Source: Gelidibacter pelagius (lineage in GTDB: Bacteria; Bacteroidota; Bacteroidia; Flavobacteriales; Flavobacteriaceae). From it: DNA of 64,000 nt. The stretch spans positions 310,001 through 374,000 of the forward strand of contig NZ_JAGEVG010000001.1 of assembly GCF_017581925.1 (NCBI RefSeq). The letters run 5' to 3'. The position numbers and the translations under genes are program-made. The notes under the pieces were generated by a model. The model had not been told where the DNA came from. It saw only the letters and a list, made by a program, of their open reading frames with translations, and made no database searches. This document shows, piece after piece, positions 1-64,000 of the stretch. How positions within the stretch are numbered: the first letter of the stretch is position 1; every line of letters starts with the position of its first letter.

Positions 1-27
1 ATTTTTAGTTGATCCATCATAATTCGA

Positions 28-59
28 AGTTTAGAAGTTTAGAAGTTAAAAGTTTAGCG
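28..59. repeat. Degenerate AGAAGTTT-type tandem repeat before accC
   Basis: Short direct repeats of the form AGAAGTTT / AGAAGTTA / AAAGTTTA lie in the 110-base leader of accC, followed by a small inverted repeat (AGCGTTTTAACGCT). Low-complexity repeats of this kind are common between genes in Flavobacteriaceae. No function can be assigned. Confidence 0.5.
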
Positions 60-110
60 TTTTAACGCTGAATGGTAAACTATAAACCATAAACTCTTAA
101 ACCGAAAAAT

Positions 111-1463
111 ATGTTTAAAAAAATATTAATAGCCAATAGAGGTGAGATTGCACTGCGCATTATTAGAACCTGTAAGGAAATGGGCATCAAAACGGTAGCT
201 GTATATTCTACTGCTGATGCAGAAAGTCTGCATGTTAAATTTGCGGATGAAGCTGTCTGTATCGGACCTCCACCAAGTAGCGAATCGTATCTGAAAATGT
301 CCAATATTATTGCGGCAGCAGAGATTACCAACGCTGATGCCATTCATCCTGGATACGGGTTTTTGTCTGAAAATTCAAAGTTTTCAAAAATATGTGAAGA
401 GCACAATATTAAGTTTATTGGTGCGTCTCCCGAAATGATCGAAAAAATGGGAGATAAGGCTTCAGCCAAAGCGACCATGAAGAAAGCAGGCGTACCGTGT
501 GTTCCCGGAAGTGATGGCATATTAGAATCTTATGAGCAGACCGAAAAACTATCAGTTGAAATGGGTTTTCCGGTAATGATAAAAGCCACAGCAGGAGGAG
601 GCGGAAAAGGAATGCGTGCCGTTTGGAAGAAAGAAAAGCTTAAAGATGCTTGGGATTCTGCACGACAAGAAGCAAGAGCAGCTTTTGGTAATGATGCGAT
701 GTATCTGGAAAAACTTATTGAAGAACCACGTCATATCGAAATACAGATTGTAGGTGATTCTCGTGGAAAAGCTTGTCATTTATCAGAACGTGATTGCTCC
801 ATACAGCGTCGCCATCAAAAACTGACTGAAGAAACCCCATCGCCGTTTATGACCGATGAACTTCGCAATGAAATGGGATTGGCAGCGGTTAGAGCGGCAG
901 AATATATTAAGTACGAAGGCGCGGGAACAATAGAGTTTTTGGTGGACAAACATCGAAACTTCTATTTTATGGAGATGAATACCCGTATTCAGGTGGAACA
1001 TCCTATTACAGAACAGGTGATTGACTTTGACTTAATTAGAGAGCAGATTCTTGTGGCTGCAGGGGTACCAATTTCTGGTAAAAATTATACGCCGAAACTA
1101 CATTCTATAGAATGTCGAATCAATGCTGAAGATCCCTATAACGATTTTAGACCGTCTCCAGGAAAAATAACAACACTTCATGCACCTGGAGGACATGGCG
1201 TCCGTTTGGATACGCATGTGTATTCAGGCTATACGATTCCTCCAAACTATGATTCGATGATTGCAAAGTTGATTACCACTGCGCAAACACGGGATGAAGC
1301 CATCAGTAAGATGAAACGTGCTTTGGACGAGTTCGTCATTGAAGGAATCAAGACTACCATTCCGTTCCATCGACAATTGATGGACCATCCAGATTATTTG
1401 GCCGGTAATTATACCACTAAATTTATGGAAAGCTTTAAAATGGAAGCTCCGGTTGAAGATTAA
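111..1463 (+). CDS. accC: Biotin carboxylase, acetyl-CoA carboxylase subunit
   Basis: This is the ATP-dependent carboxylase that charges biotin on the carrier protein, the first half of the acetyl-CoA carboxylase reaction feeding fatty-acid synthesis in the cytoplasm. The 450-residue length is that of free-standing AccC. It shows the N-terminal biotin carboxylase fold ([13 protein letters not shown]), the ATP-grasp glycine loop GGGGKGMR near residue 165, and the catalytic stretch [14 protein letters not shown] near residue 290, followed by the C-terminal carboxylase domain. The carrier gene accB commonly sits just upstream, which would lie outside this window. A strong hairpin follows the stop. 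Acyl-CoA carboxylase paralogues have the same architecture, so the substrate of the complex is inferred. Confidence 0.93.
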
Positions 1464-1471
1464 CTATACAG

Positions 1472-1493
1472 ACTCCGAAAGAAATTTCGGAGT
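1472..1493 (+). terminator. Intrinsic terminator after accC
   Basis: A perfect 9-bp stem (ACTCCGAAA / TTTCGGAGT) with a GAAA loop lies 8 bases after the accC stop and is followed by a T-rich run. Confidence 0.85.
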
Positions 1494-1915
1494 TTTATTT
1501 TATTGGCGAATCTATATTTTTTCAAATTAAGGATCTCTGATATATTTGGGTGGTTTTAGCATTTTTTGAATCGACTTAATTGAGATTTTTGCCGGCGCAG
1601 AGTTTACTTTATATTTTAATAGATCTACTACTCAGGATATTTTAAAGGGTCAAATCGTTCTGAATCCTTTGTCTGTTGTTTAAATCGTAGGAAGTTGTTG
1701 AAGTCATTAATTTTGAAGATGTTTCATTCTATGATTCAATAAATAAAATTTCTGAAAGCCTCGACAATTTCTGTGAGAGATTCCAAATTCTAAACAAATA
1801 CATTAATTTTATTTAAAAGGAAATGGCACATTTCGATGAGTTCAATGTTAAAATAGCGAATTCCTTTCTTTAGAAACAAGAAACAAGAAACAAGAAACAA
1901 GAAACAAGAACAACG
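1494..1915 (+). other. Gene-poor gap with a possible coding remnant
   Basis: About 420 AT-rich bases without a complete gene. One frame at 1691-1816 reads without stops for 41 codons and has protein-like composition (it includes SINKISESLDNFCERFQIL). It has no start codon and is preceded by a stop, so it may be the tail of a lost gene. The family is not recognised. The gap ends in the AGAAACA tandem repeat described separately. Confidence 0.35.
1872..1906 (+). repeat. Five perfect copies of the 7-mer AGAAACA
   Basis: Five consecutive AGAAACA units, followed by a partial sixth, end 9 bases before the ATG of the downstream oxidoreductase gene. The array sits where the leader and ribosome contact region should be. 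An in-frame TAG at 1871-1873 lies immediately before the array, so copy-number change would alter leader length rather than the reading frame of the annotated protein. Confidence 0.85.
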
Positions 1916-3031
1916 ATGAATCTCTCCTATTGGGAAATAAAAAGCTACCTCTCCAACATTGATTATACCATTGTCGGTAGCGGAATTGTTGGACTCAATT
2001 GCGCTTTACGGTTGAGGGAACGCTTCCCGAAAGCCACTATTGTTATTCTTGAACGAGGGTTTTTACCACAAGGAGCGAGCACTAAAAATGCTGGTTTTGC
2101 TTGTTTTGGTAGCCTCAGTGAGATTTTGGATGACCTCAATACACATTCTGAGGATGAAGTCATTCAATTGATAGAAAAACGGCGTAATGGATTGGCATTA
2201 TTACGTCAGACATTATCTGATGAAGCCATCGACTATCAACAGCATGGCGGCTATGAATTATTTGACCATAGTGACCATGAAGGCTATGACTATTGTATGT
2301 CGCAAATGGGCAAAGTGAATGCACTCCTAAAACCACAATTTAAGGCCGATGTCTTTCAAATTAAAGAGAACCTCTTCAATTTTCAAAATATTCAAAATGA
2401 ACTAAGTTTTACACCATTTGAAGGGCAAATTGACACCGGAAAAATGATGCGATCACTTACTGATTTGGTGTTGAACAAAGGCATTCTAATCCTAAATTCA
2501 GTTTCTGTAGAGCATTTCGAAGACCTTAGTGAAAACGTGTATATAAAAACTGATAAATTCGAATTTAAAACGAATCAATTGCTAATTTGCACCAATGGTT
2601 TCGCATCGAAACTCATAAACGCTGAAGTGAAACCAGCAAGAGCACAAGTTTTAATCACAAAACCTATTGAAAACTTAAAAATTAAAGGGACCTTTCATCT
2701 CGATAAAGGGTTCTATTATTTTCGTAATATTGACTCGCGAATTTTATTGGGTGGCGGACGTAATCTCGATTTCAAAACCGAAGAAACCACAGAAATGGCC
2801 CAAACCGCAATTATTCAAAACAAGTTGGAAGAATTTTTGAAAACAACAATTTTACCAAATATGCCTTTTGAAATCGAACACAGATGGAGTGGCATTATGG
2901 GCGTTGGTAGCACTAAAAAGCCGATTGTAAAGCGACTAAGCAATAAGGTGTTTTGCGGCGTTAGATTAGGAGGTATGGGTATTGCCATTGGCAGCCATGT
3001 GGGTAGAGAATTAGCTGATTTGGTGGATTAA
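1916..3031 (+). CDS. FAD-dependent oxidoreductase, DAO family
   Basis: This is a cytoplasmic flavoprotein of the D-amino-acid-oxidase/glycine-oxidase superfamily. The substrate cannot be read from sequence. The N-terminus carries the dinucleotide-binding motif VGSGIVGLNCALRLRE around residues 20-35, followed by an acidic strand end (ILERG) and the ASTKNAGFACFG segment typical of this flavobacterial group. A second FAD-contacting segment near the C-terminus reads GGMGIAIGSHVGRELA. The length of 371 residues is normal. The start is the first ATG after a stop and places the protein right behind a tandem repeat. It could form a unit with mtgA, 46 bases downstream, but no functional link is evident. 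Confidence 0.8.
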   Translation: MNLSYWEIKSYLSNIDYTIVGSGIVGLNCALRLRERFPKATIVILERGFLPQGASTKNAGFACFGSLSEILDDLNTHSEDEVIQLIEKRRNGLALLRQTLSDEAIDYQQHGGYELFDHSDHEGYDYCMSQMGKVNALLKPQFKADVFQIKENLFNFQNIQNELSFTPFEGQIDTGKMMRSLTDLVLNKGILILNSVSVEHFEDLSENVYIKTDKFEFKTNQLLICTNGFASKLINAEVKPARAQVLITKPIENLKIKGTFHLDKGFYYFRNIDSRILLGGGRNLDFKTEETTEMAQTAIIQNKLEEFLKTTILPNMPFEIEHRWSGIMGVGSTKKPIVKRLSNKVFCGVRLGGMGIAIGSHVGRELADLVD

Positions 3032-3077
3032 TAAGCTGCATCCACTAACCTGTTTGTAGGTTAAAATGTAAAAATTA

Positions 3078-3773
3078 ATGAAAAAGATATTGAGATTTCT
3101 TTTTAAAACCATCTTATGGCTCTTGACCTTTCCTATTATAGGTGTGGTTGTTTTCAAATGGGTGCCGGTTCCGGCAACGCCCTTGATGGTCATCAGATAT
3201 TTTGAACAGAGAGAGGCTGAAAAAGAAACCGTTTGGAAACACAATTGGGTGTCTATTGATGAGATTTCCAAAAACTTACAATTGGCGGTAATTTGTAGTG
3301 AAGATCAGAATTTTTTAAAGCACAACGGTTTTGACATGAAAGCTATCGAGAAGGCATTTGACAGCAATCAGAAAAGCGGAAAGATGAGGGGCGGCAGCAC
3401 CATTAGTCAACAGACTGCAAAAAACGTGTTTTTGTGGCCACAACGCAGTTGGCTCAGAAAGGGAATGGAAACTTATGTCACTTTTTGGATCGAATTAATT
3501 TGGTCCAAGGAACGTATTATGGAGGTTTATTTAAACAGTATTGAGATGGGGAATGGAATATATGGTGCTGAAGCCGCTTCTCAATATTGGTTTAAGAAAT
3601 CTGCTTCAAAATTGAGCAAAAGCGAGGCGGCAGCAATTGCGGCTATTTTGCCACGACCTCTAAAATATCGTGCCAATCCGCCAACAAACTATATTGCCAG
3701 CCGGAAATTATGGATTATGAAGCAGATGAGTTTTCATGGCGCCTTAAATTATGAGAAGAAGAATGAAAAATGA
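3078..3773 (+). CDS. mtgA: Monofunctional peptidoglycan glycosyltransferase
   Basis: This enzyme polymerises lipid II into glycan strands at the periplasmic face of the inner membrane without a transpeptidase domain. It is a GT51 family member of 231 residues, the usual length for MtgA. A single N-terminal membrane anchor covers roughly residues 8-28. The catalytic segment is AVICSEDQNFLKHNGFD, with the glutamate of SEDQ as the expected catalytic acid. The second conserved block RGGSTISQQTAKNVFLWP follows, then YLNSIEMGNGIYGAEAAS. The 3' end overlaps the next gene by a few bases, suggesting coupled translation. Confidence 0.92.
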   Translation: MKKILRFLFKTILWLLTFPIIGVVVFKWVPVPATPLMVIRYFEQREAEKETVWKHNWVSIDEISKNLQLAVICSEDQNFLKHNGFDMKAIEKAFDSNQKSGKMRGGSTISQQTAKNVFLWPQRSWLRKGMETYVTFWIELIWSKERIMEVYLNSIEMGNGIYGAEAASQYWFKKSASKLSKSEAAAIAAILPRPLKYRANPPTNYIASRKLWIMKQMSFHGALNYEKKNEK

Positions 3774-4224
3774 TCTCCAACTGAAGCGAGAACTTTATAT
3801 GAAATGTGTCAATTTTGTTGAAGATCGTTATTCTAAAATTCAAAATCAAATTAATGGGATTCAGGAATCTCTCACATCAGAAACCAAAAGTAGCGCTGGT
3901 GATAAGCACGAAACCGGCAGGGCAATGTTACAATTGGAACGTGAAAAGGCGGGGCAGCAATTGGCTGAAGTAGAAAAACTAAAAGAAGCCTTATCTAAAA
4001 TTGATGTGGATAAGACCTCTGAAATAATAGGTATGGGAAGTGTGATTACTACTTCAAGTGCTAATTACTTTATAGCTATTAGTGCGGGCCAAATGACAGT
4101 TAATTCACAATCCTTTTTTGTCATTTCGCCAAATACACCAATTGGATTGTTGTTGATGGGTAAAAAGTTTGGAGATGCCATCGTTTTTAGGGATCACACG
4201 TTTGTGATTGAATCCGTTGGTTAA
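3763..4224 (+). CDS. Coiled-coil protein with GreA/GreB-like C-terminal domain
   Basis: A protein of about 153 residues. Relatives in Flavobacteriia are often labelled 3-oxoacyl-ACP synthase in databases, but nothing here resembles a thiolase fold. The N-terminal half is a charged helical region rich in E, K and Q. The C-terminal half (IGMGSVITTSSANYFIAISAGQ ... SPNTPIGLLLMGKKFGDAIVF) resembles the FKBP-like C-terminal domain of transcript-cleavage factors GreA/GreB. I chose the ATG at 3763 over 3751 because the first residues MRRR look non-native; either way it overlaps the mtgA stop. Binding to RNA polymerase is inferred, not shown. Confidence 0.6.
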   Translation: MKNDLQLKRELYMKCVNFVEDRYSKIQNQINGIQESLTSETKSSAGDKHETGRAMLQLEREKAGQQLAEVEKLKEALSKIDVDKTSEIIGMGSVITTSSANYFIAISAGQMTVNSQSFFVISPNTPIGLLLMGKKFGDAIVFRDHTFVIESVG

Positions 4225-4238
4225 CTGGTTAACTGAAA

Positions 4239-4272
4239 AGACCTCACAGATTTTTCAAAATCTGTGAGGTCT
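4239..4272. terminator. Bidirectional terminator-like palindrome
   Basis: A perfect 16-bp inverted repeat (AGACCTCACAGATTTT and its complement, 2-base loop) lies between convergent genes. Its ACCT...AGGT ends resemble the other dispersed palindromes in the window. It lacks a long T run, so it may be a repeat element acting as a terminator. Confidence 0.7.
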
Positions 4273-4328
4273 AAAATTATCATTCAAATTTGAGGTAGTA
4301 GTCTTTCGAAATCTATTCAAAAAAAGAG

Positions 4329-5252
4329 TTATGGTGCAACCTCTAAATAAATTTCTTGATTGATTTCAAGCTTGGACTTATTCTCGAAAAAAATAATATC
4401 ATCATCGGTATGTCCTTCAATTAAATAATAGTGGCCCTTAAAGTAATTGCGGTAAACTTTCACTTTTAAATCAGATTTATCAACCCTTTGAAGTTGATGC
4501 GCGTAGATTATTTGATCATTAATGAGATTGAATTCGTCGAAAAATGACGCCGTTAAAGGCATTTCTGGGCTTTTATAAAGTTCTTGAGGCGATTTGTTGG
4601 CGATGATTTTCGAATCGTGTAAGACAATCATTCTGTCAGCATAAGCCAAAACGTCTTCACTATCATGGGTAGCCACAATGCAAGCGATATTTTTTTCTTT
4701 TAAATAGTTAAACACGCTTCTGCGCAAGGATTGTTTATGAAAGTTATCAATATGGCTAAAAGGTTCGTCTAATAAGATGATTTCGGGTTGTTTCGCCAAA
4801 GCTCTTGCCAATGCCACACGTTGTTTTTGTCCACCACTTAAAGTCTTCACTTTGGTTTTAGCAAAGTCTTCTAACTCGACCACTTCCAAAAGCTCCTGAA
4901 CGCGTTCTTTTTTTTCTTTTGGAAAGAAATTTGATAGATGTTTGCCAATATTTTCTTCAACGGTTATGAATGGCATCAAATCGAACTCTTGGGCGACGTA
5001 CTTCATAAAATCATAGCCTACCACAAGATTATATTTTGGGCCTAAAATTTCAATGTCATTCCAGAAAATATTTCCTTCATTTAAGTCATATTCTCCATAA
5101 ATCACTTTTAACAGCGTCGATTTTCCCGAGCCGCTTTCCCCAATAATGGATACATGTTCGCCTGTATTGACTGAAAAATTAAGATTATTGAGCACAGGAG
5201 TATCTGCGCTTTTTTTAGTGTAAGTGAAGGTAATGTTTTGGACGTTTAGCAT
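4329..5252 (-). CDS. ABC transporter ATP-binding protein
   Basis: A cytoplasmic ATPase subunit with Walker A GESGSGKST near residue 48, Q-loop, signature LSGGQKQRVALARALA, Walker B IILLDEPF and a switch histidine in IVATHDSED. After the roughly 220-residue nucleotide-binding domain comes an extra C-terminal segment of about 85 residues, which includes VKVYRNYFKGHYYLIEG, a regulatory-type tail of unknown role. No permease or binding protein is adjacent, so the substrate is unknown. The start is placed at the ATG giving MLNVQNITFTY. An upstream in-frame TTG would begin inside a palindromic repeat and is unlikely. Confidence 0.8.
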   Translation of the reverse strand: MLNVQNITFTYTKKSADTPVLNNLNFSVNTGEHVSIIGESGSGKSTLLKVIYGEYDLNEGNIFWNDIEILGPKYNLVVGYDFMKYVAQEFDLMPFITVEENIGKHLSNFFPKEKKERVQELLEVVELEDFAKTKVKTLSGGQKQRVALARALAKQPEIILLDEPFSHIDNFHKQSLRRSVFNYLKEKNIACIVATHDSEDVLAYADRMIVLHDSKIIANKSPQELYKSPEMPLTASFFDEFNLINDQIIYAHQLQRVDKSDLKVKVYRNYFKGHYYLIEGHTDDDIIFFENKSKLEINQEIYLEVAP

Positions 5253-5267
5253 CTGTAACTTATAAAG

Positions 5268-5301
5268 AGACCTGTCAGGTATCAAAAAGCCTGACAGGTC
5301 T
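5268..5301. repeat. Palindromic AGACCTGTCAGG repeat
   Basis: A perfect 12-bp inverted repeat (AGACCTGTCAGG ... CCTGACAGGTCT, 10-base loop) lies between the prolyl oligopeptidase stop and the ABC gene start. The same core occurs as a compact palindrome at 17631-17645 and partly at 40890-40901. It may double as a terminator. Confidence 0.8.
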
Positions 5302-5321
5302 GAAAATCAACTCTAAATTAG

Positions 5322-7487
5322 TTATCCTTTTATCTTTGATTTGGTTGAATTTGGAAGTGCTTTATAACCCATATTATAGAGCGTAAATCCAAAAATATCA
5401 GCGTATTGCTCTATAGTTTTACTCACAGGAGTTCCGGCACCATGTCCAGCATCAGTTTCAATCCTAATTAATGTTGGATTGCTTCCTGTCTGCTTGCTCT
5501 GTAATTCTGCGGCAAATTTAAAACTGTGTGCAGGTACTACGCGATCATCATGATCTCCCGTTGTAATCATTGTTGCAGGGTATTCTACACCTTCTTTAAC
5601 ATTATGGATAGGCGAATAGCCTTTTAAGTAGTCAAACATTTCCTTGTTGTCCTCAGACGTTCCATAATCATACGCCCAGCCAGCTCCTGATGTGAAGGTA
5701 TGGTAGCGTAGCATATCCAACACGCCAACTGCAGGGATGGCTACTTTTACTAAATCTGGACGTTGGGTCATGGTTGCTCCAACTAAAAGCCCTCCGTTTG
5801 AACCGCCTCTAATAGCTAAATAATCTGATGAGGTGTAATTGTTGTCAATCAAGTATTCTGCGGCAGCAATGAAATCGTCAAATACATTTTGCTTTTCCAA
5901 TTTGGTTCCTGCATCATGCCATTTTTTACCATATTCACCACCACCACGTATGTTAGGTACGGCATAAATACCACCTTGTTCCATCCAGACCGCGTTAGCA
6001 ATGCTGAAAGAAGGTGTCATTGAAATATTGAATCCACCGTAGCTATACAGAATAGTAGGATTTTTACCGTTGAGTTCGACCCCTTTTTTATAGGAAATAA
6101 TCATGGGTACTTTGGTGCCGTCTTTTGAAGTATAAAAGACTTGCTTACTTTCAAAATCGTCCGCATTAAAATTAATTCCTGGTTTTATATAAACTTCAGA
6201 AACACCGTCTTTTGGGTTAAAAGTGTAAATGGTACTTGGGGTGATGTAATTGGAAAATGAGTAGTAAACAATTTCGTCTTCTTTCTTGCCTCCAAATCCG
6301 CCAGCACTTCCAACACCTGGCAATTCAATTTCTCTTACCAATTTACCATCATAGTCGTATTGCTTTACTTTAGAGACCGCATCGACCATATAACTAGCAA
6401 ATATATAACCACTGCCTGTAGAAGCACGGAGTACATTTTCTGTTTCAGGAATCAAATCCTTCCAGTTTTCTGGACTTGGATCGGAAGCATCAACAGTAAC
6501 GACCTTTTGATTAGGAGCATTTCTATTAGTTATTAAATAGAGCTTACTTCCAACGTTCTCAATGACTCCAGTATCGCTGTCAGCGGTATTCAAAATGGTA
6601 ATCATTTTGCTGTTTGGTTGCGATAGATCCTGCATTAATAGTTTTGTTCCAGAAGTGGAGTTTCTTGGATAGATGAACAGATAGTTTCCGTCTTCAGTCA
6701 CACTACCACTTACGTAGCGGTGTTTTTGTGCTTCGGTACCACCAAAGATTAATTGGTCCTGCTGCTGTGAGGTTCCTAATTTGTGGTAAAAGAGTTTATG
6801 TTGGTCTGTTTTAGCTGAAAGTTCACTTCCTGTAGGCTTGTCATAGCTTGAATAATAGAAGCCTTCATTGTTTTTCCATGAAATGCCACTAAATTTGACA
6901 TCTACAATCGTGTCTTCAATTTGTTTTTTGGATTCGACATCCATGATGATCACTTTTCGCCAATCACTTCCACCTTCAGAAATTTGATAGGCAGCAAGTT
7001 TCCCACTTTTGGAGAAATTAAGACCCCCTAAAGAGATGGTACCGTCTTTACTAAAGGTATTTGGATCTAAAAAGACTTCTTCGTCGTCTTCGCCAGTTTT
7101 CTTTCTGTAAATAACCGATTGGTTTTGCAGACCGTCATTTTTGTAATAATAGGTATAATCACCCTCAATAAATGGAGCACCTACTTTTTCGTAGTTCCAT
7201 ATCTCTTCCAAGCGCTCTTTAAGCTCTTGGCGATATGGGATTTGTGCTAAATAATCTCCGGTTACTTCATTTTGGGCTTTTACCCATGCTCCGGTTTCTT
7301 CGCTACGGTCATCTTCAAGCCAGCGGTAAGGATCTTTTACTTGTTCTCCAAAATAAGTATCAACGGTATCTACCGTTTTGGTTTCAGGGTAGGTCACGGC
7401 AATAACATTGGATTTCTTAAGTTCATTTTCATTTTTACAGGCGGTAATCGTCGTTAAAACTACCATGGCAAGCGCTAAATTTCTCAT
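5322..7487 (-). CDS. Prolyl oligopeptidase family lipoprotein, S9A
   Basis: A serine peptidase that cleaves short peptides after proline, probably on the periplasmic side. The N-terminus is a lipoprotein signal peptide with lipobox TTITAC, placing the lipidated cysteine at about residue 17. The beta-propeller domain covers the middle, beginning after the [21 protein letters not shown] motif. The C-terminal alpha/beta hydrolase domain holds the nucleophile in [14 protein letters not shown], the aspartate in [14 protein letters not shown] and the histidine in DAGHGAGT. The 721-residue length fits the family. It is followed on the same strand by the ABC gene, but they are separated by a palindrome and need not be co-transcribed. 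Confidence 0.92.
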
Positions 7488-7622
7488 AAAAGTAAACGTG
7501 TTAAATGTTGTGTTTCAAAAATAAACAAAAAAGCCCCTACAATCGGGAGTAAGAGCCTTTTTAATATAATGTTAAGAAATCTATCGATTGATAAACATTT
7601 CTGTTTTTATTGAATTACCTAT

Positions 7623-8612
7623 TTAAATCAGATTCTTATCAATTAAATATTCTGCAATCTGAATGGTATTGGTAGCGGCACCTTTTCTTAGATTGTCACT
7701 AACGATCCATAGGTTTAGAGTGTTTGGTTGAGATTCATCGCGTCTGATTCGGCCAACAAAAACATCATCTTTTCCATTGGCATAAATTGGCATTGGATAA
7801 GTATTGACATCAAGATTGTCCTGCACCACTACACCAGAAGTTTGGCTTAGTAGTTTGCGAATTTCGGTAACATCAAAATCTTTTTCAAATTCAATGTTTA
7901 CGGCTTCGCTATGTCCGCCTTGAGTTGGAACTCTTACAGCGGTAGCTGTAACTGCTATAGAACGGTCATCCAGAATTTTTTGGGTTTCCCTGACCAATTT
8001 CATTTCTTCTTTGGTGTATCCGTTTTCTTCAAAGACATCACAATGTGGGATGACGTTTTTATTAATTGGATAGGGATAGGCCATTTCTCCTTTTATCCCA
8101 GCCAACTCATTTTCTAATTGCTTTACCGCTTTCACACCAGTTCCTGTAATGGATTGATAGGTAGAAACAACGATTCTTTTGATTTTGTATTTCTTATGTA
8201 GTGGTGCCAGGACCATCACCATCTGAGTGGTTGAACAGTTTGGATTGGCAATAATTTTATCGTCTTTTGTAAGCGCACTGGCATTGATTTCTGGAACGAT
8301 CAATTTTTTTGAAGCGTCCATTCGCCACGCCGATGAATTATCAATGACCGTAGTACCTACAGCTTCAAACTTTGGAGCCCATTCTAAGGACGTATCGCCC
8401 CCAGCAGAAAAGAAGGCGATGTCTGGTTTTTTTGAGACAGCTTCTGCCAAACCTATCACTTTATGAGTCTCATTTTTAAAGGTAATTTCTTTCCCAACAG
8501 ATCTTTCAGAGGCTACGAGCATCAATTCTGTAAAAGGGAAATTACGCTCTTCAAGGATATTTAACAACACTTCGCCAACCATGCCTGTGGCGCCAACAAC
8601 AGCTACTTTCAT
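7623..8612 (-). CDS. asd: Aspartate-semialdehyde dehydrogenase
   Basis: It reduces beta-aspartyl phosphate to aspartate semialdehyde with NADPH, the branch point to lysine/diaminopimelate, threonine and methionine. The NADP-binding glycine motif VGATGMVGEVLLNIL opens the protein. The catalytic cysteine lies in NPNCSTTQMVMVLAPL near residue 126, and the acid-base histidine in VPTQGGHSEAVNIEFE. The 329-residue length is typical. It is separated from mscL by an intrinsic terminator, so it appears to be transcribed alone. Confidence 0.94.
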   Translation of the reverse strand: MKVAVVGATGMVGEVLLNILEERNFPFTELMLVASERSVGKEITFKNETHKVIGLAEAVSKKPDIAFFSAGGDTSLEWAPKFEAVGTTVIDNSSAWRMDASKKLIVPEINASALTKDDKIIANPNCSTTQMVMVLAPLHKKYKIKRIVVSTYQSITGTGVKAVKQLENELAGIKGEMAYPYPINKNVIPHCDVFEENGYTKEEMKLVRETQKILDDRSIAVTATAVRVPTQGGHSEAVNIEFEKDFDVTEIRKLLSQTSGVVVQDNLDVNTYPMPIYANGKDDVFVGRIRRDESQPNTLNLWIVSDNLRKGAATNTIQIAEYLIDKNLI

Positions 8613-8681
8613 AATAAAAAAATTTAAGTCGCTAAAGTAACCATTTATTCAATCTATTTAAAGAAGATTATATAAAAAAAG

Positions 8682-8708
8682 AACCCGATTCCTTATCAGA
8701 ATCGGGTT
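8682..8708 (-). terminator. Intrinsic terminator of mscL
   Basis: A perfect 10-bp stem (AACCCGATTC / GAATCGGGTT, 7-base loop) downstream of mscL. Read on the minus strand it is followed by a run of seven T. Confidence 0.9.
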
Positions 8709-8734
8709 AAAGTTAGAATATGGGTGTAGCGTGA

Positions 8735-9136
8735 TTATTTTTTTAATGCGTCTCTGATTTCTTTCAATAGATCAATTTCAGATGGACCAGCTGGAGCCGC
8801 TGGAGCTGCTGGTTTTTTGGTTTTATTGTATGCTTTAACAATCATAAACAATACAAAACCAACAATAAGTAAATTAATAATGGAATTAACCCAATTGCCG
8901 TACATAATGGCGTTTTCAGGTTTAACAACTGTTCCGTCAGCATCAACATCAGCAGGAGATAAAACGTACTTCAAGTCCGAAAAATCGACACCGCCAGTAA
9001 AATTACCAACAATAGGCATCATGATATCGGTCACAAAACCGTTAACTACCATACCAACAGCACCGGCAAGGATAACCGCAACTGCCAAATCAATGACGTT
9101 GCCCGTCATAATAAAATTTTTAAATTCTTTCCACAT
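8735..9136 (-). CDS. mscL: Large-conductance mechanosensitive channel
   Basis: An inner-membrane homopentameric channel that opens under high membrane tension to relieve hypo-osmotic shock. The protein has 133 residues, the MscL norm. The conserved N-terminus is WKEFKNFIMTGNVIDLAVAVILAGAVGMVV, containing the pore-lining first helix. A periplasmic loop follows, then a second membrane helix (SIINLLIVGFVLFMIVKAYN). The cytoplasmic tail has an alanine/proline-rich linker (KKPAAPAAPAGPSE) before the C-terminal helical bundle. It is transcribed alone, with its own terminator. Confidence 0.95.
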   Translation of the reverse strand: MWKEFKNFIMTGNVIDLAVAVILAGAVGMVVNGFVTDIMMPIVGNFTGGVDFSDLKYVLSPADVDADGTVVKPENAIMYGNWVNSIINLLIVGFVLFMIVKAYNKTKKPAAPAAPAGPSEIDLLKEIRDALKK

Positions 9137-9210
9137 AATAATTGAATTAAGTTAGTTATTAAGTCACGAAATTAAGAAAAATATGCAACTGTTAAATTTC
9201 TGCAATGATT

Positions 9211-10317
9211 TTATTTTTTGATAATCCGTTTGACACGTTGTGAAATGGCCGAAATCAATTCGTATGAAATCGTATTTGCAGAATGCGCCAATTCGTCGGC
9301 GGTGTTCGAGGCGTCAAATACGATGACTTCATCACCTTCATGACAATCAATTCCTGTGATGTTAACCATAATCATATCCATGCAAACGTTTCCTACAATC
9401 GGCGCTTTTTTGCCGGAAATGATCACATAGCCTTTTTCATTGCCGTAAGGCCTGCCAATACCATCAGCATGACCAATTGGGATTGTGGCCGTTTTCATGG
9501 ATGACGCACTTTTATAAGCACGATTATAACCTACAGTTTCGCCTTCATCAATGTCGTGTATTTGAGAAATGACGGATTTTAACGAGGCAATGGGCCTGAA
9601 GTTTTTGTTTTCCTTTTCAGAATTACCGAAACCATATAATCCAATCCCACTTCGCACCATATCAAAATGGGCATCAGGATAGTTTAATATACCTGAAGTA
9701 TTACACATATGTAGCATAGGCTGGTAACCGAACAGGGTTTTAAACTTTTCTGAGATGTTTTTAAAGGAATTTATTTGATGCAGCATAAATTCTTTTTCGG
9801 ATAGATCTTCACTTGCAGCCAAATGAGAGAATATGGATTCAATTCTGACTGCGTTCGATGAATTTAACTTTGAATATATGCTTTCAACTTCGTTTTCAGA
9901 AAAACCCAATCGGTTTAGTCCAGTATTAAACTTTAGATGTATCGGATAGTCTTTTTGATTCTTATCCGAAGCTATCTGCATAAACCTATTGAGAACTTTC
10001 TCATTATAAATGCTGGGTTCCAAACAACGGTCTATGATGCTGCTAAAGCCTATTGGCAAGGGATGTAACACCAAAATAGGTTTTGTAATCCCTGCATCTC
10101 TTAAAGCAACGCCTTCTCCCGTATAGGCGACAGCAAAATAATCAACATCCAAGTTTTGCAGAAAAAGGGCGATTTCATCGGCATCATTACCGTAGGCAAA
10201 TGCTTTGACCACTGCTAAAAACTTGGTGTTTTCTTGAAGTTTGGATTTGAGATATTCAAAATTGTGCTTTAAGGCCGAAAGATCAATTTCAAGCACTGTT
10301 TCTTGCGTTTTAGGCAT
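9211..10317 (-). CDS. alr: Alanine racemase
   Basis: A PLP enzyme that interconverts L- and D-alanine and supplies D-alanine for peptidoglycan. The PLP lysine lies in [11 protein letters not shown] near residue 38; the usual form of this motif is VVKANAYGHG, so two positions differ. The second catalytic residue is the tyrosine in [11 protein letters not shown], and the C-terminal domain carries [14 protein letters not shown]. The 368-residue length is normal. The gene start overlaps the thymidine kinase stop by 8 bases, so the two are translated from one message. Confidence 0.92.
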
Positions 10318-10957
10318 TGGAGTTTTTTGAATTTTCGGTGAGTTCTACGGCATCGTTGACCTTCATGCCTCTTATTTTATCGTTTAACATGGCCTTGTAA
10401 AATGCACCACGGCTTAAGGGTTCATATTCATCCACCTCGCCTAGAAGTACCAAGGCATCGCTTTGGGCTTTTCTGTAACTATATTGTGCCAAGTTTCCGG
10501 TACGTGTACATATAGCATGTACCTTAGTGACATATTCGGCAGTGGCCATTAAATAGGGCATAGGCCCAAAGGGATTGCCTTTAAAATCCATGTCCAAGCC
10601 AGCTACTATAACACGAACGCCCTTGTTGGCCAAATCATTACAAACCCGAATGATTTCATCATCAAAAAACTGCGCTTCGTCAATCCCGACCACATCGCAT
10701 CCGTCGGCTAATATTGGAATATTGGCTGCAGCAGGTACTGGTGTTGAACGAATTTCATTGGAGTCATGAGACACGACCATTCCTTCATCGTAGCGTACAT
10801 CAACAGCTGGTTTGAAGATTTCAACTTTTTGTTTTGCAAACTGCGCACGCTTAAGACGCCTGATCAATTCTTCAGTCTTACCAGAGAACATAGAGCCACA
10901 AATAACCTCAATCCACCCAAATTGTTCTTTAGGATTTACTGTATTTTCAAGAAACAT
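10310..10957 (-). CDS. tdk: Thymidine kinase, type II
   Basis: It phosphorylates thymidine (or deoxyuridine) to salvage pyrimidine deoxynucleosides. The P-loop is [16 protein letters not shown] near residues 20-35, and the Walker B / lasso region is [13 protein letters not shown]. The 215-residue length is typical. Type II enzymes usually bind zinc through two CxxC pairs. Here the first reads [10 protein letters not shown] with one cysteine only, and the second region ([18 protein letters not shown]) has none, so the structural zinc site appears lost. It is co-transcribed with alr. A TAAATTTG box at 11012-11019 on the minus strand is a plausible -7 element. Confidence 0.92.
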
Positions 10958-11011
10958 TTCGTAATTTTAACACTAAAACAAAGCCTGCCTTCGTTTGTCA
11001 TAAAGGTGGCG

Positions 11012-11019
11012 CAAATTTA
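11012..11019 (-). promoter_or_regulatory. Candidate -7 box for tdk-alr
   Basis: TAAATTTG on the minus strand matches the Bacteroidetes -7 consensus TAnnTTTG about 55 bases before the tdk start. No TTG was found at the expected upstream distance, so only half of the promoter is visible. Confidence 0.4.
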
Positions 11020-11060
11020 TTAAAAATCAAAAGCATAAATTAGAATTAAAGTTAAAAGTT

Positions 11061-11795
11061 ATGAAGAAGAAGTTGGAGTCTGAATTAATGAGTATTGCCC
11101 ATCGTATTCTGAAATTGAAGGGCAGAGAGAATGTGAAGGAAATGCACCGCGAAGTGGGCCTGCTATATGAGAAATTGAGTGTTTTGAAATTTGCCAATGA
11201 AAATTTAGAAAAACCTATGCCTACTATAGGGGTTGATTCTTCATTTTTTGAGATGTTGGATGTGGCATTCAACAATAAAATAAGCGACAATATTGAACGT
11301 GACGATAAAATTTATGTCAATCTTGATGAGGTAGAAGACGATGGTATTATGGAGCCGGTCATGGAAAAAATTAAGGATATGGTTGCTCAAATGCCCCATG
11401 AAACACATCAAATTGATGCCTTTTTTGAACAATCACTTCCTAAAGCAACCGAGGAGGACAAAGATGATTTTGAAGAATTGACCGCAGGTTTTAAGAACAT
11501 GCCGGTTTTTGATCCTGTTCCAAATTCCAAGGATCATTTGAAGAAATCGTTGAACGACAAACTTAAGAATGGACTTAATATTGGTCTGAATGATAAAATT
11601 GCATTTATCAAACATCTTTTTGATGGCCATCGCGAAGATTATGATCGCGTACTTTCTCAAATCAATACGTCAAGTTCTTTGGATGAAGCTAAAAATTTAA
11701 TCCAAAATATTGTCAAACCTGATTATAACAATTGGATAGGAAAAGAAGACGTCGAAGAGCGTTTTATGAATATTATAGAAGGTAAGTTCGACTAA
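11061..11795 (+). CDS. Conserved hypothetical protein
   Basis: A soluble, acidic, mostly helical protein of 244 residues with no signal peptide or membrane segment. I do not recognise a named domain. The N-terminal 60 residues are a charged helical segment (LMSIAHRILKLKGRENVKEMHREVGLLYEKL). The C-terminal part has KKSLNDKLKNGLNIGLNDKIAFIKHLFDG followed by a region (YDRVLSQINTSSSLDEAKNLIQ). The latter is reminiscent of flavobacterial proteins found beside tdk and rsmI. It ends 3 bases before rsmI, so it is likely part of the same operon. Function unknown. Confidence 0.75.
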   Translation: MKKKLESELMSIAHRILKLKGRENVKEMHREVGLLYEKLSVLKFANENLEKPMPTIGVDSSFFEMLDVAFNNKISDNIERDDKIYVNLDEVEDDGIMEPVMEKIKDMVAQMPHETHQIDAFFEQSLPKATEEDKDDFEELTAGFKNMPVFDPVPNSKDHLKKSLNDKLKNGLNIGLNDKIAFIKHLFDGHREDYDRVLSQINTSSSLDEAKNLIQNIVKPDYNNWIGKEDVEERFMNIIEGKFD

Positions 11796-11798
11796 TTA

Positions 11799-12476
11799 AT
11801 GAGTAAATTATTCATCGTTCCCACCCCCATTGGCAATTTGAAAGACATGACTTTTAGGGCGGTTGAGGTTCTAAAAGAAGTCGATTTAATTTTGGCAGAA
11901 GACACGCGCACTTCAGGGAAACTCTTAAAACATTTTGAAATTGCAACGCCTTCCCAATCCCATCACATGCACAATGAGCACAGAACGGTGGAGCTTTTGG
12001 TTCAAAAGATAAAATCAGGAACTACTGTTGCCCTAATTAGTGATGCAGGAACGCCCGCTATTTCCGATCCTGGATTTTTGTTGACCCGCGCCTGTATTGA
12101 ACATCAAATTGAAGTGGATTGCCTTCCTGGAGCAACTGCTTTTGTACCGGCATTGGTAAATAGCGGAATGCCCAATGACAAATTTGTATTCGAAGGATTT
12201 TTGCCAGTCAAGAAAGGAAGACAAACCCGATTGTTGCTTTTGGCAGAAGAAACCCGAACGCTCATTTTTTATGAGAGTCCACATAAACTCATTAAAACCT
12301 TAGCGCACTTTTGCGAGTACTTTGGTGAAGACCGACCCGTTTCCGTTTCGAGGGAGATGACCAAACTTTATGAAGAGACTATCAGGGGAACTGCAAAAGA
12401 AGTCTTGGCGCATTATACCGCCAAACCTCCAAAAGGCGAAATTGTGATTGTGGTTGGTGGCAAGCCAAAGGATTAG
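11799..12476 (+). CDS. rsmI: 16S rRNA (cytidine-1402-2'-O)-methyltransferase
   Basis: It uses SAM to 2'-O-methylate C1402 of 16S rRNA near the P site, fine-tuning decoding. The tetrapyrrole-methylase fold is recognisable from SKLFIVPTPIGNLKDMTFRAVEVLKEVDLILAEDTRTS at the N-terminus, from ALISDAGTPAISDPGFLL in the middle and from FYESPHKL near residue 155. At 225 residues it matches the shorter Bacteroidetes form, without the extra C-terminal domain of E. coli RsmI. It follows the previous gene by 3 bases. A hairpin after the stop closes the unit. Confidence 0.93.
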   Translation: MSKLFIVPTPIGNLKDMTFRAVEVLKEVDLILAEDTRTSGKLLKHFEIATPSQSHHMHNEHRTVELLVQKIKSGTTVALISDAGTPAISDPGFLLTRACIEHQIEVDCLPGATAFVPALVNSGMPNDKFVFEGFLPVKKGRQTRLLLLAEETRTLIFYESPHKLIKTLAHFCEYFGEDRPVSVSREMTKLYEETIRGTAKEVLAHYTAKPPKGEIVIVVGGKPKD

Positions 12477-12485
12477 CTTTTTAAG

Positions 12486-12507
12486 TTTTTAGGACGATCC
12501 CTAAAAA
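12486..12507 (+). terminator. Terminator-like hairpin after rsmI
   Basis: An 8-bp stem TTTTTAGG / CCTAAAAA with a 6-base loop, 10 bases after the rsmI stop. The stem is weak and AT-rich. Confidence 0.5.
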
Positions 12508-12671
12508 GAGATAGTAAAGGTAGATTTTAAATGATGACACCGATATTATCGAGCATTGACGTCTTTATTCTAACAGCGCAGCGGTCTTGATTCCTTTCTC
12601 TGATATTTCTGGTTTTATTTCTAAACTTTAGATTTTTCATAACATAATTTGTCGGAAGATTCGATATCTTA

Positions 12672-14051
12672 ATGCTTAATATGAAAAACACTAAAAACAA
12701 ACATTATGACGTTTTCGTCATTGGCAGTGGTATTGCAGGACAGACGGCTGCTGAAATTTGTAGGGAGCACAAATTGAGTGTTGCCATTGCAGATAATAGA
12801 GAATTTGGCGGTACTTGCGCCAATAGAGGATGTGACTCCAAAAAAATATTGCTTCAGTTTTCTCAATTGATCTATCATAGCAGAAATTTGAAAGACCATG
12901 GTGTTAAGAAGCTACCAAAACTGAATTGGAAGAAAGTCCAAAAGTTTAAGCGATCGTTTTCTGATCCAATTCCGCCAAATACAGAAGAAAAATTAAAAGA
13001 GTTAGGCATTTCCATGTATCATCAATCGCCTAAATTCATCAGTAAAAATGAGGTTGAGGTGGAAGGGAAAGTGGTGGCTGCCGACCATTTTATTATTGCC
13101 ACGGGAAATATTCCGAGGGAACTTGATATCGAAGGCAAGGAATTTCTGAAAGTGAGTGAAGATGTTCTGAATTTTAAGAAAGTCCCAAAGTCCATTACCT
13201 TTATCGGCTCTGGTTATATTGCCATGGAATTTGCCTGTATGTTGGCAACTTTGGGCTGTAGGGTGACTATATTAGAAAGGGATAAGACGTCTCTTGCTAA
13301 ATTCGATGATTATTTGGTGGAAAAATTAATCGCAAAACTTGAAAGTTTAGGTGTCAAATTTATTTTTAATGCTGATGTCACCGGAGTTCAGAAATTAAAA
13401 AAGAATTTAAAGGTTTCTTATTCACATGATGGTAAATCAAAAACCTTTAAATCCAGAAAAGTTATTAATGCTACGGGAAGAGTTCCGGCAATAGCAGCAC
13501 TGGAACTTGACAAAGCAGGTATAGAGGCAGATAAGGACGGAATTGTGGTCAATGACTATTTGCAGAGTAAATCGCATCCAAAAGTTTATGCCTGCGGCGA
13601 TGTTTCTAATAAATCGCCATCGCTCACACCACTTTCAGGCCTTCAAGGTTATATTGCTGGGAACAATGTGGTCAAAGAAAAATCAAAGACTTTGGATGTG
13701 CCATGTGTGCCTTCAACGGTATTTACCACACCAAACTTATCATCAGTTGGTTATGGCGAAGAAGAAGCCAAAGCGCGTTATAAAAACGTCAAGGTTTATC
13801 AAGGGGATTGTAGCAATTGGTTCAATGCGAAAAAGGAAAATGAAGATACCTATGCTTACACAATTTTAGTCAATGAACGTACAGATGTAATTGTGGGCGC
13901 CCATATATTGAGTTCTAAAGCCAACGAAAGTATTAATGTGTTTGCAACTGCAATCTATAATAAAATGACCGTTAAGGAATTTAAGCGCATGATGTTGACC
14001 TATCCTTCGTATAGCATGGATTTTAAGAAGATGATGGAAAACAAAGATTAG
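12672..14051 (+). CDS. Class I pyridine nucleotide-disulfide oxidoreductase-like protein
   Basis: A FAD/NAD(P)-binding flavoprotein resembling glutathione reductase and dihydrolipoamide dehydrogenase. FAD motif VIGSGIAGQTAAEICRE lies near residues 16-32, the CX4C redox pair is in GGTCANRGCDSKK, the NAD(P) motif is FIGSGYIAMEFACMLATLG near residue 178, and the second FAD motif is VYACGDVSN. In true reductases of this class the C-terminus carries an HPxxxE acid-base motif. Here the matching segment reads LTYPSYSMDFKKMM, with no histidine or glutamate. The redox substrate is therefore uncertain, and it should not be called glutathione or mercuric reductase on sequence alone. An alternative start is the ATG at 12681. 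Confidence 0.82.
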   Translation: MLNMKNTKNKHYDVFVIGSGIAGQTAAEICREHKLSVAIADNREFGGTCANRGCDSKKILLQFSQLIYHSRNLKDHGVKKLPKLNWKKVQKFKRSFSDPIPPNTEEKLKELGISMYHQSPKFISKNEVEVEGKVVAADHFIIATGNIPRELDIEGKEFLKVSEDVLNFKKVPKSITFIGSGYIAMEFACMLATLGCRVTILERDKTSLAKFDDYLVEKLIAKLESLGVKFIFNADVTGVQKLKKNLKVSYSHDGKSKTFKSRKVINATGRVPAIAALELDKAGIEADKDGIVVNDYLQSKSHPKVYACGDVSNKSPSLTPLSGLQGYIAGNNVVKEKSKTLDVPCVPSTVFTTPNLSSVGYGEEEAKARYKNVKVYQGDCSNWFNAKKENEDTYAYTILVNERTDVIVGAHILSSKANESINVFATAIYNKMTVKEFKRMMLTYPSYSMDFKKMMENKD

Positions 14052-14064
14052 TGACATAGAATTA

Positions 14065-14655
14065 ATGCAAGATTTACTTCACAATATAAGAAACTGCAGT
14101 CTCTGTAAAGCTCATTTACCACTCGGGCCAAGACCTGTAGTCACTGCACACCAAGATTCAAAAATCGTGATTATTGGTCAGGCCCCGGGAACGAAAGTAC
14201 ATGCCTCTGGAATCCCTTGGGATGATGCCAGTGGCAAACAATTGCGAAAATGGTTGGGCGTGACCGTGGAAGAGTTTTATGATGAGAAAAATTTTGCCAT
14301 TATACCGATGGGATTTTGTTATCCTGGGAGAGGTAAAGGTGGCGATTTACCACCGCGACCAGAATGTGCACCACAATGGCACGATCAACTCATGGAATTT
14401 ATGCCAAATGTTGAATTGGTACTTTTAATAGGCATGTATGCTCAAAAATACTATTTGAAGAAACAGGCCAAGAAAACCCTAACGGAAACTGTTGCCGATT
14501 GTCAAGATTATTTGCCTAAATATTTTCCCTTGCCACATCCATCGCCCCGCAATCGGTTTTGGTTGACGCGGAATCCGTGGTTTGATAAGGAGGTTGTGCC
14601 AATATTAAATCAGGAAATTAAAAAAGTTTTAAAATCCACCCGATCCAGCAAATAG
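14065..14655 (+). CDS. Uracil-DNA glycosylase family protein
   Basis: A member of the uracil-DNA glycosylase superfamily (broad family with TDG and family 4/5 enzymes), probably excising damaged or deaminated bases. Motif 1 is VIIGQAPGTKVHASGIPWDDASG near residues 35-57 and motif 2 is HPSPRNRFW near residue 167. Cysteines at the N-terminus (CSLCK) and in FCYPGRGKGGDLPPRPEC recall the iron-sulfur ligands of family 4 enzymes, though the spacing does not prove a cluster. It begins 13 bases after the flavoprotein stop, so both may share a transcript. Confidence 0.82.
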   Translation: MQDLLHNIRNCSLCKAHLPLGPRPVVTAHQDSKIVIIGQAPGTKVHASGIPWDDASGKQLRKWLGVTVEEFYDEKNFAIIPMGFCYPGRGKGGDLPPRPECAPQWHDQLMEFMPNVELVLLIGMYAQKYYLKKQAKKTLTETVADCQDYLPKYFPLPHPSPRNRFWLTRNPWFDKEVVPILNQEIKKVLKSTRSSK

Positions 14656-14685
14656 ATCAAGATGAATTATGCAATTAAATTCATT

Positions 14686-14964
14686 TCACTTTTTTATATA
14701 ATTATTTGAGAATAAACTAAAAAACCTCTTGACCGGAATCTTGTTGAAGAAATGAGCTAATGAATCAATTTTATCGTTTGGAATATCCTTTAATACAAAT
14801 ACCATAGCTAGTACCCATATTAGAAAAAGTATAAAGCAAACACCTAATATAAGCACAATTGCTACGGATGCTATTTCCAGTATTTCTAAATATTTAAAGC
14901 TAATATAAAGTGACCGATCGTATTGATTTAAGACATGAAAATCATGACATAACTTTGGGCAATT
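14686..14964 (-). pseudogene. Small membrane-protein reading frame without a start codon
   Basis: A stop-free minus-strand frame of 92 codons ends with TGA at 14686-14688. The middle encodes a clear membrane segment (ASVAIVLILGVCFILFLIW and onward), flanked by a polar N-terminal part (NQYDRSLYISFKYLEILE) and a lysine-rich tail. Upstream there are two consecutive TAA codons and no ATG, GTG or TTG before the membrane segment. It is therefore either a decayed gene that lost its 5' end or one with an unusual start. The family is not recognised. It is the only coding-like signal in this 850-base gap. Confidence 0.4.
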
Positions 14965-15505
14965 TTATTAGATATAACAATAATAGAGAACTTAATTTTA
15001 TCAATGTCTCATTATAGGTAATGTTGAAATTTCAAGAAATTTAAGTACCAGATAATTTCTTGAAATCCAGGTTAGACTAATCAACTTAACTCAGATAAAT
15101 ACTATTTTTGGACGCTATAAATTCTGAATTTATCTCTCTTTAAACCTGATTTTAAGGCCTTCATTTCATTATCACTAAATCTTCACATATAAAACACGAT
15201 GAAATTGTCAAATACATATAATAGGCCCCTTCATTTTTTAAATTAACAGTTTGAATATTGATAAATGAGGATTGCTAAATTTCACCATAATTGGCGTTTT
15301 TTCCTTTTTTAAATAGGCATTGCGTATTGCGCTTAATTCATTAGATTTAGCGCTTTATTTGTTTTTCGTCATTATTAATTTGAATGGAAATACAAATGTA
15401 ATAATTTGATATTCAATTTGTTAATCATATAATTAAGTTTGTATATGATTGATTTGCAATGATTTAAGTCTTATTGCAATTTTAATTGAAAATTGTATTA
15501 AATAA
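14965..15505. other. AT-rich gap before aspA
   Basis: No gene is seen. A perfect 13-bp inverted repeat (ATTTCAAGAAATT and its complement, 12-base loop) lies at 15029-15066. The last 150 bases before aspA are very AT-rich and probably hold its promoter, but no exact TAnnTTTG box with proper spacing was found. Confidence 0.5.
15029..15066. repeat. 13-bp perfect inverted repeat
   Basis: ATTTCAAGAAATT and its exact complement are separated by 12 bases. There is no T-run on either side, so it is not a typical terminator. It may be an operator or a remnant repeat. Confidence 0.6.
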
Positions 15506-16942
15506 ATGATAACACAGAATATAATGAAAACCAGAATAGAAGAAGATTTACTTGGTGAATTAGAAATTGATGATGATGTTTATTATGGAATTCATACCCA
15601 GCGCGCCATCAATAATTTTAAGATTTCAAAATCTAAAATTCTTGACTATCCTTTATTTATAAAAGGGTTGATTGTGACTAAAAAAGCCTGTGCCTATGCA
15701 AATAAGGAGATTGGAACTATATCTTCAGAAAGAGCTGATATGATTATTGAGGCCTGTGATGAAATATTGGCCAATTTAGATACCTACGTAAAATATTTTC
15801 CGTCCGATATATTTCAAGGCGGTGCTGGCACTTCGGTCAATATGAATGCAAATGAAGTCATTGCTAACGTGGCTCTGGTAATGAATGGCCATGAGAAAGG
15901 CCGTTATGATATTTTACATCCAAATGATCATGTCAACAAATCACAATCTACCAATTGTGCCTACCCTACAAGTCTAAGAGTTGCGATGTACTACTATATG
16001 AACCATCTTTTGGAAAAAATCAATCTTCTTACGACACGTTTGGACATCAAAGGAGCGGAGTTCAAGAAGGTATTAAAAATGGGTAGGACTCAATTACAGG
16101 ATGCTGTTCCAATGTCTTTAGGTGATGAGTTTTCGGCATGGGCCGCAAATTTAAAAGAGGAAACCAAAATGCTAAAAATCTGTAGAGACATCATTCTGCC
16201 GGTGAATCTAGGAGGGACTGCTATCGGTACACGTGTAAACGCTCCAAATGGTTTTTCTAAACTTTCAGTTGGCTATTTGGCAAAATTCACCAAAGCAAGT
16301 TTTGTTGAGGCCGAAGATTTAATCGAAGCCTCTTTTGATTGTGGTGATTATGTTATGATTTCAGGAGGCTTAAAAAGAACCGCGGTGAAGCTGTCCAAAA
16401 TATGCAATGACTTGAGATTATTGTCTTCAGGTCCTCGTTGCGGTTTTCAGGAAATTAATCTACCAGAAATGCAGGCTGGGTCATCAATTATGCCGGCCAA
16501 AATCAATCCGGTTATTCCCGAGGTGGTCAATCAGGTGTGTTTTAAAGTCATCGGAAATGATGTGACGATTTCATTTGCCGCAGAAGCAGGTCAATTGCAA
16601 TTAAACGTGATGGAACCGGTTATTGCACAGTGTGTTTTTGAATCGATAGAATTGCTCTCCAATGCCTGTGTTTCGCTTGCTGATAAATGTATTTCGGGAA
16701 TCACGGCAAACGAAGCCCATACAAAGGAAATGGTCTATAATTCAGTGGGGCTGATCACATTTTTGTGCCCATATATTGGGCATCACATGGGTGATTTGAT
16801 TGGTAAGGAGGCCATTGCAACGGGAAAAACCATACGCAAGATCGTTCTTGAAAAAGAGCTGCTGACTGAACAGGAATTGGACCTTATCCTCAGTCCTGTA
16901 AACTTAATGCACCCTGAGTACACTGCATTGGCTCAGAAATAA
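15506..16942 (+). CDS. aspA: Aspartate ammonia-lyase
   Basis: It converts L-aspartate to fumarate and ammonia, feeding the TCA cycle. It belongs to the aspartase/fumarase superfamily; 478 residues is the aspartase length. Visible features are the N-terminal [25 protein letters not shown], the substrate-binding [36 protein letters not shown], and the superfamily signature loop [15 protein letters not shown]. These favour AspA over class II fumarase (YYGIHTQRA instead of the fumarase YWGAQTQRS). The ATG at 15506 is used. A second ATG at 15524 (MKTRIEED) is equally plausible because it matches typical family starts. Confidence 0.9.
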
Positions 16943-17197
16943 TTTGGGATGACATATTTTGAAAGTTGCGCTGCTCTAATCTGATTTTAAATCATTGGTT
17001 TTTCTATTGGGATAGCGTCTCACTTCATTTTCAAAATCGACTTGGTCGACATACACAAATTATCCAATTCCCATATTCTATATATTGCTCTATTCAGGAA
17101 GGATAATCTTGATATTTAATGGTATTTTTGGATGAACGAATATAACCTTGGAGGTATATCTCATTTTTGAATACTTCCTAATTTAAAATTGATCAAA

Positions 17198-17620
17198 ATG
17201 GAAGATAAAGTCATCACGCATTGGAAGGGAAACTCGCAATTTGAATCCGATAACCCCAGCGGAAAAACCTTATTAATGGATACTTCAGCAGAACATGGCG
17301 GCTATAATTCGGGACTGCGTCCTAAGGCCATGATGCTTGCGTCACTTGCGGGCTGTTCAGGTCTCGATGTGGTGTCGGTCCTCAACAAGATGAAAGTCAC
17401 TGTGTCTGATTTTAGGATGGATACCTACGGCGAATTGACCGAAGAACATCCTAAATATTACCATACAGTGTCTGTGGAATACCATTTTTATGGAAAAGAC
17501 CTGGATGAAGGTAAAATCAAAAAAGCGGTGGATTTATCCATAGAAAAATATTGTGGCGTCATGGAAATGTTTAGAAAATTTGCCAAAGTGAATACTTCGA
17601 TCCATTATCATAATAAATAG
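17198..17620 (+). CDS. OsmC family protein
   Basis: A small alpha/beta peroxiredoxin-like protein of about 140 residues. OsmC/Ohr relatives reduce organic hydroperoxides using a cysteine pair. The first cysteine is in LASLAGCSGLDVVSVL near residue 50, and the second in EKYCGVMEMFRKFAKV near residue 125, with the conserved EHGGYNSGLRPKAMM before them. The sequence fits the YhfA/OsmC subgroup more than Ohr. I start at the ATG giving MEDKVITHW; an upstream TTG at 17189 is possible but adds only three residues. A palindromic repeat separates it from recJ. Confidence 0.85.
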   Translation: MEDKVITHWKGNSQFESDNPSGKTLLMDTSAEHGGYNSGLRPKAMMLASLAGCSGLDVVSVLNKMKVTVSDFRMDTYGELTEEHPKYYHTVSVEYHFYGKDLDEGKIKKAVDLSIEKYCGVMEMFRKFAKVNTSIHYHNK

Positions 17621-17630
17621 TTTTGAACAA

Positions 17631-17645
17631 AGACCTGTCAGGTCT
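17631..17645. repeat. AGACCTGTCAGGTCT palindrome
   Basis: A compact 15-base palindrome (7+1+7) between the OsmC gene and recJ. It is the same core as the inverted repeat at 5268-5301, so it belongs to a dispersed repeat family. Confidence 0.75.
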
Positions 17646-17696
17646 GAGATCAATTAAAACTTGAAACATTTTAAACCTGAAACCAGAAACGAAAAA

Positions 17697-19388
17697 ATGC
17701 GTTGGACCTTAAAACCAAAGCCAGAGCTATTCAAAATAAAGCAGTTATCTGAAGCGCTTCAGGTGGAGCATTCTATTGCTTCGTTGTTGCTTCAGCGGGG
17801 CATTGAGACTTACGAAGACGCCAAACAGTTTTTTAGGCCAAGTCTTGATGAGCTGCATGATCCTTTTTTAATGAAGGATATGGATAAAGCGGTAGAGCGG
17901 ATTGAAAAAGCAATCGGTGAAGGCGAAAACATTTTGGTGTTTGGCGATTATGATGTAGATGGCACCACGGCAGTGGCCTTGATGTCGTCCTACCTAAAAA
18001 ACAGAACCGATTCGGTTGCCACATATATTCCTGATCGTTACGATGAAGGTTATGGCGTTTCCATAAAAGGCATAGACTTTGCCCATGACAATGATTTTTC
18101 TCTAATAATTGCTCTCGATTGTGGTATAAAAGCAATTGATAAGGTGGCTTATGCGAAAGAAAAAGGCATTGATTTTATTATTTGCGACCATCACCGACCT
18201 GGCGCTGAACTTCCAGATGCCGTGGCCATTTTAGATCCGAAACGTGAGGATTGTACCTATCCTTATGACGAATTATGCGGTTGTGGTGTGGGTTTTAAAT
18301 TGGTTCAAGCATTAGCTTCCAGAGAAGGTAAATCCATTGAAGAATTAACCGAATATCTCGATTTAGTGGCTACGGCTATTGGGGCTGATATTGTTCCTAT
18401 TACTGGTGAAAACAGAACCTTGGCGTATTTTGGATTGCAGGTAATTAATGGAAATCCGCGCGCAGGCATTAATGCGATTATCGAACAAACCAAGAAAACA
18501 GAATTGACCATTACCGACGTGGTTTTCATCATAGCGCCGCGGATTAATGCGGCAGGCCGTATGAAACATGGCAATCACGCCGTAACATTGTTAACGGAAG
18601 AAGACGAAGTGCTTGCGCAAACCTATGCCCAAGAAATAGAGCAGTTCAACACCGATAGAAAAGAAGCCGATCAGCGAATCACCCAAGAAGCTTTGCTACA
18701 AATTGAAGAATTTAAAGAGCAAGAGCGCATTACTTCAGTAGTTTATCATGACTCGTGGCATAAAGGCGTTATTGGTATTGTGGCGTCGCGCTTGATTGAA
18801 ACGTATTACAGACCAACCTTGGTGTTTACCAGAAGTGGCGATCGGTTGGCGGCCTCGGCCCGCTCTGTATCTGGATTTGACGTGTACAATGCCTTGGAGG
18901 CATGTAGTGTCCACATTGAACAATTTGGAGGTCATAAGTATGCGGCAGGTTTAACGCTCAAAGAAGAAAATTATGAAGCTTTTAAACAGGCCTTTGAAGA
19001 TGAGGTTTCAAAAACGATAGACAGGTCTTTATTGACTCCAGAAATCCGAGTGGATACTCAAATTGATTTCCAAGATATTACACCCAAATTTTACCGGATT
19101 CTGAAACAGTTCGCTCCTTTTGGACCAGGTAATATGGCGCCTGTTTTTATGACTGAAAACTTACAGGATACAGGCTATGGAAAATGTGTTGGTGGTGACG
19201 ACAAACATTTAAGAATTACCGCCAGACAAGGAAACTCACAGAATATAGTGGGTATCGGTTTTAACTTGGGTGATAAATATGATTTGATTACTGATAGGAA
19301 ACCTTTTAAAGCCGTGTATTCTATTGATGAAAACCATTGGCAAGGCAATGTAAGTTTGCAATTGAAATTAAGAGATATTAAAGCATAA
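17697..19388 (+). CDS. recJ: Single-stranded-DNA-specific exonuclease RecJ
   Basis: A 5'-3' single-strand DNA exonuclease acting in recombination and base-excision repair. DHH phosphoesterase motifs are visible: VFGDYDVDGTTAVALM (motif I), ALDCGIKA, FIICDHHRPG (the DHH motif itself) and DPKREDCTYPYDELCGCGVGFK. The DHHA1 domain carries ASARSVSGFDVYNALEAC and FGGHKYAAGLTL, and an OB-fold domain with APFGPGNMAPVF follows. I start at the ATG of MRWTLKPKPELF. An upstream TTG at 17661 would add twelve poorly conserved residues next to the palindromic repeat. The product has about 563 residues, a normal RecJ length. Confidence 0.93.
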   Translation: MRWTLKPKPELFKIKQLSEALQVEHSIASLLLQRGIETYEDAKQFFRPSLDELHDPFLMKDMDKAVERIEKAIGEGENILVFGDYDVDGTTAVALMSSYLKNRTDSVATYIPDRYDEGYGVSIKGIDFAHDNDFSLIIALDCGIKAIDKVAYAKEKGIDFIICDHHRPGAELPDAVAILDPKREDCTYPYDELCGCGVGFKLVQALASREGKSIEELTEYLDLVATAIGADIVPITGENRTLAYFGLQVINGNPRAGINAIIEQTKKTELTITDVVFIIAPRINAAGRMKHGNHAVTLLTEEDEVLAQTYAQEIEQFNTDRKEADQRITQEALLQIEEFKEQERITSVVYHDSWHKGVIGIVASRLIETYYRPTLVFTRSGDRLAASARSVSGFDVYNALEACSVHIEQFGGHKYAAGLTLKEENYEAFKQAFEDEVSKTIDRSLLTPEIRVDTQIDFQDITPKFYRILKQFAPFGPGNMAPVFMTENLQDTGYGKCVGGDDKHLRITARQGNSQNIVGIGFNLGDKYDLITDRKPFKAVYSIDENHWQGNVSLQLKLRDIKA

Positions 19389-19392
19389 TTAG

Positions 19393-19411
19393 CGAACAAT
19401 TTTTTTGTTCG
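19393..19411 (+). terminator. Hairpin after recJ
   Basis: A 7-bp stem CGAACAA / TTGTTCG with a T-rich loop starts 4 bases after the recJ stop. A second, imperfect CAAGG...CCTTG hairpin follows at about 19417-19437. Termination is plausible but the U-run is inside the loop. Confidence 0.4.
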
Positions 19412-19520
19412 ACCGGCAAGGGGTTCAAAACCTTGTAGGTCTGATTTCAAAAATCTGTAATTAGGAATCACTACTATTCCAAAATTTTACGAAAAACTAT
19501 AATAAGAACCGTTCTTGTTT

Positions 19521-19528
19521 TACATTTG
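19521..19528 (+). promoter_or_regulatory. Candidate -7 box for the MFS gene
   Basis: TACATTTG matches TAnnTTTG about 60 bases before the MFS start codon. No TTG lies at the expected -33 distance. Confidence 0.4.
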
Positions 19529-19590
19529 CATTCAAATTAAATCACCTTTTCGGGATCGAAAATCCGCAGGCCCAGAAAGATCCGATCTCT

Positions 19591-20871
19591 ATGCAACAAA
19601 AGCCAATCAAAAAAGATCCTTACGCCGCACTTCGGATAAAAGAATTCAATATTTTTTTAATGGTACGCTTTGCACTGGTTTTTGCATGGTCCATGCAGTT
19701 TATCATCATTGAATGGGAAGTGTATTCTATAACTAAAGACCCATGGTCTCTTGGTTTAATTGGTTTGATGGAAATTATTCCAGCTGTAGGAATTGCTCTT
19801 TTTGCTGGACATATCGTTGATCAAAAGGAAAAAAGAGGACTTCTTATCAAATGTATTTTAGGGTTTTCAACCATCAGTTTCGGATTGTTTTTATTGACCT
19901 GGCCAAGGATTGTGGGAGATTGGTCAACTAATGAAATCCTTTATAGTGTCTACTTCTTGGTGTTTTGCGGCGGATTGGTCAGGGCTTTTATAGGTCCGAC
20001 GATATTTTCGTTGATTGCATTGATCGTTCCTAAAAAATTATACCCAAACGCCGCAACCTGGAGCAGTTCTACATGGCAAGTGGCCTCAGTTCTTGGACCC
20101 GCACTGGCAGGTTTTAGTATCAGTTGGATTGGTGTACATTGGTCGATGTGTTTGATTATGGCCTTTGCACTATTGGCACTTATCAACTTACTTCGTATTT
20201 CAAAGAAGCCAATCTTAAATCCAAAAATCGGGGAACCGATTATGGACAGTCTTAAAGAAGGCGTAAGATTTGTATTCAAAACTAAAGCGATATTGGGTGC
20301 TTTGACCTTGGACATGGTTGCCGTGCTTTTTGGAGGCGCTGTAGCTTTATTGCCCATATTTGCTCAGGATATTCTGAAAGTTGGACCAGAAGGCTTTGGT
20401 GTGTTAAGGGCGGCTCCGGCAGTGGGTGCGTTTTTAACCATGTTGATCACAGCCTATATACCAATCAGTAAAAATGCAGGAATGAAATTGTTAGCGGCCA
20501 TATTCGGTTTTGGGGTGAGTATTATTGTATTTGGTCTGTCTTCGATATTTTGGATATCAGTCGCAGCACTGTTCTTCAGTGGAGTTACGGATGGCGTATC
20601 GATGGTAATTCGTCAGACTATTTTACAATTGAAAACACCAGATCATATGCGTGGACGTGTGGCCTCTGTAAATTCTATGTTTGTTGGGTCTTCGAATGAA
20701 CTTGGGGCTTTTGAAAGTGGATTGACAGCAAAGCTTATGGGAACCGTGACCGCCGTTGTTTTTGGAGGCACAATGACAATATTGACGGTGGTGACCACAG
20801 GAATTGTCTCTCCATCGTTTAGAAAATTGGATTTACGTAAGGATATAGAAGCGCATGGAAAGGAGGTTTAA
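19591..20871 (+). CDS. Major facilitator superfamily transporter, MFS_3/EntS-like
   Basis: An inner-membrane secondary transporter of 426 residues with about twelve hydrophobic helices, starting near residue 18. The loop after helix 2 reads AGHIVDQKEKRGLLIK, the cytoplasmic motif A region (GxxxDRxxRR type) typical of the superfamily. The second half has a related loop and a long hydrophobic stretch (TMLITAYIPISKNAGMKLLAAIFGFGVSII). Overall pattern (IGLMEIIPAVGIALFAGHIVD, LIVPKKLYPNAATWSSSTWQ) is that of the MFS_3 group, which includes the enterobactin exporter EntS. Substrate cannot be predicted. Its 3' end overlaps the lpxH-like gene on the opposite strand by four bases. Confidence 0.85.
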   Translation: MQQKPIKKDPYAALRIKEFNIFLMVRFALVFAWSMQFIIIEWEVYSITKDPWSLGLIGLMEIIPAVGIALFAGHIVDQKEKRGLLIKCILGFSTISFGLFLLTWPRIVGDWSTNEILYSVYFLVFCGGLVRAFIGPTIFSLIALIVPKKLYPNAATWSSSTWQVASVLGPALAGFSISWIGVHWSMCLIMAFALLALINLLRISKKPILNPKIGEPIMDSLKEGVRFVFKTKAILGALTLDMVAVLFGGAVALLPIFAQDILKVGPEGFGVLRAAPAVGAFLTMLITAYIPISKNAGMKLLAAIFGFGVSIIVFGLSSIFWISVAALFFSGVTDGVSMVIRQTILQLKTPDHMRGRVASVNSMFVGSSNELGAFESGLTAKLMGTVTAVVFGGTMTILTVVTTGIVSPSFRKLDLRKDIEAHGKEV

Positions 20872-21620
20872 TACGTCTTCAATTCCATTTTATCACCATC
20901 AAAAACGCCATAAGTATAAAATTGGATCCAATCACCAAGATTGATATAGGAAGAGGAATCAGTTAATTTAACTTCCATGGGAAGATGTCTATGACCGAAT
21001 ATAAAATAGTCGCGATGCTTTTCCTCTAATTTTCGCTTGGAATATTGCACCAACCATTCTTTGTCCTCACCTAAAAATTTGGCGTCGTCATCACCAGATA
21101 TCAATTTGTTTTTAACGGACATATATTGGGCAAGTTTTACCCCTAAATCAGGATGCAGCCATCTGAAACACCATTTAAAAAACGGATTTGTGAACACTTT
21201 TTTCATGCGTTTGTAGCCTTTGTCATGAGGACCCAAACCATCACCATGCCCGATAAAGAAGGTTTTATCGTTAAAGACAAATTCCTTTGGCTTATGAAAA
21301 ACTTCAATATTGAGTTCTTCCTCAAAATACCCGTGCATCCATAAATCATGATTGCCAACAAAATAGTAAATGGGAATCCCAGAGTCGCTTATCTCAGCAA
21401 GTTTACCTAAAGTTCTTGTGAATCCTTTTGGAACAACAGTTTTGTATTCAAACCAAAAATCAAACAGATCTCCCAGCAAAAAAATCGCCGCGGCATCGTG
21501 TTTGATCTCATCTAACCAAGCCACAAACTTCTTTTCTCGTGGAAACGATTCTTCTTTTGTAGGAGCTCCTAAATGGTTATCAGAAGCAAAATATACTTTT
21601 TTCCCTTTTGGAATATTCAT
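20868..21620 (-). CDS. lpxH: UDP-2,3-diacylglucosamine diphosphatase-like metallophosphoesterase
   Basis: A calcineurin-like metallophosphoesterase. LpxH cleaves UDP-2,3-diacylglucosamine to lipid X and UMP in lipid A synthesis at the inner membrane. All metal-site blocks are present in order: FASDNHLGAP, FLLGDLFDFWFEY, YYFVGNHDLWMHGYF, FFIGHGDGLG and IFGHRHLPME. The 250-residue length and the W/F-rich GDLFDFWFEYKTVVP motif are typical of Bacteroidetes LpxH. The gene converges with the MFS gene with a 4-base overlap. Assignment to LpxH rather than to another phosphoesterase rests on the motif set. Confidence 0.85.
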   Translation of the reverse strand: MNIPKGKKVYFASDNHLGAPTKEESFPREKKFVAWLDEIKHDAAAIFLLGDLFDFWFEYKTVVPKGFTRTLGKLAEISDSGIPIYYFVGNHDLWMHGYFEEELNIEVFHKPKEFVFNDKTFFIGHGDGLGPHDKGYKRMKKVFTNPFFKWCFRWLHPDLGVKLAQYMSVKNKLISGDDDAKFLGEDKEWLVQYSKRKLEEKHRDYFIFGHRHLPMEVKLTDSSSYINLGDWIQFYTYGVFDGDKMELKTY

Positions 21621-22070
21621 TAATCAGCTATTTAAATTCCTGCGCCTGCCTGTCGACAGATAGTAAGTCAGGAAACCTTTAGGTTCAACGACGTTAATCT
21701 CATGATTTAAAGACGGGTCTGGTTGATACCTATCTACTAAAAAAATTATTGTTCTCAAATAAAGTTAAAACTATGTGCTTAAGTGCATCCAGGTTTAGCT
21801 TCTAAAATTTTTGACACGAATTTCACAGATTTTCACGGATTCCTTCCTGAAATTTGTGAGAAAATATTTCGCCATCTATTTCACGAATGCAACAGACTTT
21901 CAGTCTGTTTTAAAAACCCCCCGCCAGAACATTTGTCGGGGTGGTATGGCACTTTTGTCTATAGTGGTTTAGTTTCTTTGAAACAGAAATCATGTCCTCA
22001 GAATAACAAAGTGCCCGACAACTTCCTACTGGAGACTGCCAACTGAATACTGCCCACTGAAGACTGATCA
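21621..22070. other. Repeat-rich intergenic region
   Basis: No credible gene; a plus-strand frame across it is built from repeats. Contents from left to right: a CTGTCGACAG palindrome near 21650, a dispersed repeat unit at 21813-21843, a perfect hairpin AACAGACT/AGTCTGTT at about 21891-21909, a CCCC...GGGG inverted repeat around 21918-21940, and irregular ACTG-containing short repeats at 22028-22068. Confidence 0.6.
21813..21843. repeat. Dispersed GACACRNATT...ACGGATT repeat, copy 1
   Basis: This 31-base stretch matches 40247-40277 at 25 of 31 positions by direct comparison. Both have GACAC, a CACAG centre and end in ACGGATT followed by a pyrimidine-rich base. Confidence 0.55.
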
Positions 22071-22520
22071 CTAATTATCATTCGCATACCATTCCGCAAA
22101 ACTGGTGTCAGTTTCCTGAAGTTTTAAGGAATGAAGTTGAATGGTCTCTGGTAAATGTTTTATAATTTTTTGGGCAAAATCAATCACCATCATTTCACTG
22201 GTAGGTTGATAATCCACCAAAAGTACACTGTGACCCCTATCTTTTAACTCTTTTGCCAACTCCACATGTGGTGTGTTTTTATTGAACACAGTAGCGTGGT
22301 CAAAGACATCAACGATTTCGTCTTTCACGATTTTTTTCAAATCTGAAAAATCAATCACCATCCCAAACTTAACATTTTCAGAATTACGGATTGGCGTTCC
22401 AATAACTGTAACTGACAATTTATAACTGTGTCCATGGACATTTTTGCACTTGCCATCATAGCCATAAAGGGCGTGACCAGTTTCAAATGAAAATTGTTTT
22501 GTAATTCGAATTTTGCTCAT
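22071..22520 (-). CDS. queD: 6-carboxytetrahydropterin synthase family protein
   Basis: A member of the 6-pyruvoyl-tetrahydropterin synthase fold. QueD makes 6-carboxy-5,6,7,8-tetrahydropterin on the route to queuosine and 7-deazaguanine bases. Zinc ligands are visible as FSFETGHALYGYDGKCKNVHGHSYKL (first His, then the HGH pair, with the catalytic cysteine between). Further motifs are MVIDFSDLKKIVKDEIVDVFDHA and PTSEMMVIDFAQKI, and the C-terminal glutamate is in KLQETDTSFAEWY. The 149-residue length fits. It stands alone here, so the queuosine role is inferred from the family; a tetrahydrobiopterin-related role cannot be excluded. Confidence 0.85.
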   Translation of the reverse strand: MSKIRITKQFSFETGHALYGYDGKCKNVHGHSYKLSVTVIGTPIRNSENVKFGMVIDFSDLKKIVKDEIVDVFDHATVFNKNTPHVELAKELKDRGHSVLLVDYQPTSEMMVIDFAQKIIKHLPETIQLHSLKLQETDTSFAEWYANDN

Positions 22521-22638
22521 ATAGCATCAATTTACCGCAAAGATATTCAAATTGTAAAAAGGAATCCCTTTTTAGATTACATTTGGCTGATTATTGCTTA
22601 TATTCAATTGTACCTCACGCTTTTAATTCCTGTATTTG

Positions 22639-23280
22639 ATGAATCCTATCTTTCAAGACATTGCTTTTGTTGAGAATCCTTTATACGAGAGGATTATTGA
22701 TGATATCGTTTCTCAAAAATATGCCATTGTTGAAGACTTTTTTAGCGACGATGAGGTGCAAGTGCTTAGACAATCACTAATTGATAAGCATAAGGAAGAT
22801 GCCTTTAAAAAGGCTGCAATTGGTAATAGGGTTAATGAAATAATTGTAAAAACTATTAGAGGTGATATTATATTATGGATTGATGAATCCCATTCAAATA
22901 CCGCTGAGGGACTATTCTTTGATAAAATCAACAATCTGGTCAGCTATCTCAACAGAACCTGTTTTTTAGGAATTCTTTACAAAGAGTTTCATTATGCCTT
23001 ATATCCGACGGGCACTTTCTATAAACGACATATTGACACCTTTCAGAATGATGATAGACGAAAGCTGTCGTTTGTGTGTTATTTGAATGAATCGGGTTGG
23101 TTACCAGAAAATGGCGGCGAGTTGGTATTGTATTTAGACGATAATGGCAAGGAGATGGAAAAGATTATCTATCCTTTTCCAGGTCGTGTGGTTATTTTTG
23201 AAAGTCAGATCATTGAGCACGAGGTCAGACCCGTCAAGACCGAAAGACTGAGCATTACAGGTTGGTTGAAAACCCGATAG
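22639..23280 (+). CDS. 2OG-Fe(II) oxygenase
   Basis: An iron- and 2-oxoglutarate-dependent dioxygenase of about 213 residues. The iron-binding triad is visible: FYKRHIDTFQNDDRRKLSFVCYLN provides His and Asp, and ESQIIEHEVRPV provides the distal His. The arginine in KTERLSITGWLKTR would bind the 2OG carboxylate. The GGELVLYLDDNGKE segment is typical of the prolyl-4-hydroxylase-like SM-20 group. The target is unknown; protein or small-molecule hydroxylation are both possible. The start is the ATG of MNPIFQ. A TTG three bases earlier is less likely. Confidence 0.85.
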   Translation: MNPIFQDIAFVENPLYERIIDDIVSQKYAIVEDFFSDDEVQVLRQSLIDKHKEDAFKKAAIGNRVNEIIVKTIRGDIILWIDESHSNTAEGLFFDKINNLVSYLNRTCFLGILYKEFHYALYPTGTFYKRHIDTFQNDDRRKLSFVCYLNESGWLPENGGELVLYLDDNGKEMEKIIYPFPGRVVIFESQIIEHEVRPVKTERLSITGWLKTR

Positions 23281-23281
23281 G

Positions 23282-23380
23282 TTACTTGTTTTTTCTTCGG
23301 TTGTACACATAAATGACAACCAATACAATTGCTAATATTAAAAACAGGCCGTTGCCACTTAAAAATTCGAGAGTTTCCAT
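23282..23380 (-). CDS. 32-residue single-pass membrane protein
   Basis: A very short gene reading METLEFLSGNGLFLILAIVL, continuing as VVIYVYNRRKNK. It has an acidic N-terminus, a single strongly hydrophobic helix of about 16 residues and a basic tail, which predicts a cytoplasmic C-terminus. It starts with ATG and ends one base after the 2OG oxygenase stop on the opposite strand. A TATATTTC sequence lies shortly upstream on the minus strand, one base off the TAnnTTTG box. The clean topology suggests a genuine small protein; function unknown. Confidence 0.55.
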   Translation of the reverse strand: METLEFLSGNGLFLILAIVLVVIYVYNRRKNK

Positions 23381-23582
23381 AGTTGTATTTTGAAATATAT
23401 GCGGCCAAAGTTAAACGTTTTGTTTGGTTGGCAAGAAGAGTTGTCAAAATTTTATGATCAATGGAAGACCTCTCGAAATCATCCATAATATAAGGTGATA
23501 GGTAAAGCATAAAACTAATCATTGGGATCACTTTTAGTTCAGAAAGTAACTCTACTGATATCTCTAAAACTGATTATGGAAT

Positions 23583-24083
23583 TCATAAGCGGCGCTCATA
23601 ACAGTAAAACGGATGTTCGCTTTGCTTAGGAAAATAGATGGAGCCTAAACGCGTGTAATCACGACGTTCGTAAAAGGTTTGGTTTCTATGGTTTTGAGAA
23701 AAGGTATCTAGTCTGATGGAGTCGTAACCATTGTCAAGCCCAAATTTTTCGGCAAAATCCATTAGTTTTTGAGCAAAACCACGTCCTTGAAATTCGGGAT
23801 GTACTGCCAATCGGTGTATATATAGATTTTTATCATTAGGGGTCAGCCATTTGATAGCTTGGTATTCTTCGTCCATAAAAGAAGAAATCACAATCGTTCC
23901 AACTATTTGATGGTCATGGATCAATACATAAAGTTCATCCCTTTCGATATCTTTCTCAAAGGCTGCGGCATTTGGATAATGCTCGTTCCATTGGAAGATG
24001 CCTTTGCTTATCATAAACTTAGCACAGGCTTTAGTCAATATTAAAATTGATTCAATATCTGACGAAGTTGCTTTCCTGATCAT
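23583..24083 (-). CDS. GNAT family N-acetyltransferase
   Basis: A 166-residue acetyltransferase with the acetyl-CoA pyrophosphate loop in LAVHPEFQGRGFAQKLMDFAEKFG near residue 110. The flanking strand YIHRLAVHP and the C-terminal NQTFYERRDYTRLGSIYFP are standard for GNAT. The acceptor cannot be predicted. It stands alone between a 200-base gap and the tRNA-Ala region. Confidence 0.85.
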   Translation of the reverse strand: MIRKATSSDIESILILTKACAKFMISKGIFQWNEHYPNAAAFEKDIERDELYVLIHDHQIVGTIVISSFMDEEYQAIKWLTPNDKNLYIHRLAVHPEFQGRGFAQKLMDFAEKFGLDNGYDSIRLDTFSQNHRNQTFYERRDYTRLGSIYFPKQSEHPFYCYERRL

Positions 24084-24123
24084 TTTAATTTTTTTTGATA
24101 AAATTAGTGTTTAAAGTAGATCT

Positions 24124-24270
24124 AATAAGTATAAAGGTTCCCATAGAATTGTTAAAAATATAGAAGGTTATTTACAATGTGTAGATGATTTTGAGTGGAT
24201 TGGGGAATAATACTATCTTGATGATAATTTAGTAGAGGAAAAGAAGCTAAAAAAGAAAAAAATATTTTAA
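24124..24270 (+). pseudogene. Possible decayed gene tail
   Basis: The frame reads NKYKGSHRIVKNIEGYLQCV, then DDFEWIGE, a stop, and then YYLDDNLVEEKKLKKKKIF before a final stop. The composition is protein-like across the internal stop, which suggests a nonsense mutation in a former gene whose 5' part is gone. I do not recognise the family. Confidence 0.3.
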
Positions 24271-24343
24271 GTTTGCGGCTTAGTCAAAGAAGACGAAACA
24301 TATTTTAAACTTCCGTAGGAAGGAAGTGGCGTAAAAATAATTT

Positions 24344-24417
24344 GGGGATGTAGCTCAGTTGGCTAGAGCGCTTGGCTGGCAGTCAAGAGGTCGTCGGTTC
24401 GAACCCGTCCTTCTCCA
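24344..24417 (+). tRNA. tRNA-Ala (anticodon GGC)
   Basis: A 74-base cloverleaf without encoded CCA. The acceptor stem GGGGATG / CTTCTCC contains the G3:U70 pair that identifies alanine tRNAs. The D arm is GCTC...GAGC. The anticodon arm CTTGG-CTGGCAG-TCAAG gives anticodon GGC, and the T loop is TTCGAAC. Two U:U mismatches (acceptor position 6:67 and T-stem 50:64) weaken the fold slightly. A strong terminator follows four bases after the discriminator base. Confidence 0.93.
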
Positions 24418-24420
24418 CAG

Positions 24421-24451
24421 AAAAAAGCAATGCGAAAGCGTTGCTTTTTTT
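24421..24451 (+). terminator. Intrinsic terminator of tRNA-Ala
   Basis: AAAAAAGCAATGC-GAAA-GCGTTGCTTTTTTT: an 8-bp GC-containing stem with a tetraloop and a long T run. Confidence 0.9.
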
Positions 24452-24494
24452 GTTACCATACTTTTTAAAAATAACACTTTTTCTAAAGCTCTTA

Positions 24495-27251
24495 TTAACT
24501 CACGTCTTTTTCGGTAAAATCGATTTCAGGATTGCAAATTTCTATAATCAGTTTTTTAAGTTCTTCATAAAAATCGTCCAAGGTTTCTTTTGTGATGCTC
24601 TGGTCTTTATCTCTACTTCTTGACGATGGCTTTTTTCCAAACTTCAAAAAATAATCGCCTTGAAGATTCTTAAAAGAAATTACACCTGCTTCAATGGGCT
24701 GAGATATGCGCTCTGTTCCATTAAGCATATAGGCATAGGCCAAAACTTGAAAACTTTTGCTATACTTATTATAATCTAAGGTGATGTCTTCCCAATCTAT
24801 AATTTCTACTTGTCCTTGGTTAACTTTTCCTGTTTTGTAATCAATTATTCTGAGTGTACCGTCAAACTCATCAATTCTGTCCACAGTACCTTTTAAACGA
24901 ACATTAAAATCCAATTCAGGGATGTCCAATGGAATGTCCAATTCGGTTTCCAGATCGATAATCTTAATCTGATGTCCAGCTTTCAAAGTTTCGATTTCTT
25001 TATTAATGAAATTTGAGATATAACGTTTGGCAACCTCTAGAATAATGAGATTCTTGCCTTTAGTCATATCACCCTCCCTATAAAACTCCTTAAAGTGTTG
25101 TGTGACACTAGCGCTTATTAGCGTTTTCATTCTCTTTAAGTGTGCTTTGGTCAGTAGTTGTCCTTTATAAGGTGTATAAAAATCTTCTAAGGTTTGATGA
25201 ATGACACTTCCTAGAGTATTAGCGGCTACGGTCTCTTCAACATCTTCAAAACTCTGAATTTTCAAAACTTTCTGATAATAGAAATCTAACGGGTTTCTAA
25301 CGTAATTTGTCAATGACGATGGCGAGAATCCATTGCCGGCAATCTGCTGTAATCGTGTGATAACACTTTCTGTTTTTCGAATGGCTTTAGGCTGCTTTTG
25401 TGCAACTTCCACTTTCGGAACGACGATGCTATGTTTTAAATTGTGGATGTTTTCAATTTGGAGTTGTGTAATAAATCGACTTTTTTCACCACCATTTAAA
25501 ACATCAGGCTCTGTATTGTAGATGATATACACATTTTTTGCACGCTGCAACAGTCTGTAAAAGTGATAAGTGTAAACCGCATCTTTTTCTTTATAGGTTG
25601 GGAGGCCGTTTTCAAGTTTCACATCAAAAGGGATGAATGAATTGGTGCTTTTTCCCGCCGGAAGAATACCTTCATTAACTGACGATATGATGACCGTTTC
25701 AAAATCCAATACGCGAGACTCTAACATCCCCATAATTTGAAGCCCCTGCAGAGGCTCACCTTTAAAATCTAAAGTTTCACTACTCAATAACTCCTTGTAG
25801 AGATAATAAAGTGTGGTACTGTTGCTAATGAGGTTGTATTTAGTATTATAGTGTTGTAACTCGTTAAATATTTGATTAAATCTATAAAGATATTCGAGTG
25901 CCAAGAGATTTTTTGATTTCTCTAAATCCAACTGTGCTTTTAGCGTTAAGATAAGTTGTGAGCAGTTTTTAAATGCTTTTTCAGAGCTATCCTGCCACGA
26001 CTCGAATAGAAGGCTTACAACCTCGTGCTTTGACTCTGCAAGAGCTTTCAACTTCTCAACCGATATTGTAACAATATTGTTGCTCTGAATATAATTTATG
26101 ATCTGATTGCTATAATTAGTCTCCTCAAGCGTTAATACAGACTGTATAAACGAGTGCGATAAAATAGCCACCACATCCTTATAATAGAGAGTGTTATTAT
26201 GATTCTTCTGAATTTTGAATACTAAATCAAATAAAGATGCCAATGGTACCGATTTAAGTGGGAGCCCCATGGTGATGTTGATAGCTTCTACTTTTTGTGG
26301 AATGGAGTTGAGCAAAGGCATTAACAGGGTTTCATCACCTAAAACAACTGCGGTTTTTTTTAAATCGGACATAGGTAAGGTATCCAGTAATTCTCCAATA
26401 TACTTTACTTGACCAATATTTTTTGGAACGGCAATAGTGTGAATGTTTTTTTCTGAGCGATAAATATCGCCGATCCACGACATCTCATTTTTTTTGAAAA
26501 ACGGCCAATGTTTAAGATGTTGTCTGATAAATAGGCCTGCATCGTGTATTGGGTTATTTATAAAGGTTGCGTCAGTATCCCAATAGATACTTGCCAGTTC
26601 CTGTTGTAGTAACTCTTGGATAATGCGTTCTTCGGCCTTGTTTAAGGCATTGAAGCCGATAAAAATATGTGTTTTATCTTTGTTGGAACCTATATAAGGT
26701 TCGATGCCATTTACTGCTTCCCTATAGACTAAACCTTGATATCCTTTTTTATTTTGGATCAATGCATCTCGGAATGCTTTGTAGTAGGTTTTAAGTCGAT
26801 TCCAGAATGCCAAATAATTTTTGGTATAAGGTGTTTGTTCTTCTGATAAAGACCAATGGTGGATTTCTTTAATGGATTTTAAATAATCGAAGATATGATC
26901 AGGATCTATCAGATACCGGTCTATTTCGTTAAAATCCTGAAGTAGGAGTTGGCCCCATTTTGAAAACTGATCAAAAGTCTCTTGCTGTGGTTCTGGAGTG
27001 AGCTTTTTGTATACTTGATAAAATTCAAAAAGAAGTTCTGTATTACTGGCATAACTAAGATCAGAAAGACTTTCAACAAACTCTTCAATAGATAAAATCT
27101 CGGGCGCAAATATCGTTTGTTCGACGGCATGAGAAAGAATATCCTTTAAAAAAGTACCCGCTCTCTTGCTTGGCAGAATAAAAGTGAGTTGTGAAATATC
27201 CAACCCTTTCGTTTGTATGTCGTCTATAACTTCTTTTAAAAAACTCCTCAT
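24495..27251 (-). CDS. addB: AddB-like PD-(D/E)XK nuclease/helicase-like subunit
   Basis: A 918-residue protein matching the AddB side of the AddAB-type double-strand-break resection complex. The N-terminal half is a degenerate helicase-like region (LTFILPSKRAGTFLKDIL) with no clear Walker A lysine motif. The C-terminal 250 residues form a RecB-type PD-(D/E)XK nuclease: TLGSVIHQTLEDFY, then VRLKGTVDRIDEFDGTLRIIDYKTGKV with the catalytic D...DYK residues, then LAYAYMLNG. The partner helicase is encoded at 30020-33172. In between lie ompA and kbl on the same strand, so the pair is split though collinear. A terminator for ompA lies just before this gene, implying its own promoter or read-through. 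Confidence 0.82.
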   Translation of the reverse strand: MRSFLKEVIDDIQTKGLDISQLTFILPSKRAGTFLKDILSHAVEQTIFAPEILSIEEFVESLSDLSYASNTELLFEFYQVYKKLTPEPQQETFDQFSKWGQLLLQDFNEIDRYLIDPDHIFDYLKSIKEIHHWSLSEEQTPYTKNYLAFWNRLKTYYKAFRDALIQNKKGYQGLVYREAVNGIEPYIGSNKDKTHIFIGFNALNKAEERIIQELLQQELASIYWDTDATFINNPIHDAGLFIRQHLKHWPFFKKNEMSWIGDIYRSEKNIHTIAVPKNIGQVKYIGELLDTLPMSDLKKTAVVLGDETLLMPLLNSIPQKVEAINITMGLPLKSVPLASLFDLVFKIQKNHNNTLYYKDVVAILSHSFIQSVLTLEETNYSNQIINYIQSNNIVTISVEKLKALAESKHEVVSLLFESWQDSSEKAFKNCSQLILTLKAQLDLEKSKNLLALEYLYRFNQIFNELQHYNTKYNLISNSTTLYYLYKELLSSETLDFKGEPLQGLQIMGMLESRVLDFETVIISSVNEGILPAGKSTNSFIPFDVKLENGLPTYKEKDAVYTYHFYRLLQRAKNVYIIYNTEPDVLNGGEKSRFITQLQIENIHNLKHSIVVPKVEVAQKQPKAIRKTESVITRLQQIAGNGFSPSSLTNYVRNPLDFYYQKVLKIQSFEDVEETVAANTLGSVIHQTLEDFYTPYKGQLLTKAHLKRMKTLISASVTQHFKEFYREGDMTKGKNLIILEVAKRYISNFINKEIETLKAGHQIKIIDLETELDIPLDIPELDFNVRLKGTVDRIDEFDGTLRIIDYKTGKVNQGQVEIIDWEDITLDYNKYSKSFQVLAYAYMLNGTERISQPIEAGVISFKNLQGDYFLKFGKKPSSRSRDKDQSITKETLDDFYEELKKLIIEICNPEIDFTEKDVS

Positions 27252-27262
27252 GGTATAAAAAT

Positions 27263-27296
27263 AAAAAACGCCCCGAATATCGGAGCGTTTTTTTTT
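27263..27296 (-). terminator. Intrinsic terminator of ompA
   Basis: The hairpin AACGCCCCGA / TCGGAGCGTT (one C-A mismatch) has an A-rich left and T-rich right flank. It works on the minus strand after the ompA stop, about 12 bases upstream of the addB-like start. Confidence 0.75.
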
Positions 27297-27317
27297 AATA
27301 TTTATAGTTTTTAAAAC

Positions 27318-28679
27318 TTAGTTTGTAAGTTTTACTTCTACACGTCTGTTGTTAGTTCTACCAGCAGCAGTTTTGTTAGTGTCAATTGGATTAGCTTCAC
27401 CAAAACCTTTTGCAGTTAAACGATCTTTGTCAATGCCGTTAGCAATTAACCAATCTTTTACCGCATTAGCTCTTCTTTCTGACAACAATTGGTTTGATCT
27501 TTCAGATCCAACACTATCAGTGTATCCTTCAAGAGCAAAAGTAGCTTCTGGGAATTCTTTGAAGATGGCGTTCATAGCCTCTAAAGTTTGTTGAGATTCT
27601 TTTTTGAATGTCGCTTTACCAGTATCAAATAAGATCGTTCTAGCATAGTCATTCAACTGTTTCATCTTTTCAGCACTTGGCTTAACCTCAGGACAACCGT
27701 GGTTTGCAACAGTACCAGGAACATCTGGACATTTATCATCTTTGTCTAACACACCGTCTCCATCTCTATCTGGCCAAGGACATCCTTTGTTAGCGGCAGG
27801 ACCAGCTTCGTTAGGACACTCATCTAAATGATCTGGAACACCATCACCATCAGCATCTGGACAACCTTTCAATGATTTCAATCCAGCAACATCAGGACAG
27901 TCATCTAAATGATCTGGAACACCATCACCATCAGTATCAGGACAGCCATTAAATTCAGCTAAACCAGGAACGTCTGGACAATCGTCTTTTGAATCTTCGA
28001 TGCCATCACCATCAGTATCAGGACAACCATTGAACTCTGGTAAACCAGGAACGTCTGGACAAGCATCATCCTTGTCGTAAATACCATCACCATCAGTGTC
28101 TTTTCCACCAAATTTAAGTGCTAAACCAACAGTATGTTGGAAATGTGTAGCTAAGTAATCTTCAAAAGCATGTTTGTAAGCAGATTGAACTGTTACACCA
28201 ATGTTTTCAGAAAACCATAAGTTGAAACCTAAAGTTCCGTTTACAGTACCTGCTCCAATGTCATCAACCCAAGTGTAACCACCACCTACTCCTAGGTAAG
28301 GCTCAATAACTTTTGAATTAATTAGGTTAGCAAAGCTATATTTAACTGTACCATCTAAAGCATAGTAAGATAAATCATCAGCTGATGCATCACCTATTTT
28401 GCTGATTTCGTTGATAGTACCAGCTGCAGTTAAAGAAAAACCGTCTGATAAATATCTAGAAACAGAAATTGAAGATAATGAAGGTAAGACGTTGTAGTGG
28501 TCACCAAAATTGAAGTACTCATCAAAGATACCACCTTGTCCGTCTTCACCCGTTGGGTAAAAGTCAACTGCGTTTACGCCAACCCCAATTGCCCAAGGGT
28601 TGTTTGCGTCTTGTGCGTTGGCGTTGCTAAAGCTAAATAGAAGCAACATAGCGAAAAATAATCTGCTAAGATTTTTCAT
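27318..28679 (-). CDS. OmpA family outer-membrane protein with TSP3 repeats
   Basis: A cell-envelope protein that anchors the outer membrane to peptidoglycan. The signal peptide is [22 protein letters not shown]. Residues 25-195 form a beta-barrel-like domain with repeated aromatic strands. Five calcium-binding thrombospondin type-3 repeats follow ([20 protein letters not shown] type) between about residues 197 and 325. The C-terminal OmpA domain has [25 protein letters not shown] and [10 protein letters not shown], the peptidoglycan-binding signature. The 453-residue length is that of Flavobacteriaceae OmpA/OprF homologues. Expression is likely high: it has its own -7 box at 28749-28756 and its own terminator. 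Confidence 0.92.
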
Positions 28680-28748
28680 ATTCTAATAATTTAATTTTTA
28701 AGTGTTAATTAAGAGCAAAAGTAAGTTGTTATACTTTATTAACAAAGA

Positions 28749-28756
28749 CAAATATA
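28749..28756 (-). promoter_or_regulatory. Candidate -7 box for ompA
   Basis: On the minus strand this reads TATATTTG, an exact match to TAnnTTTG about 70 bases before the ompA start. The -33 element is degenerate. Confidence 0.55.
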
Positions 28757-28803
28757 TAAAAATATTGAATAATTGCCTTAAAATAGGCGTGTTTGGACTT
28801 ATT

Positions 28804-29997
28804 TTAAATAATATTCAATGTTTTTCCGACTTTAATGAAAGCGGCAATGGCTTTATCCAAATGTTCTTTCGTGTGGGCCGCTGATAATTGTACCCTAATT
28901 CGTGCCTGGTCCTTTGGTACAACTGGGAAAAAGAAGCCTATGACATAGATGTTTTCCTTAAGAAGCATTTCTGCCATTTTTTGAGATAATTTTGCGTCGT
29001 AAAGCATGACCGGAACTATTGCCGAATCACCATCTATAATATCAAAACCAGCTTTTTGCAATGCTTCTTTAAAGTATTTGGTATTTTTTGTCAGTTGATC
29101 TTTTAGTGTCGTGTCATTGGCAAGCATTTCAAACACCTTAATAGAAGCACCAACAATTGCTGGAGCAAGAGAATTTGAAAACAGATAAGGTCTTGAGCGT
29201 TGACGTAGCATTTGAATGATTTCCTTTTTTCCTGTAGTATAACCACCCATAGCGCCACCCATCGCTTTTCCTAAAGTGCCAGTAATGATATCTATTCGGT
29301 CCATAACCCCTTTTTCTTCTAAGGTGCCACGTCCTGTTTCTCCAATAAATCCAGTGGCATGACATTCGTCAATCATGACCATAGCATCATATTTATCAGC
29401 CAAATCACAAATTTTGTCCAAAGGTGCTACCAGTCCATCCATAGAAAATACGCCGTCGGTCACAATGACCTTAAAACGCGCGCCATTTTCATTAGCTGCA
29501 ATAAGTTGCTTTTCGAGATCTTCCATATCGTTATTTTGATAACGATAACGTGCCGCCTTACATAAACGAACTCCATCAATAATAGATGCATGATTTAACG
29601 AGTCAGATATAATGGCATCTTCTGCGCCCAATAGTGGTTCAAATACGCCGCCATTGGCATCAAAGGCCGCCGCGTATAGGATAGTGTCTTCTGTGCCATA
29701 AAATTCAGCAATTTTTTGCTCCAATGTTTTATGGATGTCTTGAGTGCCACAAATAAATCGTACTGAAGACATACCAAAACCATGACTATCCAAAGTGTCT
29801 TTTGCAGCTTGGACTACGTCAGGATGGGAGGAAAGCCCTAAATAATTATTGGCGCAAAAGTTTAGAACAGTTTGGCCTGTATTAAGGGTAATTTCTGCGC
29901 CTTGAGGAGAAGTGATAATGCGTTCTTCTTTATAAAGCCCCGCTTCTTTAATGTCTTCAAGTTCTTTTTGTAAGTGTTGTTGTATTTTGCCGTACAT
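28804..29997 (-). CDS. kbl: Glycine C-acetyltransferase (2-amino-3-ketobutyrate CoA ligase)
   Basis: A PLP enzyme that converts 2-amino-3-oxobutyrate and CoA to glycine and acetyl-CoA, the second step of threonine degradation. It belongs to the alpha-oxoamine synthase family. Motifs visible are [52 protein letters not shown], and the PLP lysine in [19 protein letters not shown] near residue 243. The 397-residue length matches Kbl (398 in E. coli). The partner threonine dehydrogenase gene is not adjacent here. It lies 22 bases after the AddA-like gene, so it is probably translated from the same message. Confidence 0.9.
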
Positions 29998-30019
29998 AAT
30001 AATTGAATTTGATGCAAAG

Positions 30020-33000
30020 TTAAAATTCTTTTACTTGAATGTCCTCATTTATGTATACAAGTATTTTTTTCAGGACCTTAAAACCCATTTGTTCGAGAAT
30101 AACTTGGTACTCCATAATTTGATTTTGATGTGTTGGACGTTCAGCACCAGTCTTATAATCAATAATAACGGCTTCACTTTTAGTATTGACCACAATACGG
30201 TCAGGTCTGGAAATGAATCCTCCGGATGTAAGAATGTCTCTTTCGTTATAAACGGTAAGGTCAGGCAAGAAATAAGCTTTCAATTGGTCATGATGGACGA
30301 TGTGATTTATAATTGGTTTTAGTTCAGAGCTTTGTTGAGCATTGAGATCGCCTTTACTTTCAAATTCCTCAAAAACAAAATTGATATCGTTTTCCGTTTC
30401 AATCTTGGACATGATCAAATGCACTAAATTCCCTTTTTCAATGGCGGCTTCTTGTTCAGTATTCCATAAATAACCGGCATTGGTGACAATGCGCAGATCA
30501 TGATTTTCTTTGGCTACAGAAATAAAGCGTTCTTGGATAGTTGATTGTTCAACTTTTTTTGCCGGAAGGATCCGATTCGAACTCCCAAAAGTGTAGGTCT
30601 TTTCAGAGTCATTCCATACTCCAGCGGATTTAAGATAGCTGATGAATAATTCTGAATACAGTGTTGGCTTGTCCTTATTTCCTTTATTGACAACGTATTC
30701 TGATACAATATAGAGCTGTTCAACTGCTCGCGTGAGGACAACGTACAAGAGATTCATACTATCCAATTCTAATTGTGCCTTATAATCGGCATACATAGTT
30801 TGTCCTAGTTCTCCAAGATCCTCCAAATCTTTGTTGACATTGATGAATACATTTGAAAAACCATTGAATGCCTCCGGATTGACTGGGAACCACATTTTAG
30901 GTGACATATCGAAATATATATCCTGATTGGCATAAGGGAAAATTACGATAGGAAACTCCAAGCCTTTAGATTTGTGAATGGTCATAATCTGAACGGCGTT
31001 GTTGCCTTGTGGCGAGGTGATGGAGAGTTTTTCCTTTTTGATTTCCCAATGAGAGGTGAAATTAGAAAATCCGGCATTGTGTTTCTGCGAATAATCCAAT
31101 ACTTCATCCAAAAAAAACTGAATATAGGCGTTGGAGGTTTTGTTTAAATTGAATTGCCTGACCACGCTTTCTACAGCTTCATAAAAAGGTAGTTGTAAAA
31201 ATTGATTAAAATCGAAAAACAGGTCGAATTGGTTCAGTGCTTTGAACATTTCAAAAGCATCTAAATGAACAAGGCCTTGAAAAAACCGGTGCTTATCTTC
31301 CAATTGAATGTGATGTTCAGCCAAATAACTCAAGGTCTCAATTTTCAACATGTCGTTATAAGGTTGAGAAGCCAATGCAATGATGCTGGTCAGAAATTGT
31401 ACCTCAGGCGAATTTTTAAGCAGTAATGATTCTGAGGAAATAATAGGAACACCTTTAACGCTCAGATACTCCGCAAGTGCGATCCCTTCTTTTGATTTTC
31501 GTGCAATAATGCAAATATCCCGCAATTCAAAGTTGTTCTCCTGCGCCTTTTGGATGGCTTCCAATACTTTTCGGCCGTAAGTTTCATCTTTATCCTCAGA
31601 TTCAAATTCCAGAAACGAAAGCTCAATAAAACCTTCACCTTTCAAGTGACGATGTTGGCGACTGGCTTCATAAATTTCACGATGTGATGGGTCAGAAAAT
31701 GCAAAAGTGGAGATGTGTTTAAAAAAATTGTTGTTGAAATCTACAATGGTCTCTAAACTTCGATAGTTCGTAGGTAAATTTTTAATATGCTGTTCGATTT
31801 GAAAAGGTTGCTCTCGTTTCGTATATAAATCTATAAACTGCTCGGCTTTGCCGCCCCGCCATCTATAAATAGCCTGTTTGGCATCGCCCACCAACATAGC
31901 AGAGCCTGTTTCACCTTTTAAGTTTTGACTTGAGATGGCATTATCAATTAACGGGATTAGGTTTTCCCATTGTTTCTCGGAAGTATCTTGAAATTCATCA
32001 ATAAAATAATGTCTGTATTTTTCACCTATACGCTCATAGATAAATGGCGTAGGCTGCGATTTTATTTCAGTGCTGATGAGGGAATTGAATTCTGAAATAA
32101 GTACTAGATCTTCGTCGGTCTTTATCTCTTGAAGACTTTTATAAATTGCATTTAACACAGATAAGGGCGTAATATTTTTAAGAATATTCCTTAGAAACTT
32201 AAATTGAATGATGCTTTCTTTAGTCTGTTCAAAAAACTTGACGATTGTTGGTTGAATCGTGTCTATAGTTGCCATTTTATGGGCATCAACACGTTTTGGG
32301 TAAAGTGGATTTCCGTCTAATAAATCAATTTGCCATTTTAACTGATTGAGATTGACATCGAAGTTGCTCTCAGCTAATTTTAAAAAATGTTTAGGCAGAT
32401 AACTGCTTGAAAAATCGTTAAACAGCAAACCATTATGCTCAATGAGATCTAATGTCTTTTGTGCGTTTTGAATAATGTCAGTTTCTAATAAGACAATTTG
32501 ACTTAGAAGCTGTGTTTTTAGTGCTTTAAAATCATCAATTGATTTGTCCTTTAAAGATTCAAAATACGGAATGTCATTTTCATTGATGAGCAATTGGGCA
32601 ATTTGATTAAAATCGAAGGCCACATCCCAACTTTTGTCGTCATCGGCCTTTTCGATGGCAAAATCTACAAGTATTTTAGTGAGTTTCTTTTCAGTTCCAG
32701 CTTTATCGATCAGTTGATCTACTGCTTTTGACAGAATCGTTTTGGTGTCCAATTCCACCTCAAAATTGAGAGGCAGTTTCAAATCATGAGCGAATGTTCT
32801 TATGAGACGATGATTGAACTTATCAATTGTAGAAATGTCAAACGCTGCATAATTGTGGGCAATGGTATTTAGGATTACTTTTGATTTGTCATGAAGTGTT
32901 TTAGGGTCTATATTAAGTTCGTTGGATAACATCTCGAACATTGGTGTCGGATTTTCTAATATGTTAGGATCTGAAAATACGATAAGCATTTCTACGACAC

Positions 33001-33172
33001 GCTCTTTCATTTCAGCAACGGCTTTATTTGTAAACGTTAAAGCCAATATGTTTTTAAATGCATTTTGCTGATGGGAAGTAAAAAGTATCTTTAAATATAC
33101 TTTTACCAATGTAAATGTTTTTCCACTACCTGCCGAAGCATTATAGATCAGGAAAGGATGTTTGACTTCCAT
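30020..33172 (-). CDS. addA: AddA-like UvrD-family helicase/nuclease
   Basis: A 1050-residue superfamily 1 helicase, the partner of the AddB-like protein in double-strand-break end processing. Motif I is [19 protein letters not shown] at the N-terminus, motif II is [15 protein letters not shown] near residue 393, and the [20 protein letters not shown] motif III region follows. Motif V is [20 protein letters not shown] and motif VI is [16 protein letters not shown]. The C-terminus carries a second nuclease core: [24 protein letters not shown]. The gene is followed by kbl, ompA and the addB-like gene on the same strand, an order I expect to be conserved in relatives. Confidence 0.85.
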
Positions 33173-33338
33173 TATTTAGATTTTTTATACAAGATAAAAA
33201 CTATACCTGATTTATGTGATGAAATTTGAAATTTTCCACAGCCCAGCCCATTTCATACTGACTTATGTGCCAACGTTAAACTTTTCTTAACACTTAAACA
33301 CGAAGCGTTTAATATTTTTTAATGCACGCTTTTATACG

Positions 33339-33346
33339 TAAATTTG
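33339..33346 (+). promoter_or_regulatory. Candidate -7 box for sodA
   Basis: TAAATTTG matches TAnnTTTG about 40 bases before the sodA start. An upstream TTTAAT may serve as a weak -33 element. Confidence 0.5.
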
Positions 33347-33383
33347 GGTTGAATAAATATTAACACTTAAAAATTAAAACACT

Positions 33384-33992
33384 ATGGCTTTCGAATTACC
33401 GAAATTAGAATATGCATATGATGCTTTAGAGCCTCATATCGATGCAAAAACAATGGAAATACATCATTCAAAACATCACCAGGGATATACCAATAACTTA
33501 AATGCTGCTATTGAAGGCACTGATTTGGCAGGAAAAACTATTGAAAATATCTTGATCAACTTAGATATGGACAAAAAAGCTGTTAGAAATAATGGTGGCG
33601 GTTTTTACAACCATTCCCTGTTTTGGGAAATAATGAACCCAGAAGGTAAAGGTCGTTTGTCTGGAGAACTAAAAGATGCTATTGAAGCAGCCTATGATTC
33701 AGTTGATGCTTTTAAAGATGAGTTCAGTAAAGCTGCCGCAACTCAGTTTGGCTCTGGATGGGCTTGGTTATGTGTGCACAAAGGCGGTAAAGTAGAAGTT
33801 TGCTCAACACCAAACCAAGATAATCCATTGATGCCAGGAGTTGGTTGCGGTGGAACACCAATTTTAGGATTGGATGTTTGGGAGCATGCATACTATTTGA
33901 AATATCAAAATAGAAGACCTGATTATATCAACGCATTTTTTAATGTGATCAATTGGAATGAGGTTGAAAGACGTTACGCAGAAGCGAAATAA
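33384..33992 (+). CDS. sodA: Superoxide dismutase (Fe/Mn)
   Basis: It dismutates superoxide to hydrogen peroxide and oxygen. It is a 202-residue cytoplasmic enzyme of the Fe/Mn family. Metal ligands are visible: His in [17 protein letters not shown], His in [13 protein letters not shown], and Asp and His in [20 protein letters not shown]. The segment [13 protein letters not shown] is conserved. The usual residues that separate Fe from Mn preference are ambiguous, so the metal is not assigned. Two hairpin terminators follow the stop. Confidence 0.94.
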
Positions 33993-34023
33993 ACTTTAAA
34001 ACTACCCCTGAAAAGGTTAAATC

Positions 34024-34058
34024 AACCTGCAAGGTTTCTAAAACCTTGTAGGTTTTTT
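34024..34058 (+). terminator. sodA terminator 1
   Basis: A 14-bp stem AACCTGCAAGGTTT / AAACCTTGTAGGTT, with one G-U pair, followed by a T run. The ACCT...AGGT ends recall the dispersed palindrome family. Confidence 0.85.
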
Positions 34059-34076
34059 AATACTTTATAGCAATCT

Positions 34077-34105
34077 AAGCGAATCTGAAAAGGTTCGCTT
34101 TTTTT
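34077..34105 (+). terminator. sodA terminator 2
   Basis: A 7-bp stem AAGCGAA / TTCGCTT, 10-base loop, followed by seven T. Confidence 0.75.
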
Positions 34106-34182
34106 ATGTGGAATTGTAGATTTTTGAAAAAGACCATGCTGGGATTTGAATTTTGAGATACCCGTATTCGCGGGTATTCATG

Positions 34183-34253
34183 AAAAAAGGTGGACGAGTG
34201 TCCACCTTTTTTGCCCCAAATCTACCATAAACTTAACCTACTTATGTTATGGT
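34183..34253 (-). ncRNA. Putative small RNA, copy 1
   Basis: Read on the minus strand, the element begins about 5 bases after a TATATTTG promoter box and runs for about 70 bases. It has an ACCATAA/TTATGGT hairpin with a 16-base loop (core AAGTAGGTTAAG), a conserved single-stranded linker AGATTTGGGGCA, and a perfect terminator stem GGTGGAC / GTCCACC flanked by A6 and T6. A second copy lies 259 bases away with 47 of 48 identical core bases but a different, still perfectly paired terminator stem. No reading frame is conserved. I cannot name it; an unlabelled member of a known Bacteroidetes RNA family such as Flavo-1 is possible. Confidence 0.6.
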
Positions 34254-34257
34254 GGAA

Positions 34258-34290
34258 CAAATATAAGAGGACTAAAATGTAATAGTTCAA
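34258..34290 (-). promoter_or_regulatory. Promoter for small RNA copy 1
   Basis: On the minus strand TTG (34288-34290) is followed, 22 bases later, by TATATTTG (34258-34265), a full Bacteroidetes-type promoter. The predicted start falls at about 34251-34253, the first base of the conserved hairpin. Confidence 0.6.
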
Positions 34291-34439
34291 TTTATTAGAT
34301 AAACTACGAATAAATTAGGCTGAATGATAGGTTTCGACAAAAAAAGCCTAAATGAGCGTGTAACAATTAAAGTGATTGTTGGATTGAGCGTTACTATAAA
34401 GTTAACAATCAACTTTATATCCTACAAAAAAAGGGGCAT

Positions 34440-34513
34440 AAAAAAAGGTAAACAGAAGTTTACCTTTTTTTGCCCCAAATCTACCATGAACTTAACCTAC
34501 TTATGTTATGGTG
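34440..34513 (-). ncRNA. Putative small RNA, copy 2
   Basis: Same architecture as copy 1: the conserved hairpin (one A-to-G change opposite U keeps pairing), the linker AGATTTGGGGCA, and a terminator stem GGTAAAC / GTTTACC that differs from copy 1 by two compensated base pairs. The terminator stem here extends further through A/T runs to GGGGC / GCCCC at 34433-34437 and 34472-34476. At the same distance as in copy 1, upstream on the minus strand, lies TACTTTAG (34517-34524), one base off the -7 consensus. A clear -33 box is missing. As it is the first hairpin behind purF it may also terminate purF. Confidence 0.55.
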
Positions 34514-34626
34514 ATACTAAAGTATATTGAATTTCAACAACTTGATATAAAATTTAGATGAATTACCAAATTATCCGATTAACAGGCATTTTGTTAGGCA
34601 AAGTGGGTAAATGTCATCTTTTAAAT

Positions 34627-36525
34627 TTAATAAGCGCGCTTGTTATTTCCTTCATAAAAATTAATAAAGGCTCTATTGACAACACGATTTCCTCCAGCTG
34701 TAGGGTAGTTTCCCGTAAAATACCAATCTCCCAGATTTTTAGGACACGCTATATGTAGGTTTTCAATGGTTTGAAAGATTGCTTTTACTTCTGTTTTGAC
34801 GCTATCATCACAAATAAGCTCTCCAATCTTATCTGAAATTTGCTCTGCGCTAAATTGGTTGTAGAGTTCTTTTACAAAATTTCTAACCTCTTTGTCCTCC
34901 AAATGTACTTGTTCTATACACTTTTTATAGACTTCTTCTATAAGATGGTATTTGTCATTTTCTTTCAGCAGCTCAAGCATGGCTCTAAAAGCAATTAAGT
35001 CTTCCAATTTTGCCATGTCAATGCCATAACAATCAGGATAACGAATTTGAGGAGCGGAGGATACCACTACTATCTTCTTTGGATGGAGTCTATCCATCAT
35101 TTTAATAATACTCTTCTTTAAAGTAGTACCACGCACAATACTATCATCAATGATAACCAGATTGTCCGTAGGTTTTATGACACCATAGGTGACATCATAA
35201 ACGTGGGCCACTAAATCATCTCTACTGCTATCCTCAGTGATAAACGTCCTGAGTTTGACGTCTTTAATAGCAATCTTCTCTATTCGAGGGCGTTCTGATA
35301 ATATTTGGGTAACCTTTTCTGCAGAAAGCTCACCGTTACCATTAAGAATGGCTTCAGTCTTCTTTTTGTTGAGATGGTCTTCTACGGTTTCAATCATACC
35401 AAAAAAGGAGGTTTCAGCCGTATTTGGAATATATGAAAACACCGTGTTTTTTGTGTCGAAATCAATAGCTTCCAAAACCTTTGGCATGAGCAGTTTGCCT
35501 AGTTTTTTTCGTTCTTGATAAATTTCGGCATCACTACCTCGTGAAAAATAAATACGTTCAAAGGAGCAAGCCTTGCGCTCAGTTGGCTCAAGAATTTTCT
35601 TAATTGCCGTTTCTCCTGATTTTTTTGTGATAATTGCATGGCCAGGCGTTAATTCTTTGACATCCTCAAAATTGACGTCGAATACGGTTTGTATGACCGG
35701 ACGTTCAGAAGCGACCACCACAATTTCATCATCCTGATAATAGTATGCCGGTCTGATTCCAGCAGGATCACGAAGTACAAAAGAGTCTCCATGTCCTAAA
35801 AGTCCTGCTATTGCATACCCCCCATCCCAGTCCTTGGCAGAACGTTTCAGGATTTTACCGACGTTGAGTCGATCAGCAATCAATGGTGAACATTCGTTTT
35901 TATTATAACCCTCACGTTTCAATTGCTTGTATTTTTTGGCAACCGCATCATCCAAGAAATGACCAATTTTCTCCATTATAGTAACAGTGTCCGCCTTTTC
36001 TTTTGGATGTTGCCCTATTTTAACCAAGCCTTCAAATAGTTCATTAACATTGGTCATGTTGAAATTCCCTGCTACAATCAGGTTTCTGTGCATCCAATTA
36101 TTTTGTCTTAGGAAAGGATGGACATTCTCTACACTGTTTTTTCCAAAAGTTCCATATCGTACGTGTCCCAAGAGTACTTCCCCTATATAAGGAATGTTCT
36201 TTTTTTGTAAGGCCACATCGTCTGCATATTCTGGATGCTCAGTAAGTTCTTTATTGATGCGCTCGTTGATTTGGGCAAAAATATCCTGAATTGGTTGTTG
36301 GGCGATCGAGCGTACTCGACTGATATAGCGTTCCCCTGGTGCGGTATCGAGTTTAATGCTTGCAAAGCCAGCCCCATCTTGTCCCCGATTGTGCTGTTTT
36401 TCCATCATCAAATACATTTTATTGACACCATAAAATGCACTGCCGTATTTTTCTTTATAAAATTCTAAAGGTTTTAAAAGTCTGATGAGTGCAATTCCGC
36501 ACTCATGTTTTATCGCATCACTCAT
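34627..36525 (-). CDS. purF: Amidophosphoribosyltransferase
   Basis: It transfers the glutamine amide nitrogen to PRPP, the first committed step of purine synthesis. The N-terminal Ntn-type glutaminase starts MSDAIKHECGIALIRL, so the nucleophilic cysteine at position 9 implies removal of an eight-residue leader. The segment HNRGQDGAGFAS and GHVRYGTFG follow. The PRPP-binding motif is LVIIDDSIVRGTTLKKSII near residue 463. At 632 residues it belongs to the long Bacteroidetes form; E. coli PurF has 505. The extra length lies partly in the C-terminal 120 residues. It is not close to other pur genes except purN, 4 kb away. Confidence 0.92.
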   Translation of the reverse strand: MSDAIKHECGIALIRLLKPLEFYKEKYGSAFYGVNKMYLMMEKQHNRGQDGAGFASIKLDTAPGERYISRVRSIAQQPIQDIFAQINERINKELTEHPEYADDVALQKKNIPYIGEVLLGHVRYGTFGKNSVENVHPFLRQNNWMHRNLIVAGNFNMTNVNELFEGLVKIGQHPKEKADTVTIMEKIGHFLDDAVAKKYKQLKREGYNKNECSPLIADRLNVGKILKRSAKDWDGGYAIAGLLGHGDSFVLRDPAGIRPAYYYQDDEIVVVASERPVIQTVFDVNFEDVKELTPGHAIITKKSGETAIKKILEPTERKACSFERIYFSRGSDAEIYQERKKLGKLLMPKVLEAIDFDTKNTVFSYIPNTAETSFFGMIETVEDHLNKKKTEAILNGNGELSAEKVTQILSERPRIEKIAIKDVKLRTFITEDSSRDDLVAHVYDVTYGVIKPTDNLVIIDDSIVRGTTLKKSIIKMMDRLHPKKIVVVSSAPQIRYPDCYGIDMAKLEDLIAFRAMLELLKENDKYHLIEEVYKKCIEQVHLEDKEVRNFVKELYNQFSAEQISDKIGELICDDSVKTEVKAIFQTIENLHIACPKNLGDWYFTGNYPTAGGNRVVNRAFINFYEGNNKRAY

Positions 36526-36745
36526 TGGGTTTTTACAATTTTAGATTCGCTATTAATTACTGAGGTTTAGTCTTAATAAGTTGAGGATTATTACAAACTA
36601 AGGTTATTAAAAAACGCGCTCCATTTAGAGCGCGTTAGTTTATGTCAATTCAATTTATAGGTTTCCAATAGATGTTGATTAAAATCCATATTAAATTGTT
36701 TTATTTTTTTAGTTCTGATGATATGTTTTTTTGTAATCTTATTGG
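36526..36745. other. purF leader region
   Basis: 220 bases between pfkB and purF with the pfkB terminator at 36613-36636 and AT-rich sequence. No riboswitch structure and no exact promoter box was recognised for purF. Confidence 0.5.
36613..36636 (-). terminator. Intrinsic terminator of the PfkB gene
   Basis: A perfect 9-bp stem AACGCGCTC / GAGCGCGTT with a 6-base loop, followed on the minus strand by a T run. It also lies upstream of the purF start, so it separates the two genes. Confidence 0.88.
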
Positions 36746-37672
36746 TTACTCTAAAATGATTTCAAATTTGGTCAATTGTTTAAACTGATTCAATCGTTGA
36801 TAGACTTCTCTATCTTGGAGTTGTTCCATGCGTTCGGTTCCAAATTTCTCAACACAGAATGATGCTAATGTCGAGCCGTAAATAACAGCAGTTTTCATAT
36901 TCTCAAACGAATAGTCTTCTGTTTTCGCCAGATATCCGGCAAATCCACCAGCAAAGGTATCGCCAGCACCAGTTGGATCAAATACCTCTTTCAAAGGCAA
37001 GGCCGGTGCAAAAAAGACATTTTCGTTATGGAACAATAAAGCGCCATGTTCTCCTTTTTTAATGACCACATATTTTGGACCCATCTTATGGATTTTCTGA
37101 GCGGCCACGACAAGCGAATATTCTCCGGTCAACTGACGTGCTTCTTCATCGTTGATAGTGATCACGTCCACTTTATTGATGACTGCTTTTAATTCGTCCA
37201 AAGCACAATCCATCCAAAAATTCATAGTGTCTAGAATCACCATTTTTGGTTTTTTGTTCATTTGTTCCAAAACACTCATTTGGACCAAAGGATGCAAATT
37301 GCCTAACATCACTACGTCTGCCTTTTTGTAATCTTCTGGAACTATCGGATTGAAATCGGCAAGGACGTTAAGCTCTGTTGCCAGAGTATCACGTGTATTC
37401 ATATCATTATGATATTTGCCACTCCAAAAGAAGGTTTTGCCCTCTTTTACAATTTCAACACCAGAGATATCAAGGTTTTTATTAGCTAATAAATCTAAAT
37501 ATTCTTTAGGAAAATCACCCCCAACAACCGAAACAATGGCGGCATCTACATTAAATTGGGATGCAGCCAAGCCTATAAAGGTTGCAGCACCACCCAAGAT
37601 TTTATCAGTTTTTCCAAAAGGGGTTTCGATAGCGTCAAAGGCAACGGTACCTACAATTACTAATTTGCTCAT
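36746..37672 (-). CDS. PfkB family carbohydrate/nucleoside kinase
   Basis: A ribokinase-fold sugar or nucleoside kinase of 308 residues. The N-terminal strand VGTVAFDAIETPFGKTDKILGGAATF gives the substrate-side glycine pair. The C-terminal signature DPTGAGDTFAGGFAGYLA near residue 232 holds the catalytic aspartate and anion hole. The conserved lid region is MVILDTMNFWMDCALDEL. The substrate cannot be read; adenosine- or ribose-type kinases are the nearest groups. Its proximity to purF is suggestive but the terminator between them argues against one operon. Confidence 0.85.
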   Translation of the reverse strand: MSKLVIVGTVAFDAIETPFGKTDKILGGAATFIGLAASQFNVDAAIVSVVGGDFPKEYLDLLANKNLDISGVEIVKEGKTFFWSGKYHNDMNTRDTLATELNVLADFNPIVPEDYKKADVVMLGNLHPLVQMSVLEQMNKKPKMVILDTMNFWMDCALDELKAVINKVDVITINDEEARQLTGEYSLVVAAQKIHKMGPKYVVIKKGEHGALLFHNENVFFAPALPLKEVFDPTGAGDTFAGGFAGYLAKTEDYSFENMKTAVIYGSTLASFCVEKFGTERMEQLQDREVYQRLNQFKQLTKFEIILE

Positions 37673-37752
37673 ATTGCGGTTTCAAAATTTGGTGCAAAGA
37701 TAATGCTTTTTAGCTACGAATTCAGCACTATTTTTGAGGAATTTATGTGTGT

Positions 37753-38550
37753 TTATTCGGAATTGAAATGTCGCAAAAAGGCATTGGGGTCATTTAAAAA
37801 CGATTTTGTAACCGAATAATGATCCGTGTTTTCGAGTGGGGTTGCCTGCATTGCTTCATTGGTAATCTCATAAATGGTTGCTCCAGGATAAGCCATCAAC
37901 ATGGGGGAATGTGTGGCAATAATGAATTGGGATAAGTGATTTTGCAAGTGGTTATGGAGAAAATAAATAAAAGACAGTTGTTTTGATGGAGAAAGTGCCG
38001 CTTCGGGCTCATCCAATAAGTAAATACCTGGCGACTTTATCATTTGCTCCATGATATGAAGATAGGCTTCCCCATGGGAAAACGCATTTAATTCCTGACC
38101 ATAGTTTTTCCGCATATAGCGCAGTTGGTAATTGGCGTTTTCTTTCATTTGACTGATGATGTGATCCGGAACATAACCTTCTAAGTCAGAAAATTTATTT
38201 TGAATTTGGGCATCTGTTCTATTCACACTGTTCAGATAATCGCCAAAATCTTCAGCCCTAAAGAAAAATCCTGTAGGACGTTCTATGGTCCAAGTGAGCT
38301 CCAAATAGGGCAGTAGTCGTTTTGCCGCATCAAAACTAGGTTTGTTGTAATCGGCACCGTCCATGTGTGGCAGCTGTAATCTACATGCCAATGTTTCCAG
38401 CAAGGTCGATTTTCCTGAGCCGTTTTCTCCAATCAAAAACGTGATTGGGTTGGATACATCAATGTTTTTCGCATATTTGATTGCAGGAATATCATACGGA
38501 AAAGGGTGGGTTCTGTTGGTTTCGATATGTAGGGAAGAAAGGTAGGACAT
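37753..38550 (-). CDS. AAA family ATPase (COG3910-like)
   Basis: A 265-residue ABC-type ATPase domain protein without membrane segments. Walker A is LIGENGSGKSTLLETLA near residue 43; the signature region is AFSHGEAYLHIMEQM and Walker B is GIYLLDEPEAALSPSKQL, followed by the D-loop and IIATHSPMLMAYPGATIYEI. Proteins of this type are single-gene relatives of the RecF/SMC ATPase group and also occur as parts of defence modules, but no partner gene lies next to it. Function unknown. It ends 81 bases after the PfkB gene start on the same strand. Confidence 0.8.
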   Translation of the reverse strand: MSYLSSLHIETNRTHPFPYDIPAIKYAKNIDVSNPITFLIGENGSGKSTLLETLACRLQLPHMDGADYNKPSFDAAKRLLPYLELTWTIERPTGFFFRAEDFGDYLNSVNRTDAQIQNKFSDLEGYVPDHIISQMKENANYQLRYMRKNYGQELNAFSHGEAYLHIMEQMIKSPGIYLLDEPEAALSPSKQLSFIYFLHNHLQNHLSQFIIATHSPMLMAYPGATIYEITNEAMQATPLENTDHYSVTKSFLNDPNAFLRHFNSE

Positions 38551-38741
38551 TGTTTTTATAAAAGGAATAAGATGTTTCTATAATATCAAGATACATATTT
38601 TAATTCTTCCAATTTGGAGAATGAGAAGATAATAAAAAACATCACTTCGGCATAAAAATATTTGACATGAATGATGCGTATTCTCACAAATATGATTAGA
38701 ACAAAAACCTTAGATATTCCTTTCCGTATAAATTACAAGAT

Positions 38742-38913
38742 ATGGATTTGCAAAAAAAACGCAAAGAAATTGTTTTAGATGAAGGAACGCTATCCATTCT
38801 TGAAGAAAAGGCAAAAACCCAAGGTTGAGATTTAAAGAATTATATAGGATTTGTGTTACGATAAAAAAACAAATTACACGTCGTGGGAGGAGGTTAAAAA
38901 AGAACTGTTTTAA
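38742..38913 (+). pseudogene. Broken antitoxin gene
   Basis: The frame starts MDLQKKRKEIVLDEGTLSIL, continues EEKAKTQG, meets TGA at 38826-38828, then resumes DLKNYIGFVLR. Further on, in another frame, NYTSWEEVKKELF runs to a TAA that overlaps the next ATG (TAATG). Small flavobacterial antitoxins carry similar starts and a similar SWEEVK tail, so an internal deletion plus a nonsense mutation is likely. Coupled overlap with the toxin is typical of such operons. Confidence 0.55.
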
Positions 38914-39191
38914 TGTCTTTTTTGATAAAATTTAGTAACGAATCGAAATTGGATTTGACGTAAGCCAACGCCTATTATTTGGCAGTCCCTAAGGAGTTAT
39001 TCGCCAAATTCAAACTCGAAATGAGCGAAACCATTGATAGAATCGTTAAGAACCCCGAGTATTTTTAAAAACGCTATCGCAGTATCAAAATTGTTTTTAC
39101 CAAGGTGTTTCCTTTTGGTGTTCATTATTTGGTTGAAGGCAATACAGTTTTTATTCAGAGGATCATGTGCCAAAAGCGGCTTTATCAGTAA
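38913..39191 (+). pseudogene. Broken RelE/ParE-type toxin gene
   Basis: A 92-codon frame reads MSFLIKFSNESKLDLT, stop, ANAYYLAVPKELFAKFKLEM, then SETIDRIVKNPEYF, stop, KRYRSIKIVFTKVFPFGVHY, then LVEGNTVFIQRIMCQKRLYQ. The IVFTKVFPFGVHYLVEGNTV pattern is typical of the C-terminal half of RelE/ParE toxins. Two in-frame TAA codons (38961-38963 and 39066-39068) break it, the second probably from CAA. It is therefore not expected to make an active toxin. The rest of the sequence is well preserved, implying recent decay. Confidence 0.65.
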
Positions 39192-39374
39192 GCTATTTTC
39201 GTCAAGAAACCTTTAGAAACATATTTCTAAACCTTTGCTTCCGACAGATTTTTATAAGATGTGATCTTTAGTTTTGCAAAATCGAAAAAGCTAATTTAGA
39301 GTAAAAGAAGCGTTGGTAAAGATTTAACTAAAATTAATAAATTGAGTATCTTTATTTAAATTTTAAGGCCAGTT

Positions 39375-39581
39375 ATGACAACAACAGCGAAAAAGAAAGA
39401 ATTGATTGATTGGATCTCTTCTATGGAAGATAAAGATACTTTGTAGCAAATTTTTCAGTTCAGAAAATTGAAAAACCAGAATTTCGATAAACATTTTGAG
39501 CGGGCTATTACCGTTGATGAGTTAAGAGAAGAGACCGATGTTTACATAAAATATTTATTTAGTGACGTTTATATCAAATAA
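39375..39581 (+). pseudogene. Broken antitoxin-like gene
   Basis: The frame reads MTTTAKKKELIDWISSMEDK, DTL, then TAG, then QIFQFRKLKNQNFDKHFERA followed by ITVDELREETDVYIKYL. Flavobacterial proteins of this shape (an N-terminal helix followed by RA-xxxDEL and a basic or aromatic end) precede toxins as putative antitoxins. It carries one in-frame stop and no toxin partner follows. Confidence 0.5.
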
Positions 39582-39612
39582 TCACCAACCTATTTCCAAT
39601 CATTTTTGATGG

Positions 39613-40251
39613 TCATTTCCTCCCAAAATCCGCAGGGATTTCCCCCCAAGCTTTCGTTTCCCACTTAACTATAGTCGTCGAATAAGTATTCGTTTTAAGC
39701 CAATTTACGGCCCTATCCACCAACTCAAACAATGCTTTGTTTTTGGCATTGCGAGGTAATTTTGTATTACACGTTTTCTTCTTGACCCAACTCATCGCAA
39801 TTTTTGAATCTGTGTAAAGAATACGCTGGCTATTGTTGTTTTTAAGGAAGGCCAATCCGTGAACAAGCGCCAAAAATTCTCCAATATTATTCGTGCCCTC
39901 AGGAAATGGGCCTTGGATGAACAATTGTTTTTTAGTTTTGGTGTCCACACCTCTATATTCCATAATGCCCGGGTTGCCACTTGATGCGGCATCCACCGAA
40001 ATGGAATTGTAGTTGGGCTGTCCTATTTTTTTGAGTTGCGCCTCGGACAAATCACTTTTAAAGCTTTTGGATTTGCCAATATAGTCCTTGTAGTTGCCAT
40101 TTAATGCTTTTTTGGCAGCATCGAAGGTTTCAAAAGACTTGTATATTGCACCTTGGTAATCTTTGATTTGGGCTTTGCAGTCATTCCATTTTTCAAAAAC
40201 ACCGGTGTTGTGGCCTTTCCAGACGACGTAATATTTCTTTTTTTTAGACAC
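39613..40251 (-). CDS. Ribonuclease H with viroplasmin domain
   Basis: It cleaves RNA in RNA-DNA hybrids. The N-terminal 60 residues are a viroplasmin/hybrid-binding domain (KKKYYVVWKGHNTGVFEKWNDCK), as in eukaryotic RNase H1 and many Bacteroidetes. The catalytic domain shows SISVDAASSGNPGIMEYRGV, NNIGEFLALVHGLAFL (second catalytic residue) and ILYTDSKIAMSWVKK (third), with C-terminal DFGRK. The start is GTG at 40249-40251, inside a dispersed repeat, followed by a run of lysine codons (AAA). It ends 212 residues later, normal for this class. Confidence 0.88.
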   Translation of the reverse strand: MSKKKKYYVVWKGHNTGVFEKWNDCKAQIKDYQGAIYKSFETFDAAKKALNGNYKDYIGKSKSFKSDLSEAQLKKIGQPNYNSISVDAASSGNPGIMEYRGVDTKTKKQLFIQGPFPEGTNNIGEFLALVHGLAFLKNNNSQRILYTDSKIAMSWVKKKTCNTKLPRNAKNKALFELVDRAVNWLKTNTYSTTIVKWETKAWGEIPADFGRK

Positions 40252-40277
40252 AGATTACACAGGTTTTTACGGATTGC
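40247..40277. repeat. Dispersed GACACRNATT...ACGGATT repeat, copy 2
   Basis: Matches 21813-21843 at 25 of 31 positions. It overlaps the GTG start of the RNase H gene and the stop region of purN, so it may have been inserted at this junction. Confidence 0.55.
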
Positions 40278-40860
40278 TTTTTGAATTTGATCTTTGGGAA
40301 ATTAATAATTCCTCCACCACCTTCGGAAAATGTTCCATCTCCAACTCATGTATTTTTGCCGCAACCGTTTCTGCAGTATCTGATGGATTTACTTCGCATT
40401 TCGCCTGAAAAACAATCGCACCTTCATCATAATGTTCATTGACATAATGGATGGTAATGCCTGTTTCAGTTTCCTTATTGGAGACGACTGCCTCATGAAC
40501 ATAACTGCCGTACATCCCTTTTCCACCGTATTTGGGAAGCAACGCAGGATGGATATTGATGACTATATCTGGGAATTCATGAAGTATGAAATCCGGGAAC
40601 TTCCATAAAAAGCCGGCCAGAACAATCAGATCGGGTTGGGATGCCTTTAAAATATTAAGGACATCATTGCTTTGGGAAAAGGCCGTTCTGTTAAAAGACA
40701 GCGCGCTCACTTTTAGGCTTTTACACCGATCTAAAACTTTGGCATGAGGATTGTTAGTCAACACCTGAATGACAGAACCTATATCTCTGTTGTTGAAATA
40801 CTTGATTAAATTTTCAGCATTAGTACCACTTCCGGACGCAAAAACAACGATACGTTTCAT
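40267..40860 (-). CDS. purN: Phosphoribosylglycinamide formyltransferase
   Basis: It adds a formyl group from 10-formyl-THF to GAR, the third step of purine synthesis. N-terminal motif VFASGSGTNAENLIKYF binds phosphate. The folate site includes NIHPALLPKYGGKGMYGSYVHEAV, with the catalytic asparagine and histidine, and TGITIHYVNEHYDEG. The 197-residue length is typical. It lies back to back with acpP-fabF across a 288-base divergent region, an order found in Bacteroidetes. Confidence 0.93.
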   Translation of the reverse strand: MKRIVVFASGSGTNAENLIKYFNNRDIGSVIQVLTNNPHAKVLDRCKSLKVSALSFNRTAFSQSNDVLNILKASQPDLIVLAGFLWKFPDFILHEFPDIVINIHPALLPKYGGKGMYGSYVHEAVVSNKETETGITIHYVNEHYDEGAIVFQAKCEVNPSDTAETVAAKIHELEMEHFPKVVEELLISQRSNSKSNP

Positions 40861-41148
40861 CTGCTACTTTCTATTTTTAAATTATTGTCAGACCTGTCTG
40901 TCAAAATGCAGGTGCAATTCACTATCAAATTAAAAAATGTTCAGCAAAATTCCATAATCTCATTTCATTTACAGATATTAGCTTCGAAATCAAAAACAAA
41001 AAAAAGAATAAATATTAACAATTAGGAGGTAAAATAGAAATACTTAGATGTATTTTTGCTAAATTACAAACACATTGTAGAAATAAAAATGGGTTTTAAA
41101 CTAAAGTTTTTTATTTTTGCCAATTAATAAAACTTAAAATTAAAGATT
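40861..41148. promoter_or_regulatory. Divergent purN / acpP promoter region
   Basis: 288 bases without a gene. Plus-strand TATTTTTG occurs twice, at 41051-41058 and 41112-41119, both exact matches to TAnnTTTG, at 91 and 30 bases before acpP. Neither has a clear TTG at -33. An AGACCTGTCTG motif at 40890-40900 resembles the palindromic repeat family. Confidence 0.45.
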
Positions 41149-41382
41149 ATGTCAGACATTGCATCAAGAGTAAAAGCGATTATAGTAGACAAATTAGGTG
41201 TAGACGAGAACGAAGTTGTCACTGAAGCAAGCTTCACAAACGATTTAGGAGCAGATTCTTTGGATACTGTGGAATTGATCATGGAATTCGAAAAAGAATT
41301 TGATATCCAAATTCCGGATGACCAAGCAGAAAACATCGCTACAGTTGGTCAAGCTATCTCTTATATAGAAGCAGCAAAATAA
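41149..41382 (+). CDS. acpP: Acyl carrier protein
   Basis: It carries growing acyl chains on a 4'-phosphopantetheine attached to serine in the motif [15 protein letters not shown] near residue 39. The 77-residue acidic protein is typical in size and charge. Its gene is 13 bases from fabF, giving the conserved acpP-fabF pair. Confidence 0.97.
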
Positions 41383-41395
41383 GTAACAGACTTTT

Positions 41396-42646
41396 ATGGA
41401 ATTAAGGCGAGTTGTAGTTACAGGGTTAGGTGCTCTTACACCAATCGGGAATACCAAAGATGAATATTGGAATGCCCTGGTTAGTGGTAAAAGTGGTGCT
41501 GCGCCAATAACATATTTTGATACTGAAAAGTTCAAAACTAAATTCGCGTGCGAATTAAAAAACTTTGTGCCCACCGATTTCATTGAGCGCAAGCTGGTCA
41601 ACAGAATGGACAAATTTACGCAGTATGCCATGGTGGCTTCAGATGAAGCTATTGCTGATGCTAAATTGGATCTAAGTGTGGTTGACAAGCTTCGTGTTGG
41701 TGTGATTTGGGGAGCAGGAATTGGAGGGTTGGAAACTTTTCAAGAAGAAGTACTTAATTTTGCCGCAGGAGATGGAACCCCGCGTTTCAATCCTTTCTTT
41801 ATTCCGAAAATGATTGCAGATATAGCTCCAGGAAACATTTCCATTAAACATGGGTTTATGGGTCCTAACTATACCACGGTTTCGGCCTGTGCATCTGCTG
41901 CCAATGCAATGATTGACGCCCTAAACTATATACGTTTGGGCTATTGTGATGTTATTGTTACTGGCGGTAGCGAAGCAGCCGTCACCATTGCAGGAATGGG
42001 TGGCTTTAACGCTATGCATGCTTTATCAACAAGGAATGAGAGTCCAGAAACGGCTTCACGACCATTTGACGCTACCAGAGATGGTTTTGTCTTGGGTGAA
42101 GGTGCTGGTGCCATTATTTTGGAGGATTACGAGCACGCAAAAGCAAGAGGAGCTAAAATATATGCTGAGGTATTAGGTGGCGGTTTGTCATCCGATGCCT
42201 ATCATATGACTGCCCCACATCCTGAAGGGATAGGAGTTATTGCCGTAATGAGAAATTGTTTGGAAAATGCTGGATTGAAACCGGAAGATGTTGATCATAT
42301 CAACACACACGGTACCTCCACACCTTTAGGTGATGTTGCCGAACTAAAAGCTATTACGGAAGTTTTCGGTGAACACGCCAAGAACATCAATATCAATTCA
42401 ACAAAATCAATGACAGGTCATTTGTTGGGTGCTGCCGGTGCCATTGAGGCTATTGCCTCTATTATGGCAATGGAGCATGGCATTGTGCCTCCAACGATCA
42501 ACCATTCGGTTGTTGATGAAAATATTGATCCGCAATTAAACTTAACACTTAACAAAGCTCAAAAGAGAGAGGTTAAAGTGGCCATGAGTAATACTTTTGG
42601 ATTTGGCGGTCATAACGCTTGTGTATTATTCAAGAAATTAGATTAA
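41396..42646 (+). CDS. fabF: 3-oxoacyl-ACP synthase II
   Basis: The elongating condensing enzyme of type II fatty-acid synthesis. The catalytic cysteine is in TTVSACASAANAM near residue 163; the two histidines are in HINTHGTSTPLGDVAE and MTGHLLGAAGAIEA. The C-terminal glycine-rich NTFGFGGHNACVLF completes the thiolase fold. The 416-residue length fits FabF. It is preceded by acpP and followed by rnc within a few bases, so the three form one operon. Confidence 0.96.
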   Translation: MELRRVVVTGLGALTPIGNTKDEYWNALVSGKSGAAPITYFDTEKFKTKFACELKNFVPTDFIERKLVNRMDKFTQYAMVASDEAIADAKLDLSVVDKLRVGVIWGAGIGGLETFQEEVLNFAAGDGTPRFNPFFIPKMIADIAPGNISIKHGFMGPNYTTVSACASAANAMIDALNYIRLGYCDVIVTGGSEAAVTIAGMGGFNAMHALSTRNESPETASRPFDATRDGFVLGEGAGAIILEDYEHAKARGAKIYAEVLGGGLSSDAYHMTAPHPEGIGVIAVMRNCLENAGLKPEDVDHINTHGTSTPLGDVAELKAITEVFGEHAKNININSTKSMTGHLLGAAGAIEAIASIMAMEHGIVPPTINHSVVDENIDPQLNLTLNKAQKREVKVAMSNTFGFGGHNACVLFKKLD

Positions 42647-42653
42647 ATCCCGA

Positions 42654-43400
42654 ATGAATTACATTCGTAACATATTAAATTCCCGTTCTAAAAATGACGG
42701 GAATTTTTTTTTAGAACTTCAAAAAATATTAGGTTATAAACCTAAAAACAAGAGTCTTTATATCAAAGCGTTTACGCATCGCTCCATGAACGTCAAGGAC
42801 AAAAATGGAGTAGCGCTTAACTACGAACGGCTTGAGTTTGTTGGAGATGCCATGCTTGGCCTTGTCATTGCCGCTTATCTTTATGGTGAAGTACCAGAAG
42901 GAGATGAAGGTTATTTAACCAAAATGCGTTCTAAAGTGGTCAGCAGGGAACATCTTAATGAGCTGGGCAAGGAACTTAAGCTTATTGACTTTGTCGAATC
43001 AAAAATCCCTAAAAATAATTTTGGCAGCAACATCCACGGTAATTTGTTTGAAGCCCTTGTTGGCGCCGTGTTTTTGGACAAAGGCTATAAGCAATGCGAG
43101 AAATTCATCAATAAAAAAGTCATCAATAAACATATTGATATTGAGACGCTTGAAGGCAAAGTTATCAGCTATAAAAGTTTGTTGATCGAGTGGTGCCAGA
43201 AGGAAAAGAAAACTTTTGATTATAATGTTTATGAAGATTCAGGTAATGATAATCTCAAACATTTTTCGGTTAAACTCTCCATTGACGGTAAAGTAGTTTC
43301 AAAAGCAAGGGCAACCTCCAAAAAGAAGGCCGAAGAAAAGGCTTCCAAACGTGCTTTTTTTGCTTTTCAAAACAAGATCAATCGCTCTTTTAAAGAATAG
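42654..43400 (+). CDS. rnc: Ribonuclease III
   Basis: It cleaves double-stranded RNA in rRNA processing and mRNA turnover. The RNase III signature NYERLEFVGDAMLGLVIAAYLY lies near residues 60-81, followed by the second acidic pair in GNLFEALVGAVFLDKGY. The C-terminal double-stranded RNA binding domain ends with ATSKKKAEEKASKRAFFAF. The 248-residue length is normal. It starts 8 bases after fabF and is translated with it. Confidence 0.95.
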   Translation: MNYIRNILNSRSKNDGNFFLELQKILGYKPKNKSLYIKAFTHRSMNVKDKNGVALNYERLEFVGDAMLGLVIAAYLYGEVPEGDEGYLTKMRSKVVSREHLNELGKELKLIDFVESKIPKNNFGSNIHGNLFEALVGAVFLDKGYKQCEKFINKKVINKHIDIETLEGKVISYKSLLIEWCQKEKKTFDYNVYEDSGNDNLKHFSVKLSIDGKVVSKARATSKKKAEEKASKRAFFAFQNKINRSFKE

Positions 43401-43525
43401 ATGTAGGCATTCAATAAAAGTTACTAACTATATCGATTTCGCTTGCTGAGCCTGTTAAGAATATTCCAAACTTGATATTACAGTGGAGATAAAGTACTAT
43501 CTTTACCATTCATGTTATTATCACT

Positions 43526-44005
43526 ATGGCGTTACACAAACTACTTGTAGATGATTTTTATGACGCATCCTACTCACTTTTAGCCGTACACTGTAGATTG
43601 GAAGATTACAGATTAGCGTATCTTCTCAATAAATATTTGAACCTGAACCTGAAACGTCAACCTCAAGATTTAGACTACAAGTATTTTGCTGCCTCCTATC
43701 CTATTTATGAATGGTTTGATGAAGAGCTTTTTACGACTTGGAACATGGTGTCAAATGTCTGTAAAAGAGAGGAGGACAGTCTGCAAAGTTCTGGTTCATT
43801 GTTTTCAACGAACGAAAAAGTATTGAAAACATATCATTTATTGCCAGAACTTAAGAATGTGGATTTCTTGATTAAGATCACCAATGATGATCGGTATTTG
43901 GACGAAAAACTGATGTTAGATAAAATCCAAGCCATACCTCGAGTAATAACAACCTACACTATAGATGTAGACCAACTAAGGTCTAGAGATAACTTAATTT
44001 TTTGA
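43526..44005 (+). CDS. IPExxxVDY family protein
   Basis: A small conserved protein of 159 residues of unknown function found next to rnc and pyk in Bacteroidetes. The family is named for an IPExxxVDY motif; here the corresponding stretch is LLPELKNVDFLIKI near residues 111-124, a variant of it. It has no signal peptide or membrane segment. It precedes pyk by 3 bases, so the two are co-translated, and any role in controlling pyk or rnc is inference only. Confidence 0.75.
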   Translation: MALHKLLVDDFYDASYSLLAVHCRLEDYRLAYLLNKYLNLNLKRQPQDLDYKYFAASYPIYEWFDEELFTTWNMVSNVCKREEDSLQSSGSLFSTNEKVLKTYHLLPELKNVDFLIKITNDDRYLDEKLMLDKIQAIPRVITTYTIDVDQLRSRDNLIF

Positions 44006-44008
44006 TTA

Positions 44009-45451
44009 ATGCAAAAACGAAAAAAAACAAAAATAGTAGCGACATTAGGACCAGCTACAAGTACTAAGGCCATATTGAAAGGAATGCTTGAAGAAGGTGT
44101 GGATGTCTTTAGAATCAACTTTTCGCATGCCGATTACGCAGATGTTGAAGAACGTATCAAAATGATTCGTGAACTCAATGAAGAATTTGGATATAATGCC
44201 GCCATCTTAGGTGATTTGCAAGGACCTAAATTACGCGTTGGTGTAATGAAAGGCGAAGTGGTGGTTAATGCAGGCGATGAGATTATTTTTGCTACTGGCA
44301 AAAAGTTTATTGGCACGAAAGAGCGGGTCTATATGACTTACGATAAATTTCCACAAGATGCAAAACCAGGCGAGCGCATATTGCTAGATGATGGCAAATT
44401 GATTTTTGAAGTGGTTTCTACAGATAAGAAATCTGAAGTCAAAGCTCGTGTCATTCAAGGTGGACCGCTAAAGTCGAAGAAAGGCGTTAACCTTCCAAAT
44501 ACCAATATTTCACAACCAGCGCTGACCGAAAAGGATATTGAAGATGCCATTTTTGCCATCAAGATGAAAGTGGACTGGATGGCCTTATCTTTTGTGCGCC
44601 ATGCGGAAGACTTAATGGAACTTGAAGAATTGATCAAGAAACATAGTGATCATAAAATTCCGATCATTGCTAAAATTGAGAAACCGGAAGCGGTAGAAAA
44701 TATTGATAAAATTGTTGCCTATTGTGACGGATTGATGGTAGCACGTGGTGATTTGGGTGTGGAAATTCCGGCAGAGGAAGTTCCTTTAATTCAAAAACAA
44801 CTGGTTTTAAGAGCAAAACGTGCTCGTATTCCTGTGATTATTGCCACGCAAATGATGGAGACTATGATTTCCAGTTTGACTCCAACGCGAGCAGAAGTTA
44901 ATGACGTTGCCAACTCCGTGATGGATGGCGCTGACGCTGTGATGCTTTCTGGGGAAACTTCTGTGGGACAATATCCTGTGCAAGTGATCAGACAAATGAG
45001 TAATATTATTAAAAGTGTGGAGGACTCACCTTTGATTAAAGTACCACAATCGCCACCACACATTCGCACCAAGCGTTATATTACAAAATCTATATGTTTT
45101 CACGCCGCAAACATGGCCAACGAAATCAATGCGAGAGCTATTTCTACGCTGACGAATAGTGGCTATACGGCCTTCCAGATTTCAGCATGGCGACCAAGCT
45201 CGCATATTTTAGTATTTACATCTAATAGACGTATTTTGACTCAACTTAGTATGTTATGGGGTGTTAAAGCTTTTTTCTATGACAAGTTTGTAAGCACCGA
45301 TGAAACTATTGAAGATGTCAACGCTATAGCGTGTAAGCAAGGCTATCTTGAAACAGGAGACATGTTGGTGAGTTTAGCCGCAATGCCTATACAGGAAAAA
45401 GGCATGGTGAATACCTTAAGAGTTACTGAAATCACCAATTGTAATTTTTAG
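44009..45451 (+). CDS. pyk: Pyruvate kinase
   Basis: It converts phosphoenolpyruvate and ADP to pyruvate and ATP at the end of glycolysis. The N-terminal barrel starts KIVATLGPATSTK; the B domain spans roughly residues 70-170. Catalytic-site segments are IIAKIEKPEAVENID, MVARGDLGVEIPAEEVP and IIATQMMETMISSLTPTRAEVNDVANSVMDGADAVMLSGETS. The C-terminal domain follows from about residue 345. The 480-residue length is usual. The strong terminator after it ends the acpP-fabF-rnc-pyk stretch. Confidence 0.96.
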   Translation: MQKRKKTKIVATLGPATSTKAILKGMLEEGVDVFRINFSHADYADVEERIKMIRELNEEFGYNAAILGDLQGPKLRVGVMKGEVVVNAGDEIIFATGKKFIGTKERVYMTYDKFPQDAKPGERILLDDGKLIFEVVSTDKKSEVKARVIQGGPLKSKKGVNLPNTNISQPALTEKDIEDAIFAIKMKVDWMALSFVRHAEDLMELEELIKKHSDHKIPIIAKIEKPEAVENIDKIVAYCDGLMVARGDLGVEIPAEEVPLIQKQLVLRAKRARIPVIIATQMMETMISSLTPTRAEVNDVANSVMDGADAVMLSGETSVGQYPVQVIRQMSNIIKSVEDSPLIKVPQSPPHIRTKRYITKSICFHAANMANEINARAISTLTNSGYTAFQISAWRPSSHILVFTSNRRILTQLSMLWGVKAFFYDKFVSTDETIEDVNAIACKQGYLETGDMLVSLAAMPIQEKGMVNTLRVTEITNCNF

Positions 45452-45489
45452 ATATCAGAGACCCTTTACAATTAGCTGATAAGCATAAA

Positions 45490-45527
45490 AACCTCAAAAG
45501 ACTTTCAAAGTCTTTTGAGGTTTTTTT
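45490..45527 (+). terminator. Intrinsic terminator after pyk
   Basis: Nearly perfect stem-loop CCTCAAAAGACTTT / AAAGTCTTTTGAGG followed by seven T. Confidence 0.92.
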
Positions 45528-45716
45528 ATTCTCCCTAATAGGCTTTATTCTCCTGATGTTCTTGATTGGGATACATGAGCTGATTAAAAAAGATTAAATT
45601 TGTAGTAATTTAATTTTTCTTATTCATAAACGCAACCAATTGATTGAAAATGCATCTATTATTAAAGTATCACTAAATAGGCTTTGCTGCAAATCAAATC
45701 AAACTCTGATGAAAAG

Positions 45717-46109
45717 ATGAAAAAAGCTGTTCTTCTCTTACTCGTACTTATTGGCTTTAGCTGCGCCAATAACGATGATAGCAGTCAAGGCGCCATTAAT
45801 TTAAAAGTAGATGGGTGCTTTGACAAGTTTGAAAGTGGTGCCAAAATATGCTTAGACTCCATTTTCAATGATTCAAGATGCCCAACAGGACTTGATTGCG
45901 TTTGGGAAGGTGATGCCGTGGCCGCTTTCACATTGACTAAAAATAACAAGGTCAATAGCTTTAATTTGCACGCTAATAAGAAATTTCAAAATGACACGAT
46001 CATTGAAGGAATTGCCATCAAGCTACTTCGAATAACACCTTACCCTGTGGCAAATCAACCAATTGATCCCTATGCTTATAGATCTGAAATAAGTGTAGAT
46101 GAAAATTAA
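45717..46109 (+). CDS. Small lipoprotein with SRCPxxxxCxW motif
   Basis: A secreted lipoprotein of about 130 residues. The signal peptide MKKAVLLLLVLIGFSC has lipobox IGFSC, so the mature protein starts at that cysteine and sits in a membrane leaflet. The body contains a conserved cysteine block, NDSRCPTGLDCVWEGDAVAAF, seen in unnamed Bacteroidetes lipoproteins. The start was moved from an upstream TTG to the ATG of the signal peptide. Function unknown. Confidence 0.7.
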   Translation: MKKAVLLLLVLIGFSCANNDDSSQGAINLKVDGCFDKFESGAKICLDSIFNDSRCPTGLDCVWEGDAVAAFTLTKNNKVNSFNLHANKKFQNDTIIEGIAIKLLRITPYPVANQPIDPYAYRSEISVDEN

Positions 46110-46127
46110 ACTGAGGATAAACCCAAT

Positions 46128-47237
46128 CTAAAATCCAAACTTTAACTGTACGTTCACGGTTTGTTTTATGTTTTTGACAGCTGTAGCCTTGTTGTCTTCA
46201 GTATTTAGGTTGGACATTGATATGCCAAGTAATCTTACCGAGTTGCTCATTTTTTCTTGATATAATAAATCTTTGGCAGTCTCAAGAATGATCTCTTTGT
46301 TGCTCACAAAATATGGTAAGGTTTTACTTCTGGTCTGTAGTGTGAAATCGCTGTACTTAATTTTTAAAGTGACCGTTTTTCCTGCAACCTTACTATGATC
46401 CAAGCGCTTGGCCACTTCTTTGGCAATTTTCTCCAACTTTTCAAGCATAAAAATTTCACTCGATAAGTTTTCATTGAAGGTTCGTTCGGCAGCTAAGGAT
46501 TTTCGGATGCGGTTTGGCTTTACAGAGCTATTGTGAATCCCTCTAACCAAATAGTAATAGTAACTTCCTGATTTACCAAAATGCTGTTCAAGATATTCTA
46601 AGCTTTTTGTTTTTAAATCTTCACCCGTAAAAATACCAAGTTGGTACATTTTATCGGCAGTTACCTTTCCTACCCCATGAAATTTTTTGATATCCAAAAC
46701 TTTTATGAAGTCTAAGACATCTTCCGGATTGACCGTTTTTTGACCGTTGGGCTTGTTGTAATCGCTGGCAATCTTAGCTACAAATTTATTAATGGATATT
46801 CCTGCGGAAGCCGTTAGCCCAACTTCCTTAAATATACGTTCCCTGATTTCTTGGGCAATCAACGAGGCACTTGGATTTCCTTTTTTGTTCTCGGTCACAT
46901 CCAGGTAAGCTTCGTCCAATGAAAGTGGCTCCACCAAATCGGTATAATCATAAAATATGGCTCTTACCTGGTTTGAAATTTCCTTATAGCGATCAAAACG
47001 CGGACTTACAAAAATCAATTCCGGACAATTGCGTTTGGCCTGCATCCCGCTCATGGCGCTTCGAACCCCAAATTTTCGCGCTTCATAACTTGCGGCTGCA
47101 ACCACCCCTCGTTTCTCACTGCCACCTACGGCCAATGGTTTACCTTTTAATTCAGGATGGTCCATTTGTTCAACAGAAGCGTAAAAGGCGTCCATATCTA
47201 CATGAATGATCTTTCTTATTGGTAAATCGTTTGGCAT
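46128..47237 (-). CDS. dinB: DNA polymerase IV
   Basis: A Y-family translesion polymerase. The catalytic aspartates are visible in HVDMDAFYASVEQMDHP and in PLSLDEAYLDVTENK. The palm/fingers region has GVVAAASYEARKFGVRSAM, and helix-hairpin-helix residues follow in KKFHGVGKVTADKMYQLGI. The little-finger domain ends with VKLKFGF-like residues rather than a classic clamp motif (final residues VNVQLKFGF). The 369-residue length is in the normal range. It stands alone on the minus strand between two plus-strand lipoprotein and NAD-binding genes. Confidence 0.93.
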   Translation of the reverse strand: MPNDLPIRKIIHVDMDAFYASVEQMDHPELKGKPLAVGGSEKRGVVAAASYEARKFGVRSAMSGMQAKRNCPELIFVSPRFDRYKEISNQVRAIFYDYTDLVEPLSLDEAYLDVTENKKGNPSASLIAQEIRERIFKEVGLTASAGISINKFVAKIASDYNKPNGQKTVNPEDVLDFIKVLDIKKFHGVGKVTADKMYQLGIFTGEDLKTKSLEYLEQHFGKSGSYYYYLVRGIHNSSVKPNRIRKSLAAERTFNENLSSEIFMLEKLEKIAKEVAKRLDHSKVAGKTVTLKIKYSDFTLQTRSKTLPYFVSNKEIILETAKDLLYQEKMSNSVRLLGISMSNLNTEDNKATAVKNIKQTVNVQLKFGF

Positions 47238-47280
47238 GGCGTAAATTTATGACATCTAAACGGAACAGAAATTATAAAAG

Positions 47281-47940
47281 ATGGCAAAAACCGCTATTGT
47301 TTTGGGTGCGACTGGATTGACAGGAAACATTTTGTTGAACATGCTATTGGAAGATGAGCGCTATGGTCACGTGACTGTTTTTGGAAGAAATAGCTGTAAT
47401 ATCAAGCATCCAAAATTAGAAGAATATATTATTGATTTATTTGAATTGACGCATTACGGCAATAAGTTTAAGGCGGATGAAGTGTATTGTTGTGTTGGAA
47501 CTACCAAAGCGAAAACCTCAAATAAGGAGACCTACATTAAAATTGATTTCGGAATTCCTGTGGCAGCGGCAAGACTCTGTAAAGAAAATGGTATTGAAAC
47601 CTATGTTGTTATTTCAGCGTTGGGAGCCAAAAAGAAGAGCAAGATTTTTTACAACAGGACCAAAGGTAAAATGGAAGCAGTCGTATTGGAGCAACAGATC
47701 CCTAATACCTATATTTTACAACCTTCATTGATTAGTGGTAAACGCGAGGAATTTCGATTGGGAGAATCCGTATTCAATGCTATAATGAGTCTATTTAAAC
47801 CCATGTTTCGTTTTGGTGCGCTAAAACGTTATCAGCCGATTGCACCAGAGACGATTGCTAAATGTATGATTTGGTTGACGAATAATAATTATGTATCAGG
47901 ACGAATAGAATCAGAAAAAATACAGGAATTAGGTGAGTGA
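47281..47940 (+). CDS. NAD(P)-binding protein, HTATIP2/NmrA-like
   Basis: An atypical short-chain dehydrogenase of 219 residues. The Rossmann motif is AIVLGATGLTGNILLNML at the start, with GRNSCNI after strand two. The conserved YCCVGTTKAKTSNKETYIKIDF segment and NRTKGKMEAVVLEQ carry the equivalents of the usual active-site region, but the catalytic Tyr-x3-Lys is altered. Relatives are called oxidoreductase HTATIP2 or SDR-like. Substrate unknown. It overlaps the next gene by 8 bases. Confidence 0.75.
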   Translation: MAKTAIVLGATGLTGNILLNMLLEDERYGHVTVFGRNSCNIKHPKLEEYIIDLFELTHYGNKFKADEVYCCVGTTKAKTSNKETYIKIDFGIPVAAARLCKENGIETYVVISALGAKKKSKIFYNRTKGKMEAVVLEQQIPNTYILQPSLISGKREEFRLGESVFNAIMSLFKPMFRFGALKRYQPIAPETIAKCMIWLTNNNYVSGRIESEKIQELGE

Positions 47941-48412
47941 ATTAATTGAAATAGAACGAAAGTTTTTGGTGGTTTCCGACGCTTTCAAATCGGAAGCATT
48001 TAGACGAACACGGATAGTTCAAGCCTTTTTAAATTCTGATAAAAGTCGGATTGTCCGGGTGAGAATAAGTGGGGAGGAAGGTTTTTTGACCATCAAAGGT
48101 GAGCCGTCGGAAGATGGCGTATCACGTTTTGAATGGGAAAGACAAATTTCCAAATCAGATGCTGAGGCATTGTTGAAGTTATGTGAAGAAGGCTTTATCG
48201 ATAAGATCAGATATGAGGTCAAATCTGGAGACCATATCTATGAGGTAGATGAGTTTTTTGGCTCAAATGTGGGGCTGATAGTTGCTGAAATTGAACTCAG
48301 TCATGTTTCTGAGAGTTTTTTAAAGCCCAAGTGGTTAGGAAAAGAAGTTACCGGCCAGCCAAAGTACTTTAACTCCCAATTGCTAAAGAACCCCTATAAA
48401 AACTGGTCTTAG
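47933..48412 (+). CDS. CYTH domain protein (triphosphate tunnel metalloenzyme)
   Basis: A member of the CYTH superfamily, which hydrolyses tripolyphosphate, thiamine triphosphate or similar substrates in a metal-lined tunnel. The signature EIERKFLVV opens the protein; RVRISGEEGFLTIKG and EWERQISKSDAE supply further basic and acidic tunnel residues, and IYEVDEFFGSNVGLIVAEIEL the later ones. 159 residues is the short bacterial form. The start is GTG (47933), overlapping the previous stop by 8 bases, so they are translationally coupled. Substrate not predictable. Confidence 0.82.
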   Translation: MSELIEIERKFLVVSDAFKSEAFRRTRIVQAFLNSDKSRIVRVRISGEEGFLTIKGEPSEDGVSRFEWERQISKSDAEALLKLCEEGFIDKIRYEVKSGDHIYEVDEFFGSNVGLIVAEIELSHVSESFLKPKWLGKEVTGQPKYFNSQLLKNPYKNWS

Positions 48413-48434
48413 TAATAATTTTATAAAACTGAGA

Positions 48435-48956
48435 ATGATGAAAAATATAGTTTGGATGATAGGAGCAATGCTCTTTTTGACGTCCTGCAATGAGAAATAC
48501 AGAAAAATAGACAAAGATGATGTGACGGTCAGTTCAGAACGTTTAGATACGATTATCCCTGAACCCAAGACCCAAACGGAAATTAGGGAGGACTTACTCA
48601 CCAAGGGCTATCAAATCTTTGATGTTATTGATGAGAAAACGAATGATACCATTATCATGCAACAATATTTTGTGGCATTCTTAAAAAGCGGCGGCAATAA
48701 AATTCAAAACGAAGAAGAATCCAAACGTTTATTAAAGGAACATTTAGCGCATTTAAAGAAGATGTACGATTTGGGTTATGCTGATATTTCTGGACCTTTT
48801 GGGGATATTGATGAGATCACTGGCATTACCATTTATAACGTGCCGACTTTAAAAATGGCGGATAGCCTGGCAAATGCTGACCCTATGGTAAAAGCGGGCA
48901 GTTTAGAAATTGAAATGCATCCATGGTGGGCACCTAAAGGTTATTCTTTGAGATAG
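48435..48956 (+). CDS. YciI-like lipoprotein
   Basis: A 173-residue secreted lipoprotein. The signal peptide MMKNIVWMIGAMLFLTSC has lipobox FLTSC. The region from about residue 75 resembles the YciI fold: YFVAFLKSGGNKIQNEEESK, RLLKEHLAHLKKMYDLGYAD, ISGPFGDIDEITGITIYNVP and ADPMVKAGSLEIEMHPWWAP. YciI proteins are usually cytoplasmic, so a lipidated version is unusual. Role unknown. It follows the CYTH gene by 22 bases and could be in the same unit. A hairpin follows the stop. Confidence 0.7.
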   Translation: MMKNIVWMIGAMLFLTSCNEKYRKIDKDDVTVSSERLDTIIPEPKTQTEIREDLLTKGYQIFDVIDEKTNDTIIMQQYFVAFLKSGGNKIQNEEESKRLLKEHLAHLKKMYDLGYADISGPFGDIDEITGITIYNVPTLKMADSLANADPMVKAGSLEIEMHPWWAPKGYSLR

Positions 48957-48965
48957 GATCAAAAA

Positions 48966-48990
48966 AACCACTATCGTAAAAACAGTGGTT
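48966..48990. terminator. Bidirectional hairpin between YciI-like and HMA genes
   Basis: AACCACT / AGTGGTT (11-base loop) with A-run on one side and T-rich sequence on the other, between convergent genes. Confidence 0.6.
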
Positions 48991-49016
48991 CTTTTAATCT
49001 TAAAATTTCAGAAGTC

Positions 49017-49541
49017 CTATGCTTTTTCTTTTTTAGCACAGCATGCCATTTTACAGTCGTCTTTACATGCTTTTTTGTTCGCGGAAGCTTGCTCCTCTCC
49101 CATGTTTTTATCAGCACAACAGGCCATTTTACAATCAGCTCCACAGTTATGATCTGTAGAAAATGCATCCACATTTTTCATCTCCTTAACGCTGTAGGTA
49201 TCTGAAACCGATACAACAGCTTCTTCAAGAGAAGTAGCGGTTACTTTGGCGTTGTCGTACTCAACCATGGCCAAACGCGTGTCAAAATCGACGGTAGCTG
49301 ATTTGACACCTTCCATATTTGCGATTTTCTTTTCAATCATTTTAGCACAACCCATGGCGCAGGTCATTCCTTCAATACCAAATTCTGCTTTTGCGTAGGT
49401 GGCATTAGGATCCAATTGTTTTTCAGAGACTATTTCTGGTTGCTCCATATCAATCGTTTTTACTTCTGGCTGAGCTTCTTTGCAACTTGCTGAGAAGATT
49501 GCCAAGACAGTAAGCAATACTAGTGTTTTGAATGTTTTCAT
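49017..49541 (-). CDS. Heavy-metal-associated lipoprotein with Cys-rich tail
   Basis: A secreted 174-residue metal-binding protein. Lipoprotein signal MKTFKTLVLLTVLAIFSASC leads to an HMA domain at about residues 54-118. The usual CxxC metal site reads EGMTCAMGCAKMIEKK, with an extra residue, i.e. CAMGC. The last 50 residues carry two cysteine clusters, CGADCKMACCADK and CKDDCKMACCAKK, resembling a metallothionein. It likely binds Cu, Zn or a similar ion in the periplasm. No metal-transport ATPase is adjacent. Confidence 0.75.
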   Translation of the reverse strand: MKTFKTLVLLTVLAIFSASCKEAQPEVKTIDMEQPEIVSEKQLDPNATYAKAEFGIEGMTCAMGCAKMIEKKIANMEGVKSATVDFDTRLAMVEYDNAKVTATSLEEAVVSVSDTYSVKEMKNVDAFSTDHNCGADCKMACCADKNMGEEQASANKKACKDDCKMACCAKKEKA

Positions 49542-49805
49542 AGTGTATAATAATTAGAACTCCATTTGAGTTAAGGATTTAGATGCTGATAAAAATCAAA
49601 ATTAAGAAAAGTTCAGGTTTATTTCATGAAAATAAACAATTAACTCCTCAGATAGTTAGAAGAGGAAAGATAAACATATTATATGGTATTACTTCAGCCA
49701 CTGGGTTTTAATGTCCCGAGCTTCTTGATTGCCTTGAGCATGGAGCATAAAAAAAGTCTGAAGTTCAAAACTTCAGACTTTTATATTTATTCTAAAAATG
49801 AAATG
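49542..49805. other. AT-rich gap with M16 gene terminator
   Basis: 264 bases with no gene apart from the hairpin at 49754-49780. The 5' part may hold the promoter of the HMA gene; no clear TAnnTTTG box was seen. Confidence 0.5.
49754..49780 (-). terminator. Terminator after the M16 gene pair
   Basis: A 12-bp perfect stem AAGTCTGAAGTT / AACTTCAGACTT, loop CAA, with A-run on the left flank, about 25 bases after the M16 stop on the minus strand. Confidence 0.85.
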
Positions 49806-51881
49806 TTAATTGAAATCAGCTTCAGTAACACCTTCATTAACTCTGTGGTTGGTCACGTTCATTTTGATGACCTGTGGGCCTGTCGTAACAGACATGCTGT
49901 AAGGGTACATCATTCCTTTAACTGGCGAGTAATTACCAAAATCCTCAACCGTAGTAAAGGTCTGTCCTTGTGCTTCTGTTGTTTTTTCAACTCTTACCAA
50001 ATAACCTGACTCTACTTCGTAATAACGGAACGAATCTTTGCCATTTAAAGTAACTTTTACTTTATAAGCATCCTTTCCATCAATACCGATCACACTTTCT
50101 AAAGATAATGCACTTGGCTCAAAATACAATTCAGGGTAAATCGAATTCTCAGCTTTTTGGTCTGCAATCTGATCTTCTGTTAGTTCTAACTTGGCACCTT
50201 GTTGTTCAATATAACCGGTGGTGCCATTGAATTTTTGCTTCATGATAACACCCATTCCTTCAATGGACATTTCCAAAGAGGTTTTGTTTGGTGTCATTGC
50301 TTTCATTTCACCCACTGGAGAAAAGGGCATACCTTCAATGGTGACATTGGCATCAGTCCAAACTGTTTTTACATCTTTTGCCTTGTCCTTGCCTCCAACA
50401 GCTTCAAAATAAGAGTCCATCACGGTTTGTGCAGTGACTCCAGCAGGAATCGGTTTTGAGAACTTAGGCTTATCAATAGGATTCGCAAAGGCGTCAAAAT
50501 ATAAAATCGGGATGCCCGTTTTTTCTAAGTTTTCTAACACATCGGCACCTTTACCAACAATAATAATACGTGAATTTTCTGGTTTGAAATACTTGTTGGC
50601 TACACGATTGACATCATCTGCAGTAACCGCATTTATTTTCTGCAAGAAAGTCTCGTAAAAATCTTTTGGCAAGTTGTTCAACTTAATGTTTAACGCATAA
50701 CGGGCAACAGTTTGTGGGTTTTCCAAGGCCAATACAAAATCACCTACATATTTTGCTTTTGCGTTTTTAAGCGCTACAGCATCGACCGGTTCTGTTTTAA
50801 TACGGTTGATTTCCGCCAATGTTTGAACCACCGCGCTATCCGTTACTGCGTTTCTGACAGCAGTACTAGTTCTAAAACGACCGATATATTTATCAGCATT
50901 TACATTAGATCCTGCACCATAGGTATAGGCATGCTTTTCGCGTAAGTTCATATTAAGGTAACTATCAAAACCACCACCCAAAATTTTATTGGCAATCAAT
51001 ACGGCGTGGTAATCTGGATCATTCATTTTCAAATTGATGTTATTGGTCAATACAATGTTTGATTGTACGGCGTTTGGCATATCCACAAAATTGATTTGTG
51101 TGTATTGTGCATTTGGCATGGCATCTGGTACAGTAGATTGAATGTCTACAGATTTTGTCCAGTTTCCGAAACGTTTTTCGATTTGAGACTTAATTGTTTT
51201 AAAATCTACATCGCCAACAACCACTAAATATGCATGATTGGGGTTGAAACTTCCTTCATAAAAACTCTTTACATCTGCAAAGGTGATATTATTGACCGTT
51301 TCAGTAGATACAAATTCTCCATAAGGATGATTTACGCCATAAGATAAAGCTCCTCCGACACGTGAAGCGACAGCATCAACGCTTTTTTCTTGCGTTTTTA
51401 AACCTTCAATGAGTCGTTCTTTCTCTTTTAGAAATTCTTCCTCAGTCAACAACGGGTGGATGGTAGCATCTGCCATTAATTCTAAAATTCTATCAGAATA
51501 TTGAATTAATGCACTCGCAGAAGCACTTGAAGATCCAAAGTTTAAACGCGCACCTAGGAAATCAATTTCTTCATTAAACTCTTCTTTGGAAATAGATGTT
51601 GTCCCGTTGCCCATCATGGCGCCAACTATACTGGAAACACCAGCTTTAGCACCTTCTCTTTCTGGCTTGTTGTCAATAGTCAGGTTAAAAGAGACTCTAG
51701 GAAGTTTATGGTTTTCAACGACCATCACTTTCATCCCGTTATTAAGCGTGAATTCTTTAGGTGATTTTAAATCGATTTTCGGAGCAGGTCCTGGTTGCGG
51801 TTGTTTTGAACGATCAATTTGTGCATGAGCAGAAAAAGCCATAAAAAACACCATTAAGAACCCTGATATATATGTTTTCAT
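49806..51881 (-). CDS. M16 family peptidase, non-catalytic subunit
   Basis: A secreted M16 (insulinase/pitrilysin-like) protein of about 691 residues. The signal peptide is MKTYISGFLMVFFMAFSAHA. The first 450 residues form two M16 domains (KVMVVENHKLPRVSFNLTID and the second-half VVVGDVDFKTIKSQIEKRFG), followed by a roughly 200-residue C-terminal domain not typical of M16. The HxxEH zinc motif is absent where it should follow residue ~75 (GVSSIVGAMMGNGTTS). So this is the inactive partner of the next gene. The ATG at 51881 is used; the upstream TTG is unlikely. Confidence 0.85.
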   Translation of the reverse strand: MKTYISGFLMVFFMAFSAHAQIDRSKQPQPGPAPKIDLKSPKEFTLNNGMKVMVVENHKLPRVSFNLTIDNKPEREGAKAGVSSIVGAMMGNGTTSISKEEFNEEIDFLGARLNFGSSSASASALIQYSDRILELMADATIHPLLTEEEFLKEKERLIEGLKTQEKSVDAVASRVGGALSYGVNHPYGEFVSTETVNNITFADVKSFYEGSFNPNHAYLVVVGDVDFKTIKSQIEKRFGNWTKSVDIQSTVPDAMPNAQYTQINFVDMPNAVQSNIVLTNNINLKMNDPDYHAVLIANKILGGGFDSYLNMNLREKHAYTYGAGSNVNADKYIGRFRTSTAVRNAVTDSAVVQTLAEINRIKTEPVDAVALKNAKAKYVGDFVLALENPQTVARYALNIKLNNLPKDFYETFLQKINAVTADDVNRVANKYFKPENSRIIIVGKGADVLENLEKTGIPILYFDAFANPIDKPKFSKPIPAGVTAQTVMDSYFEAVGGKDKAKDVKTVWTDANVTIEGMPFSPVGEMKAMTPNKTSLEMSIEGMGVIMKQKFNGTTGYIEQQGAKLELTEDQIADQKAENSIYPELYFEPSALSLESVIGIDGKDAYKVKVTLNGKDSFRYYEVESGYLVRVEKTTEAQGQTFTTVEDFGNYSPVKGMMYPYSMSVTTGPQVIKMNVTNHRVNEGVTEADFN

Positions 51882-51909
51882 ATGATACAATGTTTGTTTT
51901 AAATTTTAA

Positions 51910-53229
51910 TTATTGGTTATCTTTTTTTGGAAGATAGTCAAGCTCAAGACGATGGTTTGAACTCAAATATTTTTTAGCAACATCTCTAATTTCTTCCCTT
52001 GTGACAGAACGATAGATATCAATTTCGCTGTTGATAAGGTTCACATCACCTTTTAAAAGGTAGTTGGTTGCCAAATTCGAAGCAATACCTGCAACGCTTG
52101 AGTTTGAGTTGACATATTGGTTCTCAAACTGATTTTTGAGTTTTTGGTAATCTCTTTCAGATATCAATTCATTTTGAAGTTTCACAATCTCTTCATCCAT
52201 TTCAGATAGTAAGCTGTCCAGCGACACATCCCCTAAAGGCAATGCTAAAATTGCAAATATGCTGTAATCCATTTGGCCTACGTTGATGGCCTGTGCTTGA
52301 AGAGCCATTTTCTTCTCATCTACCATTTTTTTGTAAAGGACTGAACTTTTACCTCCACTTAAGTAGCTCGAAATCATATCTAATATATAAGATTCACGTT
52401 CTTTAAATCCTGGTGTGCGGTAGGCAGCAATGACTGCTGGAATTTGAATGTTGTTGTCGTAATAATTGGCCTTTATGGTTTCAGTAATTGGTGTTTCTTT
52501 TAGGAAATTTCTTACCACGTCAGCACCCCTTGGGATGGGACCAAAATAATCCTTTACCATTTTTTTGGTTTTTGCTACATCAATATCTCCAGCAACTACT
52601 AAAACCGCATTGTTCGGTACATAGTATTTTTTGAAATAAACTTCAAACTCTTCTAAAGTAGCAGCATCTAGGTCTTCCATTTCACCAATGAGCTTTTCTT
52701 TGTAAGGATGTACTTTGAATAAGTTTTCTCCAATCGCAGCTAAGAATCCACCATAAGGAGCATTATCAAAACGCAATCGTTTTTCTTCCTTTACCACTTC
52801 ATTTTGAGTATCTACACCAATTTGATTGATGATTGGATGCATTAAACGCTCAGACTCCATCCATAAACCCAGCTCTAAATTATTAGAAGGGAAAACTTCG
52901 TAATAATAAGTTCTGTCTTGAGATGTATTGGCATTGTTGGATCCTCCGTTTGAAGAGACTATGGTAAACCATTCGCCACGACCAATATTTTCTGTACCTT
53001 CAAACAATAAATGTTCGAAAAAATGGGCAAAACCGGTGCGGCCAGGTTCATAATCTTTCCCTCCAACATCATACATGACTGAGGTAATTACTACAGGAGC
53101 TGAATTGTCTTGATGAAGAATGACGTGTAATCCGTTGTCTAAATCAAACTCTTCAAATTCAACCTGCTGTGCGTTGGCAAGAGACCCAAAAAGCAGCAAA
53201 GAGGTTAAAGAGAATAAGAATTTTTTCAT
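51910..53229 (-). CDS. M16 family zinc peptidase, catalytic subunit
   Basis: A secreted 439-residue zinc peptidase. The signal peptide is MKKFLFSLTSLLLFGSLANA. The inverted zinc motif HFFEH is seen in GRTGFAHFFEHLLFEGTENI near residue 70, and the downstream glutamate ligand in NEVVKEEKRLRFDN. The second domain includes VVAGDIDVAKTKKMVKDYFG. It lies 28 bases before the non-catalytic gene on the same strand, so the two probably form a heterodimer. The substrate, likely peptides in the periplasm or outside, is unknown. Confidence 0.88.
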   Translation of the reverse strand: MKKFLFSLTSLLLFGSLANAQQVEFEEFDLDNGLHVILHQDNSAPVVITSVMYDVGGKDYEPGRTGFAHFFEHLLFEGTENIGRGEWFTIVSSNGGSNNANTSQDRTYYYEVFPSNNLELGLWMESERLMHPIINQIGVDTQNEVVKEEKRLRFDNAPYGGFLAAIGENLFKVHPYKEKLIGEMEDLDAATLEEFEVYFKKYYVPNNAVLVVAGDIDVAKTKKMVKDYFGPIPRGADVVRNFLKETPITETIKANYYDNNIQIPAVIAAYRTPGFKERESYILDMISSYLSGGKSSVLYKKMVDEKKMALQAQAINVGQMDYSIFAILALPLGDVSLDSLLSEMDEEIVKLQNELISERDYQKLKNQFENQYVNSNSSVAGIASNLATNYLLKGDVNLINSEIDIYRSVTREEIRDVAKKYLSSNHRLELDYLPKKDNQ

Positions 53230-53417
53230 TGTGTGTTTTTTTAATTAGTTATTGTATACCATAAGTAACCTTAAGTGAACATTTGTTACAAATTCCAACA
53301 AAAATAAGAAATGATTACGCCAATTGGGTAGGCACGACAAAAAATAAGCATGAAATATTGTTATAATAAAGATTTTTTCACGAATTTTAAGATTCGAAAG
53401 TTTAAAACACGCATTTT

Positions 53418-53906
53418 ATGAATAGATCCTTATCAGTAGCCTTAAAATATGGGGTGCTTGTTGCCGTTAGTCTAATTGCTTATTTCCTGATTTTGAGATT
53501 GTTTAATTTGCATGATCAACCATGGTTTCGTTTAGCCAATGGTCTCTTTATGGCTGCAGGGATTTACTTTGCCATCAAGTCTTACAAGTTTAAGTACAAT
53601 GCTGAATTCACTTATGTAGATGGTTTTAAAACGGGTTTACTTACTGGATTTATTGCCACGGGATGCTTCATTATTTTTATGGCTATCTATATGTTCCATC
53701 TCGATACGGGCTTTCCCGAAACCATTTTAAAGAATTGGTTTGACAATACGGAGCGCGGCGGTGGTATTTTAATTATTATTATCTTAATGGAAGGGCTCGC
53801 CTCAACTGCCGTATTGACTCTGACTTGGATGCAAATCTTCAAGAAAAGCCAACATGTTGGGCAACAGGAGCGTATTGGTGATAATTCCCAAGAAGATAAA
53901 AGCTAA
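53418..53906 (+). CDS. DUF4199 family membrane protein
   Basis: A 162-residue inner-membrane protein with about four hydrophobic helices (VSLIAYFLILRLF, GLFMAAGIYFAIKSYKF, GLLTGFIATGCFIIFMAIY and IIIILMEGLASTAVLTLTW). The arrangement matches the DUF4199 family common in Bacteroidetes. Function unknown. The conserved DGFKTGLLTGF segment between helices is typical. Confidence 0.78.
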   Translation: MNRSLSVALKYGVLVAVSLIAYFLILRLFNLHDQPWFRLANGLFMAAGIYFAIKSYKFKYNAEFTYVDGFKTGLLTGFIATGCFIIFMAIYMFHLDTGFPETILKNWFDNTERGGGILIIIILMEGLASTAVLTLTWMQIFKKSQHVGQQERIGDNSQEDKS

Positions 53907-53945
53907 GATTAACTTTATTCTGACGTCGATAAGTCAATCAAACCA

Positions 53946-55190
53946 TTGAATCAAAGCCTCATTCATTACGGAATCGTAATATCCAATTCTGTTGATAAAA
54001 AAGCTTTTATACATCATGTATTATCCAAAAAATGTATAGGTGCTTTGGGCATATTTAATGCTTATGATGGCGTGTTGTTTTCTGATTTGGCAATTGCCGA
54101 GTTCATAGAAAAGGAGCACAGACACCACACTATTGAAATTACAACATCAGAAAATAGACCGTTGCGCACTTTTTCTTCGGGAGAGCGACGAAAGCTTTTC
54201 TTAGAATATTGCTTGGCCCAAAATCCCGACTATATTATTTTTGACAATCCCTTTGACCATCTGGATCAACAATCGAGAATAGAGCTGCACCATCAACTTT
54301 TCAAGTTGTCGCATTCCATTTCGATACTTCAGTTGTCCCACCAAAAGGAAAACTTACTATCATTCATAAAACATAGAGGTTCTGTGTCTGAAAGCTCATT
54401 TGTGGTGTCTGAGATTAATAAACTAATTGAACCTCAAATAATTAAGTATAAATCAGATTTTCCGAGTTCATTAGTATCTTTCAAAGAGACTTATGAAACC
54501 CTCATAAAATTTCACCAAATTTCTGTAAATTATGAGGAGCAGACAATTGTCAAAAATATTTCATGGGAAGTTAATCATGGGGAATTTTGGCAATTAATTG
54601 GACCTAATGGCTCAGGCAAGAGCACCCTGTTATCTTTAATTACTGGAGACAATCCGAAAGCCTTTGGACAGGATATCACTATTTTCGACAGAAAGAAAGG
54701 AAGTGGTGAAAGTGTATGGGACATCAAAAGGAAAATAGGTTATTTTTCGACTCATCTAACCGAGTTGTTTAAAAGAAACCATACGGTCGAACAGATGGTT
54801 CTGTCAGGTTTTTTCGATTCTATTGGTTTATATGTAAAGCCCAGTGGGTTACAACAACAAAAGGCCTTACAATGGCTTGATGTCATTGAAATGAGGCATT
54901 TAAAAAGCAACTACTTCAATAGACTAAGCCTAGGACAACAACGTTTGGTATTAATTGTTAGAGCATTAATTAAGCAGCCACCCTTATTGATTTTGGACGA
55001 ACCTTTTGAAGGTCTTGATATAGAAAACACAGCCCTGGTATCTCAATTGATCAATAGCTTGGTTGAAAATTCCGAGATTACGATCATCTACGTCTCCCAT
55101 ACTGTTGAAAAGACATTGGCACCGTCTCATATTTATGAATTGATTCCTACTCAAGATGGTTCTATTGGGCAATTGAAATTAGAGGGTTAA
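53946..55190 (+). CDS. Two-domain ABC ATPase with degenerate first half
   Basis: A 414-residue cytoplasmic protein with two ABC nucleotide-binding halves. The C-terminal half is complete: Walker A QLIGPNGSGKSTLLSLITG near residue 222, signature LSLGQQRLVLIVRAL, Walker B LLILDEPFEGLD and the switch histidine in IYVSHTVEK. The N-terminal half lacks a Walker A loop but keeps a signature-like FSSGERRKLFLEYCLAQ and a Walker B-like YIIFDNPFDHLD. That resembles ModF-type double ATPases. The start is TTG (53946); no ATG lies close. No permease is adjacent. Confidence 0.75.
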   Translation: MNQSLIHYGIVISNSVDKKAFIHHVLSKKCIGALGIFNAYDGVLFSDLAIAEFIEKEHRHHTIEITTSENRPLRTFSSGERRKLFLEYCLAQNPDYIIFDNPFDHLDQQSRIELHHQLFKLSHSISILQLSHQKENLLSFIKHRGSVSESSFVVSEINKLIEPQIIKYKSDFPSSLVSFKETYETLIKFHQISVNYEEQTIVKNISWEVNHGEFWQLIGPNGSGKSTLLSLITGDNPKAFGQDITIFDRKKGSGESVWDIKRKIGYFSTHLTELFKRNHTVEQMVLSGFFDSIGLYVKPSGLQQQKALQWLDVIEMRHLKSNYFNRLSLGQQRLVLIVRALIKQPPLLILDEPFEGLDIENTALVSQLINSLVENSEITIIYVSHTVEKTLAPSHIYELIPTQDGSIGQLKLEG

Positions 55191-55309
55191 TTTGGTTTTT
55201 TAAGGAAATTCAATACTTTCGAAAAATAGGAATTTTAGGTTCCATAATATTAAAAGTCGTCATCTTTCTCCAATTAAGGGCAAATATTCCGTTCTGTCGT
55301 TAAAAAACG

Positions 55310-55340
55310 TTTGTAGATTAATTATTTAGGTGTATATTTG
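55310..55340 (+). promoter_or_regulatory. Promoter of rplU-rpmA
   Basis: TTTG at 55310-55313, 19 bases, then TATATTTG at 55333-55340: a near-ideal Bacteroidetes promoter 44 bases before the rplU start. Confidence 0.85.
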
Positions 55341-55383
55341 CACCCATTTTATAATAAAAATTAACTAATTTAAACGTTACGCT

Positions 55384-56166
55384 ATGTACGCAATTGTAGA
55401 GATAGCAGGGCAACAATTCAAAGTTGAAAAAGACCAGAAAGTGTTTGTTCACCGTTTAGCAACAGAAGAAGGAAAGACAGTGTCTTTCGATAATGTTCTT
55501 TTGATTGGTGATGGTGATAAATTTACTTTAGGCGCCCCAGCTATAGACGGAGCTCAAGTAGGAGCAAAAGTCTTAAGTCACCTTAAAGGTGATAAAGTTA
55601 TCGTTTTCAAGAAGAAAAGACGTAAAGGTTACCGTGTGAAAAACGGACACCGTCAAGCCCTTACTGAAATCGTTATTGAAAGCATTGTTGCTTCGGGAGC
55701 TGTTAAGGCAACCAAAGAGACAGCTAAAGCCGACAAAACTGTAAAAGCTAAACCTGCTAAGGCAGAAAAGCCAGCAAAAGCTGAGAAAGCTGCACCAGTT
55801 AAAGAGGCAAAAAAAGTAGAACCTAATAAAACTGCTAAAAAAGAAGTTGAAGTCAGTGAGAATTTAGTAACTCGTGCAGAGCACAGAGCGGAAGATGCTA
55901 ACGTTGAAATCAACATTGACAAAGTACTTCACAGTATTGGAACTGCGTTAAAGGCAGATGCTGATGATCTGAAATTGATCAACGGAATCGGTCCTGTTTA
56001 CGAAGAAAAGCTCAATGAATTAGGTATTTATACTTTTGAGCAAATCAGCAAATTAAAAGCTGCTGATAGAGAGGAACTTTCAGCAATCGACGGAATCACA
56101 CGTGAGAAAATCGAATCTGATGAGTGGGTAAAACAAGCAAAAGCTTTGTTGAAAGACAAAAAATAA
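55384..56166 (+). CDS. rplU: Ribosomal protein L21 with C-terminal extension
   Basis: Large-subunit protein L21. The first 100 residues are canonical (MYAIVEIAGQQFKVEKDQKV ... KKRRKGYRVKNGHRQALTEI). They are followed by an alanine/lysine-rich linker of about 60 residues (repeats of AKAEK, AKPAKAEK) and a C-terminal 75-residue domain. That domain, DDLKLINGIGPVYEEKLNEL, GIYTFEQISKLKAADREELS, AIDGITREKIES, resembles a helix-hairpin-helix domain. L21 alone is 100-105 residues, so the extension more than doubles it; this form is known from Flavobacteria. Rich in lysine and alanine. Confidence 0.93.
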   Translation: MYAIVEIAGQQFKVEKDQKVFVHRLATEEGKTVSFDNVLLIGDGDKFTLGAPAIDGAQVGAKVLSHLKGDKVIVFKKKRRKGYRVKNGHRQALTEIVIESIVASGAVKATKETAKADKTVKAKPAKAEKPAKAEKAAPVKEAKKVEPNKTAKKEVEVSENLVTRAEHRAEDANVEINIDKVLHSIGTALKADADDLKLINGIGPVYEEKLNELGIYTFEQISKLKAADREELSAIDGITREKIESDEWVKQAKALLKDKK

Positions 56167-56178
56167 TATAATAACCTG

Positions 56179-56195
56179 TCTGCCGATACGGCAGA
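56179..56195 (+). repeat. Palindrome between rplU and rpmA
   Basis: TCTGCCG-ATA-CGGCAGA, 7-bp stem, loop ATA, 13 bases after the rplU stop. Part of a dispersed CCTGTCTGCCG-type repeat family; could act as RNA-processing hairpin. Confidence 0.65.
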
Positions 56196-56214
56196 TATTT
56201 AAAACCTTAAGACA

Positions 56215-56475
56215 ATGGCTCATAAAAAAGGAGTTGGTAGTTCTAAAAACGGTAGAGACTCAGAATCGAAACGCCTTGGTGTGAAGATTTATGGTGGTCA
56301 AGCTGCTATTGCTGGAAATATCATCGTAAGACAAAGAGGCTATACACATCACCCAGGTGAAAATGTGTATGGTGGAAAAGATCACACTTTGCATGCACAA
56401 GTTGATGGTCTAGTGAAATTCACAAAGAAAAAAGACAATAGGTCTTATGTATCAATTGAACCGTTTGAGGTTTAA
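56215..56475 (+). CDS. rpmA: Ribosomal protein L27
   Basis: Large-subunit protein L27, at the peptidyl-transferase centre. The N-terminus [31 protein letters not shown] is canonical. The 86-residue length is normal. It follows rplU by 48 bases with a hairpin between them, and forms the usual rplU-rpmA pair. Confidence 0.97.
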
Positions 56476-56500
56476 TTGTTATAGATTCTTTAAATACCTA

Positions 56501-56530
56501 AAAACCCTTTCTGATAACAGAGAGGGTTTT
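56501..56530 (+). terminator. Terminator after rpmA
   Basis: A 13-bp stem AAAACCCTTTCTG / CAGAGAGGGTTTT with one T-G wobble, 26 bases after the rpmA stop, with T-rich tail. A CCTGATA/TATCGGG palindrome lies further at 56552-56567. Confidence 0.8.
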
Positions 56531-56592
56531 TTGCATTCAGACCTTTACGATCCTGATAGTTATCGGGAAGAAACCTGTGAGGCCTCTTTGTA

Positions 56593-58362
56593 CTATATAA
56601 TCTCCATCTTCTTCAATAAGAAGCTGGCATTCATGTTTTTACAAACGCCGGTTTTAAACGTATAATCAAAATAGAGTTCGTTATTAATGATTTCTGCATC
56701 AAAATAGTAATTTTTCACTTCTTCGAGTTCTTTTTCAATTTCACACAAACTTAAATCGTGGGTAGCAATGATTCCCGTAGCATGTGATGCGACTAATTTT
56801 TCAACAAATTTGCGGGATCCGATAGCTTTGTCGGTACTATTCGTGCCTTTTAAAATTTCGTCCAAGATGATAAAATAGGATTCTTTTTGAATCTCATCAA
56901 CGATGAATTTTAAACGTGTCAATTCTGAAAAGAAATAAGAACTATCGTCCGTTAGAGAATCGCTGGTACGCATGCTTGTAATCAGTTTTACAGGATTGTA
57001 TTCACTTGTGGTTGCACAAACGGGTAGGCCAACATTCGCCATAACGATATGAAGCGAAACGGTTCTTAAGAAGGTACTTTTGCCGGCCATATTGGCGCCT
57101 GTAACAATAAAGAATTGTTCGTTATCAATTGTTAAATCATTATCAACTCGCTTTTCAGGTTTTAGTAAAGGATGGCCTAACTCTGTTGCCTTGATAACGT
57201 GTCCATCAGTCGTGATTTTCGGAAAAACATATTGGGGATGATTGAAGGCGTAATTTCCCAAACTATTATAAGCATCAAAAAAGGAAACGACCTCAAACCA
57301 ATCTTCAACTTTGTCTTTATAAGCGGCAAGCCATTGTTCCACTTTATAACTGTTCTTTAAATCAGTCAGAAAGAACCCATTCCCAAAAATGGCCGAAATA
57401 AAATTGTTCCGATTATCCAAGGCATCTAAAGCTTTGGATAGTTTCGTGAAAATCACCGATGCTTTTTCCGATTCGGATTGAATGTATTTTTGCTTTTTAG
57501 ATAACGATTCGGAACTGAAAACCTCATTTTCAATTTGTTTCAACAGCAAAGTGTACTGCCTGAAGGTTTCTTTGACTTTTTCTGTATGGAAAGATAGCTC
57601 GTTGACTTTCTTTAAATATATACCTGTAATACCCAATCCTAAAAGTAGCCAATACCCCAAAAAACCAATACTTAGGACTTCCAAAAAGAACAACGAGAAC
57701 ATGATGATGGTTCCTCCCAAAAAGACGTATGGAAGCCATTTCATCACTTTTGGTATAAATGTTTTATGATTTTTAAGCCAACTGATAATTGAAGTGGCAG
57801 ATGTTTCCACTTTTATCAGACTTGCGGTTGCTGAATAGAGTTGGCGCCATTCGGGTTTTGAAGCCAGTTCTTTGATGGCTTCTTGTCGTTGAGCAATATG
57901 TTCTATATTGTTGGCTTTAAGGGCGTCCGAAAGTTGCTGAGTCCCCTCATTGATTACAGTTCTGTTAACAAATTGAAAAAACGATCCACGTCCAAATAAG
58001 TCAATATCTAAACTATAAAAGTGTAAAGGATCTTGAAAGGCCAGACCTGGATCTCGATCATGAAACTTGCCTGAACTGAAATCGAGCTCCGATCGATTAA
58101 TAGCTGTCAAGGCCAATTTTAATTGCCGTTGGGCTTTAATGTCGGTGTATTTAGATAATAGTATTACAAAAATGAGAATTCCGGCCAAAGTTATCCCTGC
58201 TGCGAGTTGCCACTTGGAAAATGTAAAGTAAATACCTAAAGAAGTGATAATAAACACCAACACCCGTAAGGTACTGAGGAGGGTCATCTTTTTATATAAG
58301 GCATTCGCTTCAGCATGGTAGCGCTCAACGTTTTGATGGTAATAGGTATTGGGATGGTCCAT
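56593..58362 (-). CDS. MutS-related membrane ATPase
   Basis: A 589-residue protein with the MutS ATPase core but no mismatch-binding domain. Two membrane regions come first, at about residues 30-70 (VLVFIITSLGIYFTFSKW) and 205-250 (FLGGTIIMFSLFFLEVLSIG, GLGITGIYL). The MutS lever/clamp region is partial. The ATPase has FIVTGANMAGKSTFLRTVSL (Walker A), STEYN-SMRTSDSLTDDSSYF and Walker B YFIILDEILKGTNSTDKAIG, then ATHDLSLCEIE. This is the membrane-linked MutS-like family of Bacteroidetes, of unknown function, not classical MutS. Confidence 0.82.
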   Translation of the reverse strand: MDHPNTYYHQNVERYHAEANALYKKMTLLSTLRVLVFIITSLGIYFTFSKWQLAAGITLAGILIFVILLSKYTDIKAQRQLKLALTAINRSELDFSSGKFHDRDPGLAFQDPLHFYSLDIDLFGRGSFFQFVNRTVINEGTQQLSDALKANNIEHIAQRQEAIKELASKPEWRQLYSATASLIKVETSATSIISWLKNHKTFIPKVMKWLPYVFLGGTIIMFSLFFLEVLSIGFLGYWLLLGLGITGIYLKKVNELSFHTEKVKETFRQYTLLLKQIENEVFSSESLSKKQKYIQSESEKASVIFTKLSKALDALDNRNNFISAIFGNGFFLTDLKNSYKVEQWLAAYKDKVEDWFEVVSFFDAYNSLGNYAFNHPQYVFPKITTDGHVIKATELGHPLLKPEKRVDNDLTIDNEQFFIVTGANMAGKSTFLRTVSLHIVMANVGLPVCATTSEYNPVKLITSMRTSDSLTDDSSYFFSELTRLKFIVDEIQKESYFIILDEILKGTNSTDKAIGSRKFVEKLVASHATGIIATHDLSLCEIEKELEEVKNYYFDAEIINNELYFDYTFKTGVCKNMNASFLLKKMEII

Positions 58363-58378
58363 ACTTTAAAAGTTTAAT

Positions 58379-59311
58379 TTAAAAGCGCATTGTATCTAAT
58401 GTGCTGAAAATTGAAATTATTGTTTTTACCGCGCTTTTATAAAATTCCTGATGGACATTTTCAAAAACATCAGTCGGTTTATGGTAGTCTTTATGGTCTT
58501 CTACACCGAAGTATAAAAAGGGAATATTTTTTTGATGAAACGGCGCATGATCTGAAGACATCGTCCAGTTTGCTAAACCATCGTTACCATCATGACCCAT
58601 TAACAGTGTCAACTCTTCAGGGTTTTTAAAGTTTGAAATCGCCCTTTTTAAGGTGTTGTTAAACGCTGTTCCAACGACATAAAGTTCGTTTTTATCGTTG
58701 CGACTAATCATGTCCATATTTATATTCAGCTTGATATTTTCTAAGGGCACGATGGAATGGTCAATAAAATGGCGGGAGCCTGAAAGACCCAGTTCTTCTG
58801 CATCAAATGCAGCTAGAATAACCGAATGTTCTGGCGGATGGGTTTCGAAATATTCTGCAAAGGCAAATAGTGCCGCTACCCCAGAGGCGTTATCATCAGC
58901 ACCATTATAAATTTGATTGTTTTTTATGCCTTCATGGTCATAATGCGCACTGATTACAATATAGTCTTCAGGATGTTTTGAGCCTTTAACATAACCCAAA
59001 ATATTAATGCCTGAATACGATTTTCCTCTGGAAACAAATGAAAATGATTGTTGATAATCCTTCGTGAAGGGTATTACATTTAGACTTTCATATTTTTTAA
59101 TGATGTATTTTTTTGCTTTTTCTGCACCTGCAGTGCCTGTGCGTCGGCCTTGAAATGCGTCAGAAGACAAGGTTTTAAGCTGATAAATCAAACTGTCCGT
59201 ATTAAAAGGAAACTGTGCTTCAAGAGTGTTTGCTGGCTTAAGTTCCTGTGCGGTTGAAACGGCAGTAAAACCAAAAAACGCAAAAATTGTAAGCCATAAA
59301 ATGTGCTTCAT
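58379..59311 (-). CDS. M28 family zinc peptidase
   Basis: A secreted 310-residue zinc aminopeptidase-like enzyme. The signal peptide is MKHILWLTIFAFFGFTAVSTAQ. Zinc ligands appear as ISAHYDHEGI, YNGADDNASGVAALFAFAEY and AFDAEELGLSGSRHF (catalytic Glu), then NMDMISRNDKNELYVV and SSDHAPFHQKNIPFLYFGVEDH (last His). The pattern is that of M28 (peptidase or glutaminyl-cyclase relatives). It lies 16 bases upstream of the MutS-like gene on the same strand. Confidence 0.88.
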   Translation of the reverse strand: MKHILWLTIFAFFGFTAVSTAQELKPANTLEAQFPFNTDSLIYQLKTLSSDAFQGRRTGTAGAEKAKKYIIKKYESLNVIPFTKDYQQSFSFVSRGKSYSGINILGYVKGSKHPEDYIVISAHYDHEGIKNNQIYNGADDNASGVAALFAFAEYFETHPPEHSVILAAFDAEELGLSGSRHFIDHSIVPLENIKLNINMDMISRNDKNELYVVGTAFNNTLKRAISNFKNPEELTLLMGHDGNDGLANWTMSSDHAPFHQKNIPFLYFGVEDHKDYHKPTDVFENVHQEFYKSAVKTIISIFSTLDTMRF

Positions 59312-59413
59312 AGTAGAGGGGAATTAAAATATAAAGAAACAAAAAATCCCAATAATGAATTGGGATTTTGTGAGTTTTTAACGCCTTCTCTTTTTATGAA
59401 GGTTTTGAAGATA

Positions 59414-60160
59414 TTATCCTTTTAAGCTCGCCGCCAAATATTCGCGGTTCATGCGTGCAATATATTCGAGTGAAATTCCTTTAGGGCACTCTACTTCACA
59501 GGCACCAGTATTAGTACAGTTACCAAATCCTTCTTCATCCATTTGCTTCACCATGTTGAGAACACGTTCTGTAGCTTCAACTTTACCTTGCGGCAATAGA
59601 GCAAACTGAGAGACTTTAGCAGCGACAAACAACATAGCCGAAGAGTTTTTACAACTCGCCACACAGGCACCACAACCAATACAGGTAGCTGCTTCAAATG
59701 CTTCATCAGCATCATGCTTGTTGATAGGGATGGTATTGGCATCAATGGTATTTCCAGAGGTGTTTACTGAAATAAATCCACCTGCATGTTGCACACGTTC
59801 GAATGAGCTTCTGTCAACGACCAAATCTTTAATTACCGGAAATGCGTTGGCTCTGAAAGGTTCAATAAAGATCGTATCGCCATCTTTAAACATACGCATA
59901 TGTAATTGACAGGTAGTAATCCCTTTATCAGGTCCGTGTGGTTCACCATTAATATGAAGTGAGCACATGCCGCAAATACCTTCACGACAATCGTGATCAA
60001 ATGCCACAGGTTCATCACCTTTATTGATTAATTCTTCGTTTAAAATGTCCAACATTTCCAAGAATGACATATCGCCATCAATTCCATCGATTGGGTAATC
60101 GACTATTTTTCCTTTTGTATCGGCGTTTTTTTGACGCCATATTTTTAAAGTTAATTTCAT
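59414..60160 (-). CDS. sdhB: Succinate dehydrogenase/fumarate reductase iron-sulfur subunit
   Basis: It passes electrons from the flavoprotein to the quinone pocket through three iron-sulfur clusters. The [2Fe-2S] cysteines are in [16 protein letters not shown] plus the later TTCQLHM. The [4Fe-4S]/[3Fe-4S] ligands are [14 protein letters not shown] and [17 protein letters not shown]. The 248-residue length fits the Bacteroidetes form. It follows sdhA by 11 bases, last of the sdhCAB operon. Confidence 0.93.
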
Positions 60161-60171
60161 AACGTTCCTTC

Positions 60172-62169
60172 TTATTTATAACTTCTTTCTTTCACTTCAA
60201 TATTCTCGAATTCTAATTCCTCTTTATGAAGAATGGCATCTTTAGGTGCGCCTTTATATTCCCAAGCGGCAACATATTGGAATTCGGGACGCCTTAAAGC
60301 TTCCCCTTCTTCAGTTTGGAATTCTTCTCTAAAATGTCCTCCAGCAGATTCCTCTCTTTCAAGAGCATCCTTGGCAAAAAGCTCACCTAATTCTAAATAG
60401 TCAGCAACTCGCATTGCTTTGGCTAATTCTTCATTAAACTCGTGTTGGATTCCAGGAACTCTTACATCTTTCCAAAATTCTTCACGAAGCGCTGCAATTT
60501 CAACGATCGCTTCTCTTAAACCTTCGGCATTTCTGGCCATTCCGCATTTGTTCCACATGATCTTTCCAAGTTTTTTATGAAAATGATCAACAGAATGTGC
60601 TCCATTATTATTGATTAAGTGCTCCAAGCTATCGTTCACGTTTTTCTCAGCTTCATCAAATTCTGGCGTATTGGTTGGAATTTTACCAGTTCTGATATCC
60701 TGTGCCAGATAATCACCGATTGTGTAAGGCAGTACAAAATAACCATCCGCCAGGCCTTGCATCAATGCCGACGCGCCAAGACGGTTCGCACCGTGATCAG
60801 AGAAGTTAGCTTCTCCAATACAATATAATCCGGGAACATTGGTCATCAAGTTGTAATCTACCCAAAGACCACCCATGGTATAATGCACCGCTGGATAAAT
60901 CATCATTGGGGTTTCATACGGATTCTGATCTACAATTTTTTCGTACATCTGGAAGAGGTTACCATACTTTTCTCTGATCACTTCTTGACCAAATTTCTTG
61001 ACGACTTTAGGGTCGTTTTCATCAAAACCTTTAACGTGGGCACGTTCTTTTCCGTAACGTTCAATTGCGGAAGCGAAATCCAAAAACACCGCTTCACCAG
61101 TTCTATTGACACCGTAGCCCGCATCACAACGTTCCTTTGCAGCACGAGAGGCCACATCACGCGGCACCAAGTTTCCAAAGGCTGGATAACGACGCTCTAG
61201 ATAATAGTCTCTGTTTTCTGCAGGTATATCGGTAGGTTTTAATTTGCCTTCTCTAATGGCCAACACATCATCCATGTTTTTTGGTACCCAAATACGTCCG
61301 TCATTACGAAGTGATTCAGACATCAAAGTCAATTTGGATTGATGCTCGCCAGAAACAGGAATACAGGTTGGATGAATTTGAGTATAACATGGATTTGCAA
61401 AGAAAGCACCACGCTTGTGCGCTTTCCAGGCAGCAGTAACGTTACTTCCCATGGCGTTGGTGGACAAGAAGAAAACGTTTCCGTAGCCTCCAGTACCCAA
61501 AACAACAGCATGAGCCGAATGGCGCTCTACTTCTCCAGTCACTAAATTTCTTGCAATAATACCTCGCGCTTTTCCACCAACTACAACGACGTCTAGCATT
61601 TCATGACGATTGTACATGGTGATTTTCCCACGGCCTATTTGACGGTTCATGGCAGAGTAAGCACCCAATAATAGTTGTTGTCCTGTTTGACCTGCAGCGT
61701 AGAATGTTCTTGACACCAATACCCCGCCAAAAGAGCGATTATCTAATAATCCGCCGTATTCACGAGCAAAAGGAACCCCTTGAGCTACGCATTGGTCAAT
61801 GATATTTGCCGATACTTCTGCCAATCGATAAACGTTGGCTTCACGAGAACGGTAGTCGCCACCTTTTACGGTATCATAAAATAATCTGTAGGTCGAATCG
61901 CCATCACCTTGATAGTTTTTAGCGGCATTGATTCCTCCTTGTGCTGCAATAGAGTGCGCACGACGTGGCGAATCCTGAAAACAAAATGCTTTTACATTAT
62001 AACCTAATTCTGCCAAAGTCGCAGCAGCTGAACCACCAGCCAATCCAGTACCAACAACGATCACATCAATGTTACGCTTGTTAGCAGGGTTGACAAGGTT
62101 AATGTTATTTTTATAGTTAGTCCACTTATCAGCAAGTGGGCCTTCTGGTATTTTAGAATCTAAAGCCAT
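60172..62169 (-). CDS. sdhA: Succinate dehydrogenase/fumarate reductase flavoprotein subunit
   Basis: It oxidises succinate to fumarate (or the reverse) at a covalent FAD. The FAD motif is [20 protein letters not shown] near residue 34; the flavinylation histidine lies in [19 protein letters not shown]. Substrate-site segments include [29 protein letters not shown] and the second FAD region [17 protein letters not shown]. The 665-residue length is that of the Bacteroidetes/epsilonproteobacterial FrdA-type subunit. It lies between sdhC and sdhB on one message. Confidence 0.94.
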
Positions 62170-62181
62170 ATTAGATATTTT

Positions 62182-62853
62182 TTAGTTGAAGTGATGATAG
62201 AGAGCGATGAAAATAAACCCTAATGGGATGATAATGGCATAAGCCTTTCCAAATCCTCTTAATCCTCTTGTATATTTATTATTTGCGCCCACCGACTGAA
62301 ATGCCGAACTGAACCCATGTAATAAGTGCAATGCTAAAAACACAAACGCCAAACAATAAAGCGCTACGCGCCATACGTCTACAAATTTGTGCTGTAAGTG
62401 GTCAAAATAGCGATACTCACCATTTGCAAGCAATCCTGACATGTCGCCATCAATGAATTTGATTTGAATTTCTGGAAACCAAAAATCGTAAAAATGAAGT
62501 CCCAAGAACAATAGAATCACTGCTCCTGTGTAAATCATGTTTCTGCTCATCCACGTAGAATTGGCATTGCCATTATATTTGACATACCCAATGCTTCTTG
62601 CGTTTCTGTTTCTTATTTCCAGTACCATGCCCATTGCAAAGTGAAAAAGCACACCCAGAATTAAAATAGGTTGCGCAATATATTGCACTACCCAATTCGT
62701 TCCCATAAAGTGAGATACGTCGTTAAAAACGTCTGCACTGAACACTGAAAGCATATTAATTGCAAAATGTTGTACTAAGAAAATCATAAGGAAGAATGCC
62801 GAAAGCGCCATGGCAAACTTTCTTCCAACTGAAGAATTAAAAATTCCGCCCAT
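62182..62853 (-). CDS. sdhC: Succinate dehydrogenase cytochrome b subunit
   Basis: The membrane anchor of a type B succinate:quinone oxidoreductase. The 223-residue protein has five hydrophobic helices and histidines that would ligate two b haems (HFAINMLSVFS, FHFAMGMVLEIR, LGLHFYDFW, LALHLLHGFSSAF). This single large subunit replaces separate SdhC and SdhD. It is the first gene of the sdhCAB operon, with a good promoter at 62879-62909. Confidence 0.92.
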   Translation of the reverse strand: MGGIFNSSVGRKFAMALSAFFLMIFLVQHFAINMLSVFSADVFNDVSHFMGTNWVVQYIAQPILILGVLFHFAMGMVLEIRNRNARSIGYVKYNGNANSTWMSRNMIYTGAVILLFLGLHFYDFWFPEIQIKFIDGDMSGLLANGEYRYFDHLQHKFVDVWRVALYCLAFVFLALHLLHGFSSAFQSVGANNKYTRGLRGFGKAYAIIIPLGFIFIALYHHFN

Positions 62854-62878
62854 ATTTTGTAGTTAGTTTAATGTGATA

Positions 62879-62909
62879 CAAAGATACGTTTCAAACGATT
62901 GAATGCCAA
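62879..62909 (-). promoter_or_regulatory. Promoter of sdhCAB
   Basis: On the minus strand TTG (62907-62909), 20 bases, then TATCTTTG (62879-62886), both matching the Bacteroidetes promoter pattern, about 26 bases before the sdhC start. Confidence 0.75.
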
Positions 62910-63127
62910 GAAATAGATTTAATTATACTTATTTGGAATGAGTTTAATTAAAGAAAGGAATCCACCTGTTTTGAAAATGGACCGAAGCCTTGAATCCATT
63001 TGGTTTGTTGATCTAAAAATAAACATAATCAAAATGCCTGCAAAATATGGGGTTAAAAGTTTCATAAAAGAAGGTAAGATTTTTTTAACAACGGTCAAAT
63101 CTGTAATTTTGAAAAAACGATTATCCC

Positions 63128-64000
63128 ATGAAATACGACAGAATAGATTCCAAACTTTTTATAAAAAACCGAAAAAACTTTATGGCTCAGATGACGCCAA
63201 GTAGTTTGGCGGTTTTTAATTCCAATGATATTTATCCAATCAGTGCAGATAGCACCATGCCATTTCAGCAACACCGCGATATTTTTTATTTAAGTGGTGT
63301 GGATCAAGAAGAAAGCATTTTAGTGCTTTTTCCTGATTGTCCGAAAGAAAAGCACCGCGAAATTTTATTCTTGAAAGAAACCAACGATCATATTGCCGTT
63401 TGGGAAGGGGAGAAATTGACTAAGGATGCGGCCTTTCAAACCTCAGGTGTTAAAACCGTTTATTGGTTGCAGGACATGGAAAAAATCATGTTTGAATTGA
63501 TGACGCAATGTGATACCGTATATATTAATACTAATGAACATTATCGGGCCAGTGTAGAAACGGAAACACGAGAAGACCGTTATACGAAATGGTTAAAGGA
63601 AAAATATCCGGCACATTCTGTAGCCAAGAGCAATCCTATTTTACAGCGTTTACGTTCTGTAAAAGATCCAATTGAGCTTGATCTCATGCAAAACGCTTGT
63701 GACATTACTGAAAAAGGCTTTAGGCGACTCTTAAGTTTCGTTAAACCAGATGCTTGGGAATATGAGATTGAAGCGGAATTGATGCATGAGTTTTACGCAA
63801 CCGTTCCAAAGGATTTGCTTACACGCCGATTATTGCATCCGGGAATAATGCGAATGTGCTACATTACGTGGTGAATAATCAGCAATGTAAGGCCGGCGAT
63901 TTGATTTTATTGGATGTTGGTGCAGAGTATGCCAATTATGCAAGTGATATGACACGAACCATTCCAGTATCTGGGAAATTCTCGAAGCGTCAAAAAGAGG
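63128..64000 (+). CDS. pepP: Xaa-Pro aminopeptidase, partial and frameshifted
   Basis: An M24B metallopeptidase that removes N-terminal residues before proline. The first frame gives an N-terminal creatinase-like domain (MKYDRIDSKLFIKNRKNFMA, NSNDIYPISADSTMPFQQH, IFYLSGVDQEESI) to KPDAWEYEIEAELMHEF, then stops at 63872-63874. The correct continuation is in another frame from 63796: RNRSKGFAYTPIIASGNNAN, VLHYVVNNQQCKAGDLILLD, VGAEYANYASDMTRTIPVSG, including the first metal-binding aspartates. Restoring one T in the TTTT run at 63791-63794 would give a continuous EFLRNRSKGFAY. The gene is either a recent pseudogene or the site of a sequencing error, and runs past the window end. Confidence 0.82.

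Follow-up and report, generated by a model that had tools for sequence, protein, structure and literature searches.

What are the two almost identical elements that lie between sodA and purF in Gelidibacter pelagius, and what might they do? In the window, by which we mean the whole 64,000-nucleotide stretch of DNA analysed here, the segments at 34207-34254 and 34466-34513 share 47 of 48 bases at an offset of 259, as a direct count confirms for the first-pass annotation that had pointed them out. Its further remark that they are not embedded in a longer duplication also holds, as the flanks of the two copies are dissimilar (29/60 bases identical upstream and 16/60 downstream). The elements are bounded by conserved neighbours, namely sodA at 33384-33992 on the plus strand, a name taken from that annotation and consistent with a tblastn search of its protein, and purF at 34627-36525 on the minus strand, which is also the strand of the copies. 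Read on that strand, each copy presents a hairpin, a linker and a terminator in this order, and none of 200 dinucleotide shuffles folds as well as either of them (z -4.5 and -6.1). The genome itself holds just these two full-length matches. We conclude that the twin elements very probably encode a short regulatory RNA, here termed sRNA1, and, more specifically, we consider it likely that they are paralogous genes of one trans-acting antisense RNA of ~71 nt that blocks start codons.

The copy proximal to sodA (34183-34253, minus strand; 95.9 bits with the covariance model R1 introduced below) consists of the 5' hairpin, the linker AGAUUUGGGGC and a terminator hairpin with its U-run at 34183-34212, whereas the purF-proximal copy (34441-34512, minus strand; 97.8 bits) has its first terminator hairpin at 34440-34471. 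In the predicted fold of the RNA, a 5' hairpin displays the loop region AUAAGUAGGUUAAG and is joined to an intrinsic terminator by the single-stranded linker AGAUUUGGGGCA. The two terminator stems, GGTGGAC/GTCCACC in copy 1 and GGTAAAC/GTTTACC in copy 2, differ by two compensated pair changes, just as had been described; both stems are indeed there, but their supposed equal length does not extend to the whole terminator, which is longer in copy 2 because GGGGCA can pair with UGCCCC past the first U-run, to about 34433. The single difference within the core is U25 in copy 1 against C25 in copy 2 of the minus-strand RNA. This base is unpaired in the consensus fold, and pairs in a shifted register in the minimum-energy fold of copy 1; hence, it is not the change from an A-U to a G-U pair in a second stem for which it had been taken.

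The first question for such a pair is whether it is a local accident. We built a covariance model (R1) on the first 50 loci, which supplied 59 distinct copies. It matches 317 of 397 Flavobacteriaceae genomes, representing 198 of 237 genera, with five of the 317 matches weaker than 1e-5. In a sample of the phylum it matches 38 of 395 genomes, 34 of which lie within the family, one of them at 8.6e-4; the only four outside it (E 2.7e-4 to 9.2e-4) are taken as chance. A sequence search of 98 relatives likewise returned strong, mostly tandem matches in many Flavobacteriaceae genomes, and beyond the family its best match spans 25 bases (9.7e-5). Scanning named genomes by pattern recovered at least 118 stretches, and the names listed for 80 of these, with Zobellia, Maribacter and Winogradskyella among them, are those of Flavobacteriaceae or else of unclassified Bacteroidota or Flavobacteriia. 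Among the 118 stretches listed, many of which end short on one side and so limit these counts, the copies are accompanied by both sodA and purF in 82, by purF alone in 21, by sodA alone in 11 and by neither in 4; wherever purF is present they lie on its strand (103/103).

The fetched stretches hold one to six exact-pattern copies each, and neighbouring copies are spaced 146-709 nt apart (median 215 over 210 gaps, those of 1200 nt or more being excluded). Where an array has at least two copies, the one that comes last in the direction of transcription is of the U25 type and the others of the C25 type in 100 of 119 cases; both the gap and the array counts include loci that were fetched more than once. 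From this spacing and order the copies look like old paralogues, the core of which seems to be held by selection. Two departures from the usual layout were encountered: one relative (L050, G013:C13) has two extra, dispersed copies at 2967-3037 and 11591-11661, 8.6 kb apart, which have a different terminator, of the GAGAGAATT type, and lie in a 15-kb stretch with neither sodA nor purF, and another has its two copies at the ends of two contigs (L047 = G002:C20 and L015 = G002:C5), as if the assembly had broken between them. A DNA repeat or the remnant of a mobile element, to which the near-identical tandem copies and the dispersed extras of that one relative might be attributed, is scarcely credible given two copies only in the G. 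pelagius genome, unrelated flanks, and sodA or purF in 114 of the 118 loci listed.

The pattern of conservation speaks to the nature of the gene. We picked 303 distinct copies by ATAAGTAGGTTAAGTTYATGGT, which by itself fixes positions 9-30; yet positions 2, 8, 31 and 35, outside this pattern, are also identical in 302-303 of the 303. Upstream, the motif TAnnTTNG occupies -12 to -5, its fixed bases being conserved in 87, 91, 99, 93 and 76% of the 303 copies. In the window it corresponds to the -7 boxes TATATTTG (34258-34265) and TACTTTAG (34517-34524), both on the minus strand and, in line with the original observation, equally distant from their copies. The TTG noted 22 bases before the first of these boxes is present, but it is not conserved, and no conserved TTG at -33 was found over the 303 copies; a -33 box is therefore not supported. 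Farther upstream, TT pairs at -70/-69 (73 and 81%) and -49/-48 (85 and 74%), each with C- and A-rich positions after it, together form a direct repeat with a period of 20-21 bp, in which some copies read TTTCATCGAT. This region, at about -38 to -70 (34291-34323 for copy 1 and 34550-34582 for copy 2, minus strand), is conserved by position over the same copies and is a possible activator site.

In the alignment of relatives (A1), the terminator helix changes on both sides in seven of 11 pairs (44 cells, reached in 0/500 shuffles), so that the compensation seen between the twins recurs in relatives. The 5' stem has no such covariation support, because nine of its 11 pairs are invariant and the remaining two have G-U alternatives only. 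It is the core rather than the terminator that is the conserved part. These features bear on the possibility that the copies are a structured 3' UTR or tandem terminators of purF, the short RNA being processed from purF mRNA. Such an origin would suit the constant strand relative to purF in the 103 listed loci and the terminator that ends each copy; it would account poorly for the -7 box and, less strictly, the upstream repeat at a fixed, conserved distance, as well as for conservation in the core instead of the terminator, and we regard it as very improbable. Judged from these sequences, sRNA1 looks like an independent gene with a conserved -7 box, as part of a predicted promoter, and a compensated intrinsic terminator. 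Each copy would be transcribed from its own promoter of the Bacteroidota type, with a -7 box and without a conserved -33 box. We infer the RNA itself, a minus-strand transcript of about 70 nt running from the first hairpin to the U-run as the first-pass annotation had proposed, from the promoter box, core and compensated terminator together with their spread in the family.

Does this RNA belong to a known family? Across the whole window, Rfam 15 at gathering scores reports only the tRNA-Ala at 24344. A more permissive search of 34100-34600 (E up to 10) yields 21 matches, none of which reaches its gathering score; STnc350, on the plus strand, scores highest (32.2 of 60 bits), and the only Bacteroidota sRNA among them is FopS (RF04319), at 21.7 bits against a gathering score of 56 (E 0.56). 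Flavo-1, which had been named in advance as a family for comparison, is not among the 21. The elements have turned out to be neither part of a longer repeat or mobile element nor a strong match to an Rfam family, and their terminator covaries.

If sRNA1 acts in trans, its unpaired parts should find partners, as the first-pass annotation had supposed in assigning the functional role to the loop and linker. A scan of the genome with the seed CTTAACCTACTTATG, allowing up to two mismatches, gives seven matches, namely sRNA1 twice and five others. This is not an overall enrichment, as the reversed control pattern gives 12+20, and we discarded the whole-genome scan as evidence by count alone. In one of the five others (ATTAACCTACTTATG), the AUG coincides with a start codon. 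The gene encodes a protein of 164 residues with a CAP domain (PF00188; 36.3 bits vs 21.1) and, by eye, a lipoprotein signal. Its leader of about 25 nt, between a -7-like box, TAATTTAGC, and the AUG, is largely complementary to the linker and loop of sRNA1, and the predicted duplex energy is reached by 4/1077 control starts in a wider window. The protein is encoded in 45 of 98 relatives (E 1e-6 or better). Thirty homologues were fetched, all but one of which (L288) yielded a usable start; for these 29, the duplex between leader and sRNA1 has a median energy of -26.1 kcal/mol, against a control mean of -12.7 (sd 3.7; 1095 starts); 18 of the 29 leaders fall in the best 1% of control starts and all 29 in the best 5%, and none of 300 shuffled sRNAs reaches the median. 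The p-values of this near set are inflated by kinship, because nine of its genomes belong to a single genus and one match was the point of entry to the whole set.

We compare these with 34 more CAP regions, from divergent homologues and from two genomes without an R1 match (G011, 80% complete, and G054); five of these regions lacked a start and one was a duplicate. A perfect complement of at least 8 nt to the loop and linker occurs in 25/29 near and 12/22 divergent leaders, against 0/6 leaders of the two sRNA1-negative genomes and 49/1131 control starts. The other ten of the 22 divergent leaders lack such a match, and some of them belong to paralogues. By duplex energy alone, the divergent leaders are not significantly different from the six sRNA1-negative ones (medians -20.8 and -17.1, p 0.19). 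The pairing site also shifts among homologues: CTTAACCTATG or AACCTACTTATG lies at the start, some divergent members have the loop-only ACCTACTTA further upstream of the AUG, and others the linker-only GCCCCAAAU. Thus, there is conserved complementarity to mRNA start regions away from the sRNA1 locus, which favours the loop and linker as the prospective pairing parts.

The same data weigh on a different reading, in which sRNA1 sequesters a protein in the manner of CsrB or 6S RNA, the invariant hairpin and linker binding the protein, the copies adding dosage and the mRNA complementarity being coincidental or indirect. Invariance of the stem as well as the loop could indeed mean protein binding, and one to six copies per fetched stretch would serve dosage. 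A decoy RNA, however, needs no complement at start codons, let alone one that changes register between homologues and is absent in the two sRNA1-negative genomes. We consider sequestration improbable and prefer the antisense reading, in which the loop and linker would pair with target mRNAs over the start codon and the short 5' leader, the CAP-domain lipoprotein message (ACCAAAUCGAAUUAACCUACUUAUG in G. pelagius) being the first. As flavobacteria do not lean on Shine-Dalgarno pairing, according to PMC9723704, cover of a leader of ~25 nt and its AUG should block translation initiation.

The second candidate target lies beside scoB, where the linker part of sRNA1 recurs in tandem. Read in the sense direction, this locus might have been a third array of sRNA genes or a set of motif repeats like those of CsrB; we rejected both, since it is the opposite strand that carries a -7-like box, the upstream repeat and a conserved ORF, which is about 40-42 codons long. 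On the ORF strand, each locus has one to five sites complementary to sRNA1. The ORF in G. pelagius reads MNTAPNLPKPTLSESKLFETFQKTLKLLKGILMLTKKIFML (minus strand of L039, on which it starts near 4254; about 59.7 kb on G000:C15), and in most copies read the AUG lies inside a site. The encoded protein of ~41 residues is unannotated, ends in LTKKxFML in most copies, with a conserved C-terminus, and finds no match among Pfam and NCBIfam families; its gene has scoB on one side and an exonuclease or ABC-transporter gene on the other, and in one relative (L169) it reads out of frame. In 25 sequences compared over their last 24 codons, substitutions number 3825 at codon position 3, 2936 at position 1 and 1531 at position 2, as expected for coding sequence. 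A search with 205 bases of the locus matched 106 of 199 family genomes, many of them through the repeat element alone. The duplex predicted for the start region in G. pelagius (-39.0 kcal/mol) is reached by 0/1077 control starts. In a test of wobble direction over 69 sites (62 on the ORF strand and seven on the other), C-to-T changes numbered 79/483, A-to-G 41/690 and T-to-C 10/345, counts that point to pairing, with AT bias and the U25/C25 variant as confounders.

Several complementary sites per locus, one of them inside the coding region, and an upstream repeat similar to that of sRNA1 would also be found in a sponge, that is, a multi-site RNA titrating sRNA1 with an incidental ORF. Set against this are the coding constraint on that ORF, its conserved C-terminus and a start codon that lies within a site. 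A sponge that is not a target is an unlikely alternative, if the most probable of those weighed here, and the target and sponge roles are compatible with each other. We favour the small-protein mRNA, with one to five sites in its start region, as a putative second target. Taken together, the complementarity to the starts of the lipoprotein and tiny-protein messages suggests that sRNA1 would switch these messages off.

A bipartite pattern has six matches in the genome: two are sRNA1 itself, one is the CAP leader, one falls at the beginning of the small ORF, in its first codons, and the remaining two lie in other coding sequence. A uvrB-like match (G000:C37:129529 and similar) occurs in six of nine genomes of the genus; the two of these read (L353 and L360) are uvrB codons near the start, and we rejected it as a target, the match being probably incidental to coding constraint. 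Another of the five seed matches outside sRNA1, at G000:C36:6719 (L245), falls on the first codons of a gene whose product of 253 residues looks secreted and scores 14.6 of 23 bits with a T9SS tail model, below the cut-off. Its start is flanked by CCCCAAATC in the leader and TTTAACCTACGTATG in the first codons, complements of the sRNA1 linker and loop; the predicted duplex (-39.7 kcal/mol) is reached by 0/1077 control starts, and we propose this gene as a third candidate target. A further candidate is a membrane-protein gene at L200:1551-1580 (G000:C5), whose leader of ~28 nt, CCCACCTACTTATACTAATCTATCATGG, has a 10-nt complement of the sRNA1 loop and a predicted duplex of -27.9, which is reached by 9/1077 controls.

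The upstream repeat element also led us to a second conserved intergenic RNA, sRNA2, of ~147 nt (G000:C9:471-616 in G. pelagius; L229-L236 and L317-L346). It occurs in 122 of 397 family genomes, all of them among the 317 with sRNA1, a nesting uncontrolled for kinship; in one of the 122 (G022) the sRNA1 match is weak. Among 29 distinct copies, the stem AUUUGC/GCAAAU is invariant; in 25 of them the hairpin loop that it closes contains CCCUAAAUCUA, which is complementary to the sRNA1 linker with a single G-U pair. A long stretch, TTTAGTTCAATGGATTAATTAATTAATATTTGCAT, is exact in 22 of the 29, and the terminator has seven pairs changed on both sides. Rfam, with E up to 0.1, gave no match at the five sRNA2 and scoB-side loci and one sub-threshold match elsewhere on L174. 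The hairpin loop of sRNA2 may compete for the linker, and could thus titrate or modulate sRNA1.

The targets, sRNA1 and sRNA2 share similar upstream repeats, which makes their co-regulation likely. A regulator would probably activate the sRNA1 copies by binding the 20-21-bp direct repeat at about -70 and -49. The arrangement resembles the sites of LytTR response regulators, two 9-bp direct repeats about 21 bp apart. The genome encodes 13 LytTR proteins; the strict form of the repeat is found at none of their 13 loci, so that linkage does not single out a regulator, and the loose form, which is commonplace, at six. The loose pattern likewise failed to define a regulon, with 60 matches against 30 for the control, which is too many. 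With these elements we tentatively sketch a possible family-wide circuit: one regulator on the repeat would drive sRNA1, the sRNA2 sponge, the ~41-residue protein, the CAP lipoprotein and perhaps the further secreted protein, with sRNA1 repressing the mRNAs. We infer transcription, pairing in cells, repression, the identity of the regulator and the role of sRNA2 from comparative genomics. Such a circuit, if true, would constitute an incoherent feed-forward loop that includes its own RNA antagonist, and it would have been preserved across some two hundred genera with the 40-nt core almost unaltered.

Among known systems, LhrC of Listeria and Qrr of Vibrio come in several near-identical copies, some in tandem, have their own regulated promoters and repress several mRNAs. 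The near-identical tandem copies of sRNA1 recall these RNAs, which belong to other phyla and an Hfq context. Closer in taxonomy is FopS/GibS of Bacteroides, described in PMC11697453 as a multicopy family repressing SusC-type mRNAs. The likeness lies in multicopy, paralogous Bacteroidota sRNAs with a Rho-independent terminator that pair near the start codons of surface-protein mRNAs (PMC11697453). FopS has a single-stranded 5' stretch where sRNA1 has a 5' hairpin in both fold and consensus, and it counts 14 members in B. thetaiotaomicron, with SusC targets (PMC11697453); binding of an RbpB-type RRM protein is a further feature of that family. sRNA1 would, by analogy, work similarly to FopS, but it fails the FopS model and architecture. 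In Flavobacteriaceae, Guerin et al. (PMC9723704) reported 85 new RNAs of F. psychrophilum. These Rfp RNAs are likewise conserved flavobacterial sRNAs, found by RNA-seq, and deleting one changed mRNA levels (PMC9723704). Rfp18 is predicted to pair through a third stem-loop and acts on metalloprotease mRNAs (PMC9723704), whereas sRNA1 has two hairpins. Candidate sRNAs have also been reported for F. columnare (PMC5395568), and single sRNA1 members may already be recorded, unnamed, in these published F. psychrophilum and F. columnare transcript lists. Flavo-1 (Rfam; Weinberg 2010), a motif also named in PMC9723704, is similarly a structured RNA of Flavobacteriaceae. Among the open-licence papers that our searches listed, none describes sRNA1, its targets or its sequence, and those in which motif letters turned up are unrelated, judging by their titles; what is new, as judged by comparing genomes, is the complementarity of the loop and linker to the mRNA starts of the CAP lipoprotein and of an unannotated protein of ~41 residues.

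To our knowledge, few sRNAs of Flavobacteriaceae have a known target. The family is a major component of communities in soil, marine and freshwater habitats (PMC9723704). sRNA1 is found in most of its sampled genera in a nearly fixed place, and has comparatively supported candidate targets and a candidate RNA antagonist, all of which makes it directly testable in a laboratory flavobacterium. Beyond the RNA itself, it points to a conserved but unannotated protein of ~41 residues and to what may be a shared regulator.
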